Below, one piece after another: positions 1 to 58,850 of a stretch of 58,850 nucleotides of DNA. A model generated the notes under the pieces. The model was not told the DNA's origin. It saw only the letters and a program-made list of their open reading frames with translations, and ran no database searches. Position numbers and translations under genes: made by a program. Source of the stretch: an uncultured Lachnospiraceae bacterium (GTDB lineage Bacteria > Bacillota > Clostridia > Lachnospirales > Lachnospiraceae); assembly GCA_947588845.1 (NCBI GenBank), contig CANQAR010000009.1:1-58850 (forward strand). Direction: 5' to 3'. Position 1 is the stretch's first letter; every line of letters begins with the position of its first letter.

Positions 1-1
1 A

Positions 2-55
2 CGTATAAATATACGTTAAAAAACTCTTTACATCCGCAATTTGATGGTATATGAT
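2..55 (+). promoter_or_regulatory. argC promoter with ARG-box-like palindrome
   Basis: A 16-bp palindrome at 1-16 contains CGTAT-AAAT-ATACG (2-15), which fits the ArgR box pattern TGNAT-WWWW-ATNCA except at the outermost symmetrical bases. It lies just upstream of a sigma-A promoter: -35 TTTACA at 27-32, a 17-base spacer, -10 TATGAT at 50-55. ArgR control of the arg cluster is inferred from this position. Confidence 0.6.
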
Positions 56-127
56 AGGAAATGATTTTCTGGAATAAACAAGTTTAAAGTAAATTTAGCC
101 TGCAGTTTTGGGGAGGAATGAGAAATC

Positions 128-1168
128 ATGATAAAAGCAGGAATTATTGGTTCCACAGGATATGCGGGGGCAGAGCTCGTCAGGCTGCTGCTCGGACACA
201 GAGAGACAGAGATTGTCTGGTACGGTTCCAGAAGCTATGTGGATCAGAGATACGCCTCGATCTATCAGAATATGTTTCAGATCGTGGACGCATCGTGTAT
301 GGATGATAATATGGAAGAACTGGCGAAGCAGGCCGACGTGATCTTCACGGCGACGCCGCAGGGCTTCTGCGCTTCCATGATGAATGAGGGGATCCTGTCC
401 CGCGCGAAGGTGATCGACCTCAGTGCGGACTTCCGGATCAAGGATGTAAAAATATACGAGGAGTGGTACAAACTGGAGCACAAGTCGCCGCAGTATCTTG
501 CGGAGGCTGTCTACGGACTGTGCGAGCTCAACAGAGAGAAGATAAAAACTGCGAGACTGGTTGCGAATCCGGGCTGCTATCCGACCTGCAGCACGCTTTC
601 GATCTATCCGCTGCTCGCAGAAGGACTGATCGATCCGTCGACGATCATCATCGACGCAAAGTCCGGCACCTCAGGTGCGGGCCGGGGAGCGAAGGTTGAT
701 AATCTGTTTTGCGAGGTAAACGAAAATATCAAGGCTTACGGTGTGGCCAGCCACCGCCATACGCCGGAGATCGAGGAGCAGCTTGGCTATGCGGCAGGGG
801 AGCCCGTGGTGCTGAACTTTACGCCGCACCTCGTTCCGATGCAGAGGGGAATTCTGATCACGGCTTACGCATCACTGAAAAAAGAAGTGACTTATGAGGA
901 AATAAAGGCTGTCTACGATAAGTATTATGAGAAAGAACGCTTTGTCCGCGTGCTGGATAAGGATGTCTGCCCGCAGACGAAGTGGGTGGAAGGCAGCAAT
1001 TACGTGGATGTGAATTTCAAGATTGATCCGCGCACAAAGCGCGTGATCATGATGGGCGCGATGGACAATCTGGTCAAAGGCGCGGCGGGACAGGCGGTGC
1101 AGAATATGAATCTTATGTTCGGTCTGGAAGAATCGCTCGGCCTGCAGCAGGCGCCGATGTTCCCGTAA
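128..1168 (+). CDS. argC: N-acetyl-gamma-glutamyl-phosphate reductase
   Basis: Reduces N-acetylglutamyl phosphate to the semialdehyde with NADPH, the third step of arginine synthesis, in the cytosol. At 346 aa it has the normal length of the longer ArgC type. The N-terminal nucleotide-binding loop GSTGYAGAE is at about residues 8-16. The catalytic cysteine is C150 in NPGCYPT, and the conserved HRHTPE is near residue 209. The start is supported by a GGGGAGGAATG ribosome site about 10 bases upstream. It is the first gene of argC-J-B-D and follows the promoter with an ARG-box-like palindrome. Confidence 0.96.
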   Translation: MIKAGIIGSTGYAGAELVRLLLGHRETEIVWYGSRSYVDQRYASIYQNMFQIVDASCMDDNMEELAKQADVIFTATPQGFCASMMNEGILSRAKVIDLSADFRIKDVKIYEEWYKLEHKSPQYLAEAVYGLCELNREKIKTARLVANPGCYPTCSTLSIYPLLAEGLIDPSTIIIDAKSGTSGAGRGAKVDNLFCEVNENIKAYGVASHRHTPEIEEQLGYAAGEPVVLNFTPHLVPMQRGILITAYASLKKEVTYEEIKAVYDKYYEKERFVRVLDKDVCPQTKWVEGSNYVDVNFKIDPRTKRVIMMGAMDNLVKGAAGQAVQNMNLMFGLEESLGLQQAPMFP

Positions 1169-1310
1169 GAATCCGCTGGTTTGGAGAATTTTGAGAAGAT
1201 AAATCCGGGGGTGGCAGACAGCCTGAAGGTTGTCTGCTCATCTGTTGACTTTGAGGGGGGAGGCTTCCTGCGTGAGGAAGAACTCCCCATACAGAAAGAG
1301 GCGATACATT

Positions 1311-2531
1311 ATGAGAGAAACAGCAGGAGGCGTGACCGCCGCAAAGGGATTCCAGGCGACGGGCGTTGAAGCAGGAATTAAAAAAGAAGGAAAAGATATG
1401 GCCATGATCTACAGCAAGACCCCGTGTCAGGTGGCAGGTACATTCACGACGAATATCGTGAAAGCGGCACCTGTGAAGTGGGATCAGGCGGTGGTCGGCA
1501 GCGGAAATACAGTACACGCGGTCGTCGTGAACAGCGGCGTGGCGAACGCCTGCACAGGCGTGGAAGGCTACGGCTACTGCCGCGCGACAGCGGAAAAAGC
1601 AGCCGGGATTTTTGGTATTGCGCCGGAGCAGGTTCTGGTGGCTTCGACGGGGGTGATCGGCCGTCAGATTCCGATTGATAAAATTGAGGCGGGAATCGAG
1701 AAGATGGCGCCGCTGCTCGCGGGGGATGAGAAGTCCGCGACGCTTGCGGCTGAGGCGATCATGACGACGGATACCGTGAAGAAGGAAATTGCGGTTGAAG
1801 TTGAGCTTGGCGGCGTGACCGTGAGGATTGGCGGCATGTGCAAGGGTTCCGGCATGATTCATCCGAACATGTGCACGATGCTGAGTTTTGTGACAACGGA
1901 TGCGGCGATCTCAAAGGAAATGCTGCAGAAAGCGCTCAGCGCGGACATTGTGGACACTTATAATATGGTATCGGTTGACGGCGATACCTCGACGAACGAT
2001 ACCTGTCTGCTGATGGCGAACGGGCTTGCCGGGAATCCGGAGATCACAGAGGAAAATGAGGACTATGCGGTCTTTGCAAAAGCGCTGAATTATGTAAATA
2101 CATACCTTGCGAAGAGAATGGCCGGGGACGGCGAGGGAGCGACCGCACTGTTCGAGGTAAAGATTGTGGGCGCCGAGAGTAAGGAACAGGGCGTGACGCT
2201 GGCGAAATCCGTTGTGACATCAAGCCTTACCAAGGCTGCGATTTACGGCCACGACGCAAACTGGGGACGTATCCTCTGCGCGATGGGGTACTCTGGCGCG
2301 CAGTTTGACCCGGAAAAAGTTGATCTGTATTTTGAGAGCGCGGCCGGGAAGCTGAAGATCATCGAGGACGGCGTTTCCACCGGCTACAGCGAGGAATTTG
2401 CGACGAAAATTCTTTCCGAGAGTGAAGTGACGGCGATCGCGGATATCAAGATGGGAGAGGCCGAGGCGACGGCCTGGGGCTGTGATCTGACGTATGATTA
2501 CGTGCGGATCAATGGAAGCTATCGTTCCTGA
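1311..2531 (+). CDS. argJ: Bifunctional ornithine acetyltransferase / N-acetylglutamate synthase
   Basis: Moves the acetyl group from N-acetylornithine to glutamate, recycling it, and in the bifunctional type also makes N-acetylglutamate from acetyl-CoA. The protein is 406 aa. The start at MRETAGGVTAAKGF fits the family N terminus; an upstream in-frame Met (1230) would add an unlikely arginine-rich tail. ArgJ cleaves itself before a threonine. Here the site reads C-T189-M-L instead of the usual A-T-M-L, in the conserved context GMIHPNM...LSF. About 140 bases separate it from argC, and a repeat-filled gap follows it. Confidence 0.95.
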   Translation: MRETAGGVTAAKGFQATGVEAGIKKEGKDMAMIYSKTPCQVAGTFTTNIVKAAPVKWDQAVVGSGNTVHAVVVNSGVANACTGVEGYGYCRATAEKAAGIFGIAPEQVLVASTGVIGRQIPIDKIEAGIEKMAPLLAGDEKSATLAAEAIMTTDTVKKEIAVEVELGGVTVRIGGMCKGSGMIHPNMCTMLSFVTTDAAISKEMLQKALSADIVDTYNMVSVDGDTSTNDTCLLMANGLAGNPEITEENEDYAVFAKALNYVNTYLAKRMAGDGEGATALFEVKIVGAESKEQGVTLAKSVVTSSLTKAAIYGHDANWGRILCAMGYSGAQFDPEKVDLYFESAAGKLKIIEDGVSTGYSEEFATKILSESEVTAIADIKMGEAEATAWGCDLTYDYVRINGSYRS

Positions 2532-2561
2532 TCTGTACCATGTTTGTGTGAATCGACTGGG

Positions 2562-2851
2562 TTTTGAAACGTTTTGCAGGGAAGAGAAGTGGTCTGAACT
2601 TGGGATGTCCGCTGGAGCGGACGTGAGTTCTGCGGCAGCGGTCTGCGGTCGCATTTTGAAACGTTTTGCAGGGAAGAGAAGTGGTCTGAACTTGGGATGT
2701 CCGCTGGAGCGGACGTGAGTTCTGCGGCAGCGGTCTGCGACCGGATTTTGAGACGTTTTGTGGGAAGTGGATGGATGTCTGCCGGGGAAGACATGAATTT
2801 CGTGCTGGAACTCGAAGGCTTTCATTCATGGTGGTGCCCGCAGCACGGGCA
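2562..2851 (+). repeat. 92-bp-period tandem repeat and hairpins in the argJ-argB gap
   Basis: This fills most of the 442-base gap. Bases 2562-2647 are repeated without visible change at 2654-2739, giving a period of 92. A diverged third copy starts in phase at 2746. Each unit has a hairpin: GTCCGC-tgga-GCGGAC in copies 1 and 2. In copy 3 the stem ends become GTCT...AGAC, a paired change that keeps the pairing. A separate hairpin TGCCCG-cagca-CGGGCA lies at 2835-2851 with no T-run. No convincing gene is present. It may be a structured leader of argB or a small repeat element. Confidence 0.75.
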
Positions 2852-2973
2852 TGAGAGTTTAACATGAGGCCAGGACACGCCGTTAAGGCAACCGCACTCC
2901 GTTAAATTATCGAACGTGGATTGAAACAAATAAAGAAAGAAACAAACAAGCAGAAGAAAGAGTGTGAATAAGA

Positions 2974-3873
2974 ATGGAACAGAAAATGGAAATGTGGCTG
3001 CAGAAAGCCAATGTGCTGATCGAAGCGCTGCCTTATATCCGAAGATTTCACGGCAAGACGATCGTCGTAAAGTACGGCGGCAGCGCGATGGTCGACCATG
3101 AACTGAAAAAAAGTGTGATCCGCGATGTGGCGCTGCTGAAGCTGGTCGGTTTCCGTCCGATCATTGTTCACGGCGGCGGCAAGGAGATCACAAAATGGGT
3201 AAATAAAGTCGGCCTGGAGACAAATTTCATCAATGGTCTGCGTGTGACGGACAAGCCGACGATGGAAGTCGCGGAGATGGTGCTGAACAAAATCAACAAG
3301 GGTCTTGTCTCCATGATGGAAAAGACCGGCCTGAAAGCGGTCGGTATCAGCGGCAAGGATGGAACAGTTCTGCGCGTAAATAAAAGGATGCCCGGAGGCA
3401 AGGACATCGGATATGTGGGCGAGATAAAGGAAGTGAACACCCAGCTGCTCGACACGCTGCTTGACAATGATTTTATTCCGGTCATCTGTCCGATCGGCTC
3501 CGATGACAATTATCATTCCTTCAATATTAACGCGGACGACGCGGCCTGTGCAATCGCGACGGCTGTGAAGGCGTCAAAGCTGGCGTTTCTCACGGATATC
3601 GAGGGTGTATACCGGGATCCGCTGGACAAGTCCTCACTGATCAGCGAGCTGACGATCCCGGAGGCAGAGGAGTTTTTGAAGAGCGGAAATGTAGGGGGCG
3701 GCATGCTTCCGAAACTGCAGAACTGTATCGACGCGATCCGCTCCGGTGTTTCACGGGTGCATATTCTCGACGGGCGTATTGAGCACTGCCTGCTTCTGGA
3801 ATTCTTTACGGATAAAGGAATCGGGACGGCGATCATCGGGGAGAATGAGGAGCGGTATTATACCGGGAAGTGA
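2974..3873 (+). CDS. argB: Acetylglutamate kinase
   Basis: Phosphorylates N-acetylglutamate, the second step of arginine synthesis. The protein is 299 aa with the amino-acid-kinase fold: KYGGSAM with K33, HGGGKE from H66, GLRVTD, and GGMLPKL near the C terminus. The first about 25 residues form a helix-like extension before the kinase core. In known enzymes this feature marks hexameric kinases inhibited by arginine, so feedback inhibition is likely. The start at MEQKMEM follows an AGAAAGAG ribosome site. It may be translated from its own leader, given the repeats upstream. Confidence 0.96.
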
Positions 3874-3941
3874 ATTGCGGATATACCATGGTTTCCGAAA
3901 ATGCCGCAGGAGGCCCCGGGCATTGACGGCACTCATTTATA

Positions 3942-4080
3942 GGGAACGACAAAACGATTTTCGTTTTGCTCGTTCCCTGCGCCGAATTTGTGCCGCTCAA
4001 GCGGCATTTTCCGCTTCAAATTCGTGCGCATCCTCCGGAGGGCTTATAGTAAACGGCAAATATTTTTGTCGTTTGCTATA
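3942..4080 (+). repeat. Cluster of three inverted repeats between argB and argD
   Basis: The 255-base gap holds three dyads. The first pairs GGGAACGA-c-AAAACGA (3942-3957) with TCGTTTT-gc-TCGTTCCC (3961-3977). The second has an inner GCCGC-tcaa-GCGGC and an outer GAATTTG...CAAATTC at about 3984-4022. The third pairs TATAGTAAACG (4045-4055) with CGTTTGCTATA (4070-4080). None ends in a clear T-run. It may be a small palindromic mobile element or a processing site. Confidence 0.7.
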
Positions 4081-4128
4081 GAATTGGATGAAACAGAGCA
4101 CCATGATTTTTATCAGAAAGGAACAGTT

Positions 4129-5316
4129 ATGAACAGCAAACAATATATGGAACTGACCGAACAAAATGTTCTGCATACCTACAACCGTTTTCCGGTCGTG
4201 TTTGAGAAGGGAAGCGGCGTGTATCTTGAGGATGTGGACGGAAAAAAGTATCTGGATTTCGGAGCGGGGATTGCGGTGTTCGCGCTTGGATACGGAAATG
4301 AAACCTATAACAATGCGCTGAAAAATCAGATTGACAAGCTGATTCACACTTCAAATCTCTATTATAACACGACAATGCCGGAAGCGGCCGCGAAGATTGT
4401 AAAGGCCAGCGGAATGGATAAGGTGTTTTTCACGAACAGCGGCACGGAGTCGATCGAAGGCGCGATCAAGGCGGCGCGCAAGTATGCATATCTGCGCGAC
4501 GGGAAAGCGGACCATGAGATCATTGCGATGAATCATTCCTTCCATGGACGCAGCGTAGGGGCCTTGTCCGTCACCGGAAATCCGCACTATCAGGAGGCGT
4601 TCAAACCACTGATGGGCGGCGTGAAGTTTGCCGATTTCAATGATCTTGAGAGTGTGAAAGCTCAGATCACGGAAAAAACCTGCGCGATCATTCTTGAGCC
4701 GGTGCAGGGCGAGGGCGGCATCTACCCGGCGGAACCGGAATTTCTTCAGGGAGTGAAGAAGATCTGCGAGGAGAAAGATATCCTTCTGATCTTTGACGAG
4801 ATCCAGTGCGGCATGGGACGTACCGGAAGCTGGTTTGCGTGGCAGCAGTACGGCGTGGAGCCGGACATCATGACCTGCGCGAAGGCGCTCGGATGCGGCG
4901 TTCCGGTCGGCGCGTTCGTCCTGAACGAGAAGACAGCCAGGGCTTCCCTTGTGCCAGGAGATCACGGGACAACCTACGGCGGAAATCCCTTTGCCTGCGC
5001 CGCGGTTTCGGTGGTTTTTGATCTGTTTGAGTCTCAGAAAGTGATCGAGAATGTAAATAAAGTGGCGCCGTATCTTGAGAAAAAGCTTGACGAGCTGGTC
5101 GCAAAATATGACTGTCTTGCGGCGCGCCGGGGCAAAGGACTGATGCAGGGAGTTGTGGTCAGCGGCGTTCCGGTCGGCGGCATTGTCTCGAAAGCGCTTG
5201 AGAACGGACTGGTCGTCCTCAGCGCGGGAAGCGACGTTCTCCGCTTTGTTCCGCCGCTTGTCATCACGGAGGCGGATGTCGACGAGATGGTAAAACGTCT
5301 GGAACTGTCCTTATAA
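4129..5316 (+). CDS. argD: Acetylornithine aminotransferase
   Basis: A PLP-dependent class III aminotransferase that converts N-acetylglutamate semialdehyde to N-acetylornithine. The 395 aa are full length. The PLP lysine is K252 in TCAKALGCG. Other family signs are the [10 protein letters not shown] phosphate-binding stretch, the HGRSVGALS motif and [14 protein letters not shown]. The start at MNSKQYME follows GAAAGGAACAGTT. It closes the arg cluster; argF, argG and argH are not in the window. Confidence 0.95.
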
Positions 5317-5510
5317 GATTTTAAAAGAATATTTTCCTTTTTTCTGCATATACTTGTAATAGTCCGTATCTTTTGTGCATTGTTCGCCAAAGGTGAAGTC
5401 TGACCGGATAAAAATATGCGTTCTTTATGCTGTTTCGTCCGGTTCTGAATGAGTCCTGCCGGGCTGGAGCGCACAGGCTGCGGAACTACATGCAGAAGGG
5501 TGAATACATT

Positions 5511-5945
5511 ATGTTTGGAGTACTGATTGCGCTGTTGTCCGGCGCTCTGATGAGCGTGCAGGGAGTCTTTAATACGGAAGTGACAAAGCAGACGAGCCTC
5601 TGGGTATCGTCTGCTTTTGTGCAGTTTTCGGCTCTTCTGGTCTGCCTGGTCGTCTGGCTGGCGGCGGACCGGACGAGCTTTCTTTCCCTGGCCGATGTGC
5701 AGCACAAGTACATGCTGCTGGCAGGGGTGATCGGCGCTTTTATCACGGTCACGGTCGTCAGGAGCATGGATATGCTGGGACCTGCGCGGGCAGCCATGCT
5801 GATTGTCATTGCACAGCTGGGGGTTGCGTGGGGGATTGAACTTACCGGGCTGTTTGGCGTGGAAAAGACGCCGTTTGAGTGGAGAAAGCTGCTCGGCATG
5901 CTGATCGCAATCGCCGGAATTGTGATATTCAAGTGGAAGAAGTAA
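5511..5945 (+). CDS. DMT-superfamily YdcZ-type membrane protein
   Basis: A 144-aa hydrophobic protein with about four or five membrane segments and a short basic end (FKWKK). The N-terminal LIALLSGALMSVQGVFN, the middle TVVRSMDMLGPARAAM and the C-terminal GMLIAIAGIVIF fit the DUF606/YdcZ half-transporters of the drug/metabolite superfamily, which work as dimers. The substrate is unknown. The start follows AGAAGGGTGAATACATT. An upstream in-frame Met at 5427 is less likely because it lacks a ribosome site. It stands alone between argD and comEA. Confidence 0.85.
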   Translation: MFGVLIALLSGALMSVQGVFNTEVTKQTSLWVSSAFVQFSALLVCLVVWLAADRTSFLSLADVQHKYMLLAGVIGAFITVTVVRSMDMLGPARAAMLIVIAQLGVAWGIELTGLFGVEKTPFEWRKLLGMLIAIAGIVIFKWKK

Positions 5946-5953
5946 AAAAAATA

Positions 5954-5982
5954 TTGCAAAAATTTTAATTTATCGTTACAAT
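5954..5982 (+). promoter_or_regulatory. Promoter of the comEA-like gene
   Basis: A -35 TTGCAA at 5954-5959, 17 bases, and a -10 TACAAT at 5977-5982 lie just before the GTG start at 6005. Transcription would begin near 5989, giving a very short leader. Confidence 0.6.
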
Positions 5983-6004
5983 AGGAACATGTGCAGGGGG
6001 AACT

Positions 6005-7150
6005 GTGCCCACAGCGGCAGAAATGTACATGGATAATGGAAAGTATGTAAAATTCAGAGGTGAAATCTCAAGGGGTCATATGCAGGCGGACGGTGAGCTG
6101 TCACATGCAGGCAGATATCCGGTGAATACAGGGATAATCAAGGAAAACAGGAGGCACCTGTGCCTGTTTCCTGTGATCCCGCGCGGATTTCCGATACTGG
6201 CGCTGCTTCTGGCCGGAAGTATTTTTCTGACAGGATGTTCTGGTAAAGGTGCAGAGGACGCAGATTCCGGATGGAGTTTCCAGGCGGGGAGCGGCCAGGA
6301 GAAAGAAAATACGGGAAATAAAAAAGAAGATGATGGGGAAACGGCCGGGTTGTCCAATGCGGAGGACGGGGTCGTGCAGCCCGCAGCGGATGCTGTGGGG
6401 ACAGACAGTGCAGGCGCGGGGGGAACCGGGTCTGCAGGCGCAGAGAAGTCTTCCGGCGTTGAAAGTACAGCGGTAGATTCCTGGGCTTCAGATAGTGCAG
6501 GGGCTGCAGCAGATTTTAAGTTTTCAGGCAGCACAGGAACGGCAGATGTGGGAACTTCCGGTGGAACAGGAAGCGCGGACGGAAGCATGGTTTTGTCGGA
6601 CGGCGCAGCTGCAGTGGTATCCGGCGCTCAGGAGCCGGGGTATGTTTACATCTGCGGTGCGGTTCGCAGGCCGGGCGTCTATGAAATCGGAGAAGGCACG
6701 CGCGTTTTTGAGGTGATCGAACAGGCGGGAGGTCTCACGAAGCAGGCAGATGAAGAATGGCTGAATCAGGCGGAGGTTGTCTCTGACGGACAGAAGCTTC
6801 AGATCTATACAAAGAAGGAAACGGCGGCCTTTAAGGAGGCTGGTCTGTCGGCATCAGGCGATCCTGCAGTGACTGCGGGAGCGGGCGGCATGCCGCAGGG
6901 AGCGGATTTGCAGACGGCTGCCGGGGACGGCGCGGCAGCGCAGGGAGAGGCCGCGGACGAGAAAGTAAACATTAATACGGCGGACAAAGATCTGCTGATG
7001 ACCCTCCCCGGTATCGGGGAGTCGAAAGCGGAGGCGATCCTGCAGTACCGGCAGGATCATGGAAATTTTGGTTCGATCGGTGATATCTGCCAGGTTTCAG
7101 GGATCAAGGAAGCTGTATTTTCCAGAATAAAGGACAGGATTACAGTATAA
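6005..7150 (+). CDS. ComEA-like lipoprotein with SLBB and helix-hairpin-helix domains
   Basis: Probably binds incoming double-stranded DNA at the cell surface. A lipobox LTGC is at C78 counted from the GTG start. A long Ala/Gly/Ser-rich linker follows. An SLBB domain starts at GYVYICGAVRRPGVYE. The C terminus is a ComEA helix-hairpin-helix pair (VNINTADKDLL, LPGIGESKAEAI). GTG 6005 follows GGGGG. ATG 6080 follows AGGGG and would shorten the long N-terminal tail, so the start is uncertain. The linker is low in complexity and probably spans the wall. comEC lies 22 kb downstream, beyond an inserted block. Confidence 0.85.
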   Translation: MPTAAEMYMDNGKYVKFRGEISRGHMQADGELSHAGRYPVNTGIIKENRRHLCLFPVIPRGFPILALLLAGSIFLTGCSGKGAEDADSGWSFQAGSGQEKENTGNKKEDDGETAGLSNAEDGVVQPAADAVGTDSAGAGGTGSAGAEKSSGVESTAVDSWASDSAGAAADFKFSGSTGTADVGTSGGTGSADGSMVLSDGAAAVVSGAQEPGYVYICGAVRRPGVYEIGEGTRVFEVIEQAGGLTKQADEEWLNQAEVVSDGQKLQIYTKKETAAFKEAGLSASGDPAVTAGAGGMPQGADLQTAAGDGAAAQGEAADEKVNINTADKDLLMTLPGIGESKAEAILQYRQDHGNFGSIGDICQVSGIKEAVFSRIKDRITV

Positions 7151-7161
7151 AGGAGCATATT

Positions 7162-7851
7162 ATGGGAAAAAAGGTATTGGTTGTGGATGACGAAAAACTG
7201 ATCGTGAAAGGGATTCGTTTCAGTCTGGAGCAGGATGATATGGAAGTGGACGCCGCGTTTGACGGAGAAGAGGCCGTGCGCATGGCGAAGGAAAAAGCGT
7301 ATGACATTATTCTGCTGGATCTGATGCTTCCAAAGATCGACGGGCTGGAGGTTTGTCAGCAGATCCGTGAGTTTTCCGATGTGCCGATCGTGATGCTGAC
7401 CGCGAAAGGCGATGATATGGATAAGATTCTGGGACTGGAGTACGGTGCGGACGATTACATCACAAAGCCGTTTAACATCCTTGAGGTCAAAGCGCGTCTG
7501 AAGGCAATCATTCGCCGGACTTCCCAGAAGACAGCCGCGGAGCCGCGCGGCAAAATAGTTGATGTAGGCGATCTGACGCTTGACTGCGAAGGCAGGCGGG
7601 TGAGCGTCGCGGGCCGGGAGGTTAATCTGACCGCGAAGGAATTTGACGTGCTGGAGCTTCTTGTGTTCAATCCGAACAAAGTCTACAGCAGGGAGAACCT
7701 TTTGAACATCGTCTGGGGATATGAGTATCCCGGAGATGTCAGAACCGTGGATGTGCATATCAGAAGGTTGCGTGAGAAAATTGAGCAGAATCCGAGCGAA
7801 CCGAAGTATGTACATACGAAGTGGGGTGTGGGGTATTATTTCCAGCACTGA
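7162..7851 (+). CDS. OmpR/PhoB-family response regulator
   Basis: A 229-aa two-domain regulator. The receiver domain starts KVLVVDDEKL, its phospho-acceptor aspartate is in ILLDLMLPKIDG, and it ends with the TAKGDDMD and ITKPF signatures. The winged-helix domain has LTAKEFDVLELL and the end GVGYYF. It lies 11 bases after comEA and was probably co-transcribed with it, then ends at a strong terminator. No kinase gene follows. The likely partner is the sensor kinase at 27 kb, which sits next to comEC as expected for this conserved cluster. The pairing is inferred from gene order. Confidence 0.93.
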   Translation: MGKKVLVVDDEKLIVKGIRFSLEQDDMEVDAAFDGEEAVRMAKEKAYDIILLDLMLPKIDGLEVCQQIREFSDVPIVMLTAKGDDMDKILGLEYGADDYITKPFNILEVKARLKAIIRRTSQKTAAEPRGKIVDVGDLTLDCEGRRVSVAGREVNLTAKEFDVLELLVFNPNKVYSRENLLNIVWGYEYPGDVRTVDVHIRRLREKIEQNPSEPKYVHTKWGVGYYFQH

Positions 7852-7899
7852 TCAGGAACCTGCAGATCGCCGCAAAAACAGACTGTGTTTTGCGATTTT

Positions 7900-7927
7900 G
7901 GCAGAGGGACGTTCCCTCTGCCTTTTT
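7900..7927 (+). terminator. Rho-independent terminator after the response regulator
   Basis: A GGCAGAGGGA stem pairs with TCCCTCTGCC around a 3-base loop and is followed directly by TTTTT. A second weaker dyad (GGGGCA...TGCCCC, about 7974-7996) follows. The rest of the 286-base gap before guaA shows no riboswitch. Confidence 0.85.
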
Positions 7928-8137
7928 CCACTTGCGTTTATCTGCCCTGAATGTTACTATAAGAGAACCTGAAGGGGCAAAATACCTTCTGCCCCTGGCA
8001 TCATGATATGGATTAAAGATGACAGCGCCGGGCTTGAGGAAAGATGTGATGAAAGTTTCTGAAAATGCAGAACATCACAGAATTGAAATATTGGCTGCAA
8101 AATGTAACAAAAACACGATAAACAGGAGGTAAGAAAA

Positions 8138-9121
8138 ATGGCGAATGAGAGACGACCAGAGGATATGGTAAGAATTACAACACCGGAACTTGCCGAAGTA
8201 TTTATCGAGAAGCAGGTGAAAGCGCTTCAGGAACAGGTGGGAGACAAGAAGGTGCTGCTCGCGCTTTCGGGCGGCGTTGACTCTTCGGTTGTGGCGGCGC
8301 TTTTGATCAGGGCGGTCGGCCGGCAGCTGGTCTGTGTGCATGTGAATCACGGCCTTCTCCGAAAGGGAGAGCCGGAGCAGGTGATCGAGGTGTTCCGCAA
8401 CCAGATGAACGCAAACCTGATCTATGTGGACGCGACAGACCGTTTTCTGGATAAACTGGCTGGAGTTACCGATCCGGAACAGAAACGGATGATCATCGGC
8501 GGAGAGTTCATTGAGGTATTTGCGGAGGAAGCGCGCAAACTGGACGGCATCGAGTTTCTTGCCCAGGGAACGATCTGGCCGGATATTCTGGAGAGCGAGA
8601 AAGGAATCAAGGCGCATCACAATGCCGGAGGACTTCCGGAGGATATGAAGTTTGAGCTCGTGGAGCCGGTTAAAATCCTGTTCAAGGATGAAGTGCGCGT
8701 TGTAGGAAAGCAGCTTGGTCTGCCAGATGGCATGGTGTACCGTCAGCCGTTTCCGGGTCCGGGACTCGGCGTTCGCTGTCCGGGCGCGATCACGCGTGAC
8801 CGTCTTGAGGCAGTCCGCGAGTCGGACGCGATTCTGCGGGAAGAGTTTGCGAAACATGGTCTGGAAGGCAAAGTATGGCAGTATTTTACTGTTGTTCCGG
8901 ATTTCAAATCAACCGGAATCAAGGACGGCGCCCGCGCGTTCGAGTGGTCCGTGATCATCCGCGCCGTCAACACGACCGATGCGATGACCGCGACTGTGGA
9001 GAATATTCCGTTTGATCTGATGTGTCATCTCGTGGAGAGGATCACGCATGAAGTGCCGGGTGTGAACCGCGTGCTGTATGATTTTACGCCGAAGCCGACG
9101 GGGACGATAGAGTTCGAATAG
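8138..9121 (+). CDS. guaA: GMP synthase ATP-pyrophosphatase subunit, no glutaminase domain
   Basis: Converts XMP to GMP with ATP and ammonia. The 327 aa start directly before the ATP-pyrophosphatase domain. The P-loop SGGVDSS is at residues 44-50, the linker KAHHNAGGLP is present, and the dimerisation domain runs to the end IEFE. The usual fused enzyme has about 510-530 aa, with a class I glutaminase domain in front, and no sign of one is seen upstream. Ammonia must come from solution or from a separate glutaminase subunit, as in archaea. The start follows ACAGGAGGTAAGAAAA. Its 3' end is the left border of the AT-rich island. Confidence 0.9.
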   Translation: MANERRPEDMVRITTPELAEVFIEKQVKALQEQVGDKKVLLALSGGVDSSVVAALLIRAVGRQLVCVHVNHGLLRKGEPEQVIEVFRNQMNANLIYVDATDRFLDKLAGVTDPEQKRMIIGGEFIEVFAEEARKLDGIEFLAQGTIWPDILESEKGIKAHHNAGGLPEDMKFELVEPVKILFKDEVRVVGKQLGLPDGMVYRQPFPGPGLGVRCPGAITRDRLEAVRESDAILREEFAKHGLEGKVWQYFTVVPDFKSTGIKDGARAFEWSVIIRAVNTTDAMTATVENIPFDLMCHLVERITHEVPGVNRVLYDFTPKPTGTIEFE

Positions 9122-9122
9122 T
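9110..9122 (+). other. Candidate attachment site at the guaA 3' end
   Basis: The last guaA codons and stop read GAGTTCGAATAGT. The bases TTCGAATAGT (9113-9122) recur exactly at 17100-17109, the end of the right 133-bp repeat. A diverged form, GAGTTTGAGTAAT, ends the left repeat (14865-14877). From published knowledge, the 3' end of guaA is a frequent integration site for genomic islands. The att role here is inferred. Confidence 0.5.
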
Positions 9123-9195
9123 TTGGATATTTCGGGGTAAACATGAATCACCGAAAAAGGACAAAAAAATATTGCATCAACGAACAGCGCAAAGA

Positions 9196-9236
9196 CCTTG
9201 GAGCGATGGCGAAACGTCATCCTCTGGGGTTTTTTG
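9196..9236 (+). terminator. Terminator downstream of guaA
   Basis: A long stem CCTTGGAG-c-GATGGCG pairs with CGTCATC-CTCTGGGG, several pairs being G-U, around an AAA loop, followed by TTTTTT. It would end guaA transcription, although it lies just inside the proposed island border. Confidence 0.75.
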
Positions 9237-9438
9237 TCCATCCCGGCAGTAGTACGGAAACCTCTTTGTTCTTTTTACGCTAAATAGGTTTGCCCAGGAA
9301 AGTATATGAGCATATATTTTTTCACGGTACTCAAATTGGAATGAACGGGACAGATGTTCTGATAGATTTTTTATGAGAAATACGGTAGAGTATAGATAGG
9401 GCTATAAAAAACAAAGAGAACATTTGTTCTAAAAAGTA

Positions 9439-9467
9439 TTGAAATGAAAATAGATATAGAGTATAAT
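9439..9467 (+). promoter_or_regulatory. Promoter of the restriction-modification operon
   Basis: A -35 TTGAAA at 9439-9444, 17 bases, and a -10 TATAAT at 9462-9467, 33 bases before the methylase start. The rest of the 379-base guaA-methylase gap holds only the guaA terminator and AT-rich sequence. Confidence 0.65.
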
Positions 9468-9500
9468 TGATATATATAGATGGATATGGGGTAAGATAAA

Positions 9501-10988
9501 ATGCTTGAAAAAATTATTGAACGCACGAATTTATATATAGACAATATGCCAAAAAAAGAGAGAAAAAAATATGGACAGTTTTTTACAAGTATGGAAACTG
9601 CAAAGTTTATGGCAAATTTGTATGAAATTCCGACCAATAAGAAAAGTGTAACGGTTTTGGACGCCGGGGCGGGTTCTGGCATATTGTCATGTGCTTTTAT
9701 TGAATGGATAGAGGGGTTTGACACAATAAAAGAAATAGAATTGACTTGTTATGAGAATGATGCTAATGTGTTGGGACTTTTAGAGGATAATTTAGAGTAT
9801 TGCAAAAATCATTCAAGTAAAATAGTTAAATATAATATTCAGACAGAGAATTATATTACAAGTCAATATTTAGATTTTAACTATATGATAGGTGGAAATC
9901 CTGATCCGATGAAATATGATTATGTAATTGGAAATCCACCTTATATGAAAATAGCGAAAGATGCGCCAGAGGCAGCAGCTATGCCGGAAGTTTGTTATGG
10001 TGCGCCGAATATGTACTTTATTTTTGCAGCTATGGGGCTTTTTAATTTAAAAGATGATGGGGAATTGGTTTATATTATTCCGCGTTCATGGACATCGGGA
10101 GCGTATTTCAAACGGTTTCGTCAGTATTTTCTGACAGAGGGAAAATTGGAACATATTCACTTATTTGTAAGTCGGAATAAAGTTTTTGACAAAGAAGATG
10201 TGTTACAGGAAACTATTATTATAAAAGTTCGGAAAACACATGTAAATCCGGCATGGGTAAAAATTACGTCATCGAAATCAAACAAAGATTTTGATGAATT
10301 AACTTTCTTGACCGCACCATATGATCTTATTGTGTCTGGTGAAGATTATTATGTGTATCTGGTAACAAATGATGAAGAAATAGCGGTATTGAAACAGTTG
10401 CATAAATTTAATAAAACATTGCCTGAAATTGGTGTGAAGATGAAAACGGGATTAACTGTAGATTTCAGAAATCGAAATATTCTTCGTGATAAAGAGGAGG
10501 AAGGCGCAATCCCCTTATTTTATTCGCAACACATAAAACAAGGCAGGGTGCAGTTTCCTATTCAGAAAGAAAATGAGTATGTAGTAACAGACCAGCGTGG
10601 GCTTATGCAGGATAATAAAAATTATTTGTTTGTAAAGAGATTTACAGCGAAGGAAGAACCACGGAGATTGCAATGCGGGATTTATTTGGCGAAGAATTAT
10701 CCACAGTATACGAAAATCAGTACACAGAATAAAATCAATTTTATTGATGGGCTTTTGGGAGAGATGTCAGAGTGCCTGGTATATGGCTTGTATGTGCTTT
10801 TTAACTCTACATTATATGATGAGTATTACCGAATTTTGAACGGCTCCACACAGGTAAACTCTACGGAGGTAAATTCTATGCCTGTGCCGGATATGGAGAG
10901 TATACAGGAAATGGGAAGAAAGTTAATGAAATCAAAAGATCTGTCGGAGAAAAACTGTAATTCGATTTTGGAGGGATACTGTGGGTAA
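9501..10988 (+). CDS. N6-adenine DNA methyltransferase of a type II system (BsuBI/PstI type)
   Basis: Protects host DNA by adenine methylation. The 495 aa contain the SAM-binding motif DAGAGSG at residues 54-60 and the catalytic NPPY at 145-148. The early KKYGQFFTSMETAKFMA stretch is typical of this gamma-type family, and a target-recognition region fills the C-terminal half. The adjacent nuclease is a BsuBI/PstI homologue, so the predicted target is CTGCAG. The gene overlaps the nuclease gene by 8 bases. It is strongly AT-rich, unlike the backbone, which indicates transfer. Confidence 0.88.
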   Translation: MLEKIIERTNLYIDNMPKKERKKYGQFFTSMETAKFMANLYEIPTNKKSVTVLDAGAGSGILSCAFIEWIEGFDTIKEIELTCYENDANVLGLLEDNLEYCKNHSSKIVKYNIQTENYITSQYLDFNYMIGGNPDPMKYDYVIGNPPYMKIAKDAPEAAAMPEVCYGAPNMYFIFAAMGLFNLKDDGELVYIIPRSWTSGAYFKRFRQYFLTEGKLEHIHLFVSRNKVFDKEDVLQETIIIKVRKTHVNPAWVKITSSKSNKDFDELTFLTAPYDLIVSGEDYYVYLVTNDEEIAVLKQLHKFNKTLPEIGVKMKTGLTVDFRNRNILRDKEEEGAIPLFYSQHIKQGRVQFPIQKENEYVVTDQRGLMQDNKNYLFVKRFTAKEEPRRLQCGIYLAKNYPQYTKISTQNKINFIDGLLGEMSECLVYGLYVLFNSTLYDEYYRILNGSTQVNSTEVNSMPVPDMESIQEMGRKLMKSKDLSEKNCNSILEGYCG

Positions 10989-11898
10989 AGTTGAAGAAGC
11001 ACGAGATTTTTTGAAGATGGTGGGGATGCCAAAAGCACAGCAGGCGGATATATGTTGTTATGTACTGTTGGCAATGGCAGATATGAAACCAGATATGTCA
11101 TGGGAGGAAGCAAGTAATGAGTGGATTCGTATCCATGACATCATTCAGTTTTCTAATGCTTTTTATGGGACTACTTATGCGGAAAACAGTAGGGAAACAT
11201 TTCGTAAGCAGGCGTTACATAGATTTCGAACCGCTGCTTTGGTGGAGGATAATGGAAAGGCAACAAACAGTCCAAATTATAGATACCGACTTACGGAAGA
11301 AACACTGAAAATGCTGAGAACATTTCAATCTGCAGAATGGCAGAAATCGTTGAAGCGTTTCCTTATGTACCATGATAAATTGATCGATATTTATGCTTCT
11401 AAAAAGAAAATGACAATGATGCCAGTGAAAATCAATGGGGCAGATTTTAAGTTTTCAGCAGGGAAACACAACGAACTGCAGAAAGCAATTATTGAAGAAT
11501 TTGCGCCGAGATTTGCACCAAATTCGGAATGCCTGTATGTCGGTGACACGACTGAAAAAGACTTGGTAAAGAACGTTGATAAGCTGACGGAATTGGGATT
11601 TGAAATTACTTTACATGATAAGATGCCAGATGTCGTTTTGTATCGGGCAGATAAGAACTGGATTTATTTTGTCGAATCGGTCACTTCTGTGGGGCCAATG
11701 GATCCGAAGCGTATTCTTGAAATAACAGAAATGACAAAGGGTGTTATGGCTGGAAAGATTTTTGTTACGGCTTTTTTGGATTTCAAGACATATAAGAAGT
11801 TTTCAGAAACATTGGCTTGGGAGACAGAAGTATGGATTGCTGAATTGCCGGAGCATATGATACATTTGAATGGAGATAAGTTTTTGGGGCCGAGATAG
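10981..11898 (+). CDS. BsuBI/PstI-family type II restriction endonuclease
   Basis: Cuts DNA that lacks the partner methylation. At 305 aa it has the family length. The catalytic half has GDTTEKDL from about residue 188, MPDVVLY with D217, then WIYFVESVTSVGPM, matching the known BsuBI/PstI arrangement (PD...E-x-V-T). The GTG start lies inside the methylase 3' end, so the two are translationally coupled. From characterised relatives the site is CTGCAG. That sequence still occurs in the host backbone, for example at 100-105, so protection depends on the methylase. Confidence 0.88.
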   Translation: MGKVEEARDFLKMVGMPKAQQADICCYVLLAMADMKPDMSWEEASNEWIRIHDIIQFSNAFYGTTYAENSRETFRKQALHRFRTAALVEDNGKATNSPNYRYRLTEETLKMLRTFQSAEWQKSLKRFLMYHDKLIDIYASKKKMTMMPVKINGADFKFSAGKHNELQKAIIEEFAPRFAPNSECLYVGDTTEKDLVKNVDKLTELGFEITLHDKMPDVVLYRADKNWIYFVESVTSVGPMDPKRILEITEMTKGVMAGKIFVTAFLDFKTYKKFSETLAWETEVWIAELPEHMIHLNGDKFLGPR

Positions 11899-11913
11899 AA
11901 AGGAAAGTAAAGT

Positions 11914-11973
11914 ATGGAAAGTCTCCTGAAAGAATTAATAAAGGTTATAGAAAAAACAATTCTTTTTCATTAA
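11914..11973 (+). CDS. Possible 19-codon leader ORF coupled to the next gene
   Basis: ATG 11914 follows AGAAAGGAAAGTAAAGT and encodes MESLLKELIKVIEKTILFH. Its stop overlaps the next start as TAATG. The downstream gene lacks its own ribosome site, so coupled translation is plausible. It could instead be the remains of a frameshifted N terminus. Confidence 0.4.
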   Translation: MESLLKELIKVIEKTILFH

Positions 11974-12506
11974 TGGATGCTATTAATATCTTGTCGGTTG
12001 TGGCAGCTTGGATAACAATATGGTTTTTGTTAAGAGAGCGTTCGGAACAAAATAGACCATATTTACAGATAAGTTTTGAATTAATACGTTCAAACTTGGC
12101 TTGTGTTGTATTAAGAAATACAGGTAATGTTCCATTAAGTGTTAAAGAATTACAGTTTGATCGTGGTTTTATAGAACAGTTGCCAGAACGTGATAAAAAA
12201 GGATTGGAGCATAATAAAATAGATAATTTGATTATTTTTCCTGGCAAGCAATGGATTATTTGTTTGGGGGTTATAATTCCTGAAATATTGGAAAAATATG
12301 ATAAAAAAGTTTTAAAACTAGACTATACATATTCTCGGTTGAAGAGAAAAAAGAAATATGTTGAAACTTCTGAAATTGATTTTGAACAATATGGCAGATG
12401 TTTGGTTTATATTTCGGATATTGATGAATTAAGACAAGTTGATAAAAGAATAGCAAACGATATTGAAAGTGTAAGAAAAGATATAAAAAAATACAAGCTG
12501 TTGTAG
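11973..12506 (+). CDS. Unknown membrane-anchored protein next to the restriction genes
   Basis: The family is not recognised. The 177 aa begin with one hydrophobic segment (about residues 4-20, INILSVVAAWITIWFLL). A soluble domain with predicted beta strands follows (SFELIRSNLACVVLRNTGNVPLSV resembles an immunoglobulin-like strand pattern), and the end is charged and helical. The N-terminal-anchor plus small beta-domain layout resembles unnamed defence-island proteins. The gene is very AT-rich and lies in the same direction as the restriction genes, 75 bases after them. The start depends on the TAATG overlap with the short ORF. Confidence 0.6.
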   Translation: MDAINILSVVAAWITIWFLLRERSEQNRPYLQISFELIRSNLACVVLRNTGNVPLSVKELQFDRGFIEQLPERDKKGLEHNKIDNLIIFPGKQWIICLGVIIPEILEKYDKKVLKLDYTYSRLKRKKKYVETSEIDFEQYGRCLVYISDIDELRQVDKRIANDIESVRKDIKKYKLL

Positions 12507-12637
12507 TAAAATATGCGAATCTACAAGATGCTAATAAAAAAGTACTGATAGCTGGATATGAATCAGGTGATACAAATATTAATAATTAATTTGGTTGAAA
12601 AATTTTGAAAAAAGTTTTGATTAAGAAAGGAAATTAT

Positions 12638-12961
12638 ATGGAAAGTAAGATGATAAAAAAGATAGATAATGCTTATAATTTTGAAAAATATAAAAGCAGA
12701 TTGCAACAATGCCAAAATTATTTAGATATAATAAACAGTGGTTATTTTGAAAAAGAAGAATTAATGTATGCTGAAAAATTTTCGCTGGATACATATACGG
12801 AACTATTTAAAGATGATTCGAGTATTGTATTGGCAAATACAAGTAAACCCAGAAATATTGATTTAATAACGAATTTGATTATGAATTTAGAGGCGTTAAA
12901 AAAGATGTTAACTGAATTAATTGCAAAAGAAATGGAGGAATCATTAAAAGTAAATTTCTAG
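12638..12961 (+). CDS. Small unknown helical protein
   Basis: The family is not recognised. The protein is 107 aa, highly charged and mostly helical, with no membrane segment. The start ATG follows AAGGAAATTAT; a TTG 33 bases upstream is less likely. It has paired Leu/Ile-rich helices near its end (LITNLIMNLEALKKMLTELI), a possible coiled coil or dimer interface. It is the last gene before the IS element, which begins 17 bases after its stop, so the island operon may once have continued further. Confidence 0.6.
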   Translation: MESKMIKKIDNAYNFEKYKSRLQQCQNYLDIINSGYFEKEELMYAEKFSLDTYTELFKDDSSIVLANTSKPRNIDLITNLIMNLEALKKMLTELIAKEMEESLKVNF

Positions 12962-12993
12962 GATTATTTTAGATAATATGAAGTGACCTCACA

Positions 12994-13023
12994 TTTGTAA
13001 TAACGTGGATTTACCTGTATACT
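12994..13023 (+). promoter_or_regulatory. Transposase promoter
   Basis: A -35-like TTTGTA at 12994-12999, 18 bases, and a -10 TATACT at 13018-13023, inside the left end of the IS and 53 bases before the transposase start. Confidence 0.45.
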
Positions 13024-13076
13024 AGAGATTGGAGAAATCAACGGTAACAGGATTACCACATACAAAGGAGGCCACT

Positions 13077-14210
13077 ATGTATAGAATACTAAAAATTGGA
13101 ATGGATGTCCATAGTACAAATTACACTTTATGCGCGATGGAGCCGGTAATCGGCGAAGAAGACCGCATATTTGCGACTATTAAGGTAACACCAGACTATA
13201 AAAACATCCTGATGTTCATTGAAAACCTGAAGCTGAAACCCGGTCTTAACAATCAGTATGACATCCAGTGCGGATACGAGGCGGGATGCCTGGGATATTC
13301 CCTGTATAATCAGCTGACAGCGGCGGGAGTGAAATGCGTGATCCTTGCCCCCACAACCATGCTGACACAGCAGGGAAAGAGGATCAAAACGGATGCGAGG
13401 GATGCCCGTATGATCGCCCAGTGTTTATCCTATGGCGGTTATCATGCGGTATATATCCCCACAGAAGAGGATGCGGCCGTTAAGGAATATCTCCGGATGC
13501 GGGATGACCACAAACTGGCGCTCAAGAAGGTGAAACAGCAGATCAACGCGTTCTGTCTGCGGCATGGATATTATTATGAAGGGACAAAATGGACCCTTGC
13601 GCACCTGAAATGGCTGAAGAAGCTGGAACTGAAAGAACTGTACCGGGAGACACTGGAAGAATATATGGCGTCTTATGAGGAGCAGACGGCAAAAATCGAA
13701 CGGTTCGATAAACGGATCGAAGAGATCGCCGCCCAGGAAAGGTACCAGGAGAAAGTAAAACGGCTGGGATGCTTCCTGGGGATCAGGACGCACACGGCGC
13801 TGTCCCTGGTTGTAGAGACAGGGGATTTTGAGAGATTTGCAAAAGGGAACACCTATGCGGCATATCTGGGACTTGTCCCGGGGGAACATTCCAGTTCTGA
13901 CAGTGTCAACCGTCTGGGGATCACGAAGGCTGGGAACGGCCATCTGAGGCAACTGCTGGCAGAGGCGGCAGGGAGCATCTGCAAAGGAGCGGTGGGCCAT
14001 AAATCAAAAGAACTGAGGGCGCGCCAGAATGGAAACACGGCGGAAGTGATCGCCTGTGCGGACAAAGCGAATACAAGGCTGCGGAGCAGGTATTACCGGC
14101 TGATACGGCACGGGAAGAAACGGAATGTAGCAGCAGCGGCGGTGGCAAGGGAGCTGGCATGTTTTGTATGGGGAATGATGACGGACAACATTGGGATCAA
14201 AGCGGCGTGA
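13077..14210 (+). CDS. IS110-family DEDD transposase
   Basis: A 377-aa recombinase that excises and inserts the element. The N-terminal RuvC-like DEDD domain has D10 (KIGMDVHS), E68 (GYEAG) and D106/D109 (KTDARDARM). A central coiled region follows. The C-terminal transposase_20 domain includes the YLGLVPGEHSSSDSVNRLG stretch and the serine-bearing region before LLAEAAGSIC. The start follows AAAGGAGGCCACT; a TTG 48 bases upstream is not needed. It appears intact. Enzymes of this family are guided by an RNA made from the element's noncoding end. Confidence 0.93.
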   Translation: MYRILKIGMDVHSTNYTLCAMEPVIGEEDRIFATIKVTPDYKNILMFIENLKLKPGLNNQYDIQCGYEAGCLGYSLYNQLTAAGVKCVILAPTTMLTQQGKRIKTDARDARMIAQCLSYGGYHAVYIPTEEDAAVKEYLRMRDDHKLALKKVKQQINAFCLRHGYYYEGTKWTLAHLKWLKKLELKELYRETLEEYMASYEEQTAKIERFDKRIEEIAAQERYQEKVKRLGCFLGIRTHTALSLVVETGDFERFAKGNTYAAYLGLVPGEHSSSDSVNRLGITKAGNGHLRQLLAEAAGSICKGAVGHKSKELRARQNGNTAEVIACADKANTRLRSRYYRLIRHGKKRNVAAAAVARELACFVWGMMTDNIGIKAA

Positions 14211-14640
14211 GGAGAGTACATCGCAGCCGTCAGCCAGTCAAGGGTAAAATGCACTGCGCGAGGCGCGGCCCCTGACAGGCAGCCGTCGGTGATGAGTATG
14301 GTAAATAAGCAGAAATAAGCAGCATACTGCAGTTATTTCTGCCAGCAATAAAAAAACAAGAAAATATCTGATAGCGGCGGAAAAGGGCTGTGGTCACTGA
14401 AAGGTCTGGGCCAACTGCGGCGCCTTTATGTGCGCACGTAAAACCGTGATCCACGCTTTTAGATCGCAGAGCCCTTCGGCGGACCATTAGCCTGTAGGTA
14501 ACCAATCCACGGATAACAGAGTGGCCAACTGCCGAGGACTGTTAAATCAGGGCCCTCTTCCGGCACTGTCAGAGGATCAAAATGTGAGACTTGTCAGGGG
14601 AAGAAAAAAGTTTGTGGAATACAAATTTACCTCTTGACAA
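14211..14640 (+). ncRNA. Candidate guide (bridge/seek) RNA region of the IS
   Basis: A 430-base stretch without a gene between the transposase stop and the right end, where IS1111-type elements encode their guide RNA. GGTCACT (14392-14398) is the exact complement of AGTGACC in the left end. ATAACAGAG (14513-14521) recurs exactly in the DNA just beyond the right end (14651-14659), as expected for a guide copying the right target half. Several stems are visible, such as GGCGCC-like and CCAACTGCCGAGG blocks. The RNA limits are not known. Confidence 0.5.
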
Positions 14641-14744
14641 AAGTCACTTCATAACAGAGGATGTATTATGAAGAGAAAGTAAGAGAAGCAGAAATGCTCA
14701 GGCAGGCATTGAGTAACCCCGAGAATATATAAGTATTGTGATGC

Positions 14745-14877
14745 GGCAACATTTTAGCAACAGAAAATCAGTAAGCTAGAATAAATGATGTAATTGAAGT
14801 AAAAAGAGGCGTGTATTTGCATAAAACTTAAACAAACATAGTTAAGAATAGCAAAGAACAAGCCGAGTTTGAGTAAT
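14745..14877 (+). repeat. Left 133-bp direct repeat flanking the NACHT gene
   Basis: Begins GGCAACATTTT and matches 16976-17109 at roughly four of five positions by eye, in the same direction. Its end, GAGTTTGAGTAAT, resembles the guaA 3' end. The last codons in one frame read AEFE-stop, as in the right copy, and guaA ends IEFE-stop. The rest of the 926-base gap between the transposase and the NACHT gene is the IS tail and AT-rich promoter sequence. Confidence 0.75.
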
Positions 14878-15039
14878 TGATAATTTTACACAGATTATAT
14901 TAAATGGCAGGTAGTTCATAAATTATCCGCCATTATCAGTAGTATTTGTGTTTGTGGATAATAAATAGAAAGTTTGTTGTCACGATAACGTATGATAGAT
15001 TTCGCCACATACAGAAAGCTTAATATCTCTAAATCAAGT

Positions 15040-15068
15040 TTGCTATAATTTAGGATATAAAGTATAAT
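15040..15068 (+). promoter_or_regulatory. Promoter of the NACHT gene
   Basis: A -35-like TTGCTA at 15040-15045, 17 bases, and a -10 TATAAT at 15063-15068. A second TATAAT at 15044-15049 may serve an alternative start. Confidence 0.5.
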
Positions 15069-15136
15069 AGTTCTATAAATGGCTTTGAAGCTAAAGATGA
15101 GATTTTCTTAATTACGAAAAAGTCGAGGAAAAGTAT

Positions 15137-16963
15137 ATGGCTGAAGAATTTAATGTAAATAAAATAAGTGCTGAAGTAATTACTGATTTAGCAAAAAGTG
15201 CAGCAGGTTTTGTTGCAAAAAAAGTGGGTAAAATATATAAAGATACTATAAACAAAGAAGATATTGATTATAGAACCGCATTTGAGAAATATTTGTTTGA
15301 GGCAGAACGTCATATTAGTGTGGCGAAAACTATTTTATACGGTCAAACGCCACATTATTTGTATTCTTTTTTTGAATGCATGAGTATAAGAAATAGAGAA
15401 AATATAATTGATACTTCTGATGTGAATAATGTTTTGGATCTTGGGAATAAAATAATTATTACTGGAACCGGTGGAATTGGGAAAAGTATGTTGCTGAAAC
15501 ATTTTTTCCTGAATACAATAAGCATGACCAATTACATCCCCATATTAGTGGAATTGAGAGGGTTAAATGAGTATTTACCAGAAAATATTTCTATTGAGGA
15601 GTATATATATAATGTACTTCAAATATTTGGCTTTAAACTTGAAGAAGAGTATTATAAATATAGTTTGGAAACGGGGTGTTATTTAATTCTATTTGATGGT
15701 TATGATGAAGTTAAAAATTCAAATTCATCTAAGGTGACACAGGAAATCATTGATTTTAGTAACAAATATTCGGAAAATCATATTATTTTGTCCTCGAGAC
15801 CGTTGGATGAATTTGTTGGCTGGTCAGAATTTAAAGAGTATTCTTCAATTGCATTAAATAAAAATCAAGCATTATCGCTGATCTCTAAATTGGACTATGA
15901 TGCAGAAATAAAAAATAAGTTTTATAAGCAATTAGATGAAGAATTATTTGAAAAGTATGAATCTTTTGCTTCTAATCCTTTATTACTCACAATAATGTTG
16001 ATGACTTTTGAGGAACGGATTTCTATACCAGACAGTAAGACGGATTTCTATGAACAAGCTTTCTCGGCTTTATTTCATAAGCATGATGCTATGAAAAAAG
16101 GGAAATATAAAAGAGAGAAAACATCTGGACTAGGATACGAAGATTTTAAGAAGGTATTTTCATATTTTTGTTTTAGATCTTTTTTTAAAAACCAGTATGA
16201 ATTTACTGAAAAAAGTGCTTTAGAAAATATTGCGAAAGCTAAAGAAAAAGTATATTCTTATGGAGATTTTAAGGAAAGTGACTACTTGGATGATATGACT
16301 AAAGCAGTCTGCATGTTAGTACATGAGGGACTGAATTACCGCTTCTCGCATAGATCGTTTCAAGAATACTTTGCAGCCGTGTATTCTACTCAATTGAGTG
16401 ATGATGAGCAACGTCAGTTTCTTTCATCTTGGTTGAAATCTATGTCGGGTAGAATGACGACAGATTTTCTTGATATATTATGCGAACTTCAACCGGATCG
16501 ATTTATGAAAAATATTCTCTATAATCCAATGTGTGAGTTGTATGATTTATATAAGGCAAATGGTTGTTCTGAGGACTGGTTTATTGAGTATATGTATGCG
16601 GGCATTGTTATTTATTCTACTGCGAGTAGGGGCGAGAGAGTATTTGTTCAAGTTAAGCAATCATATTATCACACAATTTTTACAAGTATGTTGCATTATT
16701 TGCACTACAAATATGATGATACTGAAAGTGGGAAAGAATATGATAATATTGTTGGTCAGATAAAGGAAAAATATGAGGACAAAAGGTATATAAAGGGAAT
16801 ATCATTTGCACAACTTAAAAAGGATAATATATATGATAAAGTGAAATTAGTTATAAAATTTGTAAAGCAAAGGATGGACTATGTTTTTAATAAATTAGAC
16901 ACGATAGATATTAATACGTTTGGTAAAAAACGAAAATTTGAGTCTATGTTGGATGAACTATAA
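15137..16963 (+). CDS. NACHT-type STAND NTPase, candidate antiphage protein
   Basis: A 608-aa NTPase. A helical N-terminal region of about 105 aa precedes Walker A (GTGGIGKS, 110-117) and Walker B with acidic residues (LILFDGYDEV, about 183-192). A sensor-like SSRP follows. RFSHRSFQEYFAA at 402-414 is the hallmark found in NACHT and bacterial relatives. The last 190 aa are helical, without clear repeats, and may be the sensing or effector part. Bacterial NACHT proteins are known antiphage defence genes. No separate effector (nuclease, TIR, protease) is recognisable. The gene stands alone between direct repeats and is very AT-rich. The start follows GTCGAGGAAAAGTAT. Confidence 0.82.
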   Translation: MAEEFNVNKISAEVITDLAKSAAGFVAKKVGKIYKDTINKEDIDYRTAFEKYLFEAERHISVAKTILYGQTPHYLYSFFECMSIRNRENIIDTSDVNNVLDLGNKIIITGTGGIGKSMLLKHFFLNTISMTNYIPILVELRGLNEYLPENISIEEYIYNVLQIFGFKLEEEYYKYSLETGCYLILFDGYDEVKNSNSSKVTQEIIDFSNKYSENHIILSSRPLDEFVGWSEFKEYSSIALNKNQALSLISKLDYDAEIKNKFYKQLDEELFEKYESFASNPLLLTIMLMTFEERISIPDSKTDFYEQAFSALFHKHDAMKKGKYKREKTSGLGYEDFKKVFSYFCFRSFFKNQYEFTEKSALENIAKAKEKVYSYGDFKESDYLDDMTKAVCMLVHEGLNYRFSHRSFQEYFAAVYSTQLSDDEQRQFLSSWLKSMSGRMTTDFLDILCELQPDRFMKNILYNPMCELYDLYKANGCSEDWFIEYMYAGIVIYSTASRGERVFVQVKQSYYHTIFTSMLHYLHYKYDDTESGKEYDNIVGQIKEKYEDKRYIKGISFAQLKKDNIYDKVKLVIKFVKQRMDYVFNKLDTIDINTFGKKRKFESMLDEL

Positions 16964-16975
16964 TATGTGGTATAT

Positions 16976-17109
16976 GGCAACATTTTGGTAACAGAAAATC
17001 AATAAACCAAAATAATTGATGTAATTGAAGTAAAAAATGGCGCAAGTCCGCGCAAAACTTAAACTAAAATAGTCTAAGAACAACAAAGGACACGCCGAAT
17101 TCGAATAGT
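16976..17109 (+). repeat. Right 134-bp direct repeat flanking the NACHT gene
   Basis: Starts 12 bases after the NACHT stop. It matches 14745-14877 throughout, ending with GAATTCGAATAGT against GAGTTTGAGTAAT in the left copy and GAGTTCGAATAGT at the guaA end. This copy is closer to guaA in its last ten bases, which match exactly. Stop codons interrupt every long frame, so it is noncoding now. Confidence 0.75.
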
Positions 17110-17117
17110 AAACCAGA

Positions 17118-17155
17118 AAGCCGGGAAGCCGCATAAACAGCGGACCTTCCGGCTT
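17118..17155 (+). terminator. GC-rich hairpin just after the right att-like site
   Basis: AAGCCGG-g-AAG-CCGC pairs with GCGG-ac-CTTCCGGCTT around a 7-base loop. The nearest T-run (CTTTTTTG) is about 15 bases further on, so termination is possible but weak. It could be the original guaA terminator displaced by the island; this is inference. Confidence 0.45.
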
Positions 17156-17194
17156 GGGTGCGTGCTATAACTTTTTTGTTATCTGTTTACAAGT

Positions 17195-17320
17195 AAAAAG
17201 GCACTTGCCTAAGCAAATGCCTTTAATGTTTTGGCTAAAATATAGGCTCGATAGAGTCACTTTTGGTAAATACCAATGATACCACATCCCATGAGTATCT
17301 TGCGCCCTCAGAACCCTAGC
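17195..17320 (-). ncRNA. Probable structured RNA downstream of the DUF3800 gene
   Basis: A unit of about 120 bases with its own promoter and terminator and no ORF. A closing helix pairs TAGG-g-TTC near the 5' end with GAGCCTA. Inside are GATAC...GTATC, the hairpin TTGGT-attt-ACCAA and a possible TGAG...CTCA pairing. It ends in the terminator AAAGGCATTTGC-ttag-GCAAGTGCCTTT plus a T-run (17224 to 17195 on the minus strand). Several RNA motifs named after DUF3800 have been described from comparative genomics; whether this is one of them is not tested. Confidence 0.65.
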
Positions 17321-17326
17321 TCTATT

Positions 17327-17355
17327 ATAATACGCTTTAAAAGTCTTTTTGTCAA
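17327..17355 (-). promoter_or_regulatory. Strong minus-strand promoter of the structured RNA
   Basis: On the minus strand a perfect -35 TTGACA (17355-17350), a 17-base spacer and TATTAT (17332-17327), with TATAAT overlapping it three bases on. No coding sequence follows, so it should drive the noncoding RNA. It lies after the DUF3800 stop codon. Confidence 0.75.
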
Positions 17356-17392
17356 CTAGTAATTTTATAAAAATACGGGTAAATCTTGAAAG

Positions 17393-18184
17393 TCAATCTT
17401 TAGGAATGATTCTTATACCAAAACGATTTTTATTATTACATTTTCCATCATATGTTTTTCGATAAATATTCGCATTGAAGTTTTTAGTATTCGCATAAAT
17501 TTTTTTATTTATACTTTTTTTGGCTATTTGATTAGGAATAAAATCTGCTAGTTGTAAGCCGGCAATATTTTCCTGCTTGTTTGGGAAATCTATATTTCGT
17601 ATATATTTTTGAATAGAGTGTGAGTTTACGTACATTGTCCCGATAGCTTTTATTTGATGAAAGTGCTGACTCATAGCGATATTTTGGCTATTTTCTCTAG
17701 CCTCGTACTGGATATTGCCTATTGCCTGCTGATGATATAGAAAATGACAAAAATTCTCTATTATTATTTGCATGCAAATGGCACTGTAATCGTTGGAAAG
17801 ATTAGAAGGAAAATTATGTATAAGTTTTTCTTCGATTGCAACACAACCTAAAGTATGTACATCGCTGTTGCGAAGCACATAATCTAATTCTTTATAAAGA
17901 ATAGTACAATTATCGGAATTATTATAAAAGCGTATATATTCAGGTTTTACGTGAGATTTATCCACTCTACGTGATGTTGCGTCTTTTACTTCTTTCTCAT
18001 GTAAAATGATACTCTGGTAATTTTCTAAATCTGGCCATATTTTTTGCTTGACCTGATTGATTTGATGGCTAAGTACAGTATCATGGTATGTATTTTCCAC
18101 AATAATACCACCAATAGCGTAGGCATGTAAAGTTTGTTTTTGGTTTGTTTCACTTTCATCTAAATAAAGTGTATATGTTTTCAT
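17393..18184 (-). CDS. DUF3800-family protein
   Basis: A 263-aa protein with the family pattern: the N-terminal strand YTLYLDESE, whose acidic residues suggest an RNase H-like fold, GGIIVEN, and the C-terminal acidic AGLQLADFIPNQIA. DUF3800 proteins are common in mobile and defence regions and are suspected nucleases, but their function is not settled. The start follows GAAAGGGAAATT. The gene is AT-rich like the island beside it, although it lies just outside the proposed right border. The structured RNA is encoded directly downstream on the same strand, which suggests a two-part protein-RNA module. Confidence 0.85.
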   Translation of the reverse strand: MKTYTLYLDESETNQKQTLHAYAIGGIIVENTYHDTVLSHQINQVKQKIWPDLENYQSIILHEKEVKDATSRRVDKSHVKPEYIRFYNNSDNCTILYKELDYVLRNSDVHTLGCVAIEEKLIHNFPSNLSNDYSAICMQIIIENFCHFLYHQQAIGNIQYEARENSQNIAMSQHFHQIKAIGTMYVNSHSIQKYIRNIDFPNKQENIAGLQLADFIPNQIAKKSINKKIYANTKNFNANIYRKTYDGKCNNKNRFGIRIIPKD

Positions 18185-18355
18185 AATTTCCCTTTCGTTA
18201 AAAAGTTATACATGAACATCAGTACTTTGTTCCTAATATCTTAGTTTTGAGTTCAATTTGCACTATATCATATTTTAGCACAACCTAAATTATACAACAA
18301 TAGTAGTTTATCAAAAATAATAAATTTAACAAACAAATTATTGATAAAAATACTT

Positions 18356-19555
18356 TCAGGGTTCTTCCAGCTTGATGGATTTCATCTCCATATCACGAAT
18401 CGCGAGCGCTACCTGATAGGGAAACAGGTCATTCACCGTCTTGAGCGGCGAGTTCAGCAACTCTTTCATCTTCTGAAGACGGTAGTTGACGGTGTTGCGA
18501 TGAAGAAAAAGCGCGGCCGCGGTCCGCTCCAGGCTGCGGTCGTTTTCGATATAGGCTTTCAGAAGTTCCAGATAGCTCTGCGCTTTCCCCTCGGCGGCCT
18601 CAAGCGGGGCAAGAATTTCATCTGCATAAGAATATAGTACCTCCTCGTCTTTGACGGAGAACAGGATTTTGTAGAATCCCATGTCTTCGAAACTGATGTA
18701 GGGGGTATTGCGGTATATGGCCATGCGCATGGCTGTGTAGGCGCGGTTGTAGCTTTTGCTGATCTGGGAGATGTCGGACACTTCTGTTCCGATTCCGATA
18801 AAGAGAGCCTTCTGTTTAACGGCGTCGCTGTACACGTCGGTGATGATCCGAACCAGATCGGGAAAGCAGGACTGATCTACGTTGTTGGTGATCATCAGTT
18901 CATAATTTTCATGGCTGACAAGGCCGAATTTGGAGGTTTTCAGGCCGTGCGTCGCCTTGAAATGGCGGATCCGGTTGATGAACAGGTAGTTCATTTCCTC
19001 CATCTGCCGGATATTGTCGCCTGGCCGGTTTATATATACGAGGATGACGGTAAACTTGCTTTCCAGGTCGTAATAGCGGCTGAGGATTTCACGGTACTCG
19101 GCTTCGTTGTCCCGCCCGGAGATCGCGTCGTTCAGCGCCTGGTCGTGGATGGAGCTGTCATACCGTTCGCGGATGATGCGCATGCAGAAGTTCTGGATCA
19201 TGTCTGTCATATGGATTTTCCAGGGCATTGTGAGCAGTGGGAAATCATGTTCGTTGCAGTAGTCGAGAACATCCTGCGGAATATCTTCAATAAATTTTCC
19301 CACGTTGATGATCAGCCCGGCGACGTGCTGGTTCACGAGTTTGAACACAAGCGTCATCAGCCAGGAGGGATCCTGTACGGTTTTGATGCCGGTTGTCACG
19401 ACGAGCTCGGAATTGTGAAAATAAGGGATGATGTAGTCGTCCTCGAGCATGTACACCCAGGTCACTGCATTGTGGTATCCGTCCTGTCCGGCGCACAGGG
19501 TCAGGCGGAACTGATTATTGTTTTCGCTGCACAGTTTTTTGAGAGTTAGTGACAT
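18356..19555 (-). CDS. PucR-family transcriptional regulator
   Basis: A 399-aa regulator. The N-terminal PucR domain (residues about 1-125, starting LTLKKLC) is a ligand-sensing region typical of purine and amino-acid regulators. A GGDEF-like middle follows. The C-terminal helix-turn-helix reads LERTAAALFLHRNTVNYRLQKM. It is divergent from the two small genes and the peptide transporter, so it probably controls them; the 209-base intergenic region holds a promoter for the other side. GC content returns to the backbone level here. The inducer is unknown. Confidence 0.9.
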   Translation of the reverse strand: MSLTLKKLCSENNNQFRLTLCAGQDGYHNAVTWVYMLEDDYIIPYFHNSELVVTTGIKTVQDPSWLMTLVFKLVNQHVAGLIINVGKFIEDIPQDVLDYCNEHDFPLLTMPWKIHMTDMIQNFCMRIIRERYDSSIHDQALNDAISGRDNEAEYREILSRYYDLESKFTVILVYINRPGDNIRQMEEMNYLFINRIRHFKATHGLKTSKFGLVSHENYELMITNNVDQSCFPDLVRIITDVYSDAVKQKALFIGIGTEVSDISQISKSYNRAYTAMRMAIYRNTPYISFEDMGFYKILFSVKDEEVLYSYADEILAPLEAAEGKAQSYLELLKAYIENDRSLERTAAALFLHRNTVNYRLQKMKELLNSPLKTVNDLFPYQVALAIRDMEMKSIKLEEP

Positions 19556-19639
19556 TTATATCCCCTCCATTTTTTGAATATTTGAATTGTTTTGTATTCT
19601 CAGCACAAGTTTAACACAAAACTTTAGATTTTACTACCA

Positions 19640-19667
19640 TTTACAGCGGAAAGGTTTTGGATATAAT
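19640..19667 (+). promoter_or_regulatory. Promoter of the small genes next to pucR
   Basis: A -35 TTTACA at 19640-19645, 16 bases, and a -10 TATAAT at 19662-19667. The leader then holds repeated AGAAAGAAACACAG-like units (about 19685-19712), with AGGAGGGATC before the first small gene. Confidence 0.6.
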
Positions 19668-19764
19668 AGTATTAAAGAAACAAACAGAGAAAGAAACACA
19701 GAAAGAAACACAGGCATGCAGGTGATGCTGCTTGGGAGAATAAATATTTAAGGAGGGATCAGTT

Positions 19765-19950
19765 ATGACGACAATTACACTTGACAGAAGTTCAGCTTCC
19801 AACGATTTCTTATTTGCAGCGCTGAATGACGGTGCGTATGCAGACCTGAAGAAGAGCCAGGAGATGGAGGCCCAGAGAAATCAGTGGGAGACCACCGAGA
19901 CGCAGACTTCCCTCGGCGCCAGAGTCAGAGAGTTCTTCCTCGGCAAATGA
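19765..19950 (+). CDS. Unknown 61-aa protein upstream of the peptide transporter
   Basis: The family is not recognised. The start is supported by AGGAGGGATCAGTT and a good promoter. The sequence is hydrophilic: MTTITLDRSS..., then an acidic, Gln-rich helical middle (LKKSQEMEAQRNQW) and an amphipathic basic end (LGARVREFFLGK). There is no signal peptide, cysteine or membrane segment. It lies between a divergent PucR regulator and an oligopeptide ABC transporter, so it could be a signalling or regulatory peptide or a small partner protein; this is inference from position only. Confidence 0.65.
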   Translation: MTTITLDRSSASNDFLFAALNDGAYADLKKSQEMEAQRNQWETTETQTSLGARVREFFLGK

Positions 19951-19994
19951 TAAACAGACATATTTTCTCAGAAATTTTTCAGAAAGGAAAAAGT

Positions 19995-20075
19995 ATGAGA
20001 ATGTGTCCGGAGGCGGCAGATTTTTCTGATGAACAGGGAGAGGTATACTCCTGGAGATCGGAGACACCGTTCTAA
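19995..20075 (+). CDS. Possible 26-aa peptide gene
   Basis: ATG 19995 follows AGAAAGGAAAAAGT, a good ribosome site. It encodes an acidic peptide with one Cys (MRMCPEAADF..., ending WRSETPF). It starts 44 bases after the 61-aa gene and would share its transcript, which ends at the terminator at 20257-20296. It has no recognised family and could be a chance ORF. Confidence 0.4.
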   Translation: MRMCPEAADFSDEQGEVYSWRSETPF

Positions 20076-20256
20076 GATTTGGAAAGGCTGCGAAAGTTTT
20101 GGATATAGCAGATGACAGATGAACGCAGATTCCTTTAGAACCGGAAAGTTCAGAAAGTCTTTTGCTGGAAGACAAATTGTGAACTTTTTGTGAAAAACAG
20201 TGATTTTTGCAAAAAGGTTGCTCTATATAATAAATTAATAGTAAATTGTGTAAAAG

Positions 20257-20296
20257 GCAAACATTTCCGCCCTGAAAAGTGGTAATGTTTGCTTTT
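20257..20296 (+). terminator. Terminator after the two small genes
   Basis: GCAAACATT pairs with AATGTTTGC, extended inside by CCGC...GTGG, and is followed by TTTTATT. It separates the small-gene transcript from the opp operon. The 399-base gap before oppA otherwise holds only the opp promoter and leader. Confidence 0.8.
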
Positions 20297-20320
20297 ATTG
20301 CGTTAAAGCAGAGAAATCAC

Positions 20321-20349
20321 TTGACATTGTTTTTGCAAAATAGTACAAT
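20321..20349 (+). promoter_or_regulatory. opp operon promoter
   Basis: A perfect -35 TTGACA at 20321-20326, 17 bases, and a -10 TACAAT at 20344-20349, about 125 bases before the oppA start. Confidence 0.75.
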
Positions 20350-20474
20350 ATAAAAAAGGCAAAGGGGGCCGGTGTTGTGCATAGTGCTGGCTCTCTTTTC
20401 TTGTATACCGCGTTTTGCGGTGTACATCGCACGCATACAAGGTATGCAAAAATAAATACAAGGAGGAGCTTTTC

Positions 20475-22382
20475 ATGAAGAAAGCAAAGAAGTTAGCAGC
20501 AGTCCTCCTCACAGCGGCGCTCGCAATGGGCACGCTCGCAGGGGGGGGCATGGTCTCATCGGCGGAAGAGCTCAATGAGCTCTGGACATTTGAGACAAGC
20601 AACCGTGAGCTTGAGAACCTTATCATTCTCAACACTGAGATGGCGAATGACCTCAATGTTCTCTGCAACACGACCGAGGGTCTTCTTGAGACGGATTCCA
20701 AAGGTCAGCTGATTCCGGGCATCGCTTCCGAGTGGGGCACCGAGGACGGCGGACTTACCTGGACCTTCAAGCTCAGAGAGGGCGTGAAGTGGGTCGACTG
20801 GCAGGGCAATGAGAAGGGCGACGTCACGGCGCAGGACTGGATCACCGCGCTTGAGTGGGTTATGAACGCGAAAAAGAACGGCGCGAACAACACATCCATG
20901 CCGACGACTCTGATCGCAGGCGCCGGAGACTATTACAATTATACCAAGGATCTTTCCGACGAGGAAGCTTACGCACTTGACAAGACGAAATTCCTTGAGA
21001 TGGTTGGTATCGAAGCTCCGGACGACTATACGCTGATCTATCACTGCGTATCAAACGCTCCGTATTTTGATACGGTCGCTACATCTGCCTGCCTGTATCC
21101 GATGGCGCAGGGCTTCATCGATGAAGTAGGTGTGGAGAACGTTCTGTCTACCGGTATTGAAGGACTCTGGTATAATGGACCGTACACGCTGACTGAGTTT
21201 GTGCAGGGCAACACCAAGACACTGACGAAGAACCCGCTGTACTGGGATACCGAGGCGAAGCTGTTTGACAACGTTGTGATCCGTATCATCGAGGATACAA
21301 CCAGAGGCTATGAGCTGTATGACGCAGGCGAACTTGACCATACGGACCTTTCCGAGGCTACGCTTCGTCAGATCTATGACGACGAGGGACACAAATATCA
21401 TGATCAGCTCGTTGAGAAGATGCCGAGAAAGTATTCCTATCAGATGAAGTTCAACTACAGCAAGATGAAAGACGACGGAACACCGGATGACAACTGGAAC
21501 AAAGCAGTTGCGAACGAGAACTTCCGCAAGTCCATCTACTACGGACTGAATCTGGTTCCGTATCTTGCGAGAACGAATTTCATCAACCCGCTTCACTGCG
21601 AGAACAACGCCTACACGATGAAGGGCCTGCTGTACTTCTCAGACGGCACAGAGTATACCGCAAGGGTTGCTGAGAAGCTTGGTCTTCCGGAGTCTGACGG
21701 AGAAAATCCGAGAAGGTATGATCCGGATCTTGCCGCGGAGTGCAAGGCGAAGGCAATGGAAGAGCTTGAGGCGCAGGGCGTTACATTCCCGATCCAGATC
21801 GATTATTATATCATAGCCGGAGCTCAGAACGCACTTGATTCCGCTACGGTGCTGAAGCAGATCTTTGAGGAGGGCCTTGGCTCTGATTACGTGACGCTGA
21901 ACATCGATACCTATGTATCCAGCCAGACACAGGAAGTCATCGACCCGCAGCTGCAGTCTTTCGTTATCAACGGATGGGGCGCTGACTACGGTGATATCCA
22001 GAACTACCTTGGACAGGAGACGCTGGGCGAGGATACGGCTTACTATTCCATGAACTACACGAATATCAACGACGCGACGGACGAGACTCTGCTGGCGACC
22101 TGGCAGGAGTACACTGACATGGTCAACGCGGCCAACGCGATCGTCGATGATCTGGACGCAAGATATGACGCTTACGCTGACGCGGAAGCTTACATGCTTG
22201 AGCATGCGATGACGATTCCGATGAGTCTTGAAGTTGCATGGCAGCTGACGAAGGTCAACGACTACACAAGATCCAACGCAATGTATGGTATCCAGAACTA
22301 CATGTACAAGAACTGGGATACCTCTGTAGACGCCTATACTACAGAACAGTATGCTGAATTTGCAGAGGAATACAACAAGTAA
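20475..22382 (+). CDS. oppA: Oligopeptide ABC transporter substrate-binding protein
   Basis: A 635-aa binding protein that presents peptides to the OppBC permeases. The SBP_bac_5 fold shows in ASEWGTEDGGLTWTFKLREGVKW and later in the NWNKAVANENFRKSIYYGL region. The signal peptide ends ...GTLAGGGMVSSAEE. Gram-positive OppA proteins normally carry a lipobox cysteine at this place (LAGC), but here it is glycine and no other early Cys exists. The codons form a run of eight G (20541-20548). The start follows AAGGAGGAGCTTTTC. Its stop overlaps the oppB start by one base. Confidence 0.9.
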   Translation: MKKAKKLAAVLLTAALAMGTLAGGGMVSSAEELNELWTFETSNRELENLIILNTEMANDLNVLCNTTEGLLETDSKGQLIPGIASEWGTEDGGLTWTFKLREGVKWVDWQGNEKGDVTAQDWITALEWVMNAKKNGANNTSMPTTLIAGAGDYYNYTKDLSDEEAYALDKTKFLEMVGIEAPDDYTLIYHCVSNAPYFDTVATSACLYPMAQGFIDEVGVENVLSTGIEGLWYNGPYTLTEFVQGNTKTLTKNPLYWDTEAKLFDNVVIRIIEDTTRGYELYDAGELDHTDLSEATLRQIYDDEGHKYHDQLVEKMPRKYSYQMKFNYSKMKDDGTPDDNWNKAVANENFRKSIYYGLNLVPYLARTNFINPLHCENNAYTMKGLLYFSDGTEYTARVAEKLGLPESDGENPRRYDPDLAAECKAKAMEELEAQGVTFPIQIDYYIIAGAQNALDSATVLKQIFEEGLGSDYVTLNIDTYVSSQTQEVIDPQLQSFVINGWGADYGDIQNYLGQETLGEDTAYYSMNYTNINDATDETLLATWQEYTDMVNAANAIVDDLDARYDAYADAEAYMLEHAMTIPMSLEVAWQLTKVNDYTRSNAMYGIQNYMYKNWDTSVDAYTTEQYAEFAEEYNK

Positions 22383-23332
22383 TGATTAAGTATACAATCA
22401 AGCGGCTGGCACAGTCCCTTGTGACAGTCGCGATTGTTGCCACGATCGTGTTTCTGCTGATGAGGATGCTTCCGACTGATTACTTTTTTACAGAGGATCA
22501 GCTGATGAAGCTCACTCCTGAGCAGAAGACGGAACAGTTGGAGGCAGCAGGTTTACTGGACCCGATGGGAGAGCAGCTGCTCCGCTTTTATGGGCAGACG
22601 ATTCGTCTGGACTTTGGCCAGTCACGAAGAATTCAGAGCGGAGTACCTGTGATCAGGGTAATCGGGGACAAATTTGGAATTTCATTAAGACTGGGATGTA
22701 TCGCGCTTATCATCTCTTTGATTGTCGGTGTTGTTCTGGGTATTATCCAGACGCTGAACAAAGACCATATTCTGGATCACGTCGGAACGGCGTACACGAT
22801 CTTTGTCAACGCGGTGCCGAGCCTCGTGTCGTACTCCCTTGTGCTGGTATTCGGCTCGAAGGTGCTGGGGCTTCCGCCGATCTATTCCACGCGTAATCCC
22901 GGACCGTCCAGCATCATTCCGATCGCGTGTCTGACACTGGCGTCGATCGCCAGCTATGCACTCTGGACAAGGCGCTACATGGTGGATGAGCTGAACAAGG
23001 ACTACATAAAGCTTGCCAGGATCAAAGGTATGTCCTCAAAGACGATCATGGTCAAGCATGTGTTCAAGAACGCGTTTGTGCCGCTGGTGCAGTACATTCC
23101 CGCTTCGTTCCTGTACACGATCAGCGGTTCGCTGCTGGCCGAGAGATTTTTCTCTGTGCCGGGCATGGGTCCGCTTCTGACAGACGCGATCACGCGCTAC
23201 GATACAAACGTAGTTCAGACGCTGTCGATCATCTACGCGTCGCTCGGAATCATCGGCGTATTCCTTGGCGATGTTCTGATGATGCTCGTTGACCCGAGAA
23301 TCAAACTGGCAGGCAAAGGAGGTACACGATAA
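22382..23332 (+). CDS. oppB: Oligopeptide ABC transporter permease
   Basis: One of the two membrane channels of the peptide importer, with about six membrane segments in 316 aa. The N terminus (IKYTIKRLAQSLVTVAIVATIVFLL) is typical of OppB/DppB. The cytoplasmic EAA loop reads DYIKLARIKGMSS and contacts the ATPases. The start ATG overlaps the oppA stop (TAATG), so translation is coupled. Confidence 0.94.
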   Translation: MIKYTIKRLAQSLVTVAIVATIVFLLMRMLPTDYFFTEDQLMKLTPEQKTEQLEAAGLLDPMGEQLLRFYGQTIRLDFGQSRRIQSGVPVIRVIGDKFGISLRLGCIALIISLIVGVVLGIIQTLNKDHILDHVGTAYTIFVNAVPSLVSYSLVLVFGSKVLGLPPIYSTRNPGPSSIIPIACLTLASIASYALWTRRYMVDELNKDYIKLARIKGMSSKTIMVKHVFKNAFVPLVQYIPASFLYTISGSLLAERFFSVPGMGPLLTDAITRYDTNVVQTLSIIYASLGIIGVFLGDVLMMLVDPRIKLAGKGGTR

Positions 23333-24252
23333 TGGGTAAGAAGAACGACGAACTGTTCCGATTTGTCGAGTACTCTGCGGAGGCTGCAGAACGCACGGGC
23401 TATTCCGATTATTCCTACTGGAAATCCGTGTTTCAGAATTTTATGAAAAAGAAATCGGCCGTTGTGATGGCGATTATCTTTTTCGCGCTGGTCATCTTCT
23501 CGTTCATCGCGCTGATGATCGGAAAATATAATTATTCTTCTCTGCTGACGGACAGCGCTCTGGCGTTCCAGTCCCCGAACGGCGAGTTCTGGTTCGGCAC
23601 GGACAATCTTGGCCGTGACTACTGGTGCCAGGTGTGGTTCGCGGCGCAGACCTCGATCAAGCTCGCGCTGATCGTGGCCATCGGCGAGTGTGTCCTCGGC
23701 GTGACAATCGGCTGTCTGTGGGGCTATGTGCGCCAGCTTGACCGTCTCCTCACCGAGCTTTACAACATAATTAACAATATTCCGATGATTATTTACATGA
23801 CGCTGATCTCCCTGATGGTCGGCCAGAGCTTCTTCATCATGAGTGTCGCGATGATCTGCTTCGGCTGGCTGACGATGGCGAGAAACGTCCGCAACCTCGT
23901 GCTGATGTACCGCGACCGCGAGTACAATCTGGCTTCGAGATGTCTCGGAACACCGGTGTGGAGGGTGCTCGTCAAGAATATCTTTCCGTACCTTGTCAGC
24001 ATTGTCATCCTGCGGCTTGCGCTCTCGATTCCTTCGACAATCGCTCTGGAATCCACGCTGTCCTATCTGGGACTTGGCCTTGGGATCGACACCCCGTCAC
24101 TTGGCATTCTTCTTAGGAACGCCAGAAACTACTTCCTGGATTATCCGTACCTGCTGATCTTCCCGGCCGCGATCGTATCTCTGATCACGATCACCTTCTA
24201 TCTGGTCGGCAACGCGTTCTCAGATGCGGCGGATCCGAGAAACCACGTATAA
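23332..24252 (+). CDS. oppC: Oligopeptide ABC transporter permease
   Basis: The second membrane channel, 306 aa. It has the OppC N-terminal pattern: a cytoplasmic stretch, a first membrane helix (VVMAIIFFALVIFSFIALM) and the periplasmic FGTDNLGRDYW motif typical of OppC/DppC. The EAA-like loop reads REYNLASRCLGTPVWRVLVK. Start and stop overlap neighbours tightly (TAATG with oppB), consistent with one transcript. Confidence 0.94.
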   Translation: MGKKNDELFRFVEYSAEAAERTGYSDYSYWKSVFQNFMKKKSAVVMAIIFFALVIFSFIALMIGKYNYSSLLTDSALAFQSPNGEFWFGTDNLGRDYWCQVWFAAQTSIKLALIVAIGECVLGVTIGCLWGYVRQLDRLLTELYNIINNIPMIIYMTLISLMVGQSFFIMSVAMICFGWLTMARNVRNLVLMYRDREYNLASRCLGTPVWRVLVKNIFPYLVSIVILRLALSIPSTIALESTLSYLGLGLGIDTPSLGILLRNARNYFLDYPYLLIFPAAIVSLITITFYLVGNAFSDAADPRNHV

Positions 24253-24271
24253 GGAATGGAGGAGACGTATT

Positions 24272-25312
24272 ATGGCAAAAGAACCGATATTATCTGCTAA
24301 AGACGTGGAAATCCAGTTCAGTCTGCGTGGAAAGAAGCTGACGGCGATCCGCAAATGTTCGCTGGATCTTTATAAAGGGGAGACGCTCGCGATCGTGGGC
24401 GAGTCCGGATCCGGCAAATCTGTTTTTACAAAATCATTCCTCGGAATGCTTGACGCCAACGGAAAGATCATCGGCGGCTCCATCATGTACGACGGGATTG
24501 ACCTCTCGAAGTACACGACGGAGAAAGAATGGATGACGATCCGCGGCAAAAAAATTTCCATGGTCATGCAGGACCCGATGACCTCCCTGAATCCGCTGAA
24601 GAAGATCGGCAAACAGATTCAGGAGAGTATCGAGATCAACCAGGGGATCAAAGGTCCCCAGGCGAAAAAGCTGGCTCTTGAGATGCTGGCTAAGGTAGGC
24701 ATCCCGGATCCGGAGCGCCGCTACAACCAGTATCCGCATGAGTTCTCCGGCGGTATGAGACAGCGTGTCGTGATTGCGATCGCCGTCGCCTGCCATCCGG
24801 ACATCCTGATCTGCGACGAGCCGACGACTGCGCTCGACGTGACGATTCAGGCGCAGATCCTGAACCTGGTGCGCAGCCTTCAGGAGGAGCTGAAGATGAC
24901 GGTCGTCTACATTACGCACGACCTCGGCGTTGTCGCCAACGTGGCGGACCGCGTGGCGGTTATGTACGCGGGACAGATCGTAGAGGCCGGCCTGGTGAAC
25001 GAGATCTTCTACGACGCATGGCATCCGTATACATGGGCGCTGCTGTCGTCTCTGCCTCAGCTTGGAGTCAAAGGCGAGCCGCTGCCGACCATCGAGGGTA
25101 CGCCGCCCAACCTGTTCAACACCATCAAGGGCGATGCGTTTGCACCCAGAAACAAACAGGCGCTCGCGATCGATTTCGAGGAGGAACCGCCATTCTTCAA
25201 GGTTTCCGACACACACATCGCGAAAACCTGGTATCTGGACCCAAGGGCACCGAAAATCGAGCAGCCTAAATCTATTCGGCAGCTGCGTTCTAAAATGGAA
25301 GGGAGAAGGTAA
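24272..25312 (+). CDS. oppD: Oligopeptide ABC transporter ATP-binding protein
   Basis: One of two ATPases powering import, 346 aa. Walker A is GESGSGKS, the signature is [11 protein letters not shown], Walker B is [12 protein letters not shown] and the switch histidine is in YITHDLGVV. The C-terminal oligopeptide-transporter extension carries the peptide-family motif around [14 protein letters not shown]. The start follows GGAATGGAGGAGACGTATT. An in-frame upstream Met at 24224 lies inside oppC and is not needed. Confidence 0.95.
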
Positions 25313-25317
25313 GTGGC

Positions 25318-26247
25318 ATGCCAGATAGAGAAAAGTTAATCGAGATAAAGGACTTACAGATTTCTTTCGGCAGCGGACGAAAAAAATTCGTCGCTGTGGA
25401 CCATGTAAATTTTGATATTTACAAAGGCGAGACCTTCTCACTTGTAGGCGAGTCCGGTTCAGGAAAGACGACGATCGGCCGCGCGATCACAAGGATCAAT
25501 CCGGTTTCCGCTGGTGAAATTCGTTTTAAGGGACAGGTTATCAGCGGAAAGATTTCCAAGGAGCTTGACCTTGAGGTCATCAAGAAATGCCAGATGATCT
25601 TCCAGGATCCTATGGCATCCCTGAATGAGCGCGCGAAGGTTGACTATATCGTTTCCGAAGGTCTGATCAACCATCATCTCTACAAGGATGAGGCGGACAG
25701 GAAAGCAAAGGTTGAGGCGGCTCTGCGTGAGGTTGGCCTGCTTCCCGAGTTTGCGTCCCGTTTCCCGCATGAGTTCTCCGGCGGCCAGAGACAGCGTATC
25801 GGCATCGCGAGAGCGCTGATCATGCAGCCTGAGTTTGTCGTGGCGGACGAGCCGATCTCGGCGCTTGACGTTTCGATCCGTGCGCAGGTGCTGAACCTTC
25901 TGAATCAGCTTCAGAAGACCAGAGGACTGACTTACCTGTTCATCGCGCATGACCTGTCGGTCGTAAGATTCATCTCCGACCGTATCGCGGTTATACATAA
26001 AGGAAGGATCGTGGAGCTGGCAGAGGCGGAAGAACTGTTCCTGCATCCGTTCCACCCGTACACAAAAGCTTTGCTTTCAGCAGTTCCGATTCCGGATCCT
26101 GAGGTCGAGAAGAAGAAAAAGCTGCTCGTGTACGACCCGTCCATGCATGACTACAGTGTCAATAAGCCGATCTGGGAAGAGATCCTGCCGGGACATTTCG
26201 TGTATGGAAACGAGAAGGAACTGGAAGGATACAGAAAAGAGATCTGA
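25318..26247 (+). CDS. oppF: Oligopeptide ABC transporter ATP-binding protein
   Basis: The second ATPase, 309 aa. Walker A is GESGSGKTT, the signature is [12 protein letters not shown], Walker B is [12 protein letters not shown] and the switch histidine is in FIAHDLSVV. It pairs with OppD, five bases upstream. The C-terminal oppF extension ([22 protein letters not shown]) is present. A strong terminator follows, closing the operon. Confidence 0.95.
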
Positions 26248-26278
26248 CTGGAAAATGATCTGAATCAGAATACAGACG

Positions 26279-26307
26279 AAAAAGGAGGCCCGAAAGGTCT
26301 CCTTTTT
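26279..26307 (+). terminator. opp operon terminator
   Basis: AAAAAGGAGGCC pairs with GGTCTCCTTTTT around CGAAA (one G-U pair) and runs into T residues. Confidence 0.85.
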
Positions 26308-26404
26308 CCACTAAAAGCTTGATGCCGCATAATTTTTTGTGATGAAAAATCCTGGACGAAAGCGCAGAATTCTGGTTCCGGCTTATCCGGGGTGGGGGAA
26401 GACG

Positions 26405-26821
26405 ATGATTAAGAAAATAAAAGAAATTTTTGAACCCTATATGATCCGCCCGATGATCTACATGTGCGTCATGAAGGGTTCCACCGCGCTGGTTCTGGCG
26501 ATGCTCTGGAATCACTGGTTCAATAAAGAAGGCTATTTTTCATTTGTGGAACACGCGTTTTTTTTCGCTGCTGTTTTCTTCTTTATGCTGGCCTGGTTCC
26601 AGTATCTGAGGCTTGACGGCGTCAGCCTCGGTACGCTGACCGCCGGGAGGAAGAAAAAGGAGAAGCGCCACCGTTCGAAGGACATCGCGGATTTTGCGGA
26701 TGAGAAGATCATCTCCTTCGAGGAGTTGGAGCCGGAGGAGCGGAATGTCTGCCGGCTGCTCAGCGATCTGATCTGCGCGGCGCTGTTCCTGGTGCCGTCG
26801 CTGATTGCGGCAGTACTGTGA
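26405..26821 (+). CDS. Unknown small membrane protein
   Basis: The family is not recognised. The 138 aa have three likely membrane segments, at about residues 17-36, 47-66 and 118-137. A charged cytoplasmic middle between the second and third is rich in Lys/Arg then Glu (RKKKEKRHRSKDIADFADEK). The start at MIKKIKEIFEP follows GGGGGAAGACG; an upstream in-frame Met at 26339 has no ribosome site. It lies between the opp terminator and the sensor kinase and may belong to the same transcript as the kinase. No function is proposed. Confidence 0.7.
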   Translation: MIKKIKEIFEPYMIRPMIYMCVMKGSTALVLAMLWNHWFNKEGYFSFVEHAFFFAAVFFFMLAWFQYLRLDGVSLGTLTAGRKKKEKRHRSKDIADFADEKIISFEELEPEERNVCRLLSDLICAALFLVPSLIAAVL

Positions 26822-26829
26822 GTCAAGGA

Positions 26830-26902
26830 CTCCGCTGCAAGCAACGGGGTCTCCGCTCCGTTTCGGGTCTGGATCGGTTCTAAACGAGCGCCACTGGCGC
26901 TC
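26830..26902 (-). repeat. Dispersed repeat, copy A
   Basis: Read on the minus strand this matches 55655-55715 on the plus strand: CAGTGG...CTCGTT-AGAACCGA, then GAAACGGAG and GAAGACC/GGAGACC blocks. It contains the hairpin GAGCGCC-act-GGCGCTC (26886-26902). Both copies lie just upstream of a gene in the same relative direction (sensor kinase here, leuC there). Confidence 0.6.
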
Positions 26903-27014
26903 AGAACCAGTGCTGACCGTGCGCCACTGGCATAATTAAGAAAGAAAACGGTTGACCGGGAATGGATTTTGAGAGATACTGGATAACAGGAATTCGGGAA
27001 AGGGGGAGGGTATT

Positions 27015-28445
27015 ATTTCCAAAATCAGAGTATGGGCGGGCAAATATTTCAAAAGCCTGCAGGCGCGCATCTTTTTTCTGTTTATTCTGGTCGGTCTGAT
27101 ACCGATTCTCCTGATGAAGTATGTGATCCTCGAGAATTACGAGACGCAGGGCGTGGATCAGAAGAGAAGGCTGATCCAGAGCCAGAGTCAGCAGATCGCG
27201 GAGGAGGTCAGCACCTCTTCCTATATAAGGGGGGAGACTTCCCAGCTGGTGGATTCGGAGCTGATACAGCTTGCAAATCTGTTTAACGGACGTGTGATCA
27301 TTGTGAACAGCAATTTCCGCATTATCCGCGATACGTATGGGATTGATGAGGACAAGTACATTATCTCGGAGGAGGTTCTGCAGAGTTTTCTCGGGAAAAA
27401 TTCCATCAATTACAACAAAGACTACCGTTTCCTTGAGATGACGATTCCTGTCAGAAACGAGGAGAGCAGCGAGGTGGAGGGGATCATGATCATCAGCGTC
27501 CCCACGACGGATGTAAATGATGCCAGCGAAGCGCTTGGAAATACGGTTCTGATCCTTCAGATTATTCTCACCGTTCTGATCTGCGCAGTCGCGTTTTACA
27601 TGTCGCACAGTCTTACAAAGCCGTTCAGCAAAATCACCCGGTCGCTCGAAGCGGTGGGCGGTGTGAGCGAAGAGACGATCTCAATTCCGGATTATACGGA
27701 AACGAAGCTTCTGGCGGAGGCTTACAACCGCATGCTGCAGCGTATGCAGACACAGGAGGATTCGCGGCAGGAATTTGTGTCAAATGTCTCCCATGAGCTG
27801 AAGACGCCGATCACCTCGATGAAGGTGCTTGCGGATTCCCTGCTTGCGCAGGATAACGTGCCGGTTGAGCTGTACAAGGAGTTTATGGGCGATATCGCGG
27901 AGGAGATTGATCGTGAGAACAAGATTATCTCGGACCTGCTCTCGCTGGTAAAGATGGACCGCAAATCCTCAGATGTCAATATTCAGGAGACAAACATCAA
28001 TCAGCTGATTGAGCTGATTCTGAAAAGACTGCGGCCGATCGCGGCACAGAGGGATATCGAGCTGGTTCTTGAAAGTTTCAAGCCGATCATCGCGGAGGTT
28101 GATGAGACGAAGCTGACGCTGGCCCTCTCCAACCTGATCGAGAACGGGATCAAGTACAACAACGCCGGGGGATGGGTGCATGTCTCTCTCAACGTGGACA
28201 GCAAATATTTCTTTGTCAAGGTGGAAGACTCCGGTATGGGCATTCCGGCGGAGGCCCAGGAACATATTTTTGAGCGCTTTTACCGCGTGGATAAATCTCA
28301 CTCAAGAGAGATCGGAGGTACCGGACTGGGGCTTGCGATTACAAGGAGCGCGGTGCTGCTGCACCATGGTGCGATCAAGGTTTACAGCAAAGAAGGCGAG
28401 GGGACGACTTTTACGGTCAGGATTCCTCTGAAATATGTGGAGTAG
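27015..28445 (+). CDS. Membrane sensor histidine kinase, start uncertain
   Basis: Two membrane segments (LQARIFFLFILVGLIPILLM and ILQIILTVLICAVAFYM) flank an outside domain. HAMP follows, then HisKA with the phospho-histidine near residue 260 (SHELKTPITS) and an ATPase domain (NLIENGIKYNN, GTGLGLAIT). No ATG, GTG or TTG exists in frame before the first membrane segment. The frame starts after a stop at 26970, and GGGAGGG is followed by ATT codons (27012, 27015). The first in-frame ATG is 27114, which would remove segment one. One extra G in the G5 run 27002-27006 would join it to ATG 26962. It is the probable partner of the response regulator at 7162. Confidence 0.82.
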   Translation: MSKIRVWAGKYFKSLQARIFFLFILVGLIPILLMKYVILENYETQGVDQKRRLIQSQSQQIAEEVSTSSYIRGETSQLVDSELIQLANLFNGRVIIVNSNFRIIRDTYGIDEDKYIISEEVLQSFLGKNSINYNKDYRFLEMTIPVRNEESSEVEGIMIISVPTTDVNDASEALGNTVLILQIILTVLICAVAFYMSHSLTKPFSKITRSLEAVGGVSEETISIPDYTETKLLAEAYNRMLQRMQTQEDSRQEFVSNVSHELKTPITSMKVLADSLLAQDNVPVELYKEFMGDIAEEIDRENKIISDLLSLVKMDRKSSDVNIQETNINQLIELILKRLRPIAAQRDIELVLESFKPIIAEVDETKLTLALSNLIENGIKYNNAGGWVHVSLNVDSKYFFVKVEDSGMGIPAEAQEHIFERFYRVDKSHSREIGGTGLGLAITRSAVLLHHGAIKVYSKEGEGTTFTVRIPLKYVE

Positions 28446-28461
28446 ACGGGAGGCATGGATC

Positions 28462-29454
28462 ATGGGGAAAAAATATTTCAGGCTGCTGCCTTTTCTGCTG
28501 CTGTTTTTGCTGCTGTCCGGATGCCGTCAGGAACAGAACGAGAAGGAAGCAGGATATAAGATCTACTATGTCGATGCCGAGGGGATCCGGCTGCAGGAGA
28601 ACTCCTATGTCCCGAAGGCGCAGACCTTTGAGGAGATTATGGATGAGCTTGCGGGGCAGCTTGCAGATCCTCCGTCCGAATATGTCAGCGCCCTTAAGGA
28701 TGACGTGAAAATCAAAGGTTACACAAGAGGGATTGACGCGCTCAGGATTGATTTTTCAAAAGAATATTATACACTGACCAATATTGAGGAGGTACTTTTG
28801 CGCGCGGCCGTGGTCAAAACCTTTTCCCAGATTCCCGGTGTCATGAAGGTGATGATCACGGTTGAAGGGCAGCAGCTCGTTGATACGGATGGCAGAGCCG
28901 TCGCGGCGATGGATGCGGATGATTTTATCAATACAAAAGGGGGAGGAATCAACTCCTACCAGAATGCCGTTCTTTCCCTCTATTTTGTCAGCAGAAAGAC
29001 GGGCAGGCTGGAGAGAGAGACACGTTTTCTGCATTATTCCAGCAATATGGTTCTGGAAAATGTGGTGGCGGAACAGCTGATTATGGGTCCTGACAGTAAG
29101 GAACTGCAGCCTGTGTTTGTGGATACGGTGAAGGTTCTCGGTGTGCAGGTGCAGGATGGAATCTGTACGATCGACCTGGACCAGGCCGTCAATACGGAAC
29201 CGCCGGAGGACACGCTGGATGCGGAAACGGCGCTGTATGCACTTGTCAATTCAATCTGCGATACGTGCGATGAGGTTGATGGCGTCCGGATTCGGATTGA
29301 GGGTGTGGGAAATGTGCTGTTTCGGGACAAAGTATCTCTGGATCACGTATTTGAAATGAATCTTGAAAAAACGGCGTCGGACGGCAAAATAACAGACAGT
29401 ACGAAGGAAGAACCCTCACCATCCAACAATGGAGAGGATGCAAAGGAGGAATGA
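28462..29454 (+). CDS. GerMN-domain lipoprotein
   Basis: A 330-aa secreted lipoprotein. The lipobox is LLLSGC with C21. Two GerMN domains follow (about residues 30-150 and 175-305), each with the beta-rich pattern seen in sporulation and germination protein GerM. The end is acidic and Pro-rich. It lies directly after the sensor kinase and before comEC, and may act with that kinase at the envelope. The start follows GGGAGGCATGGATC; an upstream Met at 28435 in the same frame would add a charged tail and is less likely. Confidence 0.85.
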   Translation: MGKKYFRLLPFLLLFLLLSGCRQEQNEKEAGYKIYYVDAEGIRLQENSYVPKAQTFEEIMDELAGQLADPPSEYVSALKDDVKIKGYTRGIDALRIDFSKEYYTLTNIEEVLLRAAVVKTFSQIPGVMKVMITVEGQQLVDTDGRAVAAMDADDFINTKGGGINSYQNAVLSLYFVSRKTGRLERETRFLHYSSNMVLENVVAEQLIMGPDSKELQPVFVDTVKVLGVQVQDGICTIDLDQAVNTEPPEDTLDAETALYALVNSICDTCDEVDGVRIRIEGVGNVLFRDKVSLDHVFEMNLEKTASDGKITDSTKEEPSPSNNGEDAKEE

Positions 29455-29461
29455 CGATTCT

Positions 29462-32119
29462 ATGACAAAACGCCCATTGTTCTGGGCAGGCGTTTTCCTG
29501 ACGGCGGCGCTGGCGGGTGTGTTCCTGGCGGGAGCAGATGATCTGCTGCTGTCCCGGGGCCGGACAGCCCCTGCGCCGCGGTTTGAGGAAGGAGCCGGCC
29601 TGACTGTAGCCGGCCAGGTTGCCAGCTGTGACCGGATGCCGGATAATATCCGAGTATTTCTGAATCATATCCGGATAATTTCTGATAACAATTCTGAAGA
29701 TTCTGATAATACAAATAATTTTATTCATTCAGACAATTCTGTCGATCAATCTTATCAAATCACTTTTTACACAGAGGAACAGCAGATACTGCCTGGGGAT
29801 TTCCTGCTTGTTGCCGGGGAATGCCGGAATTTTGAGGCGGCGTCCAATCCCGGACAGTTTGATGCCCAGGAGTACTATACCGCAAAAAATGTCCTGTTTA
29901 CGCTGAAATCCCCGGAGATTCTCGAAAAAAAAGAAGGGAGAGTCTCGTGGAAGAGACTCCTGAACGTATTAAAACGCAGGCTTTGTGAATCCTATGCGGA
30001 AATTCTTGGGGATGAGCAGGCCGCGGCACTGTCTGCGATCACGCTGGGGGAGAAGGCCCTGCTGGAGGACGACCAGAAGCGGTTGTATCAGGAAGGCGGG
30101 ATATCCCATATTCTGGCCATTTCAGGGCTGCATATCTCCCTTCTCGGGATGGGTTTGTATCATCTGCTGCGCAAATGCTTTGTGCCGCTTCCGGCAGCGG
30201 CAGGATTTTCGGGTTTGTTTCTTGTGAGCTACATTGAAATGACGGGGTGGAGCGCTTCCTCGCGGCGGGCCTGCATCATGTTTTTTCTGTGGCTTGGCGC
30301 AGAGCTTTTGGGGAGGGCGTTTGACCGGCTGACGGCGCTTGCGTTTGCCGCGGTCTGTCTGCTTGTGACGAATCCCGGTCTGTTGAAGGAGGCGGCTTTT
30401 CAGCTGTCGTTTCTGTCGCTGCTTTCCCTGCTTCTGCTTGCGTCCGAGATGGCCTCGGTTCTGAAGATTCAGTCGAAAGCCGGGCAGGCGCTTCACTCAG
30501 CGCTTGCACTGCAGGCTGGAATGCTGCCCTGCACACTGTATTTCTTTTATCAGATTCCTCCGTGGAGCATGGCGGTCAACTTTGTGGTCATTCCGCTGAT
30601 GCCGGTGATCATGCTGTCAGGCTTATTCGGAGGACTGGCGGGTATTTTCAGCCGGCAGGCCGGGATGCTTCTGGCGGCGCCGTGTCATTATCTGCTGGCG
30701 CTGATCGGACAAATCTGCCGTCTGGAGGGGATGCTTCCAAAGTCCCTGCTGGTCTGCGGAAGACCGTCTCCGGTCCGGATCGTTCTGTACTACGCGGTGC
30801 TTGGGGCGGCGTCCCTGGCTGCGGTGATTCTCTGTCATAAGGGAGAGTGGATGGCGGAGGCTTTCAGGGAGCACTGGGACGGGATTCGTACTTCTGTGAT
30901 TTTGGACGAGGCAGGACGCCTGAGAGCAGCTCTTCAAACCCGCCGAATAGAGAGGGAAAAGAAAATCCGTGATCCCGAAAGAGCGGATCAGAAAAAACGG
31001 GATCTGGAAATCTGCCGGTTTGTGGAAGCTTCTGTACATCGAGAAGAAAAATTTCACAGGGCAGGATTTGTTTCAGCAGCACGGTGTATCTGGTTTGCAG
31101 CGCTGCCGGTCTGCTTCTGGCTGATGCAGCCGTCCCGGCCGCCTGGCCTGGAAGTGGTGTGTCTTGATGTGGGACAGGGAGACGGGAGTCTGCTGCGGAT
31201 GCCCGACGGCGAGGTATGCATGGTGGACGGAGGCAGTACCTCTGAGCGTGATCTGTGGGATTACCGGATCAGTCAGGCTCTGAAATATTATGGAGTCGGG
31301 GAAATTGACTGGTGGTTTGTGTCTCATTCGGACAAGGATCATGTGAGCGGCCTGCAGGAATATCTTGAGGAATATGAGGTGAATCTGGCGGGGGAAAATG
31401 TGCATGGGATCACGCTGAAACATCTGGTGCTTCCGATTTCCGCCGGAGAGGACGAAACGCTGGAACAGCTGCAAAGAATTGCGCAGGAAAAAGGGATTCA
31501 GGTGCATGCGGCGCAGCACGGGGACAGGATCCGGGGACGTTCCGGTTCTGGAGAAGATCAGCGTGCTGACGGAAATATTTCCGGAGAATCCGGAAGAAGG
31601 AGTGACGGCGGACGAAATGATTCCGAAGAGTTCAGGGAAGCAGGAAGCGTTTCCGGCCGGGACGGTACAGAGAGCGCTGGAAATAAGGGATGGAGCCTGG
31701 AATGTCTCGCTCCGGACGCAGCCTCGATGACCGGAGATGTCAATCAGGATTCTCTTGTGCTGCTTTTGCGGTACGGGATGTTCCGGATGCTGTTTACAGG
31801 GGATCTGGAAGGGCAGGGAGAAAAACAGCTGGCATTGTCCGGCCAGGATCTTGCGGCCGATGTCCTGAAAGCAGGGCATCACGGATCAAAAAACGCGTCT
31901 TCCGAACTGTTTCTGGAACAGGTAAAGCCACAGCTTTCCGTGATTTCCCGTGGGATAGATAACCGGTATGGGCATCCTGCCGCGGAGACGCTGGAGCGGC
32001 TGGAGAAGGCCGGCAGCCGGATATTCGATACGGCTCTGTGGGGAGCAGCCATTCTCAGATCGGATGGGGCGGAATACAGTCTGACAGGATTTAGAACCGT
32101 TGGTACTGGCGAGTCCTGA
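29462..32119 (+). CDS. comEC: ComEC/Rec2 DNA-uptake channel protein
   Basis: Carries single-stranded DNA across the membrane in competence, 885 aa. Layout: N-terminal DUF4131/OB part, multi-helix competence domain (GDEQAAALSAITLGEK...GGISHILAISGLH) and C-terminal metallo-beta-lactamase domain with LDVGQGD (568-574), SHSDKDH (H622, D626, H627) and KAGHHGSK. The OB part holds an Asn/Asp/Ser-rich insert coded by AT-rich DNA (about 29680-29760), and the lactamase part a Gly/Ser/Arg-rich insert near residues 690-740. The start follows GGAGGAATGACGATTCT. Whether the strain is competent is unknown. Confidence 0.92.
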   Translation: MTKRPLFWAGVFLTAALAGVFLAGADDLLLSRGRTAPAPRFEEGAGLTVAGQVASCDRMPDNIRVFLNHIRIISDNNSEDSDNTNNFIHSDNSVDQSYQITFYTEEQQILPGDFLLVAGECRNFEAASNPGQFDAQEYYTAKNVLFTLKSPEILEKKEGRVSWKRLLNVLKRRLCESYAEILGDEQAAALSAITLGEKALLEDDQKRLYQEGGISHILAISGLHISLLGMGLYHLLRKCFVPLPAAAGFSGLFLVSYIEMTGWSASSRRACIMFFLWLGAELLGRAFDRLTALAFAAVCLLVTNPGLLKEAAFQLSFLSLLSLLLLASEMASVLKIQSKAGQALHSALALQAGMLPCTLYFFYQIPPWSMAVNFVVIPLMPVIMLSGLFGGLAGIFSRQAGMLLAAPCHYLLALIGQICRLEGMLPKSLLVCGRPSPVRIVLYYAVLGAASLAAVILCHKGEWMAEAFREHWDGIRTSVILDEAGRLRAALQTRRIEREKKIRDPERADQKKRDLEICRFVEASVHREEKFHRAGFVSAARCIWFAALPVCFWLMQPSRPPGLEVVCLDVGQGDGSLLRMPDGEVCMVDGGSTSERDLWDYRISQALKYYGVGEIDWWFVSHSDKDHVSGLQEYLEEYEVNLAGENVHGITLKHLVLPISAGEDETLEQLQRIAQEKGIQVHAAQHGDRIRGRSGSGEDQRADGNISGESGRRSDGGRNDSEEFREAGSVSGRDGTESAGNKGWSLECLAPDAASMTGDVNQDSLVLLLRYGMFRMLFTGDLEGQGEKQLALSGQDLAADVLKAGHHGSKNASSELFLEQVKPQLSVISRGIDNRYGHPAAETLERLEKAGSRIFDTALWGAAILRSDGAEYSLTGFRTVGTGES

Positions 32120-32289
32120 ATTTTGGCGGATGTTATCATAATTCGCGGATGATAACGTAAAAAAACATAAAAAAACAGGAAAAATATAAAAATATTGAAA
32201 AAAGATGGAAAAAACGGAGGCATAGGGAATATAATATAATAGAGCATAAAGATAAAGCAGGTTTTGCAGTGTACAAAGGGGGAATGGGG

Positions 32290-33294
32290 ATGACGATCCG
32301 TGAAAAAACAGAAGAGCAGGAGTTTAAGATATTCAGCCGGTATGCTTCGTTCAGCAGAAACAGCAGAGGAAGGGACCGGGAAGAAGAACCCTGCGATATA
32401 CGTACGGTGTACCAGAGGGACAGGGACCGCATCCTGCACAGCAAATCCTTCCGCAGGCTGAAGCAGAAGACGCAGGTTTTCCTGATTCCGGAGGGGGATC
32501 ATTACCGGACGCGTCTGACGCATACCCTTGAGGTCTCTCAGCTTGCCAGGACGATTGCCAAAGCGCTGAGGCTGAACGAGGATCTGGCGGACGCAATCGC
32601 GCTTGGTCATGATCTCGGACATACGCCGTTTGGACATGCGGGGGAACAGGCACTGAACCAGGTGTGTCCGAGCGGTTTCAAACACCATGAGCAGAGTGTG
32701 CGGGTTGTGGAACTTCTGGAAAAGAAGGGAAAGGGGCTGAATCTGACCTGGGAAGTCCGCGACGGGATCCTCAACCACAAGACAACAGGGAAACCGCAGA
32801 CTCTGGAAGGACAGATCGTGCGCTATTGTGACAAGATTGCCTACATCAATCACGACATCGATGATGCGGAACGGGCGGGTATTCTGCGCGAGGCGGATAT
32901 TCCGGAAGAATGCCGCCGCATGATCGGGGATACGACACGGATGCGCCTGAATACGCTGATCCATGATGTTGTCGTGAACAGTGAGGACAGGCCTGTAATT
33001 TCGATGTCTGAAGATATGGAACAGATGATGCGCAGGCTGCGCGCGTTCATGTTTGAACGTGTCTATCACAACAGCGCGGCGAAACGCGAGGAGGGCAAGG
33101 CGGTCCGGATGATACAGGATCTCTATTACTTTTATAATGACCATCCGGAGATGCTGCCGGCAGGGTACCAGATCATGATGCAGGAATGCGGGCAGCCGCG
33201 TGAGAGGGTTGTCTGCGATTACATTGCGGGGATGACGGATCCTTTTTCCATCAGGACTTACAAAGAACTCTTTGTGCCCGGATCGTGGCATTAA
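32290..33294 (+). CDS. dgt: dGTPase-like HD-domain triphosphohydrolase
   Basis: Removes triphosphate from dGTP or related dNTPs, keeping nucleotide pools in balance. The 334 aa show the HD motif: RLTHTLEV (His), then LGHDLGHTPFGHAGE (His-Asp), and a downstream Asp in NHDIDDAER. The N terminus has the HSKSFRRLKQKTQV stretch of this family. ATG 32290 has AGGGGG about 7 bases upstream; ATG 32284 and GTG 32269 are alternatives. It starts the dgt-dnaG-rpoD group, the same order as in other clostridia. Confidence 0.92.
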   Translation: MTIREKTEEQEFKIFSRYASFSRNSRGRDREEEPCDIRTVYQRDRDRILHSKSFRRLKQKTQVFLIPEGDHYRTRLTHTLEVSQLARTIAKALRLNEDLADAIALGHDLGHTPFGHAGEQALNQVCPSGFKHHEQSVRVVELLEKKGKGLNLTWEVRDGILNHKTTGKPQTLEGQIVRYCDKIAYINHDIDDAERAGILREADIPEECRRMIGDTTRMRLNTLIHDVVVNSEDRPVISMSEDMEQMMRRLRAFMFERVYHNSAAKREEGKAVRMIQDLYYFYNDHPEMLPAGYQIMMQECGQPRERVVCDYIAGMTDPFSIRTYKELFVPGSWH

Positions 33295-33317
33295 TTTGCG
33301 GGAGGGAGTGAAAAGCT

Positions 33318-35078
33318 ATGATTTATTCGGATGAGCTCATTGAGGAGGTAAGGCTCCGCAATGATATTGTGGATGTCATTTCCGGATATGTGAAACTGCA
33401 GCGCAAGGGAAGTTCCTATTTTGGTCTCTGCCCGTTTCACAATGAGAAATCGCCGTCGTTTTCCGTGAGTCCGCAGAAGCAGATGTACTACTGCTTTGGC
33501 TGCGGCGCGGGAGGAAATGTCTTTACCTTCATCCGGGAATATGAGAATTATTCGTTTCCCGAGGCGCTGAAGATGCTGGCGGACAGGGCGGGAATCGCGC
33601 TTCCGCAGGAAGATGAGTCCGAGGAGAACAAAAAGCGCAGGGATCTGCGGACGGCGGTTCTCGACGTCAATAAAAAAGCCGCGAAATTTTATTATTATCT
33701 TCTCCGGACAGAGGAGGGAGCGCGGGCGATGGCGTATCTGAAGGACAGAGGCCTCACGAATGAGACGATCCGCAGTTTCGGGCTTGGCTATGCCGGGCAG
33801 TACAGCAATTCGCTGAGCCGTTATCTGAAACAGCAGGGAGTTTCGGATTCTCTGCTGAAAGAATCCGGCCTGGTGCAGATGAGCGAAAAGCAGGGGATGT
33901 ACGACAAATTCTGGAACCGCGTCATGTTCCCGATCATGGATGTGAACAGCCGGGTGATCGGATTCGGCGGGCGTGTGATGGGCGATGCGAAGCCGAAGTA
34001 TTTGAATTCTCCTGAGACGATCATTTTTGACAAGGGACGCAATCTCTACGGACTGCACGCGGCCCGTTCCTCACGGAAGAAAAACATGCTGGTCTGCGAG
34101 GGATATATGGATGTGATCTCAATGCATCAGGCGGGATTTACAAACGCGGTGGCATCCCTTGGGACGGCGCTCACGAGTCAGCATGCGTCGCTTTTGAAGC
34201 GGTACACCGATGAGGTGATCCTGACGTACGACAGTGACGAGGCCGGCGTGCGCGCGGCTCTGCGCGCGATTCCCCTGATGCGGGAAGCAGGCATTATGAC
34301 GCGTGTGCTCCGCATGGAACCGTACAAGGATCCGGATGAGTTTATCAAAGCGCTTGGGAAGGAGGCGTTTCAGGAACGGATCGATCAGGCGCAGAACAGT
34401 TTCATGTTTGAGATCGAGATTCTTGAACGTTCTTACAATATGAGAGATCCCACGGACAAGACAAGATTTTTCAGAGAGACGGCGCGGAAAATCGCGGAGT
34501 TTGAGCAGGAGATCGAGCGGGAGAACTATATAGAAGCCATTGTTGAAAAATATCAGACGTCCTTTGAGGGAATGAGAAAGCTGGTCATGGGATGGCTGCT
34601 GCAGGGAGTTCCGGTGCGAAAACAGCCGGAACAGAGAAGCGGGGCGCCCAAAAAGGAGGACGGGATCCGGAAATCGGAGCGTCTTCTTTTGTCCTGGCTT
34701 CTGGAGTATCCGCAGCTTTATCCGGTCATTTCCTCCCGCATTGCGCCGGAGGATTTTTCGGACGAGCTGTACCGGAAGGTGGCGGGGATGCTGTACCGTC
34801 AGATGGAATCCGGAAAGCCGGACACGGCATGGATTGTGGACCAGTTTGAGGATCCCGGACAGCAGAAAGTGATTGCCGGCATTTTTAACACGGAGATCCG
34901 CGTGGAATCTCCCAGGGAAACAGAGAAAGCCGTTCTGGAAAGTATGCGCAAGGTGATGGAGAATGCGGTTGAGGAACGGGGCCGCAGGCTGGATCCGTCG
35001 GATATTGCGGGACTGCAGAAGCTGGTCGCGGCAAAAAGGGAGATCCAGGAGCTGAGCAGGCTGCATATTTCACTGTAA
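33318..35078 (+). CDS. dnaG: DNA primase
   Basis: Makes RNA primers for replication and binds DnaB helicase. At 586 aa it is full length. The zinc ribbon is CPFHNEKS...CFGCG from C38. The RNA polymerase/TOPRIM core has the metal-binding EGYMD and DSDEAG motifs. The C-terminal part is the helicase-interacting domain. The start follows GGGAGGGAGTGAAAAGCT. It lies 23 bases after dgt and 48 before rpoD, the classic macromolecular-synthesis arrangement. Confidence 0.97.
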   Translation: MIYSDELIEEVRLRNDIVDVISGYVKLQRKGSSYFGLCPFHNEKSPSFSVSPQKQMYYCFGCGAGGNVFTFIREYENYSFPEALKMLADRAGIALPQEDESEENKKRRDLRTAVLDVNKKAAKFYYYLLRTEEGARAMAYLKDRGLTNETIRSFGLGYAGQYSNSLSRYLKQQGVSDSLLKESGLVQMSEKQGMYDKFWNRVMFPIMDVNSRVIGFGGRVMGDAKPKYLNSPETIIFDKGRNLYGLHAARSSRKKNMLVCEGYMDVISMHQAGFTNAVASLGTALTSQHASLLKRYTDEVILTYDSDEAGVRAALRAIPLMREAGIMTRVLRMEPYKDPDEFIKALGKEAFQERIDQAQNSFMFEIEILERSYNMRDPTDKTRFFRETARKIAEFEQEIERENYIEAIVEKYQTSFEGMRKLVMGWLLQGVPVRKQPEQRSGAPKKEDGIRKSERLLLSWLLEYPQLYPVISSRIAPEDFSDELYRKVAGMLYRQMESGKPDTAWIVDQFEDPGQQKVIAGIFNTEIRVESPRETEKAVLESMRKVMENAVEERGRRLDPSDIAGLQKLVAAKREIQELSRLHISL

Positions 35079-35126
35079 CGAGGGAAAACTTTTGACAGGC
35101 AGGATAACAGAAAGGAAGGAAACCGC

Positions 35127-36257
35127 ATGGGAATACAGAGTGTTGAGTTTCAAAATACGCTGAAAGAGCTGCTGACGATAGCCGGCAGCAGGAAAAATGT
35201 ACTGGAGTATAAAGAAGTCAGCGACGCATTCCAGTCTCTTACGCCAGATGCGGGACAATATGAGGAGATTCTTGAAACGCTTGAGCAGAAGGGGGTGGAT
35301 ATTCTGCCGGATTCAGAAAATCAGGAGGATATGATTCTATTGGAAGAGGATTCGGATCCTGAATATTTTGAGGAAGAGGAAGGAATCCTGGAAACGGACG
35401 AACGGGAATCGGATCCGGCGGATGGAATCGGCACGGGCGATCCGGTGCGGATGTATCTGAAGGAAATCGGCAGGATCCCTCTGCTGACTCCGAAGGAAGA
35501 AACGGAACTTGCACATCTTATGGATGAAGGGAACGAGTATGCGCGCGAACGGCTTGCCGAGGCGAACCTGCGCCTTGTCGTCAGTATCGCGAAACGGTAT
35601 GCGGGACGCGGAATGCAGCTTCTGGATCTGATACAGGAGGGAAATCTCGGGCTGATCCGCGCGGTTGAGAAGTTTGATTACCATAAAGGATATAAATTCA
35701 GCACGTATGCGACCTGGTGGATCCGCCAGGCGATCTCCCGTGCAATCGCGGATCAGGCGCGCACGATCCGGATCCCGGTGCACATGGTAGAGACGATGAA
35801 CCGGGTGACAAGGATGTCAAAGCAGCTGACGCTGGAACTTGGAAGAGAACCGACGCCGGATGAGATCGGCCGGAAGCTTGGAATGGCGCCGTCAAGAATA
35901 AGCGAGATCCTGAAGATTTCACAGGAGCCGATTTCGCTTGAAGCCCCGGTCGGCGAGGAAGATGACAGCCATCTGGGGGATTTTATCCGGGACGAGCAGG
36001 TTCCGATGCCTGCGGAGGCGGCGGCCCGCTCTGTTCTGAGAGATCAGCTCGAGGAGGCGCTTGGCACACTTACGGACAGGGAACAGAAGGTGCTTCGTCT
36101 GCGGTTTGGATTTGACGATGGCAGAACACGGACGCTTGAGGAAGTCGGGAGTGAATTTCATGTCACAAGAGAACGGATCCGGCAGATTGAGGCGAAGGCG
36201 CTTCGGAAGATCGGAAGATCGAACCGGGGGCGGCGTCTGCGGGATTACCTGAATTAG
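35127..36257 (+). CDS. rpoD: Primary sigma factor sigma-70/sigma-A
   Basis: Directs RNA polymerase to the TTGACA/TATAAT promoters seen through this window. The 376 aa have region 1.1 at the start, an acidic linker, then region 1.2/2 with [11 protein letters not shown], the core-binding and -10 melting stretch [15 protein letters not shown], region 3 ([10 protein letters not shown]) and region 4 helix-turn-helix [20 protein letters not shown]. The start follows GAAAGGAAGGAAACCGC. It is transcribed with dnaG. Confidence 0.97.
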
Positions 36258-36267
36258 GAGGCTGAAG

Positions 36268-37092
36268 ATGCAGATATCAGAGAGACTGCAGGCAGTTGCG
36301 GAACTGGTTTCACCAGGAAGCCGGCTTGCCGATGTAGGGACGGATCATGGCTACGTGCCGATTTTTCTTGTGCGTAAAGGCAGGATCCCGTCGGCAGTCG
36401 CAATGGATATAAACCGGGGGCCGCTGGAGCGTGCCCGGTTACATATCAGACAGTATGGTCTGGAAGGGTGTATAGAGACCCGCCTGTCGGATGGACTCGC
36501 GAAACTTCTTCCGGGAGAAGCAGATTCGATCCTGATTGCGGGGATGGGCGGAATGCTGACGGTCCGGATTCTCGAAAGCGGGCGGGAGGTACTTCAGGCG
36601 GCAAAAGAACTGATCCTTCAGCCCCAGTCCGATATCCGGGAGGTTCGGCTGTTTCTGAAAAAGAACGGATACCGGATCGAAGCGGAGAATATGGTGGAAG
36701 AAGACGGAAAATTTTATCCGATGATGCGCGCAGTACAGGGGCAGGAACATTTCTGTGAGGTACAGAATGTCCGGGAAGAGAAGGCTTCCGGTACAGTTTG
36801 GGAAGGACAGGAACCAGAACATTCCTGCGCGGTGCCAAAAGACGGGAAAACAAAAATTTCCTGCCGGGAGCCAGATGCAGAGGAACTCTGCCTGCGGTAT
36901 GGACCAGCGCTGCTGGAGCAGAAGCATCCGGTACTGCTGCGGTATCTTGCTGAACGGGAATATGTGCAGCTTGAGAACGTTCGGAAGAGACTTGCCCATG
37001 AGTCAGGGCCGTCAGCTGTCCGGCGGCTGGCAGAAATTAAAGAGGATCTGAGGCTGAATGAGGCCGCCCGGAAGCTGTATGCCGCAGGATAG
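36268..37092 (+). CDS. trmK: tRNA (adenine(22)-N1)-methyltransferase
   Basis: Methylates N1 of A22 in tRNA with SAM. The 274 aa have the class I methyltransferase fold: VGTDHGYVPI as motif I, AMDINRGPLERA, then LIAGMGGMLTV. The C-terminal helical part has the VQLENVRKRLAHE pattern. A stretch of about 45 aa between HF and DAEEL (about residues 158-204) interrupts the usual strand region with low-complexity, Cys/Glu-rich sequence, so the protein is longer than typical (about 230 aa). The start follows AGGAGGCTGAAG, 10 bases after rpoD. Confidence 0.88.
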   Translation: MQISERLQAVAELVSPGSRLADVGTDHGYVPIFLVRKGRIPSAVAMDINRGPLERARLHIRQYGLEGCIETRLSDGLAKLLPGEADSILIAGMGGMLTVRILESGREVLQAAKELILQPQSDIREVRLFLKKNGYRIEAENMVEEDGKFYPMMRAVQGQEHFCEVQNVREEKASGTVWEGQEPEHSCAVPKDGKTKISCREPDAEELCLRYGPALLEQKHPVLLRYLAEREYVQLENVRKRLAHESGPSAVRRLAEIKEDLRLNEAARKLYAAG

Positions 37093-37197
37093 TGTAAATC
37101 ATAGATCCTGCTGCCTGCAAAAATAGAGGGATGCATCATGAACGTGATCCGGAATTTATAGACTCGCGGGCGGGTTCTGAAATGGAGGTAAAAAGGA

Positions 37198-37989
37198 ATG
37201 AAACATCTGACAGTGAGAGATATTGTGGAGAAACTGGAGCAGAATTATCCGTACCGAATGGCACTGGACTGGGATAATCCCGGACTTCAGGTCGGGCGTA
37301 TGGACGGAAATGCGGACAGGATTATGGTCGCGCTCGACGCGACGGATGAGGTGGTGGATCAGTGTGTCCGTGCGGAGGCGAAGCTTCTGATCACACATCA
37401 TCCGCTTCTGATGTCGGGGATCCGCAAGGTCAATGATGAGAGTATGGCAGGCAGACGCATCCTTTCAATGGCGGAGCACGGGATTGCCCATTACGCGATT
37501 CACACAAATTATGACACGGCGATGATGAGTGATCTGGCCGCGGACCGTCTGTCTCTGTGGGACCGGAAGATTCTGGAAGTGACGGGAGAGACGGACGGAA
37601 AGCCGTACGGGATCGGATATGCAGGGAGACTTTCGGCTCCGGTGACGGCAGGGGAACTCTGCGCTTTTGTGAAAAAAGCGTTTGACCTGGAAGCAGTGCG
37701 GCTGTTTGGAGAGCCTGACCGGAAGGTTCAGTATATCGCCATTTCTCCGGGCTCAGGAAAAAGCATGATAAAACCTGCGCTCGCTTCGGGAGCGGAGCTT
37801 CTGATTACAGGGGATATCGGACATCATGACGGGCTTGACGCCGTGGATCAGGGACTGATGATCATGGATGCGGGGCACTATGGAATCGAGCATATTTTTG
37901 TCGGCCATATGGAAGGATGGCTGAAGGAGACGTTTCCGCAGGCTGAGGTGCTGCCCGCGCAGGTGAGAGCGCCGTTTGTCACTTTGTAG
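37198..37989 (+). CDS. Nif3-like dinuclear metal-centre protein
   Basis: A member of the Nif3/YqfO family (GTP cyclohydrolase I type 2/NIF3), a ring-shaped hexamer with a di-iron or di-zinc site. The 263 aa have LDWDNPGLQVG, the metal-binding ITHHPLL, then AIHTNYD and GDIGHHDGLDA, all typical metal-ligand motifs. Function is not fully settled; it is often next to trmK as here, suggesting a link to tRNA or stress. The start follows GGAGGTAAAAAGG. It is shorter than B. subtilis YqfO, lacking the extra middle domain. Confidence 0.92.
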   Translation: MKHLTVRDIVEKLEQNYPYRMALDWDNPGLQVGRMDGNADRIMVALDATDEVVDQCVRAEAKLLITHHPLLMSGIRKVNDESMAGRRILSMAEHGIAHYAIHTNYDTAMMSDLAADRLSLWDRKILEVTGETDGKPYGIGYAGRLSAPVTAGELCAFVKKAFDLEAVRLFGEPDRKVQYIAISPGSGKSMIKPALASGAELLITGDIGHHDGLDAVDQGLMIMDAGHYGIEHIFVGHMEGWLKETFPQAEVLPAQVRAPFVTL

Positions 37990-38000
37990 AAGCCTGTTTT

Positions 38001-38103
38001 CCGGAATCCGGACGGAGGAAAAGCAGGAAGAGCCTGTTTGACGGGAAAGCGGGAAATGCCGTACCCGCGTTCAGCAGGGAAAGCAGGAAGAACCGGATTC
38101 CGG
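38001..38103 (+). repeat. Paired and direct short repeats before the nucleoside kinase
   Basis: CCGGAATCCGG (38001-38011) is the exact complement of CCGGATTCCGG (38093-38103), a possible 11-bp long-range stem. Within it AAGCAGGAAGA occurs twice (about 38020 and 38081). The 165-base gap holds no other gene. Confidence 0.5.
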
Positions 38104-38154
38104 GTCTGGCTTCGGCACCGGTTCTGTGAGAACATGATTTTAAGGAGGCAGGAT

Positions 38155-39825
38155 ATGGGAAAAGAGAAGATAAGCGCAAATATAATGGGAGAAAGAAGAA
38201 GCTATCCCGCGGGAACGACGTATGAGGAGGCCGCCAGGGAATTTCAGGACTGCATGAAGTATCGGATCGTGCTGGCGGACGCGGACGGGCGCCTTCGGGA
38301 GCTTGGACATGAGATACCGGACGGAAGCACGGTGAAGTTTCTGACTGTCGCCGACAAGGCCGGGCGGAGCTCTTATATCAGAAGTCTTCTGCTTGTGATG
38401 CTGAAGGCGATATACCGGGTGGCCGGGGACGACCGGAGGATTGAGCGTGTGGGCGTTCATTTTATCGTGAGCGACGGCTGCTACTGTACGATGAAGGGAG
38501 AGGCGGTTCTGGATCAGGAATTTCTGGATCAGGTGAAGGAGCAGATGCGAAAGATGGTGGATGAGGCGCTGCCGATCAGGAAATATTCGGTTCCCACGTA
38601 TGAGGCAGTCAGAAAATTCCGGGCTTACCGGATGTATGATAAAGAGCAGCTGTTCGGGTATCGGCGGGTTTCGCGGGTCAATCTGTATGATCTGGAAGGC
38701 TTTGAAGATTATTTTTACGGATACATGGTGCCGGATACCTCGTATCTGCAGTATTTTGACCTGAAATTGTTTGAGGATGGTTTTGTCCTGCTTTACCCGA
38801 CGCTTGAGGAGCCGGAAAAGCTTCCGCCGTTTGCTCCTGAGATGAAGATCTACCGGGTGCAGAAGGAATCCATGGAATGGGGGGCAAAGCTGGGAATTCC
38901 GACAGTGGGGGCGCTGAACGATTACATTGTGAAACAGCAGACGAAAGATCTGATCATGGTTCAGGAAGCATATCACGAAAAAAAGATTGCCGAGCTCGCG
39001 GCGCGGATCGCGTCGCATCCGGAGAAGAAGATCGTACTGATCGCGGGACCGTCGTCTTCCGGGAAAACGACGTTTTCCCACAGACTTTCGACGCAGCTTT
39101 CCGTCTATGGACTGAGGCCCCATCCGATCGCGGTGGATGATTATTTTGTGGAGCGGGAGAAAACGCCGGTCGACGAGGATGGAAATTATAATTTTGAATG
39201 CCTTGAGGCAATCGACGTGGAGCAGTTTAACAAAGATATGAGCGCTCTGCTTGCCGGTGAGACGGTGGAGCTGCCGAGCTTTAATTTCAAGACGGGGCGC
39301 AGAGAGTACAGAGGAAAATACAAGACGCTTGGAAAAGATGATATCCTTGTGATTGAGGGAATCCACTGCCTGAACGAAAAGCTGAGCGAGAGTCTTCCAA
39401 GGGACAGCAAATTCAAGATTTACATCAGTGCGCTGACGCAGCTGAATATCGACGAACACAACCGCATACCGACAACGGACGGGCGTCTGCTGCGCCGGAT
39501 TGTGCGGGACGCGCGGACAAGAGGAGCCGACGCAAAGCGGACGATCGGCATGTGGCCGTCTGTGCGGCGCGGTGAAGAAAATTACATATTCCCGTTCCAG
39601 GAAGAGGCGGATGTGATGTTCAATTCCGCCCTGATCTATGAGCTTGCCGTGCTGAAGATGTACGCGGAGCCGCTGCTGTTCTCGATCCGGCCCGGGGAGC
39701 CGGAATATCAGGAAGCAAAACGGCTGCTGAAATTTCTTGACTACTTCCTTCCGATCCCGAGCGACTGGATCCCGAACAATTCGCTGATCCGGGAATTTAT
39801 CGGGGGAGGATGTTTTGATTTGTAG
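38155..39825 (+). CDS. Nucleoside kinase with TGS and ThrRS-like domains
   Basis: A 556-aa protein of the uridine-kinase-like family of clostridia. The N terminus is a TGS-like ubiquitin-fold domain. The next part resembles the SAD/editing region of threonyl-tRNA synthetase (GVHFIVSDGCYCTMKGE). The C terminus is a P-loop kinase with Walker A GPSSSGKTT, DDYFVERE and the lid around NIDEHNRI. It probably phosphorylates a nucleoside; substrate and the role of the tRNA-synthetase-like part are unknown. The start follows AAGGAGGCAGGAT, and an upstream Met in frame at 38038 is not needed. Confidence 0.85.
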   Translation: MGKEKISANIMGERRSYPAGTTYEEAAREFQDCMKYRIVLADADGRLRELGHEIPDGSTVKFLTVADKAGRSSYIRSLLLVMLKAIYRVAGDDRRIERVGVHFIVSDGCYCTMKGEAVLDQEFLDQVKEQMRKMVDEALPIRKYSVPTYEAVRKFRAYRMYDKEQLFGYRRVSRVNLYDLEGFEDYFYGYMVPDTSYLQYFDLKLFEDGFVLLYPTLEEPEKLPPFAPEMKIYRVQKESMEWGAKLGIPTVGALNDYIVKQQTKDLIMVQEAYHEKKIAELAARIASHPEKKIVLIAGPSSSGKTTFSHRLSTQLSVYGLRPHPIAVDDYFVEREKTPVDEDGNYNFECLEAIDVEQFNKDMSALLAGETVELPSFNFKTGRREYRGKYKTLGKDDILVIEGIHCLNEKLSESLPRDSKFKIYISALTQLNIDEHNRIPTTDGRLLRRIVRDARTRGADAKRTIGMWPSVRRGEENYIFPFQEEADVMFNSALIYELAVLKMYAEPLLFSIRPGEPEYQEAKRLLKFLDYFLPIPSDWIPNNSLIREFIGGGCFDL

Positions 39826-39854
39826 ATATGATTTGTAGATATGTTTTTTGCTCA

Positions 39855-39883
39855 TTTACAATTAAAAGGTTTTGTGGTAAAAT
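39855..39883 (+). promoter_or_regulatory. rnpB promoter
   Basis: A -35 TTTACA at 39855-39860, 17 bases, and a -10 TAAAAT at 39878-39883, just before the RNase P RNA. A 13-bp exact tandem repeat (GATTTGTAGATAT, 39817-39842) overlaps the end of the kinase gene upstream. Confidence 0.65.
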
Positions 39884-39895
39884 TCTGGTCTGAGA

Positions 39896-40249
39896 CATGA
39901 GCAGGATAAATGGTCGCGGCTGGCAGGCCGAAAGGTGCCAGACGAGGAAAGTCCGGGCTTCACAGGGCAGGATGCCGGATAACGTCCGGTGGAGGCGACT
40001 CTAAGGAAAGTGCAACAGAAATGAACCGCCCGTGCCGCCTGTCGGCGCGGGTAAGGGTGGAAGGGCAGTGTAAGAGACTACCGCCTCCCCGGCAACGGGG
40101 AGGGCATATGTAAACCCCATCCGAAGCAAGGCCGCAAAGGAGCATATGGCTGCCCGTCAGCTTCAGGTAGGCCGCTTGAACCTGCCGGCGACGGCAGGTC
40201 TGGATAGATGACCATTCACGACATAACCCGGCTTATCGTCCTGCTCATG
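39896..40249 (+). ncRNA. rnpB: RNase P RNA, type A
   Basis: The catalytic RNA of RNase P, which trims tRNA 5' ends. The hallmark GAGGAAAGTCCGGGCT starts at 39942. The 5' end CATGAGCAGGATAA pairs with TTATC-gt-CCTGCTCATG at the 3' end to form P1. The conserved ACCCCATCCGAAGCAAG-like segment and AGATGACCATTCACGACA near the 3' end are present. The length of about 355 bases fits a bacterial type A RNA. The exact 3' end is a few bases uncertain. Confidence 0.95.
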
Positions 40250-40478
40250 TACAGTTCATGGTACCTGTCTTATCTGACCTTTCGGATCTGGCATCATCCT
40301 ATGGTTGGAATCCCCCCGGAAATTACAGCGAACGACAAAGCAGCAGCTGTTTTCTGTTAAAAAGATGCACACGGCCGCACAGGGAAGTCAGCTGTTGGCG
40401 CAGTTCGCGGCCGATGCAGAGCAAACGAATGAAATCTGTACAGAATATGGCATGGAGACTGTTCTGCAGGAGGTGAAT

Positions 40479-42605
40479 ATGGAAAAAGATTTCAGGGACT
40501 TTAAATATTTGATGGCGACAATGCGCTATATCACGTTTATGCGCCCTGTGTTCAACACCAGGGCTTTATTTAGCGACGAGACGGAAAATTATGTAACGCC
40601 GATGGAACCGATGCCGGGAGATACGGTCAGGATCCGGTTCCGGACGGCGAAGGACAACGTGGATAATGTGTATCTGATCATGGGCGCGCAGAGAAAGCGC
40701 ATGAAGATTGAGAAAAGCGAGGACAAATTTGATTATTTTGCGGCAGAGATCAAGGCAGGTACGGAGCCGATCCACTATTATTTTGAGGTACAGGCGGGGA
40801 AGATCCGCTGTTTTTACAACAAATGCGGCGTCTCAAAAGATCTGCAGGACAGCCGCGCTTTCTCGGTCGTGCCAGGCTTTGCGACGCCGGGATGGGCGAA
40901 GGGCGCCGTCATGTATCAGATTTTCACGGACAGATTCTGCAACGGGGATCCGTCCAATGACGTCGAGGATCATGAATATTATTATATCGGAAAATACACT
41001 GTGAGAGTGAAGGACTGGAACAAGGTTCCCGAGTCGCCGGGCGTTCATGAATTTTACGGAGGGGATCTGCAGGGCGTTTTTGACAAGCTGGATTATCTGC
41101 AGGAACTCGGAGTCGAGGTGATTTATTTCAATCCGCTGTTTGTCTCCCCCTCCAACCATAAGTACGACATTCAGGATTATGATCATATCGACCCGCATTT
41201 TGGAAAGATCCTGTATGAGGACGGAACGCCGCTTCCGGACGGTCATGTGGAGAACCGTTTTGCTTCCCGCTATATTGCCCGGGTGACGGACCGTGCGAAT
41301 CTGGAAGCGAGCAACCGTTTTTTTGCGAAGCTGATGGATGAGATCCATCGCCGCGGGATGCGGGTCATCCTTGACGGGGTGTTCAACCACTGCGGTTCCT
41401 TCAACAAGTGGATGGATCGTGAGCGGATCTATGAAAATCAGGAGGGCTACGAGAAGGGGGCATATCTGTCCGCCGACAGCCCGTACCGGAGTTTTTTCAA
41501 ATTTCACAACGAGCATGACTGGCCGTATAATTCTTTCTACGAGGGATGGTGGGGACACAACACCCTGCCGAAGCTGAATTATGAGGGATCTCCGGAGCTT
41601 GAAGAGTACATTCTCGGCATCGCGAGGAAATGGCTTCTTCCGCCCTACAATGTCGACGGCTGGCGGCTCGACGTGGCGGCGGACCTTGGATTCAGCAATA
41701 CATATAATCACGCGTTCTGGAAGAAATTCCGCGCGGAGGTCAAGAAGATAAAGCCGGATGCGCTCATCATCGCGGAGCATTACGGAGATCCCGCTGCGTG
41801 GCTTCGCGGGGACGAGTGGGATACCGTGATGAACTATGACGCGTTTATGGAGCCGCTGACCTGGTTTTTCACCGGGATGGAGAAGCACAGCGATGATTTT
41901 CATCTTGGGATGCTGGGAAACGCCGACACTTTTGTGAACAGTATGACATATCATATGTCGAGGCTGATGGCGCCTTCTCTGCAGACGGCGATGAACGAGC
42001 TGTCCAATCATGATCATTCCCGTTTTCTTACAAGGACGAACCACAAGGTCGGACGCATCGAGAAGCTCGGAGCGCAGGCGGCCTCGGAAGGGGTGGATCC
42101 CGCGGTAATGCGCGAGGCGGTGATCATGCAGATGACGTGGCCGGGAGCTCCGACCGTCTATTATGGGGATGAGGCGGGCGTATGCGGATTTACAGATCCG
42201 GACAGCCGCAGAACCTATCCCTGGGGGAATGAAGATGCTGCCATGATCCGTTTTCACAAGGCCGCGATCTGGATGCACAGGAAGTATCGGGTATTGTCGC
42301 ATGGATCTCTGAAGTTTCTGTACAGGGATTACAATTGTCTTGCCTACGGCCGGTTCAGTCTGGAAGAACAGATTGTCGTGGTGTTCAACAATAACGGCGA
42401 CGGCAGCAGGGAGATCCGGATCCCGGTCTGGGAGATCGGGGTGAAGAACGGAGACACCATGTGCAGAGTCATGTCTACAGATACGAAGGGGTTCTGTGAG
42501 GATCCGCTGGTATACGGCGTGGAGTCCGGGGAAGTTGTAATCACACTTCCGAAAATTTCTTCCGCGGTGCTGGTAAAGCACATCGGACAGGAACTTCCGT
42601 TATAA
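40479..42605 (+). CDS. GH13 alpha-amylase / neopullulanase-type glycosidase
   Basis: Cleaves alpha-glucans, with a cytoplasmic location because no signal peptide is seen. The protein is 708 aa. An N-terminal CBM34-like beta domain (about 1-130) is followed by the TIM barrel starting GAVMYQIFTDRFCNGDP. Catalytic residues are D398 in GWRLDVAAD, E433 in IIAEHYGD and D512 in SNHDHSRF. The start at MEKDFRDF follows CAGGAGGTGAAT. A longer frame reaches 40305 but lacks a ribosome site. Neopullulanase or maltogenic amylase activity is most likely; exact specificity is unknown. Confidence 0.92.
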   Translation: MEKDFRDFKYLMATMRYITFMRPVFNTRALFSDETENYVTPMEPMPGDTVRIRFRTAKDNVDNVYLIMGAQRKRMKIEKSEDKFDYFAAEIKAGTEPIHYYFEVQAGKIRCFYNKCGVSKDLQDSRAFSVVPGFATPGWAKGAVMYQIFTDRFCNGDPSNDVEDHEYYYIGKYTVRVKDWNKVPESPGVHEFYGGDLQGVFDKLDYLQELGVEVIYFNPLFVSPSNHKYDIQDYDHIDPHFGKILYEDGTPLPDGHVENRFASRYIARVTDRANLEASNRFFAKLMDEIHRRGMRVILDGVFNHCGSFNKWMDRERIYENQEGYEKGAYLSADSPYRSFFKFHNEHDWPYNSFYEGWWGHNTLPKLNYEGSPELEEYILGIARKWLLPPYNVDGWRLDVAADLGFSNTYNHAFWKKFRAEVKKIKPDALIIAEHYGDPAAWLRGDEWDTVMNYDAFMEPLTWFFTGMEKHSDDFHLGMLGNADTFVNSMTYHMSRLMAPSLQTAMNELSNHDHSRFLTRTNHKVGRIEKLGAQAASEGVDPAVMREAVIMQMTWPGAPTVYYGDEAGVCGFTDPDSRRTYPWGNEDAAMIRFHKAAIWMHRKYRVLSHGSLKFLYRDYNCLAYGRFSLEEQIVVVFNNNGDGSREIRIPVWEIGVKNGDTMCRVMSTDTKGFCEDPLVYGVESGEVVITLPKISSAVLVKHIGQELPL

Positions 42606-42623
42606 AAGCGGGGGCCCCGCTTT
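42604..42623 (+). terminator. Hairpin after the amylase gene
   Basis: AAAGCGGGG pairs with CCCCGCTTT around a single G or a short loop. The T-run is only three bases, so termination is probably partial. It overlaps the amylase stop. Confidence 0.5.
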
Positions 42624-42654
42624 CGTGCAGACGAAAACTGCAGGAGAAGAATTT

Positions 42655-44154
42655 ATGAAGAAACGAACATTTATTATTTTTGCGGCGGGTATTACGCTGC
42701 TTCTGCTGCTGATCGGGACGTATGCCGGGGTTGCCCTGTACTATGCAGATCATTTTCTGAAAAATACGACGGTAAATGGTTATGATGTATCCGGGATGAC
42801 GGCCGGGGAAGCGGAAAAGTTCGTGGCGGAGAAAGTGGAAGCTTATGATCTCACCGTGACGACGAAGGAAGGCGCCCAGGAAGTGATCACGGGGGAAGAG
42901 ATCGGGTACCGCTATGTGCCCGGCGATGAGATTTCGTCTTTCCTGAGCGGACAGCAGCTGCTTTCCTGGCCGCTCTCCTTTCTGGGGAAAGCGCATGCTT
43001 TCGAGATGAAACTTTCATTTACCTACGAGGAAGAGCTTTTGAAAAAGGCGGTGAAGGGTCTTGCCTGCATGCAGGAGGAAAATGTGACGGAACCGCAGGA
43101 TGCGCATCTGGAACAGCGGGACGGCGTCTATGTTGTTGTCCCGGAGGTGGAAGGGAACAAGCTGGGCAAAAAAAGGGTATTGCAATCCCTGAAACGTGCG
43201 GTGGATGGAAACGCGCGGTCGGTCAACCTGACGGAAGCGGGCTGCTATCTTGAACCGAAGGTGCGGGCGGCCGGAAGCGGACTGCAGGAAGAAGCGGCCC
43301 TCTGGAATAAATATACGTCCATCACGATAACGTACCGTATGGGCGGGGGAAAGAAAGTTGTGCTGGACAGCCAGACGATATCGGGCTGGTTTTCTCTGAA
43401 TAAGAAAAAGAAACCGGTATTTGACCGGAAAGCCATAGCGGCCTGGGTGAACCAGCTCGCCGACCGGTATGACACGATCGGGACAGTTATGCCGTTTGTG
43501 ACTTCCAGGAGAGAGACGGTGCAGGTGGAGGCGAAGACCTACGGCTGGCAGATCAACCGCACAAAAGAAGCGGAGGCGCTTCGGCTGGTTCTGCTCCAGG
43601 GAGAATCCACGGAGCGGAGTCCGTGGTTTTATGAATCCGCGTTTGCGCGCGGGGACAATGATGTGGGCGACACGTATGTGGAAATTGATTACACGAATCA
43701 GAGAATGTGGTATTACAAGGACGGCGTGCTGCTTGTCGAGACGCCTGTCGTGACCGGAAACGTCAGCAACGGAACAGGATCTCCGGAGGGATACTTCTGT
43801 GTTGTCGACAAACAGCGGAACGCGACGCTCAAAGGGGAAGGCTACGAGAGGCCGGTCAGCTTCTGGATGCCGTTCTGGGAGGGCGTAGGCATCCATGACG
43901 CAAATGCATGGAGACAGTCCTACGGCGGAAAAATCTATCAGTACGGCGGATCGCATGGCTGCATCAATACGCCGGATGTGCAGGCGGAAGTGATCTACCG
44001 GACAATCGAGATCGGGACTCCGGTCGTCTGTTACAGTTCTGCCCAGGATTATGGATACGGGGAGACTGCGGTCGGAGAGATCACAGTCAGCGAAGCCGCG
44101 AAGCGCGCGGTGGAGCAGGCGGAAGAAGAGACGGAAGATATGGAAAACCTTTGA
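42655..44154 (+). CDS. L,D-transpeptidase with VanW-type peptidoglycan-binding domain
   Basis: Cross-links cell-wall peptides (3-3 bonds), 499 aa. An N-terminal membrane helix (FIIFAAGITLLLLLIGTYAG) anchors it outside. A putative peptidoglycan-binding domain family (PG_binding_4/VanW region) follows in two copies, up to about residue 330. The YkuD catalytic domain ends with GGSHGCINTP, C436 being the nucleophile and the His 2 residues before it. The start follows GGAGAAGAATTT. It precedes murF, which fits a cell-wall role. Confidence 0.92.
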   Translation: MKKRTFIIFAAGITLLLLLIGTYAGVALYYADHFLKNTTVNGYDVSGMTAGEAEKFVAEKVEAYDLTVTTKEGAQEVITGEEIGYRYVPGDEISSFLSGQQLLSWPLSFLGKAHAFEMKLSFTYEEELLKKAVKGLACMQEENVTEPQDAHLEQRDGVYVVVPEVEGNKLGKKRVLQSLKRAVDGNARSVNLTEAGCYLEPKVRAAGSGLQEEAALWNKYTSITITYRMGGGKKVVLDSQTISGWFSLNKKKKPVFDRKAIAAWVNQLADRYDTIGTVMPFVTSRRETVQVEAKTYGWQINRTKEAEALRLVLLQGESTERSPWFYESAFARGDNDVGDTYVEIDYTNQRMWYYKDGVLLVETPVVTGNVSNGTGSPEGYFCVVDKQRNATLKGEGYERPVSFWMPFWEGVGIHDANAWRQSYGGKIYQYGGSHGCINTPDVQAEVIYRTIEIGTPVVCYSSAQDYGYGETAVGEITVSEAAKRAVEQAEEETEDMENL

Positions 44155-44201
44155 CTCAGGGCAGAAGCACGGAACTTTGTAAGAGAGGGGAAATTTTTTG
44201 T

Positions 44202-45575
44202 ATGAAAAATATGACACTGCGCCATATGGCAAAAGCCTGCGGCGGATTTTTGAGGGGGAAAGAAAATGAGTGGGACCGCGAGGCGGTCTCGATCACGACA
44301 GACAGCCGCAAGGCGGAGCCGGGAGGCATTTTTGCCGCGATTCCCGGGGCGAGGGTGGACGGTCACACGTTTATTCCGTCGGTTCTGGAGCAGGGAGCGC
44401 TCGGTGTGATTTCTGAGAAGGAGCCTGAGCCCGGCGCAGAGGGAAATTACATAGTGGTGGAGTCAACGCTGCAGGCTTTGAAAAAGATTGCGGCCTATTA
44501 TCTGGAACAGCTTCAGATTCCGGTTGTCGGGATCACGGGGAGCGTCGGAAAGACGAGCACGAAGGAGATGATCGCGGCCGTCTTATCCCAGAAGTACCGG
44601 ACTCTGAAGACGCTTGGAAATTTCAACAATGAACTCGGACTTCCGCTGACGGTGTTTCGCATCCGCGAGGAAGACGAAATTGCCGTTCTCGAGATGGGCA
44701 TCAGCAGTTTTGGTGAGATGCACCGGCTGGCAGAGATTGCCAGGCCGGATACCTGCGTGATCACGAACATCGGGCAGTGCCACCTGGAATTTCTCGGAGA
44801 CCGGGACGGCGTTCTGCGCGCGAAAACAGAAATTTTTGATTTTCTGCGCGCGGATGGGCATATTATATTAAATGGGGACGATGACAAGCTGGAGACGATC
44901 CGCGAGGTTAGAGGCGTGCGCCCGGTATTCTTCGGACTGGATGCGGAGAGCGACATCTACGCAGATTCGATCAGCAAAAAGGGACTGGACGGGATTGCCT
45001 GCACAATCCATACGGAACAGGGGACGTTCGATGTGCTGATTCCGATTCCGGGACTGCATATGGTGTACAATGCACTGGCCGGAACCGCGGTCGGACTCTG
45101 CTACGGTCTGACGCTGGAGCAGATTAAGGCGGGAATCGAGAGCCTGCAGCCGGTGGGCGGACGGTTCAATATCATTCATGCGCCGCGCTGTACGATTGTC
45201 GACGACTGCTATAACGCCAATCCCATGTCGATGAAAGCCTCTCTTGGGGTGCTTCAGGACGCGGTCGGGCGCAAGGTCGCGATCCTCGGCGATATGGGAG
45301 AGCTGGGGCCGGAGGAGGAACTTCTGCACAGGCAGGTGGGAGAATATGCCGGAACGGTGGATCTTGACGCATGCATCTGCGTTGGACCGCTCTGCGCCCG
45401 TATGGCGGAGGGAATCCGGGATGTAAATCCCGAGATGCGCGTTGTCTGGATGGAGAATCTGCAGGAGCTGCTGCGTCAGATCGCGTATCTTGTGAAGGAA
45501 GGAGATACGGTGCTGGTCAAAGCGTCGCATTTCATGCATTTTGAGAAAGTGGTGGAGAAACTGACATGTATATAA
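44202..45575 (+). CDS. murF: UDP-N-acetylmuramoyl-tripeptide--D-alanyl-D-alanine ligase
   Basis: Adds D-Ala-D-Ala to the peptidoglycan precursor, the last cytoplasmic ligase step. The 457 aa show the ATP loop GSVGKTS at 113-119, LEMGISSFGEM, the FNNELGLPLTVF motif and VDDCYNANP in the C-terminal half. The start follows GAGAGGGG with a long (11-base) spacing. A longer frame from 43908 reads through the 3' end of the transpeptidase gene and is not credible. It overlaps pth by 10 bases. Confidence 0.95.
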   Translation: MKNMTLRHMAKACGGFLRGKENEWDREAVSITTDSRKAEPGGIFAAIPGARVDGHTFIPSVLEQGALGVISEKEPEPGAEGNYIVVESTLQALKKIAAYYLEQLQIPVVGITGSVGKTSTKEMIAAVLSQKYRTLKTLGNFNNELGLPLTVFRIREEDEIAVLEMGISSFGEMHRLAEIARPDTCVITNIGQCHLEFLGDRDGVLRAKTEIFDFLRADGHIILNGDDDKLETIREVRGVRPVFFGLDAESDIYADSISKKGLDGIACTIHTEQGTFDVLIPIPGLHMVYNALAGTAVGLCYGLTLEQIKAGIESLQPVGGRFNIIHAPRCTIVDDCYNANPMSMKASLGVLQDAVGRKVAILGDMGELGPEEELLHRQVGEYAGTVDLDACICVGPLCARMAEGIRDVNPEMRVVWMENLQELLRQIAYLVKEGDTVLVKASHFMHFEKVVEKLTCI

Positions 45576-46156
45576 TCGCGGGACTTGGAAATCCGGGACG
45601 GAAATATGAGCATACGCGCCACAATACCGGTTTTGATGCGCTGGACTGTCTTGCCGGCCGTTTTCATATTTCCTTTGACATGAAAAAATTTCACGCGCTC
45701 TGCGGGACAGGGGTCATAGAAGGACAAAAGGTTCTTCTCCTGAAACCGCAGACGTACATGAATCTGAGCGGCGAGAGCATCCGCGAAGCCTGTGTGTTTT
45801 ACAAGATCGATCCGGAGGAGGAGCTGATTGTCCTGTACGACGATGTCAGTCTGCCTCCCGGGCAGCTTCGCATCCGTAAAAAAGGGAGCGCCGGAGGGCA
45901 CAACGGCATCAAAAACATCATAGCGCAGCTTGGAACGCAGACTTTCCGCCGGATCAAGATCGGGGTCGGGGAGAAGCCGGCTGAGTATGACATGGTCGAC
46001 TATGTGCTCGGCCATTTTTCCAGAGAGGAGCGGGCTCTGATGGAGGAAGCCCACGATGAGGCGGCCAGAGCCGCGGCCATGTTGCTGTATGAGGATACGG
46101 ACAGAGTCATGAATATTTTCAATACAAAAAAGACTGGGACAGAAGAACGGGGATAA
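45566..46156 (+). CDS. pth: Peptidyl-tRNA hydrolase
   Basis: Frees peptides stuck on tRNA after aborted translation. The 196 aa are the normal length. The N-terminal AGLGNPG motif is followed by the catalytic His in HTRHNTGF, then LLKPQTYMNLSGE and KGSAGGHNGIKNI. It begins inside the murF 3' end, so translation is coupled. The pth-mfd order is common in Firmicutes. Confidence 0.96.
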   Translation: MYIIAGLGNPGRKYEHTRHNTGFDALDCLAGRFHISFDMKKFHALCGTGVIEGQKVLLLKPQTYMNLSGESIREACVFYKIDPEEELIVLYDDVSLPPGQLRIRKKGSAGGHNGIKNIIAQLGTQTFRRIKIGVGEKPAEYDMVDYVLGHFSREERALMEEAHDEAARAAAMLLYEDTDRVMNIFNTKKTGTEERG

Positions 46157-46210
46157 TTTATTCCCGGCAGGCTTTGACAAGCGCTGCTTCAAAAAGAAAG
46201 GATGAAGTCC

Positions 46211-49200
46211 ATGAAAGCATTCACAGCTCCGATGCGCGAGCTGGGTGAGTTTGAGGAAATCAGAAGCGCCCTTCCCCAAAGCCGCGGCCTGCTCCAGGTC
46301 ACCGGCTGCATTGACTCACAGAAACCGCATTTTATCTACTGCGCGGGAGAATCGTTTGATTACAGGATCGTGATCACGTATTCGGATATCCGCGCGAAAG
46401 AGATCTTTGAGAACTTTACGCTGTTTGACCGTGAAGTTCTTTATTTTCCGGGGAAGGATCTCATCTTCTTTCAGGCGGACATTCACGGGAATCTGCTTGA
46501 AAAACAGAGAATTGAGGTATTAAAGGCGCTGGTGGAGCGAAAAAAGCTGACCGTCGTCACAACAATGGCGGCGTGCATGAATCATCTGCCTCCGTTTGAA
46601 GAGTGGAAGGATCAGATCCGGATGCTGGAGGCGGACAGTGAACTTGACATGGAGGAGATGAAGGAGAAACTGCTGCTGCTCGGATATGAGCGCGTCGGCC
46701 AGGTGGAAGGGCCGGGACAGTTTGCCGTCCGGGGAGGGATCCTGGATGTGTTTCCTCTGACAGAAGAGAATCCGGTTCGCATTGAGCTGTGGGGAGATGA
46801 AGTTGACTCTCTCCGCAGTTTTGATGTGGAGAGTCAGCGTTCCATTGAGAATCTGGAATACGTCTGCATTTATCCGGCCGCGGAGCTGATTCCGGAGGAG
46901 AAGGAGCGGCAGAATGCGCTTTCGCGGATCGAGCGGGAGGCCGCAAAGGCGGAAAAGCTGTTTCGTGACAAGGGACTTCCGGAAGAGGCCACGCGCGTAA
47001 AAAGACTGCTGGAAGACTGCCGCGACAATCTTTCTGAGATGGCGGAACCGCTGCAGATGGAAGGATTCATCGATTACTTTTATGAGAATCCGGTGAGTTT
47101 TCTGGATTATTTTCCGCAGGAGCGGACGCTCCTGTTCCTGGATGAGCCGAACCGTATTCAGGAGGCGGCCGGGGCGGTGGAACTGGAGTTCCGCGAGAGC
47201 ATGAAACATCGTCTTGAGAAAGGATATGTTCTTCCGGGACAGGCGGGGATTCTTTTTTCGCATCAGGAGATCATCGCGCAGATCTGCGCGGGGAGAGGAA
47301 TCGCGCTGTGCACGCTCGAGAACGCGCGCGCGCCATGGGTCGTGCAGCGGAAGTTTCTGATCGATGTCCGGGCCGCAAGCTCCTACAACAACAGTTTTGA
47401 ACTGCTTGTGCAGGACCTGCTCCGATGGAAGAAAGAAGGCTACCGGGTGATCCTGCTTGCCGCTTCCCGCACGAGAGGGAACCGTCTGGCCAGGGATCTG
47501 CTCGACGAGGGCCTGACGTGTTTCTATACGGAGGACGAGACACGGGAGGTCAGGCCGGGAGAGATTCTGATCACCTACGGAAGGGCGCAGCGGGGCTATG
47601 AATATCCGCTGATTAAATTTGCGGTCATTGCCGAGAGCGATGTGTTTGGTCAGGAAAAAAAGAAAAAGAAAAAATATAAACGGTATGAAGGAAAGAAGAT
47701 CAGCAGCTTTACGGAGCTTTCCGTGGGCGATTATGTTGTGCATGAGAATCATGGCCTTGGGATTTACCGGGGGATTGAGAAGGTTGAGGTGGATCACGTC
47801 GCGAAGGATTACATGAAAATTGAGTATGCCGGCGGGAGCAGCCTCTTTGTTCCCGCAACGCAGCTCGATGTGATCCAGAAATACGGGGACGGAGATTCCG
47901 CGAAAACGCCGAAGCTGAACAGGCTGGGCACGCAGGAGTGGAACCGGACAAAGACGCGAGTCAAAGGAGCGGTGCGCGAGATTGCGCAGGATCTTGTCAG
48001 GCTGTATGCGAAGCGGCAGCGCAGGGAAGGCTTCGAATACGGGGAGGATACCGTCTGGCAGAAGGAGTTTGAGGAGATGTTTCCGTTTGAGGAGACGGAG
48101 GATCAGCTCCAGGCGATCGAGGACGTCAAGAAAGACATGCAGAGCAGCAAGATCATGGACCGTCTCGTCTGCGGGGATGTCGGATACGGCAAGACGGAAA
48201 TTGCGATCCGCGCCGCGTTCAAGGCGGTTCAGGAAGGAAAACAGGTGGTCTATCTTGTGCCGACGACGATCCTTGCCCAGCAGCATTACAATACGTTTGT
48301 ACAGCGTATGAAAGAATTTCCGGTCAGGGTCGATCTGATGTGCCGTTTCCGCACGCCGGCGGAACAGAAAAAGACAGTGGCCGATCTGAAAACGGGGCTG
48401 GTGGACATTGTGATCGGGACACACAGACTTCTGTCAAAGGATGTGAGCTTTAAGAATCTCGGACTGCTGATCATTGATGAAGAGCAGCGGTTTGGCGTGA
48501 CGCACAAAGAGAAGATCAAGCAGATGAAAACGGACATCGATGTGCTGACCCTGACGGCGACGCCGATTCCCCGCACGCTGCATATGAGCCTTGTGGGGAT
48601 CCGTGACATGAGCGTGCTGGAGGAGGCGCCGCAGGAAAGGCTGCCGATTCAGACATACGTGATGGAGTACAACGAGGAGATGGTGCGCGAGGCGATCAGC
48701 CGGGAGCTGGCGCGGGGCGGACAGGTTTACTATGTGTACAACCGTGTGAATACGATCGTCGAGATGACAAATTCCGTGGCCGCTCTTGTCCCGCAGGCGC
48801 AGGTCGCGTTCGCGCACGGACAGATGAGGGAGCGGGAGCTCGAGCGCATCATGTTCGATTTTATCAACGGAGAAATCGACGTTCTCGTCACGACGACGAT
48901 CATTGAGACGGGACTTGACATCTCGAATGTCAATACGATGATCATTCATGATGCCGATAATCTTGGACTTTCGCAGCTCTATCAGCTCCGCGGCCGCGTC
49001 GGGCGGTCGAACCGCACGGCCTACGCTTTTCTGATGTACCGTCGGAACAAGATGCTGCGGGAGGTGGCCGAGAAGCGCCTGTCCGCGATCCGCGAGTTTA
49101 CGGATCTTGGCAGCGGATTCAAAATTGCCATGCGTGATCTGGAGATACGCGGGGCGGGAAATCTGCTCGGAAGCGAGCAGCACGGACACATGGAGGCGGT

Positions 49201-49780
49201 CGGTTATGACCTGTACTGTAAACTGCTGAACGAGTCGGTACGCGAAATTCAGGGTGTGGATACGGAGCAGGAGGACTATGAAACGTCGATCGACCTCGAT
49301 ATTGACGCGTACATTCCGGAACACTACATCCGCAATGAATTCCAGAAGCTGGATGTTTACAAACGGATCGCGGCGATCTCCTGTGAGGAAGAGTACGATG
49401 ACATGCTCGAAGAACTGATGGACCGGTTCGGAGAGCCGCCCCGTGCCGTTCAGAATCTGCTGACTGCGGCGGAGCTGAAAGCGGAGGCGCACAGAGTTTA
49501 TGTCACGGAACTTAGCCAGAAAGGGGACGAGATACGCTTTATGCTGTACAGGAAAGCACGGATTGACGCGTCGAAAATTGAGCCGTTCCTGCATTCCTGG
49601 AAAGGAAAGATGCGGTTTACGGCGGGCAAAACCCCCTGCTTTACGTACAGCAAGCCAAGAAAGTCCGCAAAGGACAATGACGATGTCCTTGTGCTGGTGA
49701 GAGAACTGCTGGAGTCAATGAAACTGCTGAGTAGCAGCACTGCCGGAAAAGATAAAGGGATGAAAAAGTGTAAAAACTGA
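46211..49780 (+). CDS. mfd: Transcription-repair coupling factor
   Basis: Removes stalled RNA polymerase at DNA lesions and recruits UvrA. The 1189 aa contain the UvrB-like N-terminal domains (GLLQVTGC...[14 protein letters not shown]), the RNA polymerase-interacting domain near residue 500 ([16 protein letters not shown]) and the RecG-like helicase with Walker [10 protein letters not shown] (655-663) and DEEQ (from D756). The TRG motif and a C-terminal autoinhibitory domain follow. ATG 46211 has AAGGAT 8 bases upstream; ATG 46202 is an alternative. Confidence 0.96.
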
Positions 49781-49809
49781 TTGCAGTAAAGAAGAAAAAA
49801 GTTTATAAT
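49781..49809 (+). promoter_or_regulatory. Promoter of the PrsA-like lipoprotein gene
   Basis: A -35 TTGCAG at 49781-49786, 17 bases, and a -10 TATAAT at 49804-49809. It begins directly after the mfd stop codon. Confidence 0.65.
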
Positions 49810-49885
49810 GTGACTTGCGGCAGGTCAGCGACAGAATCGGGAAATTCTGGAGTTTGACCAAGAATTTTTAATCAGGAGGAAAAGA

Positions 49886-51352
49886 ATGAATACTCGGTGG
49901 AAAAAGGCAGCTTCGATCGGTCTTTGCGCGTGTCTTGCGCTTTCCGCATTCACAGGCTGCTCCAAAAACAAAGGTTTCGACACAAAAGCGGCGGCAATTA
50001 CAGTAAATGGCGATGAGGTTCCGGCAGGCGTCCTGAAATTTGCGACGCATCACCTGCAGGCGCAGTATGAGTCAATGTATGCAAGCTTTGGCTATTCCGG
50101 CATTATTAATCAGGATATCTATGGAACAGGTTCTACGCTGGGAGATTCCATAAAGGATCAGATGGTGGAGGAAATGACGCATATCATGCTTGCAGAACAG
50201 CATATGGATGATTACGGCGTTTCCATAAGCGAAGAACAGAAAGCGGATATTTCCGAGGCGGCAGCAAAGTTCATCGCGGACAATGACAAGGAAATTCTTG
50301 AAAAGATCAGCGCGGACCAGGAGACCGTGGAGCGTTATCTGGAGCTTCTGACCGTGCAGTCCCTGATGCAGGAAGCGATGGGAAGTGATGTCGATACGGA
50401 AGTGTCCGATGAGGAAGCTGCTCAGAGAAGGATTACGTATGCGCTGTTTGAGGCCGATACGGAAAGCGAGAGTGAGCCGGAGTCTGAAGAAGAGACGGAT
50501 GAGTGGATCCTGGACGAGAGCGAAGGTTTTGCGGAAGAGGATATGCCGGAGGAGACATCTGTTCCGGAAGAGGCAGAGACGGCATCTCTGACAGAGAACG
50601 AAGCGACAAAGACGCAGGCGGCGGACGAGACGGAAGCTGAGACAGAGAGTTTCTGGGATGAGGAAGAGGATCTGATGGAGATTGAGACCGGGGCCGACAT
50701 GGAGATGGAAGAAGAGTCCGAGACGGAGACAGAAGATCCAGTTCTGGCGGCGGCCAAAAAAGAAGCTTCCGCGAAGGCGGAACAGCTGATCGCAAGACTC
50801 CAGGAGAATCCGGATGAGGATTTTGAGACGGCGATGCAGGAAATTGATCCGGACGCGACCTTTAATTCCATCACATTCGGCGAGGGAGACGCGGATTACA
50901 GAGCAGAACTTCTTGCGGCTACCGATGGCCTTGCGGACGGCACGCTGGTTGACTATCCGGTTGAGGCGGATTCCGGCTACTATGTAGTGCGTCTTGATAC
51001 GCAGCTTGACCGGGAAGCTACTGACGCGGAGAAGGAATATATCGTAGAGCAGCGCAAGTCAGATCGTGTCGAGGAGCTTTACACCGAGTGGGAAGAGGCG
51101 GCAGAGATCAGTACCGATGATGAAGTTCTGACGAAGATCGATTTTGAATTCTCGCTTGTTCTGGCAACAGAGGAGAGCACGGAGGCAGCAGCTGAAGAAG
51201 AGCCGGCGGAGGATGCGACAGAGGCGCTGGCGGACGCGGAAGTGATTCCGGAGGATATGACAGAGGTGCTGGCGGATGCGGAAGAGATTCCGGAGGAAGC
51301 AGAAACAGAAGAGATTCCGGAAGAGGTCTGGACAGAGTCTGTGACGGAGTGA
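49886..51352 (+). CDS. PrsA/SurA-like peptidyl-prolyl isomerase lipoprotein with acidic inserts
   Basis: A 488-aa lipoprotein with a chaperone-like layout. The lipobox LSAFTGC gives C25. The SurA-N-like helical domain (about residues 30-170) is followed by a parvulin-like half near residues 300-400 (AQRRITYAL... and TFGEGDADYRAELL). Between and after them lie long Glu/Asp-rich low-complexity stretches (about 190-290 and 430-488). The latter has repeats of the type EALADAE-IPED. It probably folds exported proteins. The start follows AGGAGGAAAAGA. Confidence 0.8.
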   Translation: MNTRWKKAASIGLCACLALSAFTGCSKNKGFDTKAAAITVNGDEVPAGVLKFATHHLQAQYESMYASFGYSGIINQDIYGTGSTLGDSIKDQMVEEMTHIMLAEQHMDDYGVSISEEQKADISEAAAKFIADNDKEILEKISADQETVERYLELLTVQSLMQEAMGSDVDTEVSDEEAAQRRITYALFEADTESESEPESEEETDEWILDESEGFAEEDMPEETSVPEEAETASLTENEATKTQAADETEAETESFWDEEEDLMEIETGADMEMEEESETETEDPVLAAAKKEASAKAEQLIARLQENPDEDFETAMQEIDPDATFNSITFGEGDADYRAELLAATDGLADGTLVDYPVEADSGYYVVRLDTQLDREATDAEKEYIVEQRKSDRVEELYTEWEEAAEISTDDEVLTKIDFEFSLVLATEESTEAAAEEEPAEDATEALADAEVIPEDMTEVLADAEEIPEEAETEEIPEEVWTESVTE

Positions 51353-51765
51353 GCCGCGGGTATAAGAAAAACATTGGAATGTGAACTGTAACGGTTTCGT
51401 GGGAGGCAGAGAGAAAGAGACCATGCCTGCATGGCCCGATTGAGTGTACCTGCGAAAGTATAACAAAAGAATTGGGTACGCCTGCAGTACGGAATGCAGA
51501 AGCATAACGAGAGAATTTCCTGCGGCGGACCATGATTCGTTGGGACCGGAGAGCTTATGCGGTCTGTCAGGGATTTGTAAAGTTGGATTCCGGACAAACC
51601 TGCTGAGCTTTCCGGTTTTCTTTTATGATTTTCGTCTTGAGTTTGCGGGGGATCCGCATTCTGCTGAGGAAAAATCCGGAAAGGGAGCAAGGGCAGGAAC
51701 GTTCAGGGAGAATTGCAGCAACACTTTACAGGCATGGGAATTTTACAGAACAGGGAGGATATATC
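51353..51765 (+). other. 413-base stretch without a gene
   Basis: Between the PrsA-like gene and aroK. A GGAGGAT ribosome site stands right before aroK. A 14-base match to the aroK 3' end (ATGTGAACTGTAAC, about 51376) is present but no longer similarity is seen. No hairpin with a T-run or convincing promoter was found. Confidence 0.5.
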
Positions 51766-52272
51766 ATGCAGAATATTTTTTTGATTGGTTTTATGGGAGC
51801 AGGAAAATCAACGATCGCAAGGTGGCTGCACCGGCAGAAAGGAATGCGTCTGATTGAGATGGACGAGATGATCGTGCGTCAGGAAAAAATGAGTATTTCG
51901 CAGATTTTTGAGACGAAGGGAGAAGAATACTTCCGGAAGCTGGAAACAGATCTGCTGGAAGGTCTTGGGCAGCAGGAGAATACGGTCGTTTCCTGCGGCG
52001 GCGGCGTGGCGATGCGCCAGTGCAATGTGGACGCCATGCGAAAGAGCGGGAAGATCGTTTATCTGAGCGCCAGCCCACAGACGATCTACGGGCGCGTGAA
52101 GAACAGCCATGACAGGCCGCTGCTTGAGGGTAATATGAATGTCGAATATATCACAAAGCTGATGGAACAGCGCCTGCCGAAATATCTGGCGGCGGCCGAT
52201 CTGACGGTGAAGACGGACGGCCGCAGAGCGGAAGAAATCTGCGGAGAGATACTTGAAGGATGTGAACTGTAA
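51766..52272 (+). CDS. aroK: Shikimate kinase
   Basis: Phosphorylates shikimate in the route to chorismate and aromatic amino acids. The 168 aa have the P-loop GFMGAGKST (about residues 8-16), the shikimate-binding MDEMI and FRKLE arginine region, VSCGGGVAMR, and a lid with RPLLEG. The start follows GGGAGGATATATC. A longer upstream reading frame has no ribosome site. Its stop is 4 bases from the end of the convergent chromate-transporter gene. Confidence 0.95.
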   Translation: MQNIFLIGFMGAGKSTIARWLHRQKGMRLIEMDEMIVRQEKMSISQIFETKGEEYFRKLETDLLEGLGQQENTVVSCGGGVAMRQCNVDAMRKSGKIVYLSASPQTIYGRVKNSHDRPLLEGNMNVEYITKLMEQRLPKYLAAADLTVKTDGRRAEEICGEILEGCEL

Positions 52273-52276
52273 CCTG

Positions 52277-52819
52277 TCACTGCCCCGGGCAGAACAGGAT
52301 CCCGAACACCGCGGCCGCGCAGATGACCTTAGGCACGCTACATTTCCGGAAAATAAGCAGGTAGAGGCCCAGAACTCCGGCCAGGATGCTGCGGAAGCTG
52401 ACCGCGCCGCCGACTGTGTAGTTTTCCAGGCAGAGTGAGAGAATCACGCCCCAGATGAGGCCGATGCAGACCGGACGGACTGTGGTCATGATATGTCCCA
52501 GCACGGCGCTGTCCCGGAAGCGCTCAAAAAAGACGGCCGCGACCGCGCAGATCGTGAACGTGGGCATCAGCATGCCGAAATTGGCCGCCAGCGCGCCGGG
52601 AATGCCTGCCACCCGGATACCGGCGAAGGTGGCGCAGTTCAGGCCGAGAGGTCCGGGCGTCATCTCCGCGATGGCGACGATGTCGGACACTTCTGTCGCG
52701 GTCATCCAGCCGTGCCCCAGCATCTCGCTGTTGATGAGCGGAATCATGGAGAGGCCGCCGAAGCTGGTAAATCCGATCTGCAGAAAACTCCAGAAGAGCT
52801 GTAAAATCGTGGTAATCAT
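52277..52819 (-). CDS. Chromate transporter, ChrA half (second)
   Basis: A 180-aa membrane protein, half of a split ChrA. It has the family pattern GFTSFGGLSMIPL near the start and EMTPGPLGLNCATFAG in the middle, with about five membrane segments. It works with the homologous half directly upstream, as in other short-chain ChrA pairs. The substrate in anaerobes may not be chromate; sulfate or another anion is possible. It runs convergently into aroK with only 4 bases between stops and no terminator. Confidence 0.9.
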   Translation of the reverse strand: MITTILQLFWSFLQIGFTSFGGLSMIPLINSEMLGHGWMTATEVSDIVAIAEMTPGPLGLNCATFAGIRVAGIPGALAANFGMLMPTFTICAVAAVFFERFRDSAVLGHIMTTVRPVCIGLIWGVILSLCLENYTVGGAVSFRSILAGVLGLYLLIFRKCSVPKVICAAAVFGILFCPGQ

Positions 52820-52878
52820 GAGAATGTCTCCTTTCGCTGTCTTTCCCTGTCGGCAGGGTATGAAAGATTTCTGTGCCG

Positions 52879-53445
52879 TTATGACCTGTTTTTACGCGAC
52901 TGTTTTCCATGGTATAAAACGCCGCACAGTACACCGGCGACCACGACAAGGATGCTGCTTGCGTGGAACACAAAGGACAGAATGCAGCCTGCCGCGCAAA
53001 GTCCGTAGAAAGCATATTTCGGGAGAGGCGTTTCCGCCTTCTGGAGCTTCAGAACCGCGGAGAAGATCACCGGGGCGACTACGGCCCGCACGCCGGTCAG
53101 GGCTCTGGCCACATAGAGGTTGTTCTGGAATGAGTGATAAAAGAGCGTCACAATGCTCAGGATAATGAGCGGAGGCGTGATAATGCCGAGCACAGAGAGC
53201 ACTCCTCCGAGGACGCCGCACTGGTGACAGCCAAACAGATAAGCCACGTTGCCGATCATCGTGCCAGGCAGGCTGCGCCCGACACTGACAATGTCCAGCA
53301 GCTCCTGATTGTCGATCGTGTGATCTTTTTCCACAAAATCCGTCTGCATCTGCGCCACGATGCTCCAGCCGCCGCCGAACGTAAACCAGCCGATCCGGAA
53401 GAAATAAGCGTAGAGACCGAGCGCGCGCAAAAATTTTTCTTTCAT
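52879..53445 (-). CDS. Chromate transporter, ChrA half (first)
   Basis: The 188-aa partner of the gene downstream. The pattern RIGWFTFGGGWSIVAQMQ and SVGRSLPGTMIGNVAYLFG are the ChrA motifs. About five or six membrane segments are present, and a basic tail (KQSRKNRS) ends the protein. The two halves differ in sequence, so they probably form a heterodimer with opposite topology. It lies 59 bases upstream of the second half. Confidence 0.9.
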   Translation of the reverse strand: MKEKFLRALGLYAYFFRIGWFTFGGGWSIVAQMQTDFVEKDHTIDNQELLDIVSVGRSLPGTMIGNVAYLFGCHQCGVLGGVLSVLGIITPPLIILSIVTLFYHSFQNNLYVARALTGVRAVVAPVIFSAVLKLQKAETPLPKYAFYGLCAAGCILSFVFHASSILVVVAGVLCGVLYHGKQSRKNRS

Positions 53446-53542
53446 TATGGATACCTTCTTTTCCCATCAATTTCCTGCAACAAAGCATTGTATCATTTTG
53501 AAATCATCCTGTAAACTAAAAAAAAGTTATAGGGTGATAAAA

Positions 53543-53566
53543 AAGGAAGACCTGCCGGTCCTCCTT
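53543..53566 (-). terminator. leuD terminator
   Basis: On the minus strand AAGGAGGACC-ggca-GGTCTTCCTT is followed by a run of T (53542 downward). It ends the leuC-leuD transcript. Confidence 0.85.
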
Positions 53567-53583
53567 AAAAAATCATGTCGTGT

Positions 53584-54093
53584 CTATTCCGTCTTTTTCC
53601 CGAACCGCGCCCGCATCATCGGCTTGATTCCTCCGGCCTCAAGGATCTTCATGGCCTGGTCGCCCAGCCGGTCGCAGGGATAGACCTTTTCTGTCTCAAG
53701 GACAGTGACGGTGCCCTTTTCGATGTCGATCGTCAGCGTCTGTCCTGCCTCCACTTCCCTGCTGATTCCGCGGCAGGTGATCAGCGGAAGTCCCAGATTG
53801 ATTGCGTTGCGGAAGAAAATCCGGGCGAAGGAATCCGCGATCACCGCGGCAGCTCCCATGTTCAGCAGCGCGATGGGGGCGTGCTCGCGGCTGGAACCGC
53901 AGCCGAAATTGGTTCCGGCTACCACGATTCCTCCCTGTGGAAAGGTGGAAGCGATGGATTCATCTACACCGCAGAGGCAGTGGCTTCCGATTTCCTTCGG
54001 ATCGGTGAGCGCCAGAAAACGACCCGGATAGATCTGGTCCGTGTCGATATTATTTCCTACAACAATAATTTTGCCTGTGATCTCTGTATTCAT
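53584..54093 (-). CDS. leuD: 3-isopropylmalate dehydratase small subunit
   Basis: Small (swivelling) subunit of the isomerase in leucine synthesis, 169 aa. The signature GTNFGCGSSREHAPIAL starts near residue 50; the N terminus is GKIIVVGNNIDTDQIYPGRFL. This is the short type of about 165 aa. The start at MNTEITGK has AGGAGGAGTTTG directly upstream; a longer frame reaching 54177 has none. It is separated from leuC by a hairpin-rich gap of 223 bases. Confidence 0.95.
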   Translation of the reverse strand: MNTEITGKIIVVGNNIDTDQIYPGRFLALTDPKEIGSHCLCGVDESIASTFPQGGIVVAGTNFGCGSSREHAPIALLNMGAAAVIADSFARIFFRNAINLGLPLITCRGISREVEAGQTLTIDIEKGTVTVLETEKVYPCDRLGDQAMKILEAGGIKPMMRARFGKKTE

Positions 54094-54164
54094 CAAACTC
54101 CTCCTGTATATGATGATTTGGAAAAATGCCATAAGAGTTACTGTCCCCTCACTGAGCTCAAGGT

Positions 54165-54308
54165 GATTTCCGCACATTTTGTGCGGAAATCCCGAGGTCT
54201 GAGGCGCGGACCATGGAATTCTCTTTGTTCATTCCATGGTTGACCACGGCGTTCGCTAACACGAATTTCCGGTGTTTTGTCTGGTGCCCGGGCGGAATGT
54301 TCCGGGCA
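54165..54308 (-). repeat. Three strong hairpins between leuC and leuD
   Basis: Perfect dyads lie at 54165-54191 (12-bp stem, GATTTCCGCACA), 54211-54239 (CCATGGAAT...ATTCCATGG) and 54285-54308 (TGCCCGG...CCGGGCA). None has a T-run on the minus strand. They may stabilise or process the leuC mRNA or be small mobile repeats. Confidence 0.65.
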
Positions 54309-54316
54309 TTTGACAT

Positions 54317-55576
54317 CTATAGGCAGTTTCTGGGATCGGTAATCCGGCCGTTTAAAATACTGGCCGCCACGGTCGCCGGGCTTGCCAGATAGATCTGCGC
54401 CTGGGTGGAGCCCATGCGTCCGGGGAAATTCCGGTTGGTGCTGCTGATGCAGACCTCGCCGGGAGCAAGGATCCCTTCGTGCGCGCCGAGGCAGGCCCCG
54501 CATCCGGGGGAAGTGATCGTGGCGCCGGCCGCCATCAGATCCTGTATGTAGCCCTTTTCCATGCAGGCGAGCATGACCTCCGAGGAAGCAGGGACGACAA
54601 TCAGCCGGGTATATTCCGGAATATGTCTGCCGCGCAGAATTTTGGCGGCAACCGCGATATCTTCCTCCCGGCCGCCGGTGCAGCTCCCGATGTAGCCCTG
54701 GTTCAGTGCGATTTCGCCTTTGGAGATAACGCTGGAGAGGGTATCCACGTTGTCCACGCTGTGCGGACAGGCCAGCTGAGGCTCCAGCTTTGATACGTCG
54801 AATACATAACATTCTTCATACTGGAAATCCGGATCCGTATACTGGACTTCAAAAGGACGAACAGCGCGGCTGGAAACGTAGGCAAGAACGTCCTCGTTTG
54901 GCTGCATGTAAGCTGTCTTTGCGCCCATCTCCACAGCCATGTTGCAGATGACCATCCGGCCCGCTACGTTCAGGGAATCCACGTAGCTTCCGGTAAAATC
55001 GATGGCTTTGTAGACGGCGCCGTCGGCCTTGATTTTTCCGAGGACGCTGAGGATTACATCTTTCGGGTAGACGCCCTTTGGAGGACGGCCTTCCAGACGA
55101 ACCTCGATGATCTCAGGAACCCGGAACCACAGTTCGCCGGTCATCAGGATTGTCGCCATGTCTGTGGCACCGCAGCCGGTCCCCATGGCGCCGAACGCTC
55201 CGTGCGTGGTGGTGTGGCTGTCCGTGGCAACCACAATCATGCCGGGATAGATTACGCCGGCTTCCGCCATGACCTGGTGGCAGACGCCGCAGTTGGTATC
55301 AAAGTGAAATTTCAGATGATTCTTCCGTGCAAATTCTCTCATCTCGCCGTGGTTTGCGGCGCTCTTGATATCCGGAGCCGGGGCGTAATGGTCAAACACA
55401 AACGCGGCTCTCTCATGATCCCAGACCTTTTCGCCGCCCATCTCATAGAAAGAGTAGACGGTCTGCAGATACAGGTCGTTAATTTCCGCGAAATCCACCT
55501 TCGCGGTGACGATCTCGCTTGCGGTCACTTTATCGCGTCCGCTGTTTTTTGCAAGAATTTTTTCAATCGCGTGCAT
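54317..55576 (-). CDS. leuC: 3-isopropylmalate dehydratase large subunit
   Basis: Iron-sulfur aconitase-family subunit that moves the hydroxyl group in leucine synthesis. The 419 aa are the archaeal/clostridial short type, not the 466-aa enterobacterial type. Cluster cysteines are visible in IGSCTGGR and PGCGACLG, and the substrate region has DSHTTTHGAFGA. The start follows CAGGAGGATGCCAT. It pairs with LeuD downstream. No T-box is visible upstream, so control is unknown. Confidence 0.95.
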   Translation of the reverse strand: MHAIEKILAKNSGRDKVTASEIVTAKVDFAEINDLYLQTVYSFYEMGGEKVWDHERAAFVFDHYAPAPDIKSAANHGEMREFARKNHLKFHFDTNCGVCHQVMAEAGVIYPGMIVVATDSHTTTHGAFGAMGTGCGATDMATILMTGELWFRVPEIIEVRLEGRPPKGVYPKDVILSVLGKIKADGAVYKAIDFTGSYVDSLNVAGRMVICNMAVEMGAKTAYMQPNEDVLAYVSSRAVRPFEVQYTDPDFQYEECYVFDVSKLEPQLACPHSVDNVDTLSSVISKGEIALNQGYIGSCTGGREEDIAVAAKILRGRHIPEYTRLIVVPASSEVMLACMEKGYIQDLMAAGATITSPGCGACLGAHEGILAPGEVCISSTNRNFPGRMGSTQAQIYLASPATVAASILNGRITDPRNCL

Positions 55577-55654
55577 ATGGCATCCTCCTGTTTTTTAATT
55601 TCCGCGGCAGAAGAGTCATATTGCCTTCTGTGTTTCAGGATTTCGGGGCGCTGT

Positions 55655-55715
55655 GAGTCAGTGGCACTCGTTCAGAACCGACTGAAACGGAGTGAAGACC
55701 CGCAGCAGAGCGAAG
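55655..55715 (+). repeat. Dispersed repeat, copy B
   Basis: Matches the minus strand of 26830-26902 in several blocks (CTCGTTCAGAACCGA, GAAACGGAG, GAAGACCC). It sits in the 463-base leuC leader region. The rest of that gap holds a small palindrome-like region near 55770 and the promoter of the next gene. Confidence 0.55.
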
Positions 55716-55906
55716 ATAACGAAGGGTGAAGAAATCCGTGGCATCATGATATGCTTCGCCGCTGCGGGAGAATTCGGAAAAGTCCGAAGTTCCCGGTGTG
55801 GGCAGTGAATGGAAATCTGATGGAAATACGATAACATAATATCGTAAGATGTACAATACAATTTCCGCACGCATAACCTTTTGTAAGTATAGTTCATGGA
55901 TTTTCG

Positions 55907-55935
55907 TTGTTATTTATTTTTCTGTATATTAAAAT
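55907..55935 (+). promoter_or_regulatory. Promoter of the sensor-kinase/regulator pair
   Basis: A -35-like TTGTTA at 55907-55912, 17 bases, and a -10 TAAAAT at 55930-55935, about 105 bases before the kinase start. Confidence 0.55.
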
Positions 55936-56039
55936 AAACGGGTAGTGATTATGATTTTCTGTGTGGTTATTTCCGGAAGCAGGGGATTGCTGCATGCCTG
56001 CAGAAGGGATGTTGACGATAGAAAAAAGGAGTCCGACGG

Positions 56040-57635
56040 ATGAAGAACAGAAAAAGCAGATTAACCGCATTCCAGAAGATGTACATGAACAGCGCGCTCC
56101 TCGTCCTTTTGACTGTTCTTGTGACCGGAGCCGCCAGCCTTTATTTTGCGATTTCCATCAAACAGCAGGATCTTGACACAACGATCCGGGATCTGGCATT
56201 TCTGACCGCAAATCTTGAGGTCGTCCGCCATGATCTGTCTGACGGCGCGCCGAGTCCGGAACTGGACCAGGAGCTCCGGCTGCTGATCGAGTCGTTTGAG
56301 CAGGTGGACGTGCTGGTCGTCTGCGATGTGAACGGCATCCGGTATTTCCATAACGAAAAGGAGAGGGTCGGGCAGCATTTTGTCGGCAATGATGAGGCGC
56401 CGATTCTTGCGGGAGCCGATCCGTATATTTCCGAGGCGGTCGGGACGCTCGGCATGCAGAGACGGGCATTCCACGCGGTGACGGATGAGAAAGGGACGAT
56501 TGTCGGCTTTGTTATTGCGTCTGTACTTACTTCCCATCTGATTGTGGTGCGCAACAGGATTATTGGCACATTTTTGCTTCTTCTTGCGGTGATGATTCCT
56601 GTCGGCTGCCTGTTCTCCTATGTGTGGATGCTCCGCCTGAAAAAGCTGCTGATGGGTTTTGCTCCAGAGGAATTCCTCAACCTTTATATTGAACGCAGGG
56701 AAGTGCTCGACGCACTGGAGGAAGGAATTTTTGCGGTCAACACGCAGGGAAACGTCATTTTAATGAACCAGTCCGCGAGGAGAATGCTGAATATGGATCC
56801 GGATGAGATCCCGGAGGGGAGACCGCTGAAACAGATTTTTCCGGAGACAAGACTTCCGGAAACCGTGCGGACCGGGAAGGCGGAATATAATATCAGTTTC
56901 AGCATTTATCAGAAAAATGTAATTTCGTCCCGGATTCCGATCCGCCAGAAGGATCAGATCATTGGAGCTGTCTCGATTTTCCGCGACAGGACGGAAGTGA
57001 CAAAGCTCGCGGAGGAACTGACCGGAGCGAACTATATGGTGGATACGCTGCGCGCGTTCAACCATGAGTTTATGAACAAACTTCACATTATTCTCGGCCT
57101 TCTGGAAATCAATGAGACAGAAAAGGCGAAGCATTATATTCTGCAGACCAGTCTGGTTTCCGGGGAGGCGGTCAGCGATATTTCCCACAGAGTACCAATC
57201 TCCACGCTGGCCGCGCTTCTGATCGGGAAGCTGATCCGCGCGAATGAGCTCGGCATTTCTTTTTCTCTGAAAAAGGACAGTTATTTCTTTTCCAAGGAGA
57301 CTCATCTCCCTGCCGACTGTTATATCACGCTTGTCGGAAATCTTGTCGAGAACGCGATGGATGAGCTGAACAGTGCGGATTATCCGGTCAAATCCATCGA
57401 GCTGGGGATTTATTCAGAGGAGGCGCACACGATCATCACCTGTGACGACACGGGAGGCGGCATTCCGGAGGAAATTTTGTTTTCGATCTATGACCGCCAC
57501 ACGACGACCAAAGGAGAAGGACATGGTACGGGATTTGCGCTGATGAAGGAGATCGTCGACCGGTATGAGGGAACTTTTCATATCGATACGGAGCCCGGGG
57601 TCGGCACTTCCATTGAGATTATTCTTCCGGTCTGA
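56040..57635 (+). CDS. CitA/DcuS-family sensor histidine kinase
   Basis: Senses an outside ligand, most likely a di- or tricarboxylate, 531 aa. A first membrane helix near residue 20-40 and a second near 175-195 flank an extracellular PAS-like domain. A cytoplasmic PAS domain (LDALEEGIFAVNTQGNVILMN) follows. The phospho-histidine is H342 in AFNHEFMNKLH, the CitA-type H-box. The ATPase domain has NLVENAMDELN and GTGFALMKEIV. The start follows AAAGGAGTCCGACGG. It is paired with the regulator downstream. Confidence 0.92.
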   Translation: MKNRKSRLTAFQKMYMNSALLVLLTVLVTGAASLYFAISIKQQDLDTTIRDLAFLTANLEVVRHDLSDGAPSPELDQELRLLIESFEQVDVLVVCDVNGIRYFHNEKERVGQHFVGNDEAPILAGADPYISEAVGTLGMQRRAFHAVTDEKGTIVGFVIASVLTSHLIVVRNRIIGTFLLLLAVMIPVGCLFSYVWMLRLKKLLMGFAPEEFLNLYIERREVLDALEEGIFAVNTQGNVILMNQSARRMLNMDPDEIPEGRPLKQIFPETRLPETVRTGKAEYNISFSIYQKNVISSRIPIRQKDQIIGAVSIFRDRTEVTKLAEELTGANYMVDTLRAFNHEFMNKLHIILGLLEINETEKAKHYILQTSLVSGEAVSDISHRVPISTLAALLIGKLIRANELGISFSLKKDSYFFSKETHLPADCYITLVGNLVENAMDELNSADYPVKSIELGIYSEEAHTIITCDDTGGGIPEEILFSIYDRHTTTKGEGHGTGFALMKEIVDRYEGTFHIDTEPGVGTSIEIILPV

Positions 57636-57877
57636 CAAGAAACGGCCAGGATCACCTTGCCTGTGAGAGAAGCGATTGAAATCTTTCGGTCGTTCTTTCG
57701 CACGGACAAAAAAGCAGATGAAATTGTTCTGTGAGTCCGGCAGAAATATTTTGTGCTGCGAATCAGATCCGAAGCCCGCACGCAAGACTTGCGGCCGGGT
57801 CTTGAATAAAACATTTCTGTATGGACTGCATGGATTTGGTGAATTACGAGGCGCCGGACGCGCTTCTGGAGGTAATT

Positions 57878-58561
57878 ATGTATCAGGTAATTATTGTCGA
57901 GGATGACCCTATGGTTTCCTCCATCAACAGGCAGTATCTGCAGGCCAATCCAGCGCTGCAGATCGCAGGAGCTTTCCGAAACGGACAGGATGCGCTGAAG
58001 CATCTGAAAAAGCATCCGGCGGACCTTGCGATCGTAGATTATTATATGCCGGTGATGGACGGCCTTACTTTTATCCGCAGCTGTCACGAACAGCAGATTC
58101 ATCTGGATTTTATCATGATCACGGCCGCGAACAACGCGCGGGAGCTCTCCGAGGTCATGAGGCAGGGGGTGATTGATTATCTTGTCAAGCCATTTACTTA
58201 TGAGCGTTTCTGGCAGGCGGTTGATAAGTTTTTGAAAATAAGGAAAGCGCTTGAAAATGACGGGAAGCTCAGCCAGGAGGACATCGACCGCCTGTTCCGA
58301 GCGGATTTAAGGAGGAATCCGGCGCAAAATCCTCTGGAAAAGGGGCTTCAGCCAAAAACACTTGAAATGATACGTGAGTTCCTTGCCGGACACAGTGAGG
58401 AATTTTTGTCAAGTGAGGAGATCGCCCGTCAGGTTCATCTGTCGCGCATCACTGTGCGGCGGTATGTCAATTATATGCTGGAGACACAGGAGATTATCAG
58501 TCAGATTGATTATACAACCGGTGGCAGGCCGTCGATCCGGTATCGAAAAAAGAAAGTATAA
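57878..58561 (+). CDS. CitB/DcuR-family response regulator
   Basis: A 227-aa regulator of the CitB type. The receiver domain (IIVEDDPMV, phospho-aspartate in IVDYYMPVMDG, LVKPFTYERF) is followed by a C-terminal DNA-binding helix-turn-helix (SSEEIARQVHLSRITVRRY). The start follows TCTGGAGGTAATT; an upstream in-frame Met at 57821 is less likely. The next gene looks like malic enzyme, so the pair probably controls malate use, like MalK-MalR of Bacillus. The 242-base gap before it has no gene. Confidence 0.92.
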   Translation: MYQVIIVEDDPMVSSINRQYLQANPALQIAGAFRNGQDALKHLKKHPADLAIVDYYMPVMDGLTFIRSCHEQQIHLDFIMITAANNARELSEVMRQGVIDYLVKPFTYERFWQAVDKFLKIRKALENDGKLSQEDIDRLFRADLRRNPAQNPLEKGLQPKTLEMIREFLAGHSEEFLSSEEIARQVHLSRITVRRYVNYMLETQEIISQIDYTTGGRPSIRYRKKKV

Positions 58562-58579
58562 AACGGGAGGAATCCGCAT

Positions 58580-58604
58580 CACGGGTTTTTCCCGTTTCTA
58601 TTTT
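58580..58604 (+). terminator. Terminator after the response regulator
   Basis: ACGGG-ttttt-CCCGT, extended outward by a second AAACGGG...CCCGTTT pairing from 58561, followed by TTCTATTTT. Confidence 0.75.
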
Positions 58605-58639
58605 ACTTACTTTACTTACAAAAGGATACGAATACTTAC
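58602..58639 (+). promoter_or_regulatory. Candidate operator: three TACTTAC repeats
   Basis: TACTTAC occurs at 58604-58610, 58613-58619 and 58633-58639. The first two lie inside an exact TTTACTTAC tandem. They sit upstream of a weak promoter (TTTTCT-17-TATAGT) for the next gene, where an activator of the CitB type would bind. Confidence 0.45.
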
Positions 58640-58818
58640 ATAAGATTTTCTTTGCGCAGAGAATACAGTATAGTGTGGACAGAACAAAAAACAGCCGTTT
58701 TCGGCAAATCATTAGATGAGTCAAAGTACGGTAATGGAATAGAGAATGTCAGAAAAGCGTTCCTGTTTCCGAATCTGCATCAGTACAAAATTATTAACGT
58801 ATTAAGGAGGAAAATTGT

Positions 58819-58850
58819 ATGAACTACGCGGAGGAATCTTTAAAACTGCA
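58819..58850 (+). CDS. Probable malic enzyme, first codons only
   Basis: ATG 58819 follows AAGGAGGAAAATTGT and encodes MNYAEESLKL before the window ends. This N terminus resembles NAD(P)-dependent malic enzymes (malate to pyruvate and CO2), and the preceding CitA/CitB-type system fits a malate-induced gene. Eleven codons are too few to be sure. Confidence 0.5.
   Translation, partial: MNYAEESLKL

What the first reader, a model, noticed from the sequence alone, without database searches (positions are those of the whole stretch)
17195..18184. DUF3800 gene with a dedicated structured noncoding RNA downstream
On the minus strand a perfect TTGACA-17-TATTAT promoter drives about 120 bases with no ORF. 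They end in a strong stem plus T-run and fold around a closing helix TAGG-TTC/GAGCCTA with inner hairpins. It lies on the same strand just after a DUF3800 gene next to a defence island. RNA motifs associated with DUF3800 have been described, so a protein-RNA module, perhaps a toxin or defence unit, is plausible.
Basis: partly seen in the sequence, partly recalled or inferred. Interest (0 to 1): 0.78.

Follow-up and report, generated by a model that had tools for sequence, protein, structure and literature searches.

The report
DUF3800 nuclease paired with private RNA
A nuclease-like gene in a bacterial defence hotspot is followed by its own separately promoted, structured RNA, and related genes in other bacteria and phages carry RNAs in the same place, which suggests a little-studied protein-RNA module, perhaps a toxin with an RNA antidote.

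Summary
An 11-of-12 sigma-70 promoter lies 37 nt after the stop of a DUF3800 gene, before about 125 nt of RNA ending in a 12-pair terminator. It matches no Rfam family. The one relative from the genome-contig scan (47% protein identity, uncultured Clostridia) has the same RNA in the same place: local alignment z 5.0; 23 hand-set pairs all form in both, 5 changed on both sides. Of 26 non-redundant relatives, window included, 18 have a promoter of at least 10/12 within 38 nt of the stop, against 5 of 54 control ORFs within 60 nt. By inspection these 18 are followed by closed multibranch RNAs (9), hairpin arrays (6) or unclassified structured RNAs (3); RNA type follows the protein tree. Rfam's DUF3800-I and -XI, where found, lie upstream (6 of 6). 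The cassette sits in variable slots next to, or replaced by, restriction-modification genes. The protein model resembles type-2 RNase H (modest match). Best reading: nuclease plus dedicated RNA partner, most likely one that restrains it. Module well supported; antitoxin role inferred. Grouping the window RNA with other closed RNAs rests on inspection: a covariance model did not recover it.

The parts
17393..18184 (-). DUF3800 gene, 263 aa; D9, E10, E143, E161, D214 invariant in the clade alignments
   Evidence: ORF; Pfam PF12686; alignments; AlphaFold2 model pLDDT 90.8; RNase HII best PDB fold match E 3.5e-3
18190..18195 (-). likely ribosome-binding site AAAGGG before the ATG
   Evidence: sequence read directly
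17327..17355 (-). sigma-70 promoter TTGACA-17-TATTAT; -35 begins 37 nt after the DUF3800 stop
17193..17320 (-). noncoding RNA (start inferred from the -10 box; end from the terminator)
   Evidence: homologous RNA in L005
17315..17318 (-). P1 5' strand UAGG, pairs with 17246-17243; 2 of 4 pairs changed on both sides in L005
17243..17246 (-). P1 3' strand CCUA
17302..17307 (-). P2 5' strand GGGCGC (P2 is in the window fold, but not in L005's own minimum-energy fold)
17254..17260 (-). P2 3' strand GUGACUC with a bulged A kept in L005
17278..17299 (-). P3 hairpin GAUAC-CAU / GUG-GUAUC
17263..17276 (-). P4 hairpin UUGGU / ACCAA, much longer in L005
17197..17224 (-). intrinsic terminator, 12 pairs, presumably shared by the RNA and by read-through from the gene

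Best explanation
This is a two-part protein-RNA module carried as cargo in a defence hotspot. The protein is a DUF3800 protein, probably a nuclease, with a fold closest to type-2 RNase H. The RNA is predicted to be a separate transcript from its own promoter placed right after the gene, and also the 3' end of the gene's mRNA because no terminator was seen between them. Shown by sequence: the layout, conservation with L005, the layout repeated in most of the clade, RNA architecture following the protein tree, exchangeable slots. Inferred: the RNA binds its own DUF3800 protein and, made in excess, keeps it inactive as an RNA antitoxin; phage infection or loss of the locus lowers the RNA and frees the nuclease. 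The inhibitory direction is the least certain step.
For: RNA with own promoter and terminator. Same RNA after the closest relative's gene: z 5.0, 0 of 500 shuffles; 23 of 23 hand-set pairs form in both, 5 changed on both sides, 5 on one side. Promoter of 10/12 or better within 38 nt of the stop in 18 of 26 clade loci versus 5 of 54 other ORFs within 60 nt. RNA labels cluster on the protein tree of 22 of the 26: 8 changes against a shuffled mean of 13.3, 0 of 200 as low. Invariant acidic residues; RNase HII is the top PDB fold match. Genes broken while promoter and RNA remain in L011, L026, L029. Slot exchange with R-M genes. Precedent: AbiF/RCd22, a phage-borne toxin neutralised by a structured RNA (PMC12373285, abstract and passages).
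Against: No expression, binding or toxicity data. Broken genes with a surviving RNA could be chance, since the gene is about six times longer. Three relatives with open frames show no such promoter and no RNA that I recognised (L007, L025, L030), so some of these proteins seem to do without it. In type III systems the RNA precedes the toxin; here it follows. The window RNA body alone is not unusually stable, and L005's own minimum-energy fold has P1, P3 and P4 but not P2. L005's tested neighbour is a glycosidase gene, not a defence gene.
Confidence: 0.5

Rival explanations
1. The RNA is a cofactor or guide that the RNase H-fold protein needs in order to act, so that the pair is an RNA-directed nuclease rather than toxin and antidote.
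For: RNase H-like fold. DUF3800 proteins are reported beside some Cas12a2 loci (PMC10910872, passages) and some VI-F and V-A2 CRISPR loci (PMC12669027, passage). The RNA has a constant core with variable parts such as P4.
Against: No stretch of the window RNA has a convincing match in the plasmid or phage collections: best hits E 1-2 over 25-29 nt. The variable parts compared are hairpins that keep pairing rather than free guides. Hairpin arrays with a repeated private motif look like protein-binding sites.
Confidence: 0.3
2. The RNA is an ordinary small RNA or 3' regulatory element that tunes the gene's own mRNA (stability, termination), without a partnership with the protein.
For: It lies in the mRNA 3' region with no terminator seen between gene and RNA promoter. 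Terminators after genes are common, and L007 has only that.
Against: A dedicated near-consensus promoter in 18 of 26 loci is not needed for that, and RNA architecture follows the protein tree.
Confidence: 0.15
3. No functional RNA: a chance promoter and a terminator with unconstrained sequence between.
For: The body without terminator folds only slightly better than shuffles.
Against: Conservation with compensatory changes in L005 and the promoter recurrence.
Confidence: 0.04

Closest known systems
Rfam DUF3800-I (RF02969) and DUF3800-XI (RF02975) RNAs
   Same: Structured RNA beside a DUF3800 gene, same strand.
   Different: In the 6 loci where they were found they lie upstream of the gene; they do not match the window RNA, which lies downstream behind its own promoter.
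AbiF with ncRNA RCd22 in a C. difficile prophage (type III-like)
   Same: Phage-borne toxic protein with one dedicated structured RNA, holding two hairpin motifs, that neutralises it (PMC12373285, abstract and passages).
   Different: Abi_2 family protein, not DUF3800; RNA is upstream and co-transcribed from one promoter, not downstream with its own.
ToxIN, CptIN and other type III toxin-antitoxin systems
   Same: Endoribonuclease plus inhibitory RNA; repeats in the RNA recall the hairpin-array class.
   Different: Toxin fold and upstream position of the RNA repeats are recalled as different; inhibition is not shown here. Papers seen only as search listing with abstract starts.
DUF3800 accessories of class 2 CRISPR loci (TPR-DUF3800 with Cas12a2; VI-F and V-A2)
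   Same: DUF3800 domain with RNase H fold next to RNA-based immunity (PMC10910872 and PMC12669027, passages).
   Different: No Cas family among the 8 proteins tested, the window protein included, though no CRISPR search was run; a DUF3800 protein without a TPR hit, with its own RNA.

Membership tests
Pfam DUF3800 (PF12686) | Match over the curated cut-off of 21 bits | tested here: met
   43.9 bits, E 5.3e-11
Rfam DUF3800 RNA families | Covariance-model match over the gathering score | tested here: not met
   No DUF3800 family even at E up to 10 on 251 bases of the window or 221 bases of L005. Which of the published motifs are in Rfam was not established: I, IX and XI were seen
Rfam DUF3800 RNA families | Location relative to the gene | tested here: not met
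   I and XI upstream in 6 of 6 loci; window RNA downstream. Other motifs' positions not seen
Type III toxin-antitoxin | Protein toxic when expressed alone | not testable with these tools
   needs an expression experiment
Type III toxin-antitoxin | RNA binds and inhibits the protein | not testable with these tools
   needs co-purification and rescue
Type III toxin-antitoxin | RNA encoded just upstream, co-transcribed with the toxin (recalled; so in the AbiF paper) | tested here: not met
   RNA is downstream with its own promoter
Type-2 RNase H-like nuclease | RNase H2-like fold | tested here: inconclusive
   Top Foldseek hit RNase HII 1eke_B E 3.5e-3, prob 0.99, TM 0.38/0.43, rmsd 6.3; none at E 0.001 or better
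Type-2 RNase H-like nuclease | Adjacent D-E near the N-terminus and further invariant acids (recalled) | tested here: inconclusive
   D9 E10 E161 D214 invariant in 5, 10 and 11 rows; geometry not measured, model coordinates were not in the Python box
CRISPR-associated DUF3800 accessory | Neighbouring Cas12a2 or Cas13 and a CRISPR array | not tested
   The 8 proteins tested between 9.5 and 19.6 kb gave no Cas family; the rest of the window was not screened and no array search was run

The most novel reading that the evidence does not exclude
A broad family of mobile RNase H2-like nucleases, each encoded with a private, separately promoted RNA that co-diverges with its protein (closed multibranch RNAs in one branch, arrays of protein-binding hairpins in the other), forms a new kind of RNA-gated anti-phage or inter-phage exclusion system.
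Probability: 0.35. Interest if true: 0.82.

Novelty: new variant of a known kind. Interest (0 to 1): 0.62.

Why it matters
DUF3800 proteins have been linked with noncoding RNAs and with some CRISPR loci, but in the held papers that I searched and the passages that I read none gives them a tested function. This locus and its relatives supply small cassettes with defined gene, promoter, RNA and terminator, in which the simple question of whether the RNA restrains or enables the protein can be tested directly. The two RNA architectures tracking the protein tree give a natural specificity test by swapping partners.

Tried and rejected
Rfam at gathering scores: only RNase P in the window; in 19 of the 25 other clade loci nothing but tRNAs in L008. 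L028, L063, L067, L068, L069 and L073 were not scanned. At E up to 10 the RNAs of the window, L005, L024 and L027 gave only weak hits to unrelated families; the trpB-motif hit (E 0.3, 23.3 bits against a cut-off of 59) is taken as chance.

A covariance model built from L013, L024, L026 and L063 found those four again but not the RNAs of the window, L005, L006, L011 or L012. So one superfamily of closed RNAs is my reading of the shared P1 and core, not a demonstrated homology. Sequence alone supports three groups: W+L005; L006+L012; L013+L024+L026+L063. One pair across classes, L012-L015, scored z 4.7 and is unexplained. The P1 strand-swap test (p 3e-4) used registers chosen by eye and is weak support.

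blastn of the RNA against plasmids and phages gave only chance-level hits. Single-protein scans of viral contigs with W, L005 and L024 found no relative, and L012 found only itself. RF02970 proved to be an unrelated family. For the window protein PADLOC gave only a hit of E 0.006, and NCBIfam and PHROGs none. The PDB sequence search gave one hit, E 0.43. Two genome searches around G712 and G721 (4 and 8 genomes) gave only the known loci.

Rows dropped before the promoter count: repeats of the same contig (L010, which equals L006 in this region, and L062, L064-L066, L070-L072), copies of the window (L002, L016, L045), L043 (same as L003), L031 (part of the L030 gene), L021 (contig ends soon after the gene fragment), L004 (weak hit inside a 1261-aa frame) and L074 (overlaps L041). 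L019, L020, L022 and L023 are distant DUF3800s counted apart (0 of 4 with 10/12 or better). Left out of the tree: L011, L026 and L029 (broken genes) and L069.

Full report
What is in the window. On the minus strand the DUF3800 gene (17393-18184, 263 aa; PF12686, E 5.3e-11) ends 37 nt before a TTGACA-17-TATTAT promoter (11 of 12). After it comes about 125 nt with no ORF of 80 aa or more, ending in a 12-pair terminator. The whole folds at -41.8 kcal/mol, z -3.3; the body without terminator has z only -1.5. No terminator was called between gene and RNA promoter, so the RNA should also be the 3' end of the gene's mRNA (inference).

Is the RNA real? The one relative that the GTDB contig scan returned, L005 (uncultured Clostridia, 47% protein identity), carries the same RNA in the same place. 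Local alignment of the two RNA bodies scores z 5.0, 0 of 500 shuffles as high. A hand-set model of four helices has 23 pairs; all form in both, 13 unchanged, 5 changed on one side, 5 on both. Helices P2 to P4 of that model are in the fold predicted from the window sequence alone; P1 was set by comparison. Against this, L005's own minimum-energy fold has P1, P3 and P4 but not P2.

How general is it? I collected relatives with single-protein, profile and tblastn searches: 3 of 391 class genomes, 8 of 398 phylum genomes, 8 of 397 family genomes, 4 of 391 class genomes with a larger profile, each count including the own genome and some weak hits; viral contigs, 6 loci and 10, partly the same; plasmids and phages. 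Of 26 non-redundant clade loci, window included, 18 have a promoter of 10/12 or better beginning within 38 nt of the stop; of 54 other ORFs of 150 aa or more in the same loci, 5 do within 60 nt and 6 within 100 nt. The eight without are L007, L015 (9/12), L017, L025, L028 (contig ends 79 nt after the stop), L030, L068 and L069. Four distant DUF3800s score 8 or less. The loci are related, so these are not independent events.

Two RNA architectures, by inspection. The window, L005, L006, L011, L012, L013, L024, L026 and L063 have one closed RNA: a P1 helix, a short core (such as AUUGGGA or UUCUGA on the 5' side, AUCGAA or AUCGAG on the 3' side; UAACUA in L006 and L012), then internal hairpins. 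L009, L015, L017, L018, L027 and L067-L069 have hairpins that repeat a motif private to the lineage, for example GGUGURACC in L027 and variants of AAAUGCGAAAGCUAC in L017; L003 and L029 have arrays with a less clear repeat. L008, L014 and L073 have structured RNAs that I could not class. Of 20 RNAs tested, 18 fold at z of -2 or lower; the window (-1.5) and L011 (-1.1) do not; spans of the non-closed RNAs were set by hand and may include terminators. For L013, L024, L026 and L063 the consensus fold has 25 pairs in P1 and terminator; 4 are changed on both sides in one sequence, 1 of them in P1. A covariance model from these four does not find the window RNA, so the link between closed-RNA groups is a reading. 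On a protein tree of 22 of the 26 loci the RNA labels need 8 changes against a shuffled mean of 13.3, 0 of 200 as low. The labels were given by eye before the tree, the split between the two sides has weak support (70/90), and L025 and L030, which lack the RNA, fall beside the window and L005.

Comparison with known DUF3800 RNAs. Among 245 class genomes 23 had PF12686. Of the 30 loci from that one search were scanned with Rfam: DUF3800-I appeared in two and DUF3800-XI in four, all upstream of the gene on the same strand. No clade locus scanned (the window and 19 others) matched a DUF3800 family. The paper that I recall as describing eleven DUF3800 motifs is not held, so identity with a motif that is not in Rfam cannot be excluded. 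Eleven held papers contain the word DUF3800, ten listed; in the passages read from four of them none gives it a tested function; the others were seen as listings only.

Surroundings. The window locus lies near a BsuBI/PstI-type R-M pair, an IS110 transposase and a NACHT-like protein. Of 47 same-genus genomes three match the PucR gene region: the own genome, G1199, whose contig ends soon after it, and G1206. In G1206 the R-M pair follows the PucR gene after about 140 nt, so the IS110, NACHT and DUF3800-RNA stretch is missing from that place. In a C. difficile phage-like plasmid (L006) the cassette lies in a stretch (about 3788-6411) that is under 200 nt in phage phiCDIF1296T and holds an Eco57I/MmeI-like gene in phage AR1086-1 and, by gene order, in LIBA6276; three of six matching phage records were looked at. 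AR1086-1 also has an orphan copy of the 5' part of the L006 RNA (90% over about 62 nt) whose P1 partner strand also follows; no promoter was evident by eye, and the tblastn searches of phages list no DUF3800 relative in that record. Among ten neighbouring proteins tested at eight loci are portal, terminase and antirepressor genes, but also glycosidase and cell-wall-binding genes, so the setting is not always defence-like.

Protein. The AlphaFold2 model is confident (pLDDT 90.8). RNase HII and RNase H2 lead the PDB matches at modest scores; a phage DUF3800 protein is the best viral match, E 1.7e-18. D9, E10, E161 and D214 are invariant in the clade alignments; that an adjacent D-E pair is typical of type-2 RNase H is recalled. 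An RNase H fold for DUF3800 agrees with PMC10910872 and PMC12669027 (passages).

How it probably works. Shown by sequence: a conserved RNA with its own promoter and terminator, tied to one clade of DUF3800 genes and carried with them on mobile or variable DNA. Inferred: the RNA is the protein's partner. I favour restraint (RNA antitoxin), because the RNA has a strong, independent promoter, because repeated hairpins suit protein binding, and because the gene is broken while promoter and RNA remain in three loci; none of these is decisive. A required cofactor is the main rival. The AbiF/RCd22 case (PMC12373285, abstract and passages) shows that such pairs exist in phages, though with another protein family and the opposite gene order.

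Noticed in passing
L038 and L046, just after their DUF3800 genes: Another apparent downstream RNA, not matched by Rfam at gathering scores, with a unit AACAGUAAGUCC...GGCAAUU; two copies visible in L046, one behind TTGACT-17-TATACT (read by eye).
   Followed up: no
L202 4281-4372 (phage AR1086-1): Orphan copy of the L006-type RNA with P1 pairing kept, but no DUF3800 relative found in the record and no evident promoter; followed by a gene with a partial Bro-N domain.
   Followed up: partly
L025 and L030: DUF3800 proteins that branch beside the window and L005 in the tree, have C-terminal extensions and no recognised promoter-RNA downstream: possible loss of RNA dependence.
   Followed up: partly
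window 15137-16963 (+): NACHT-like protein with a SNaCT7 C-terminal domain, convergent with the DUF3800-RNA cassette.
   Followed up: partly
window 9501-11898 (+): BsuBI/PstI-type restriction-modification pair in the same variable region; in G1206 it sits directly beside the PucR gene.
   Followed up: yes
window 13029-14210 (+): IS110-family transposase gene inside the island; a bridge RNA was not looked for.
   Followed up: no
window 39898-40251 (+): RNase P RNA (class A), the only Rfam match in the window at gathering scores.
   Followed up: no
L200 3237-6659 (-): Gene of 1140 aa with a WG-repeat match, next to the R-M pair in the same-genus genome G1206.
   Followed up: no
L012 and L015 RNAs: Local sequence similarity z 4.7 between RNAs of different architecture classes; unexplained.
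   Followed up: no
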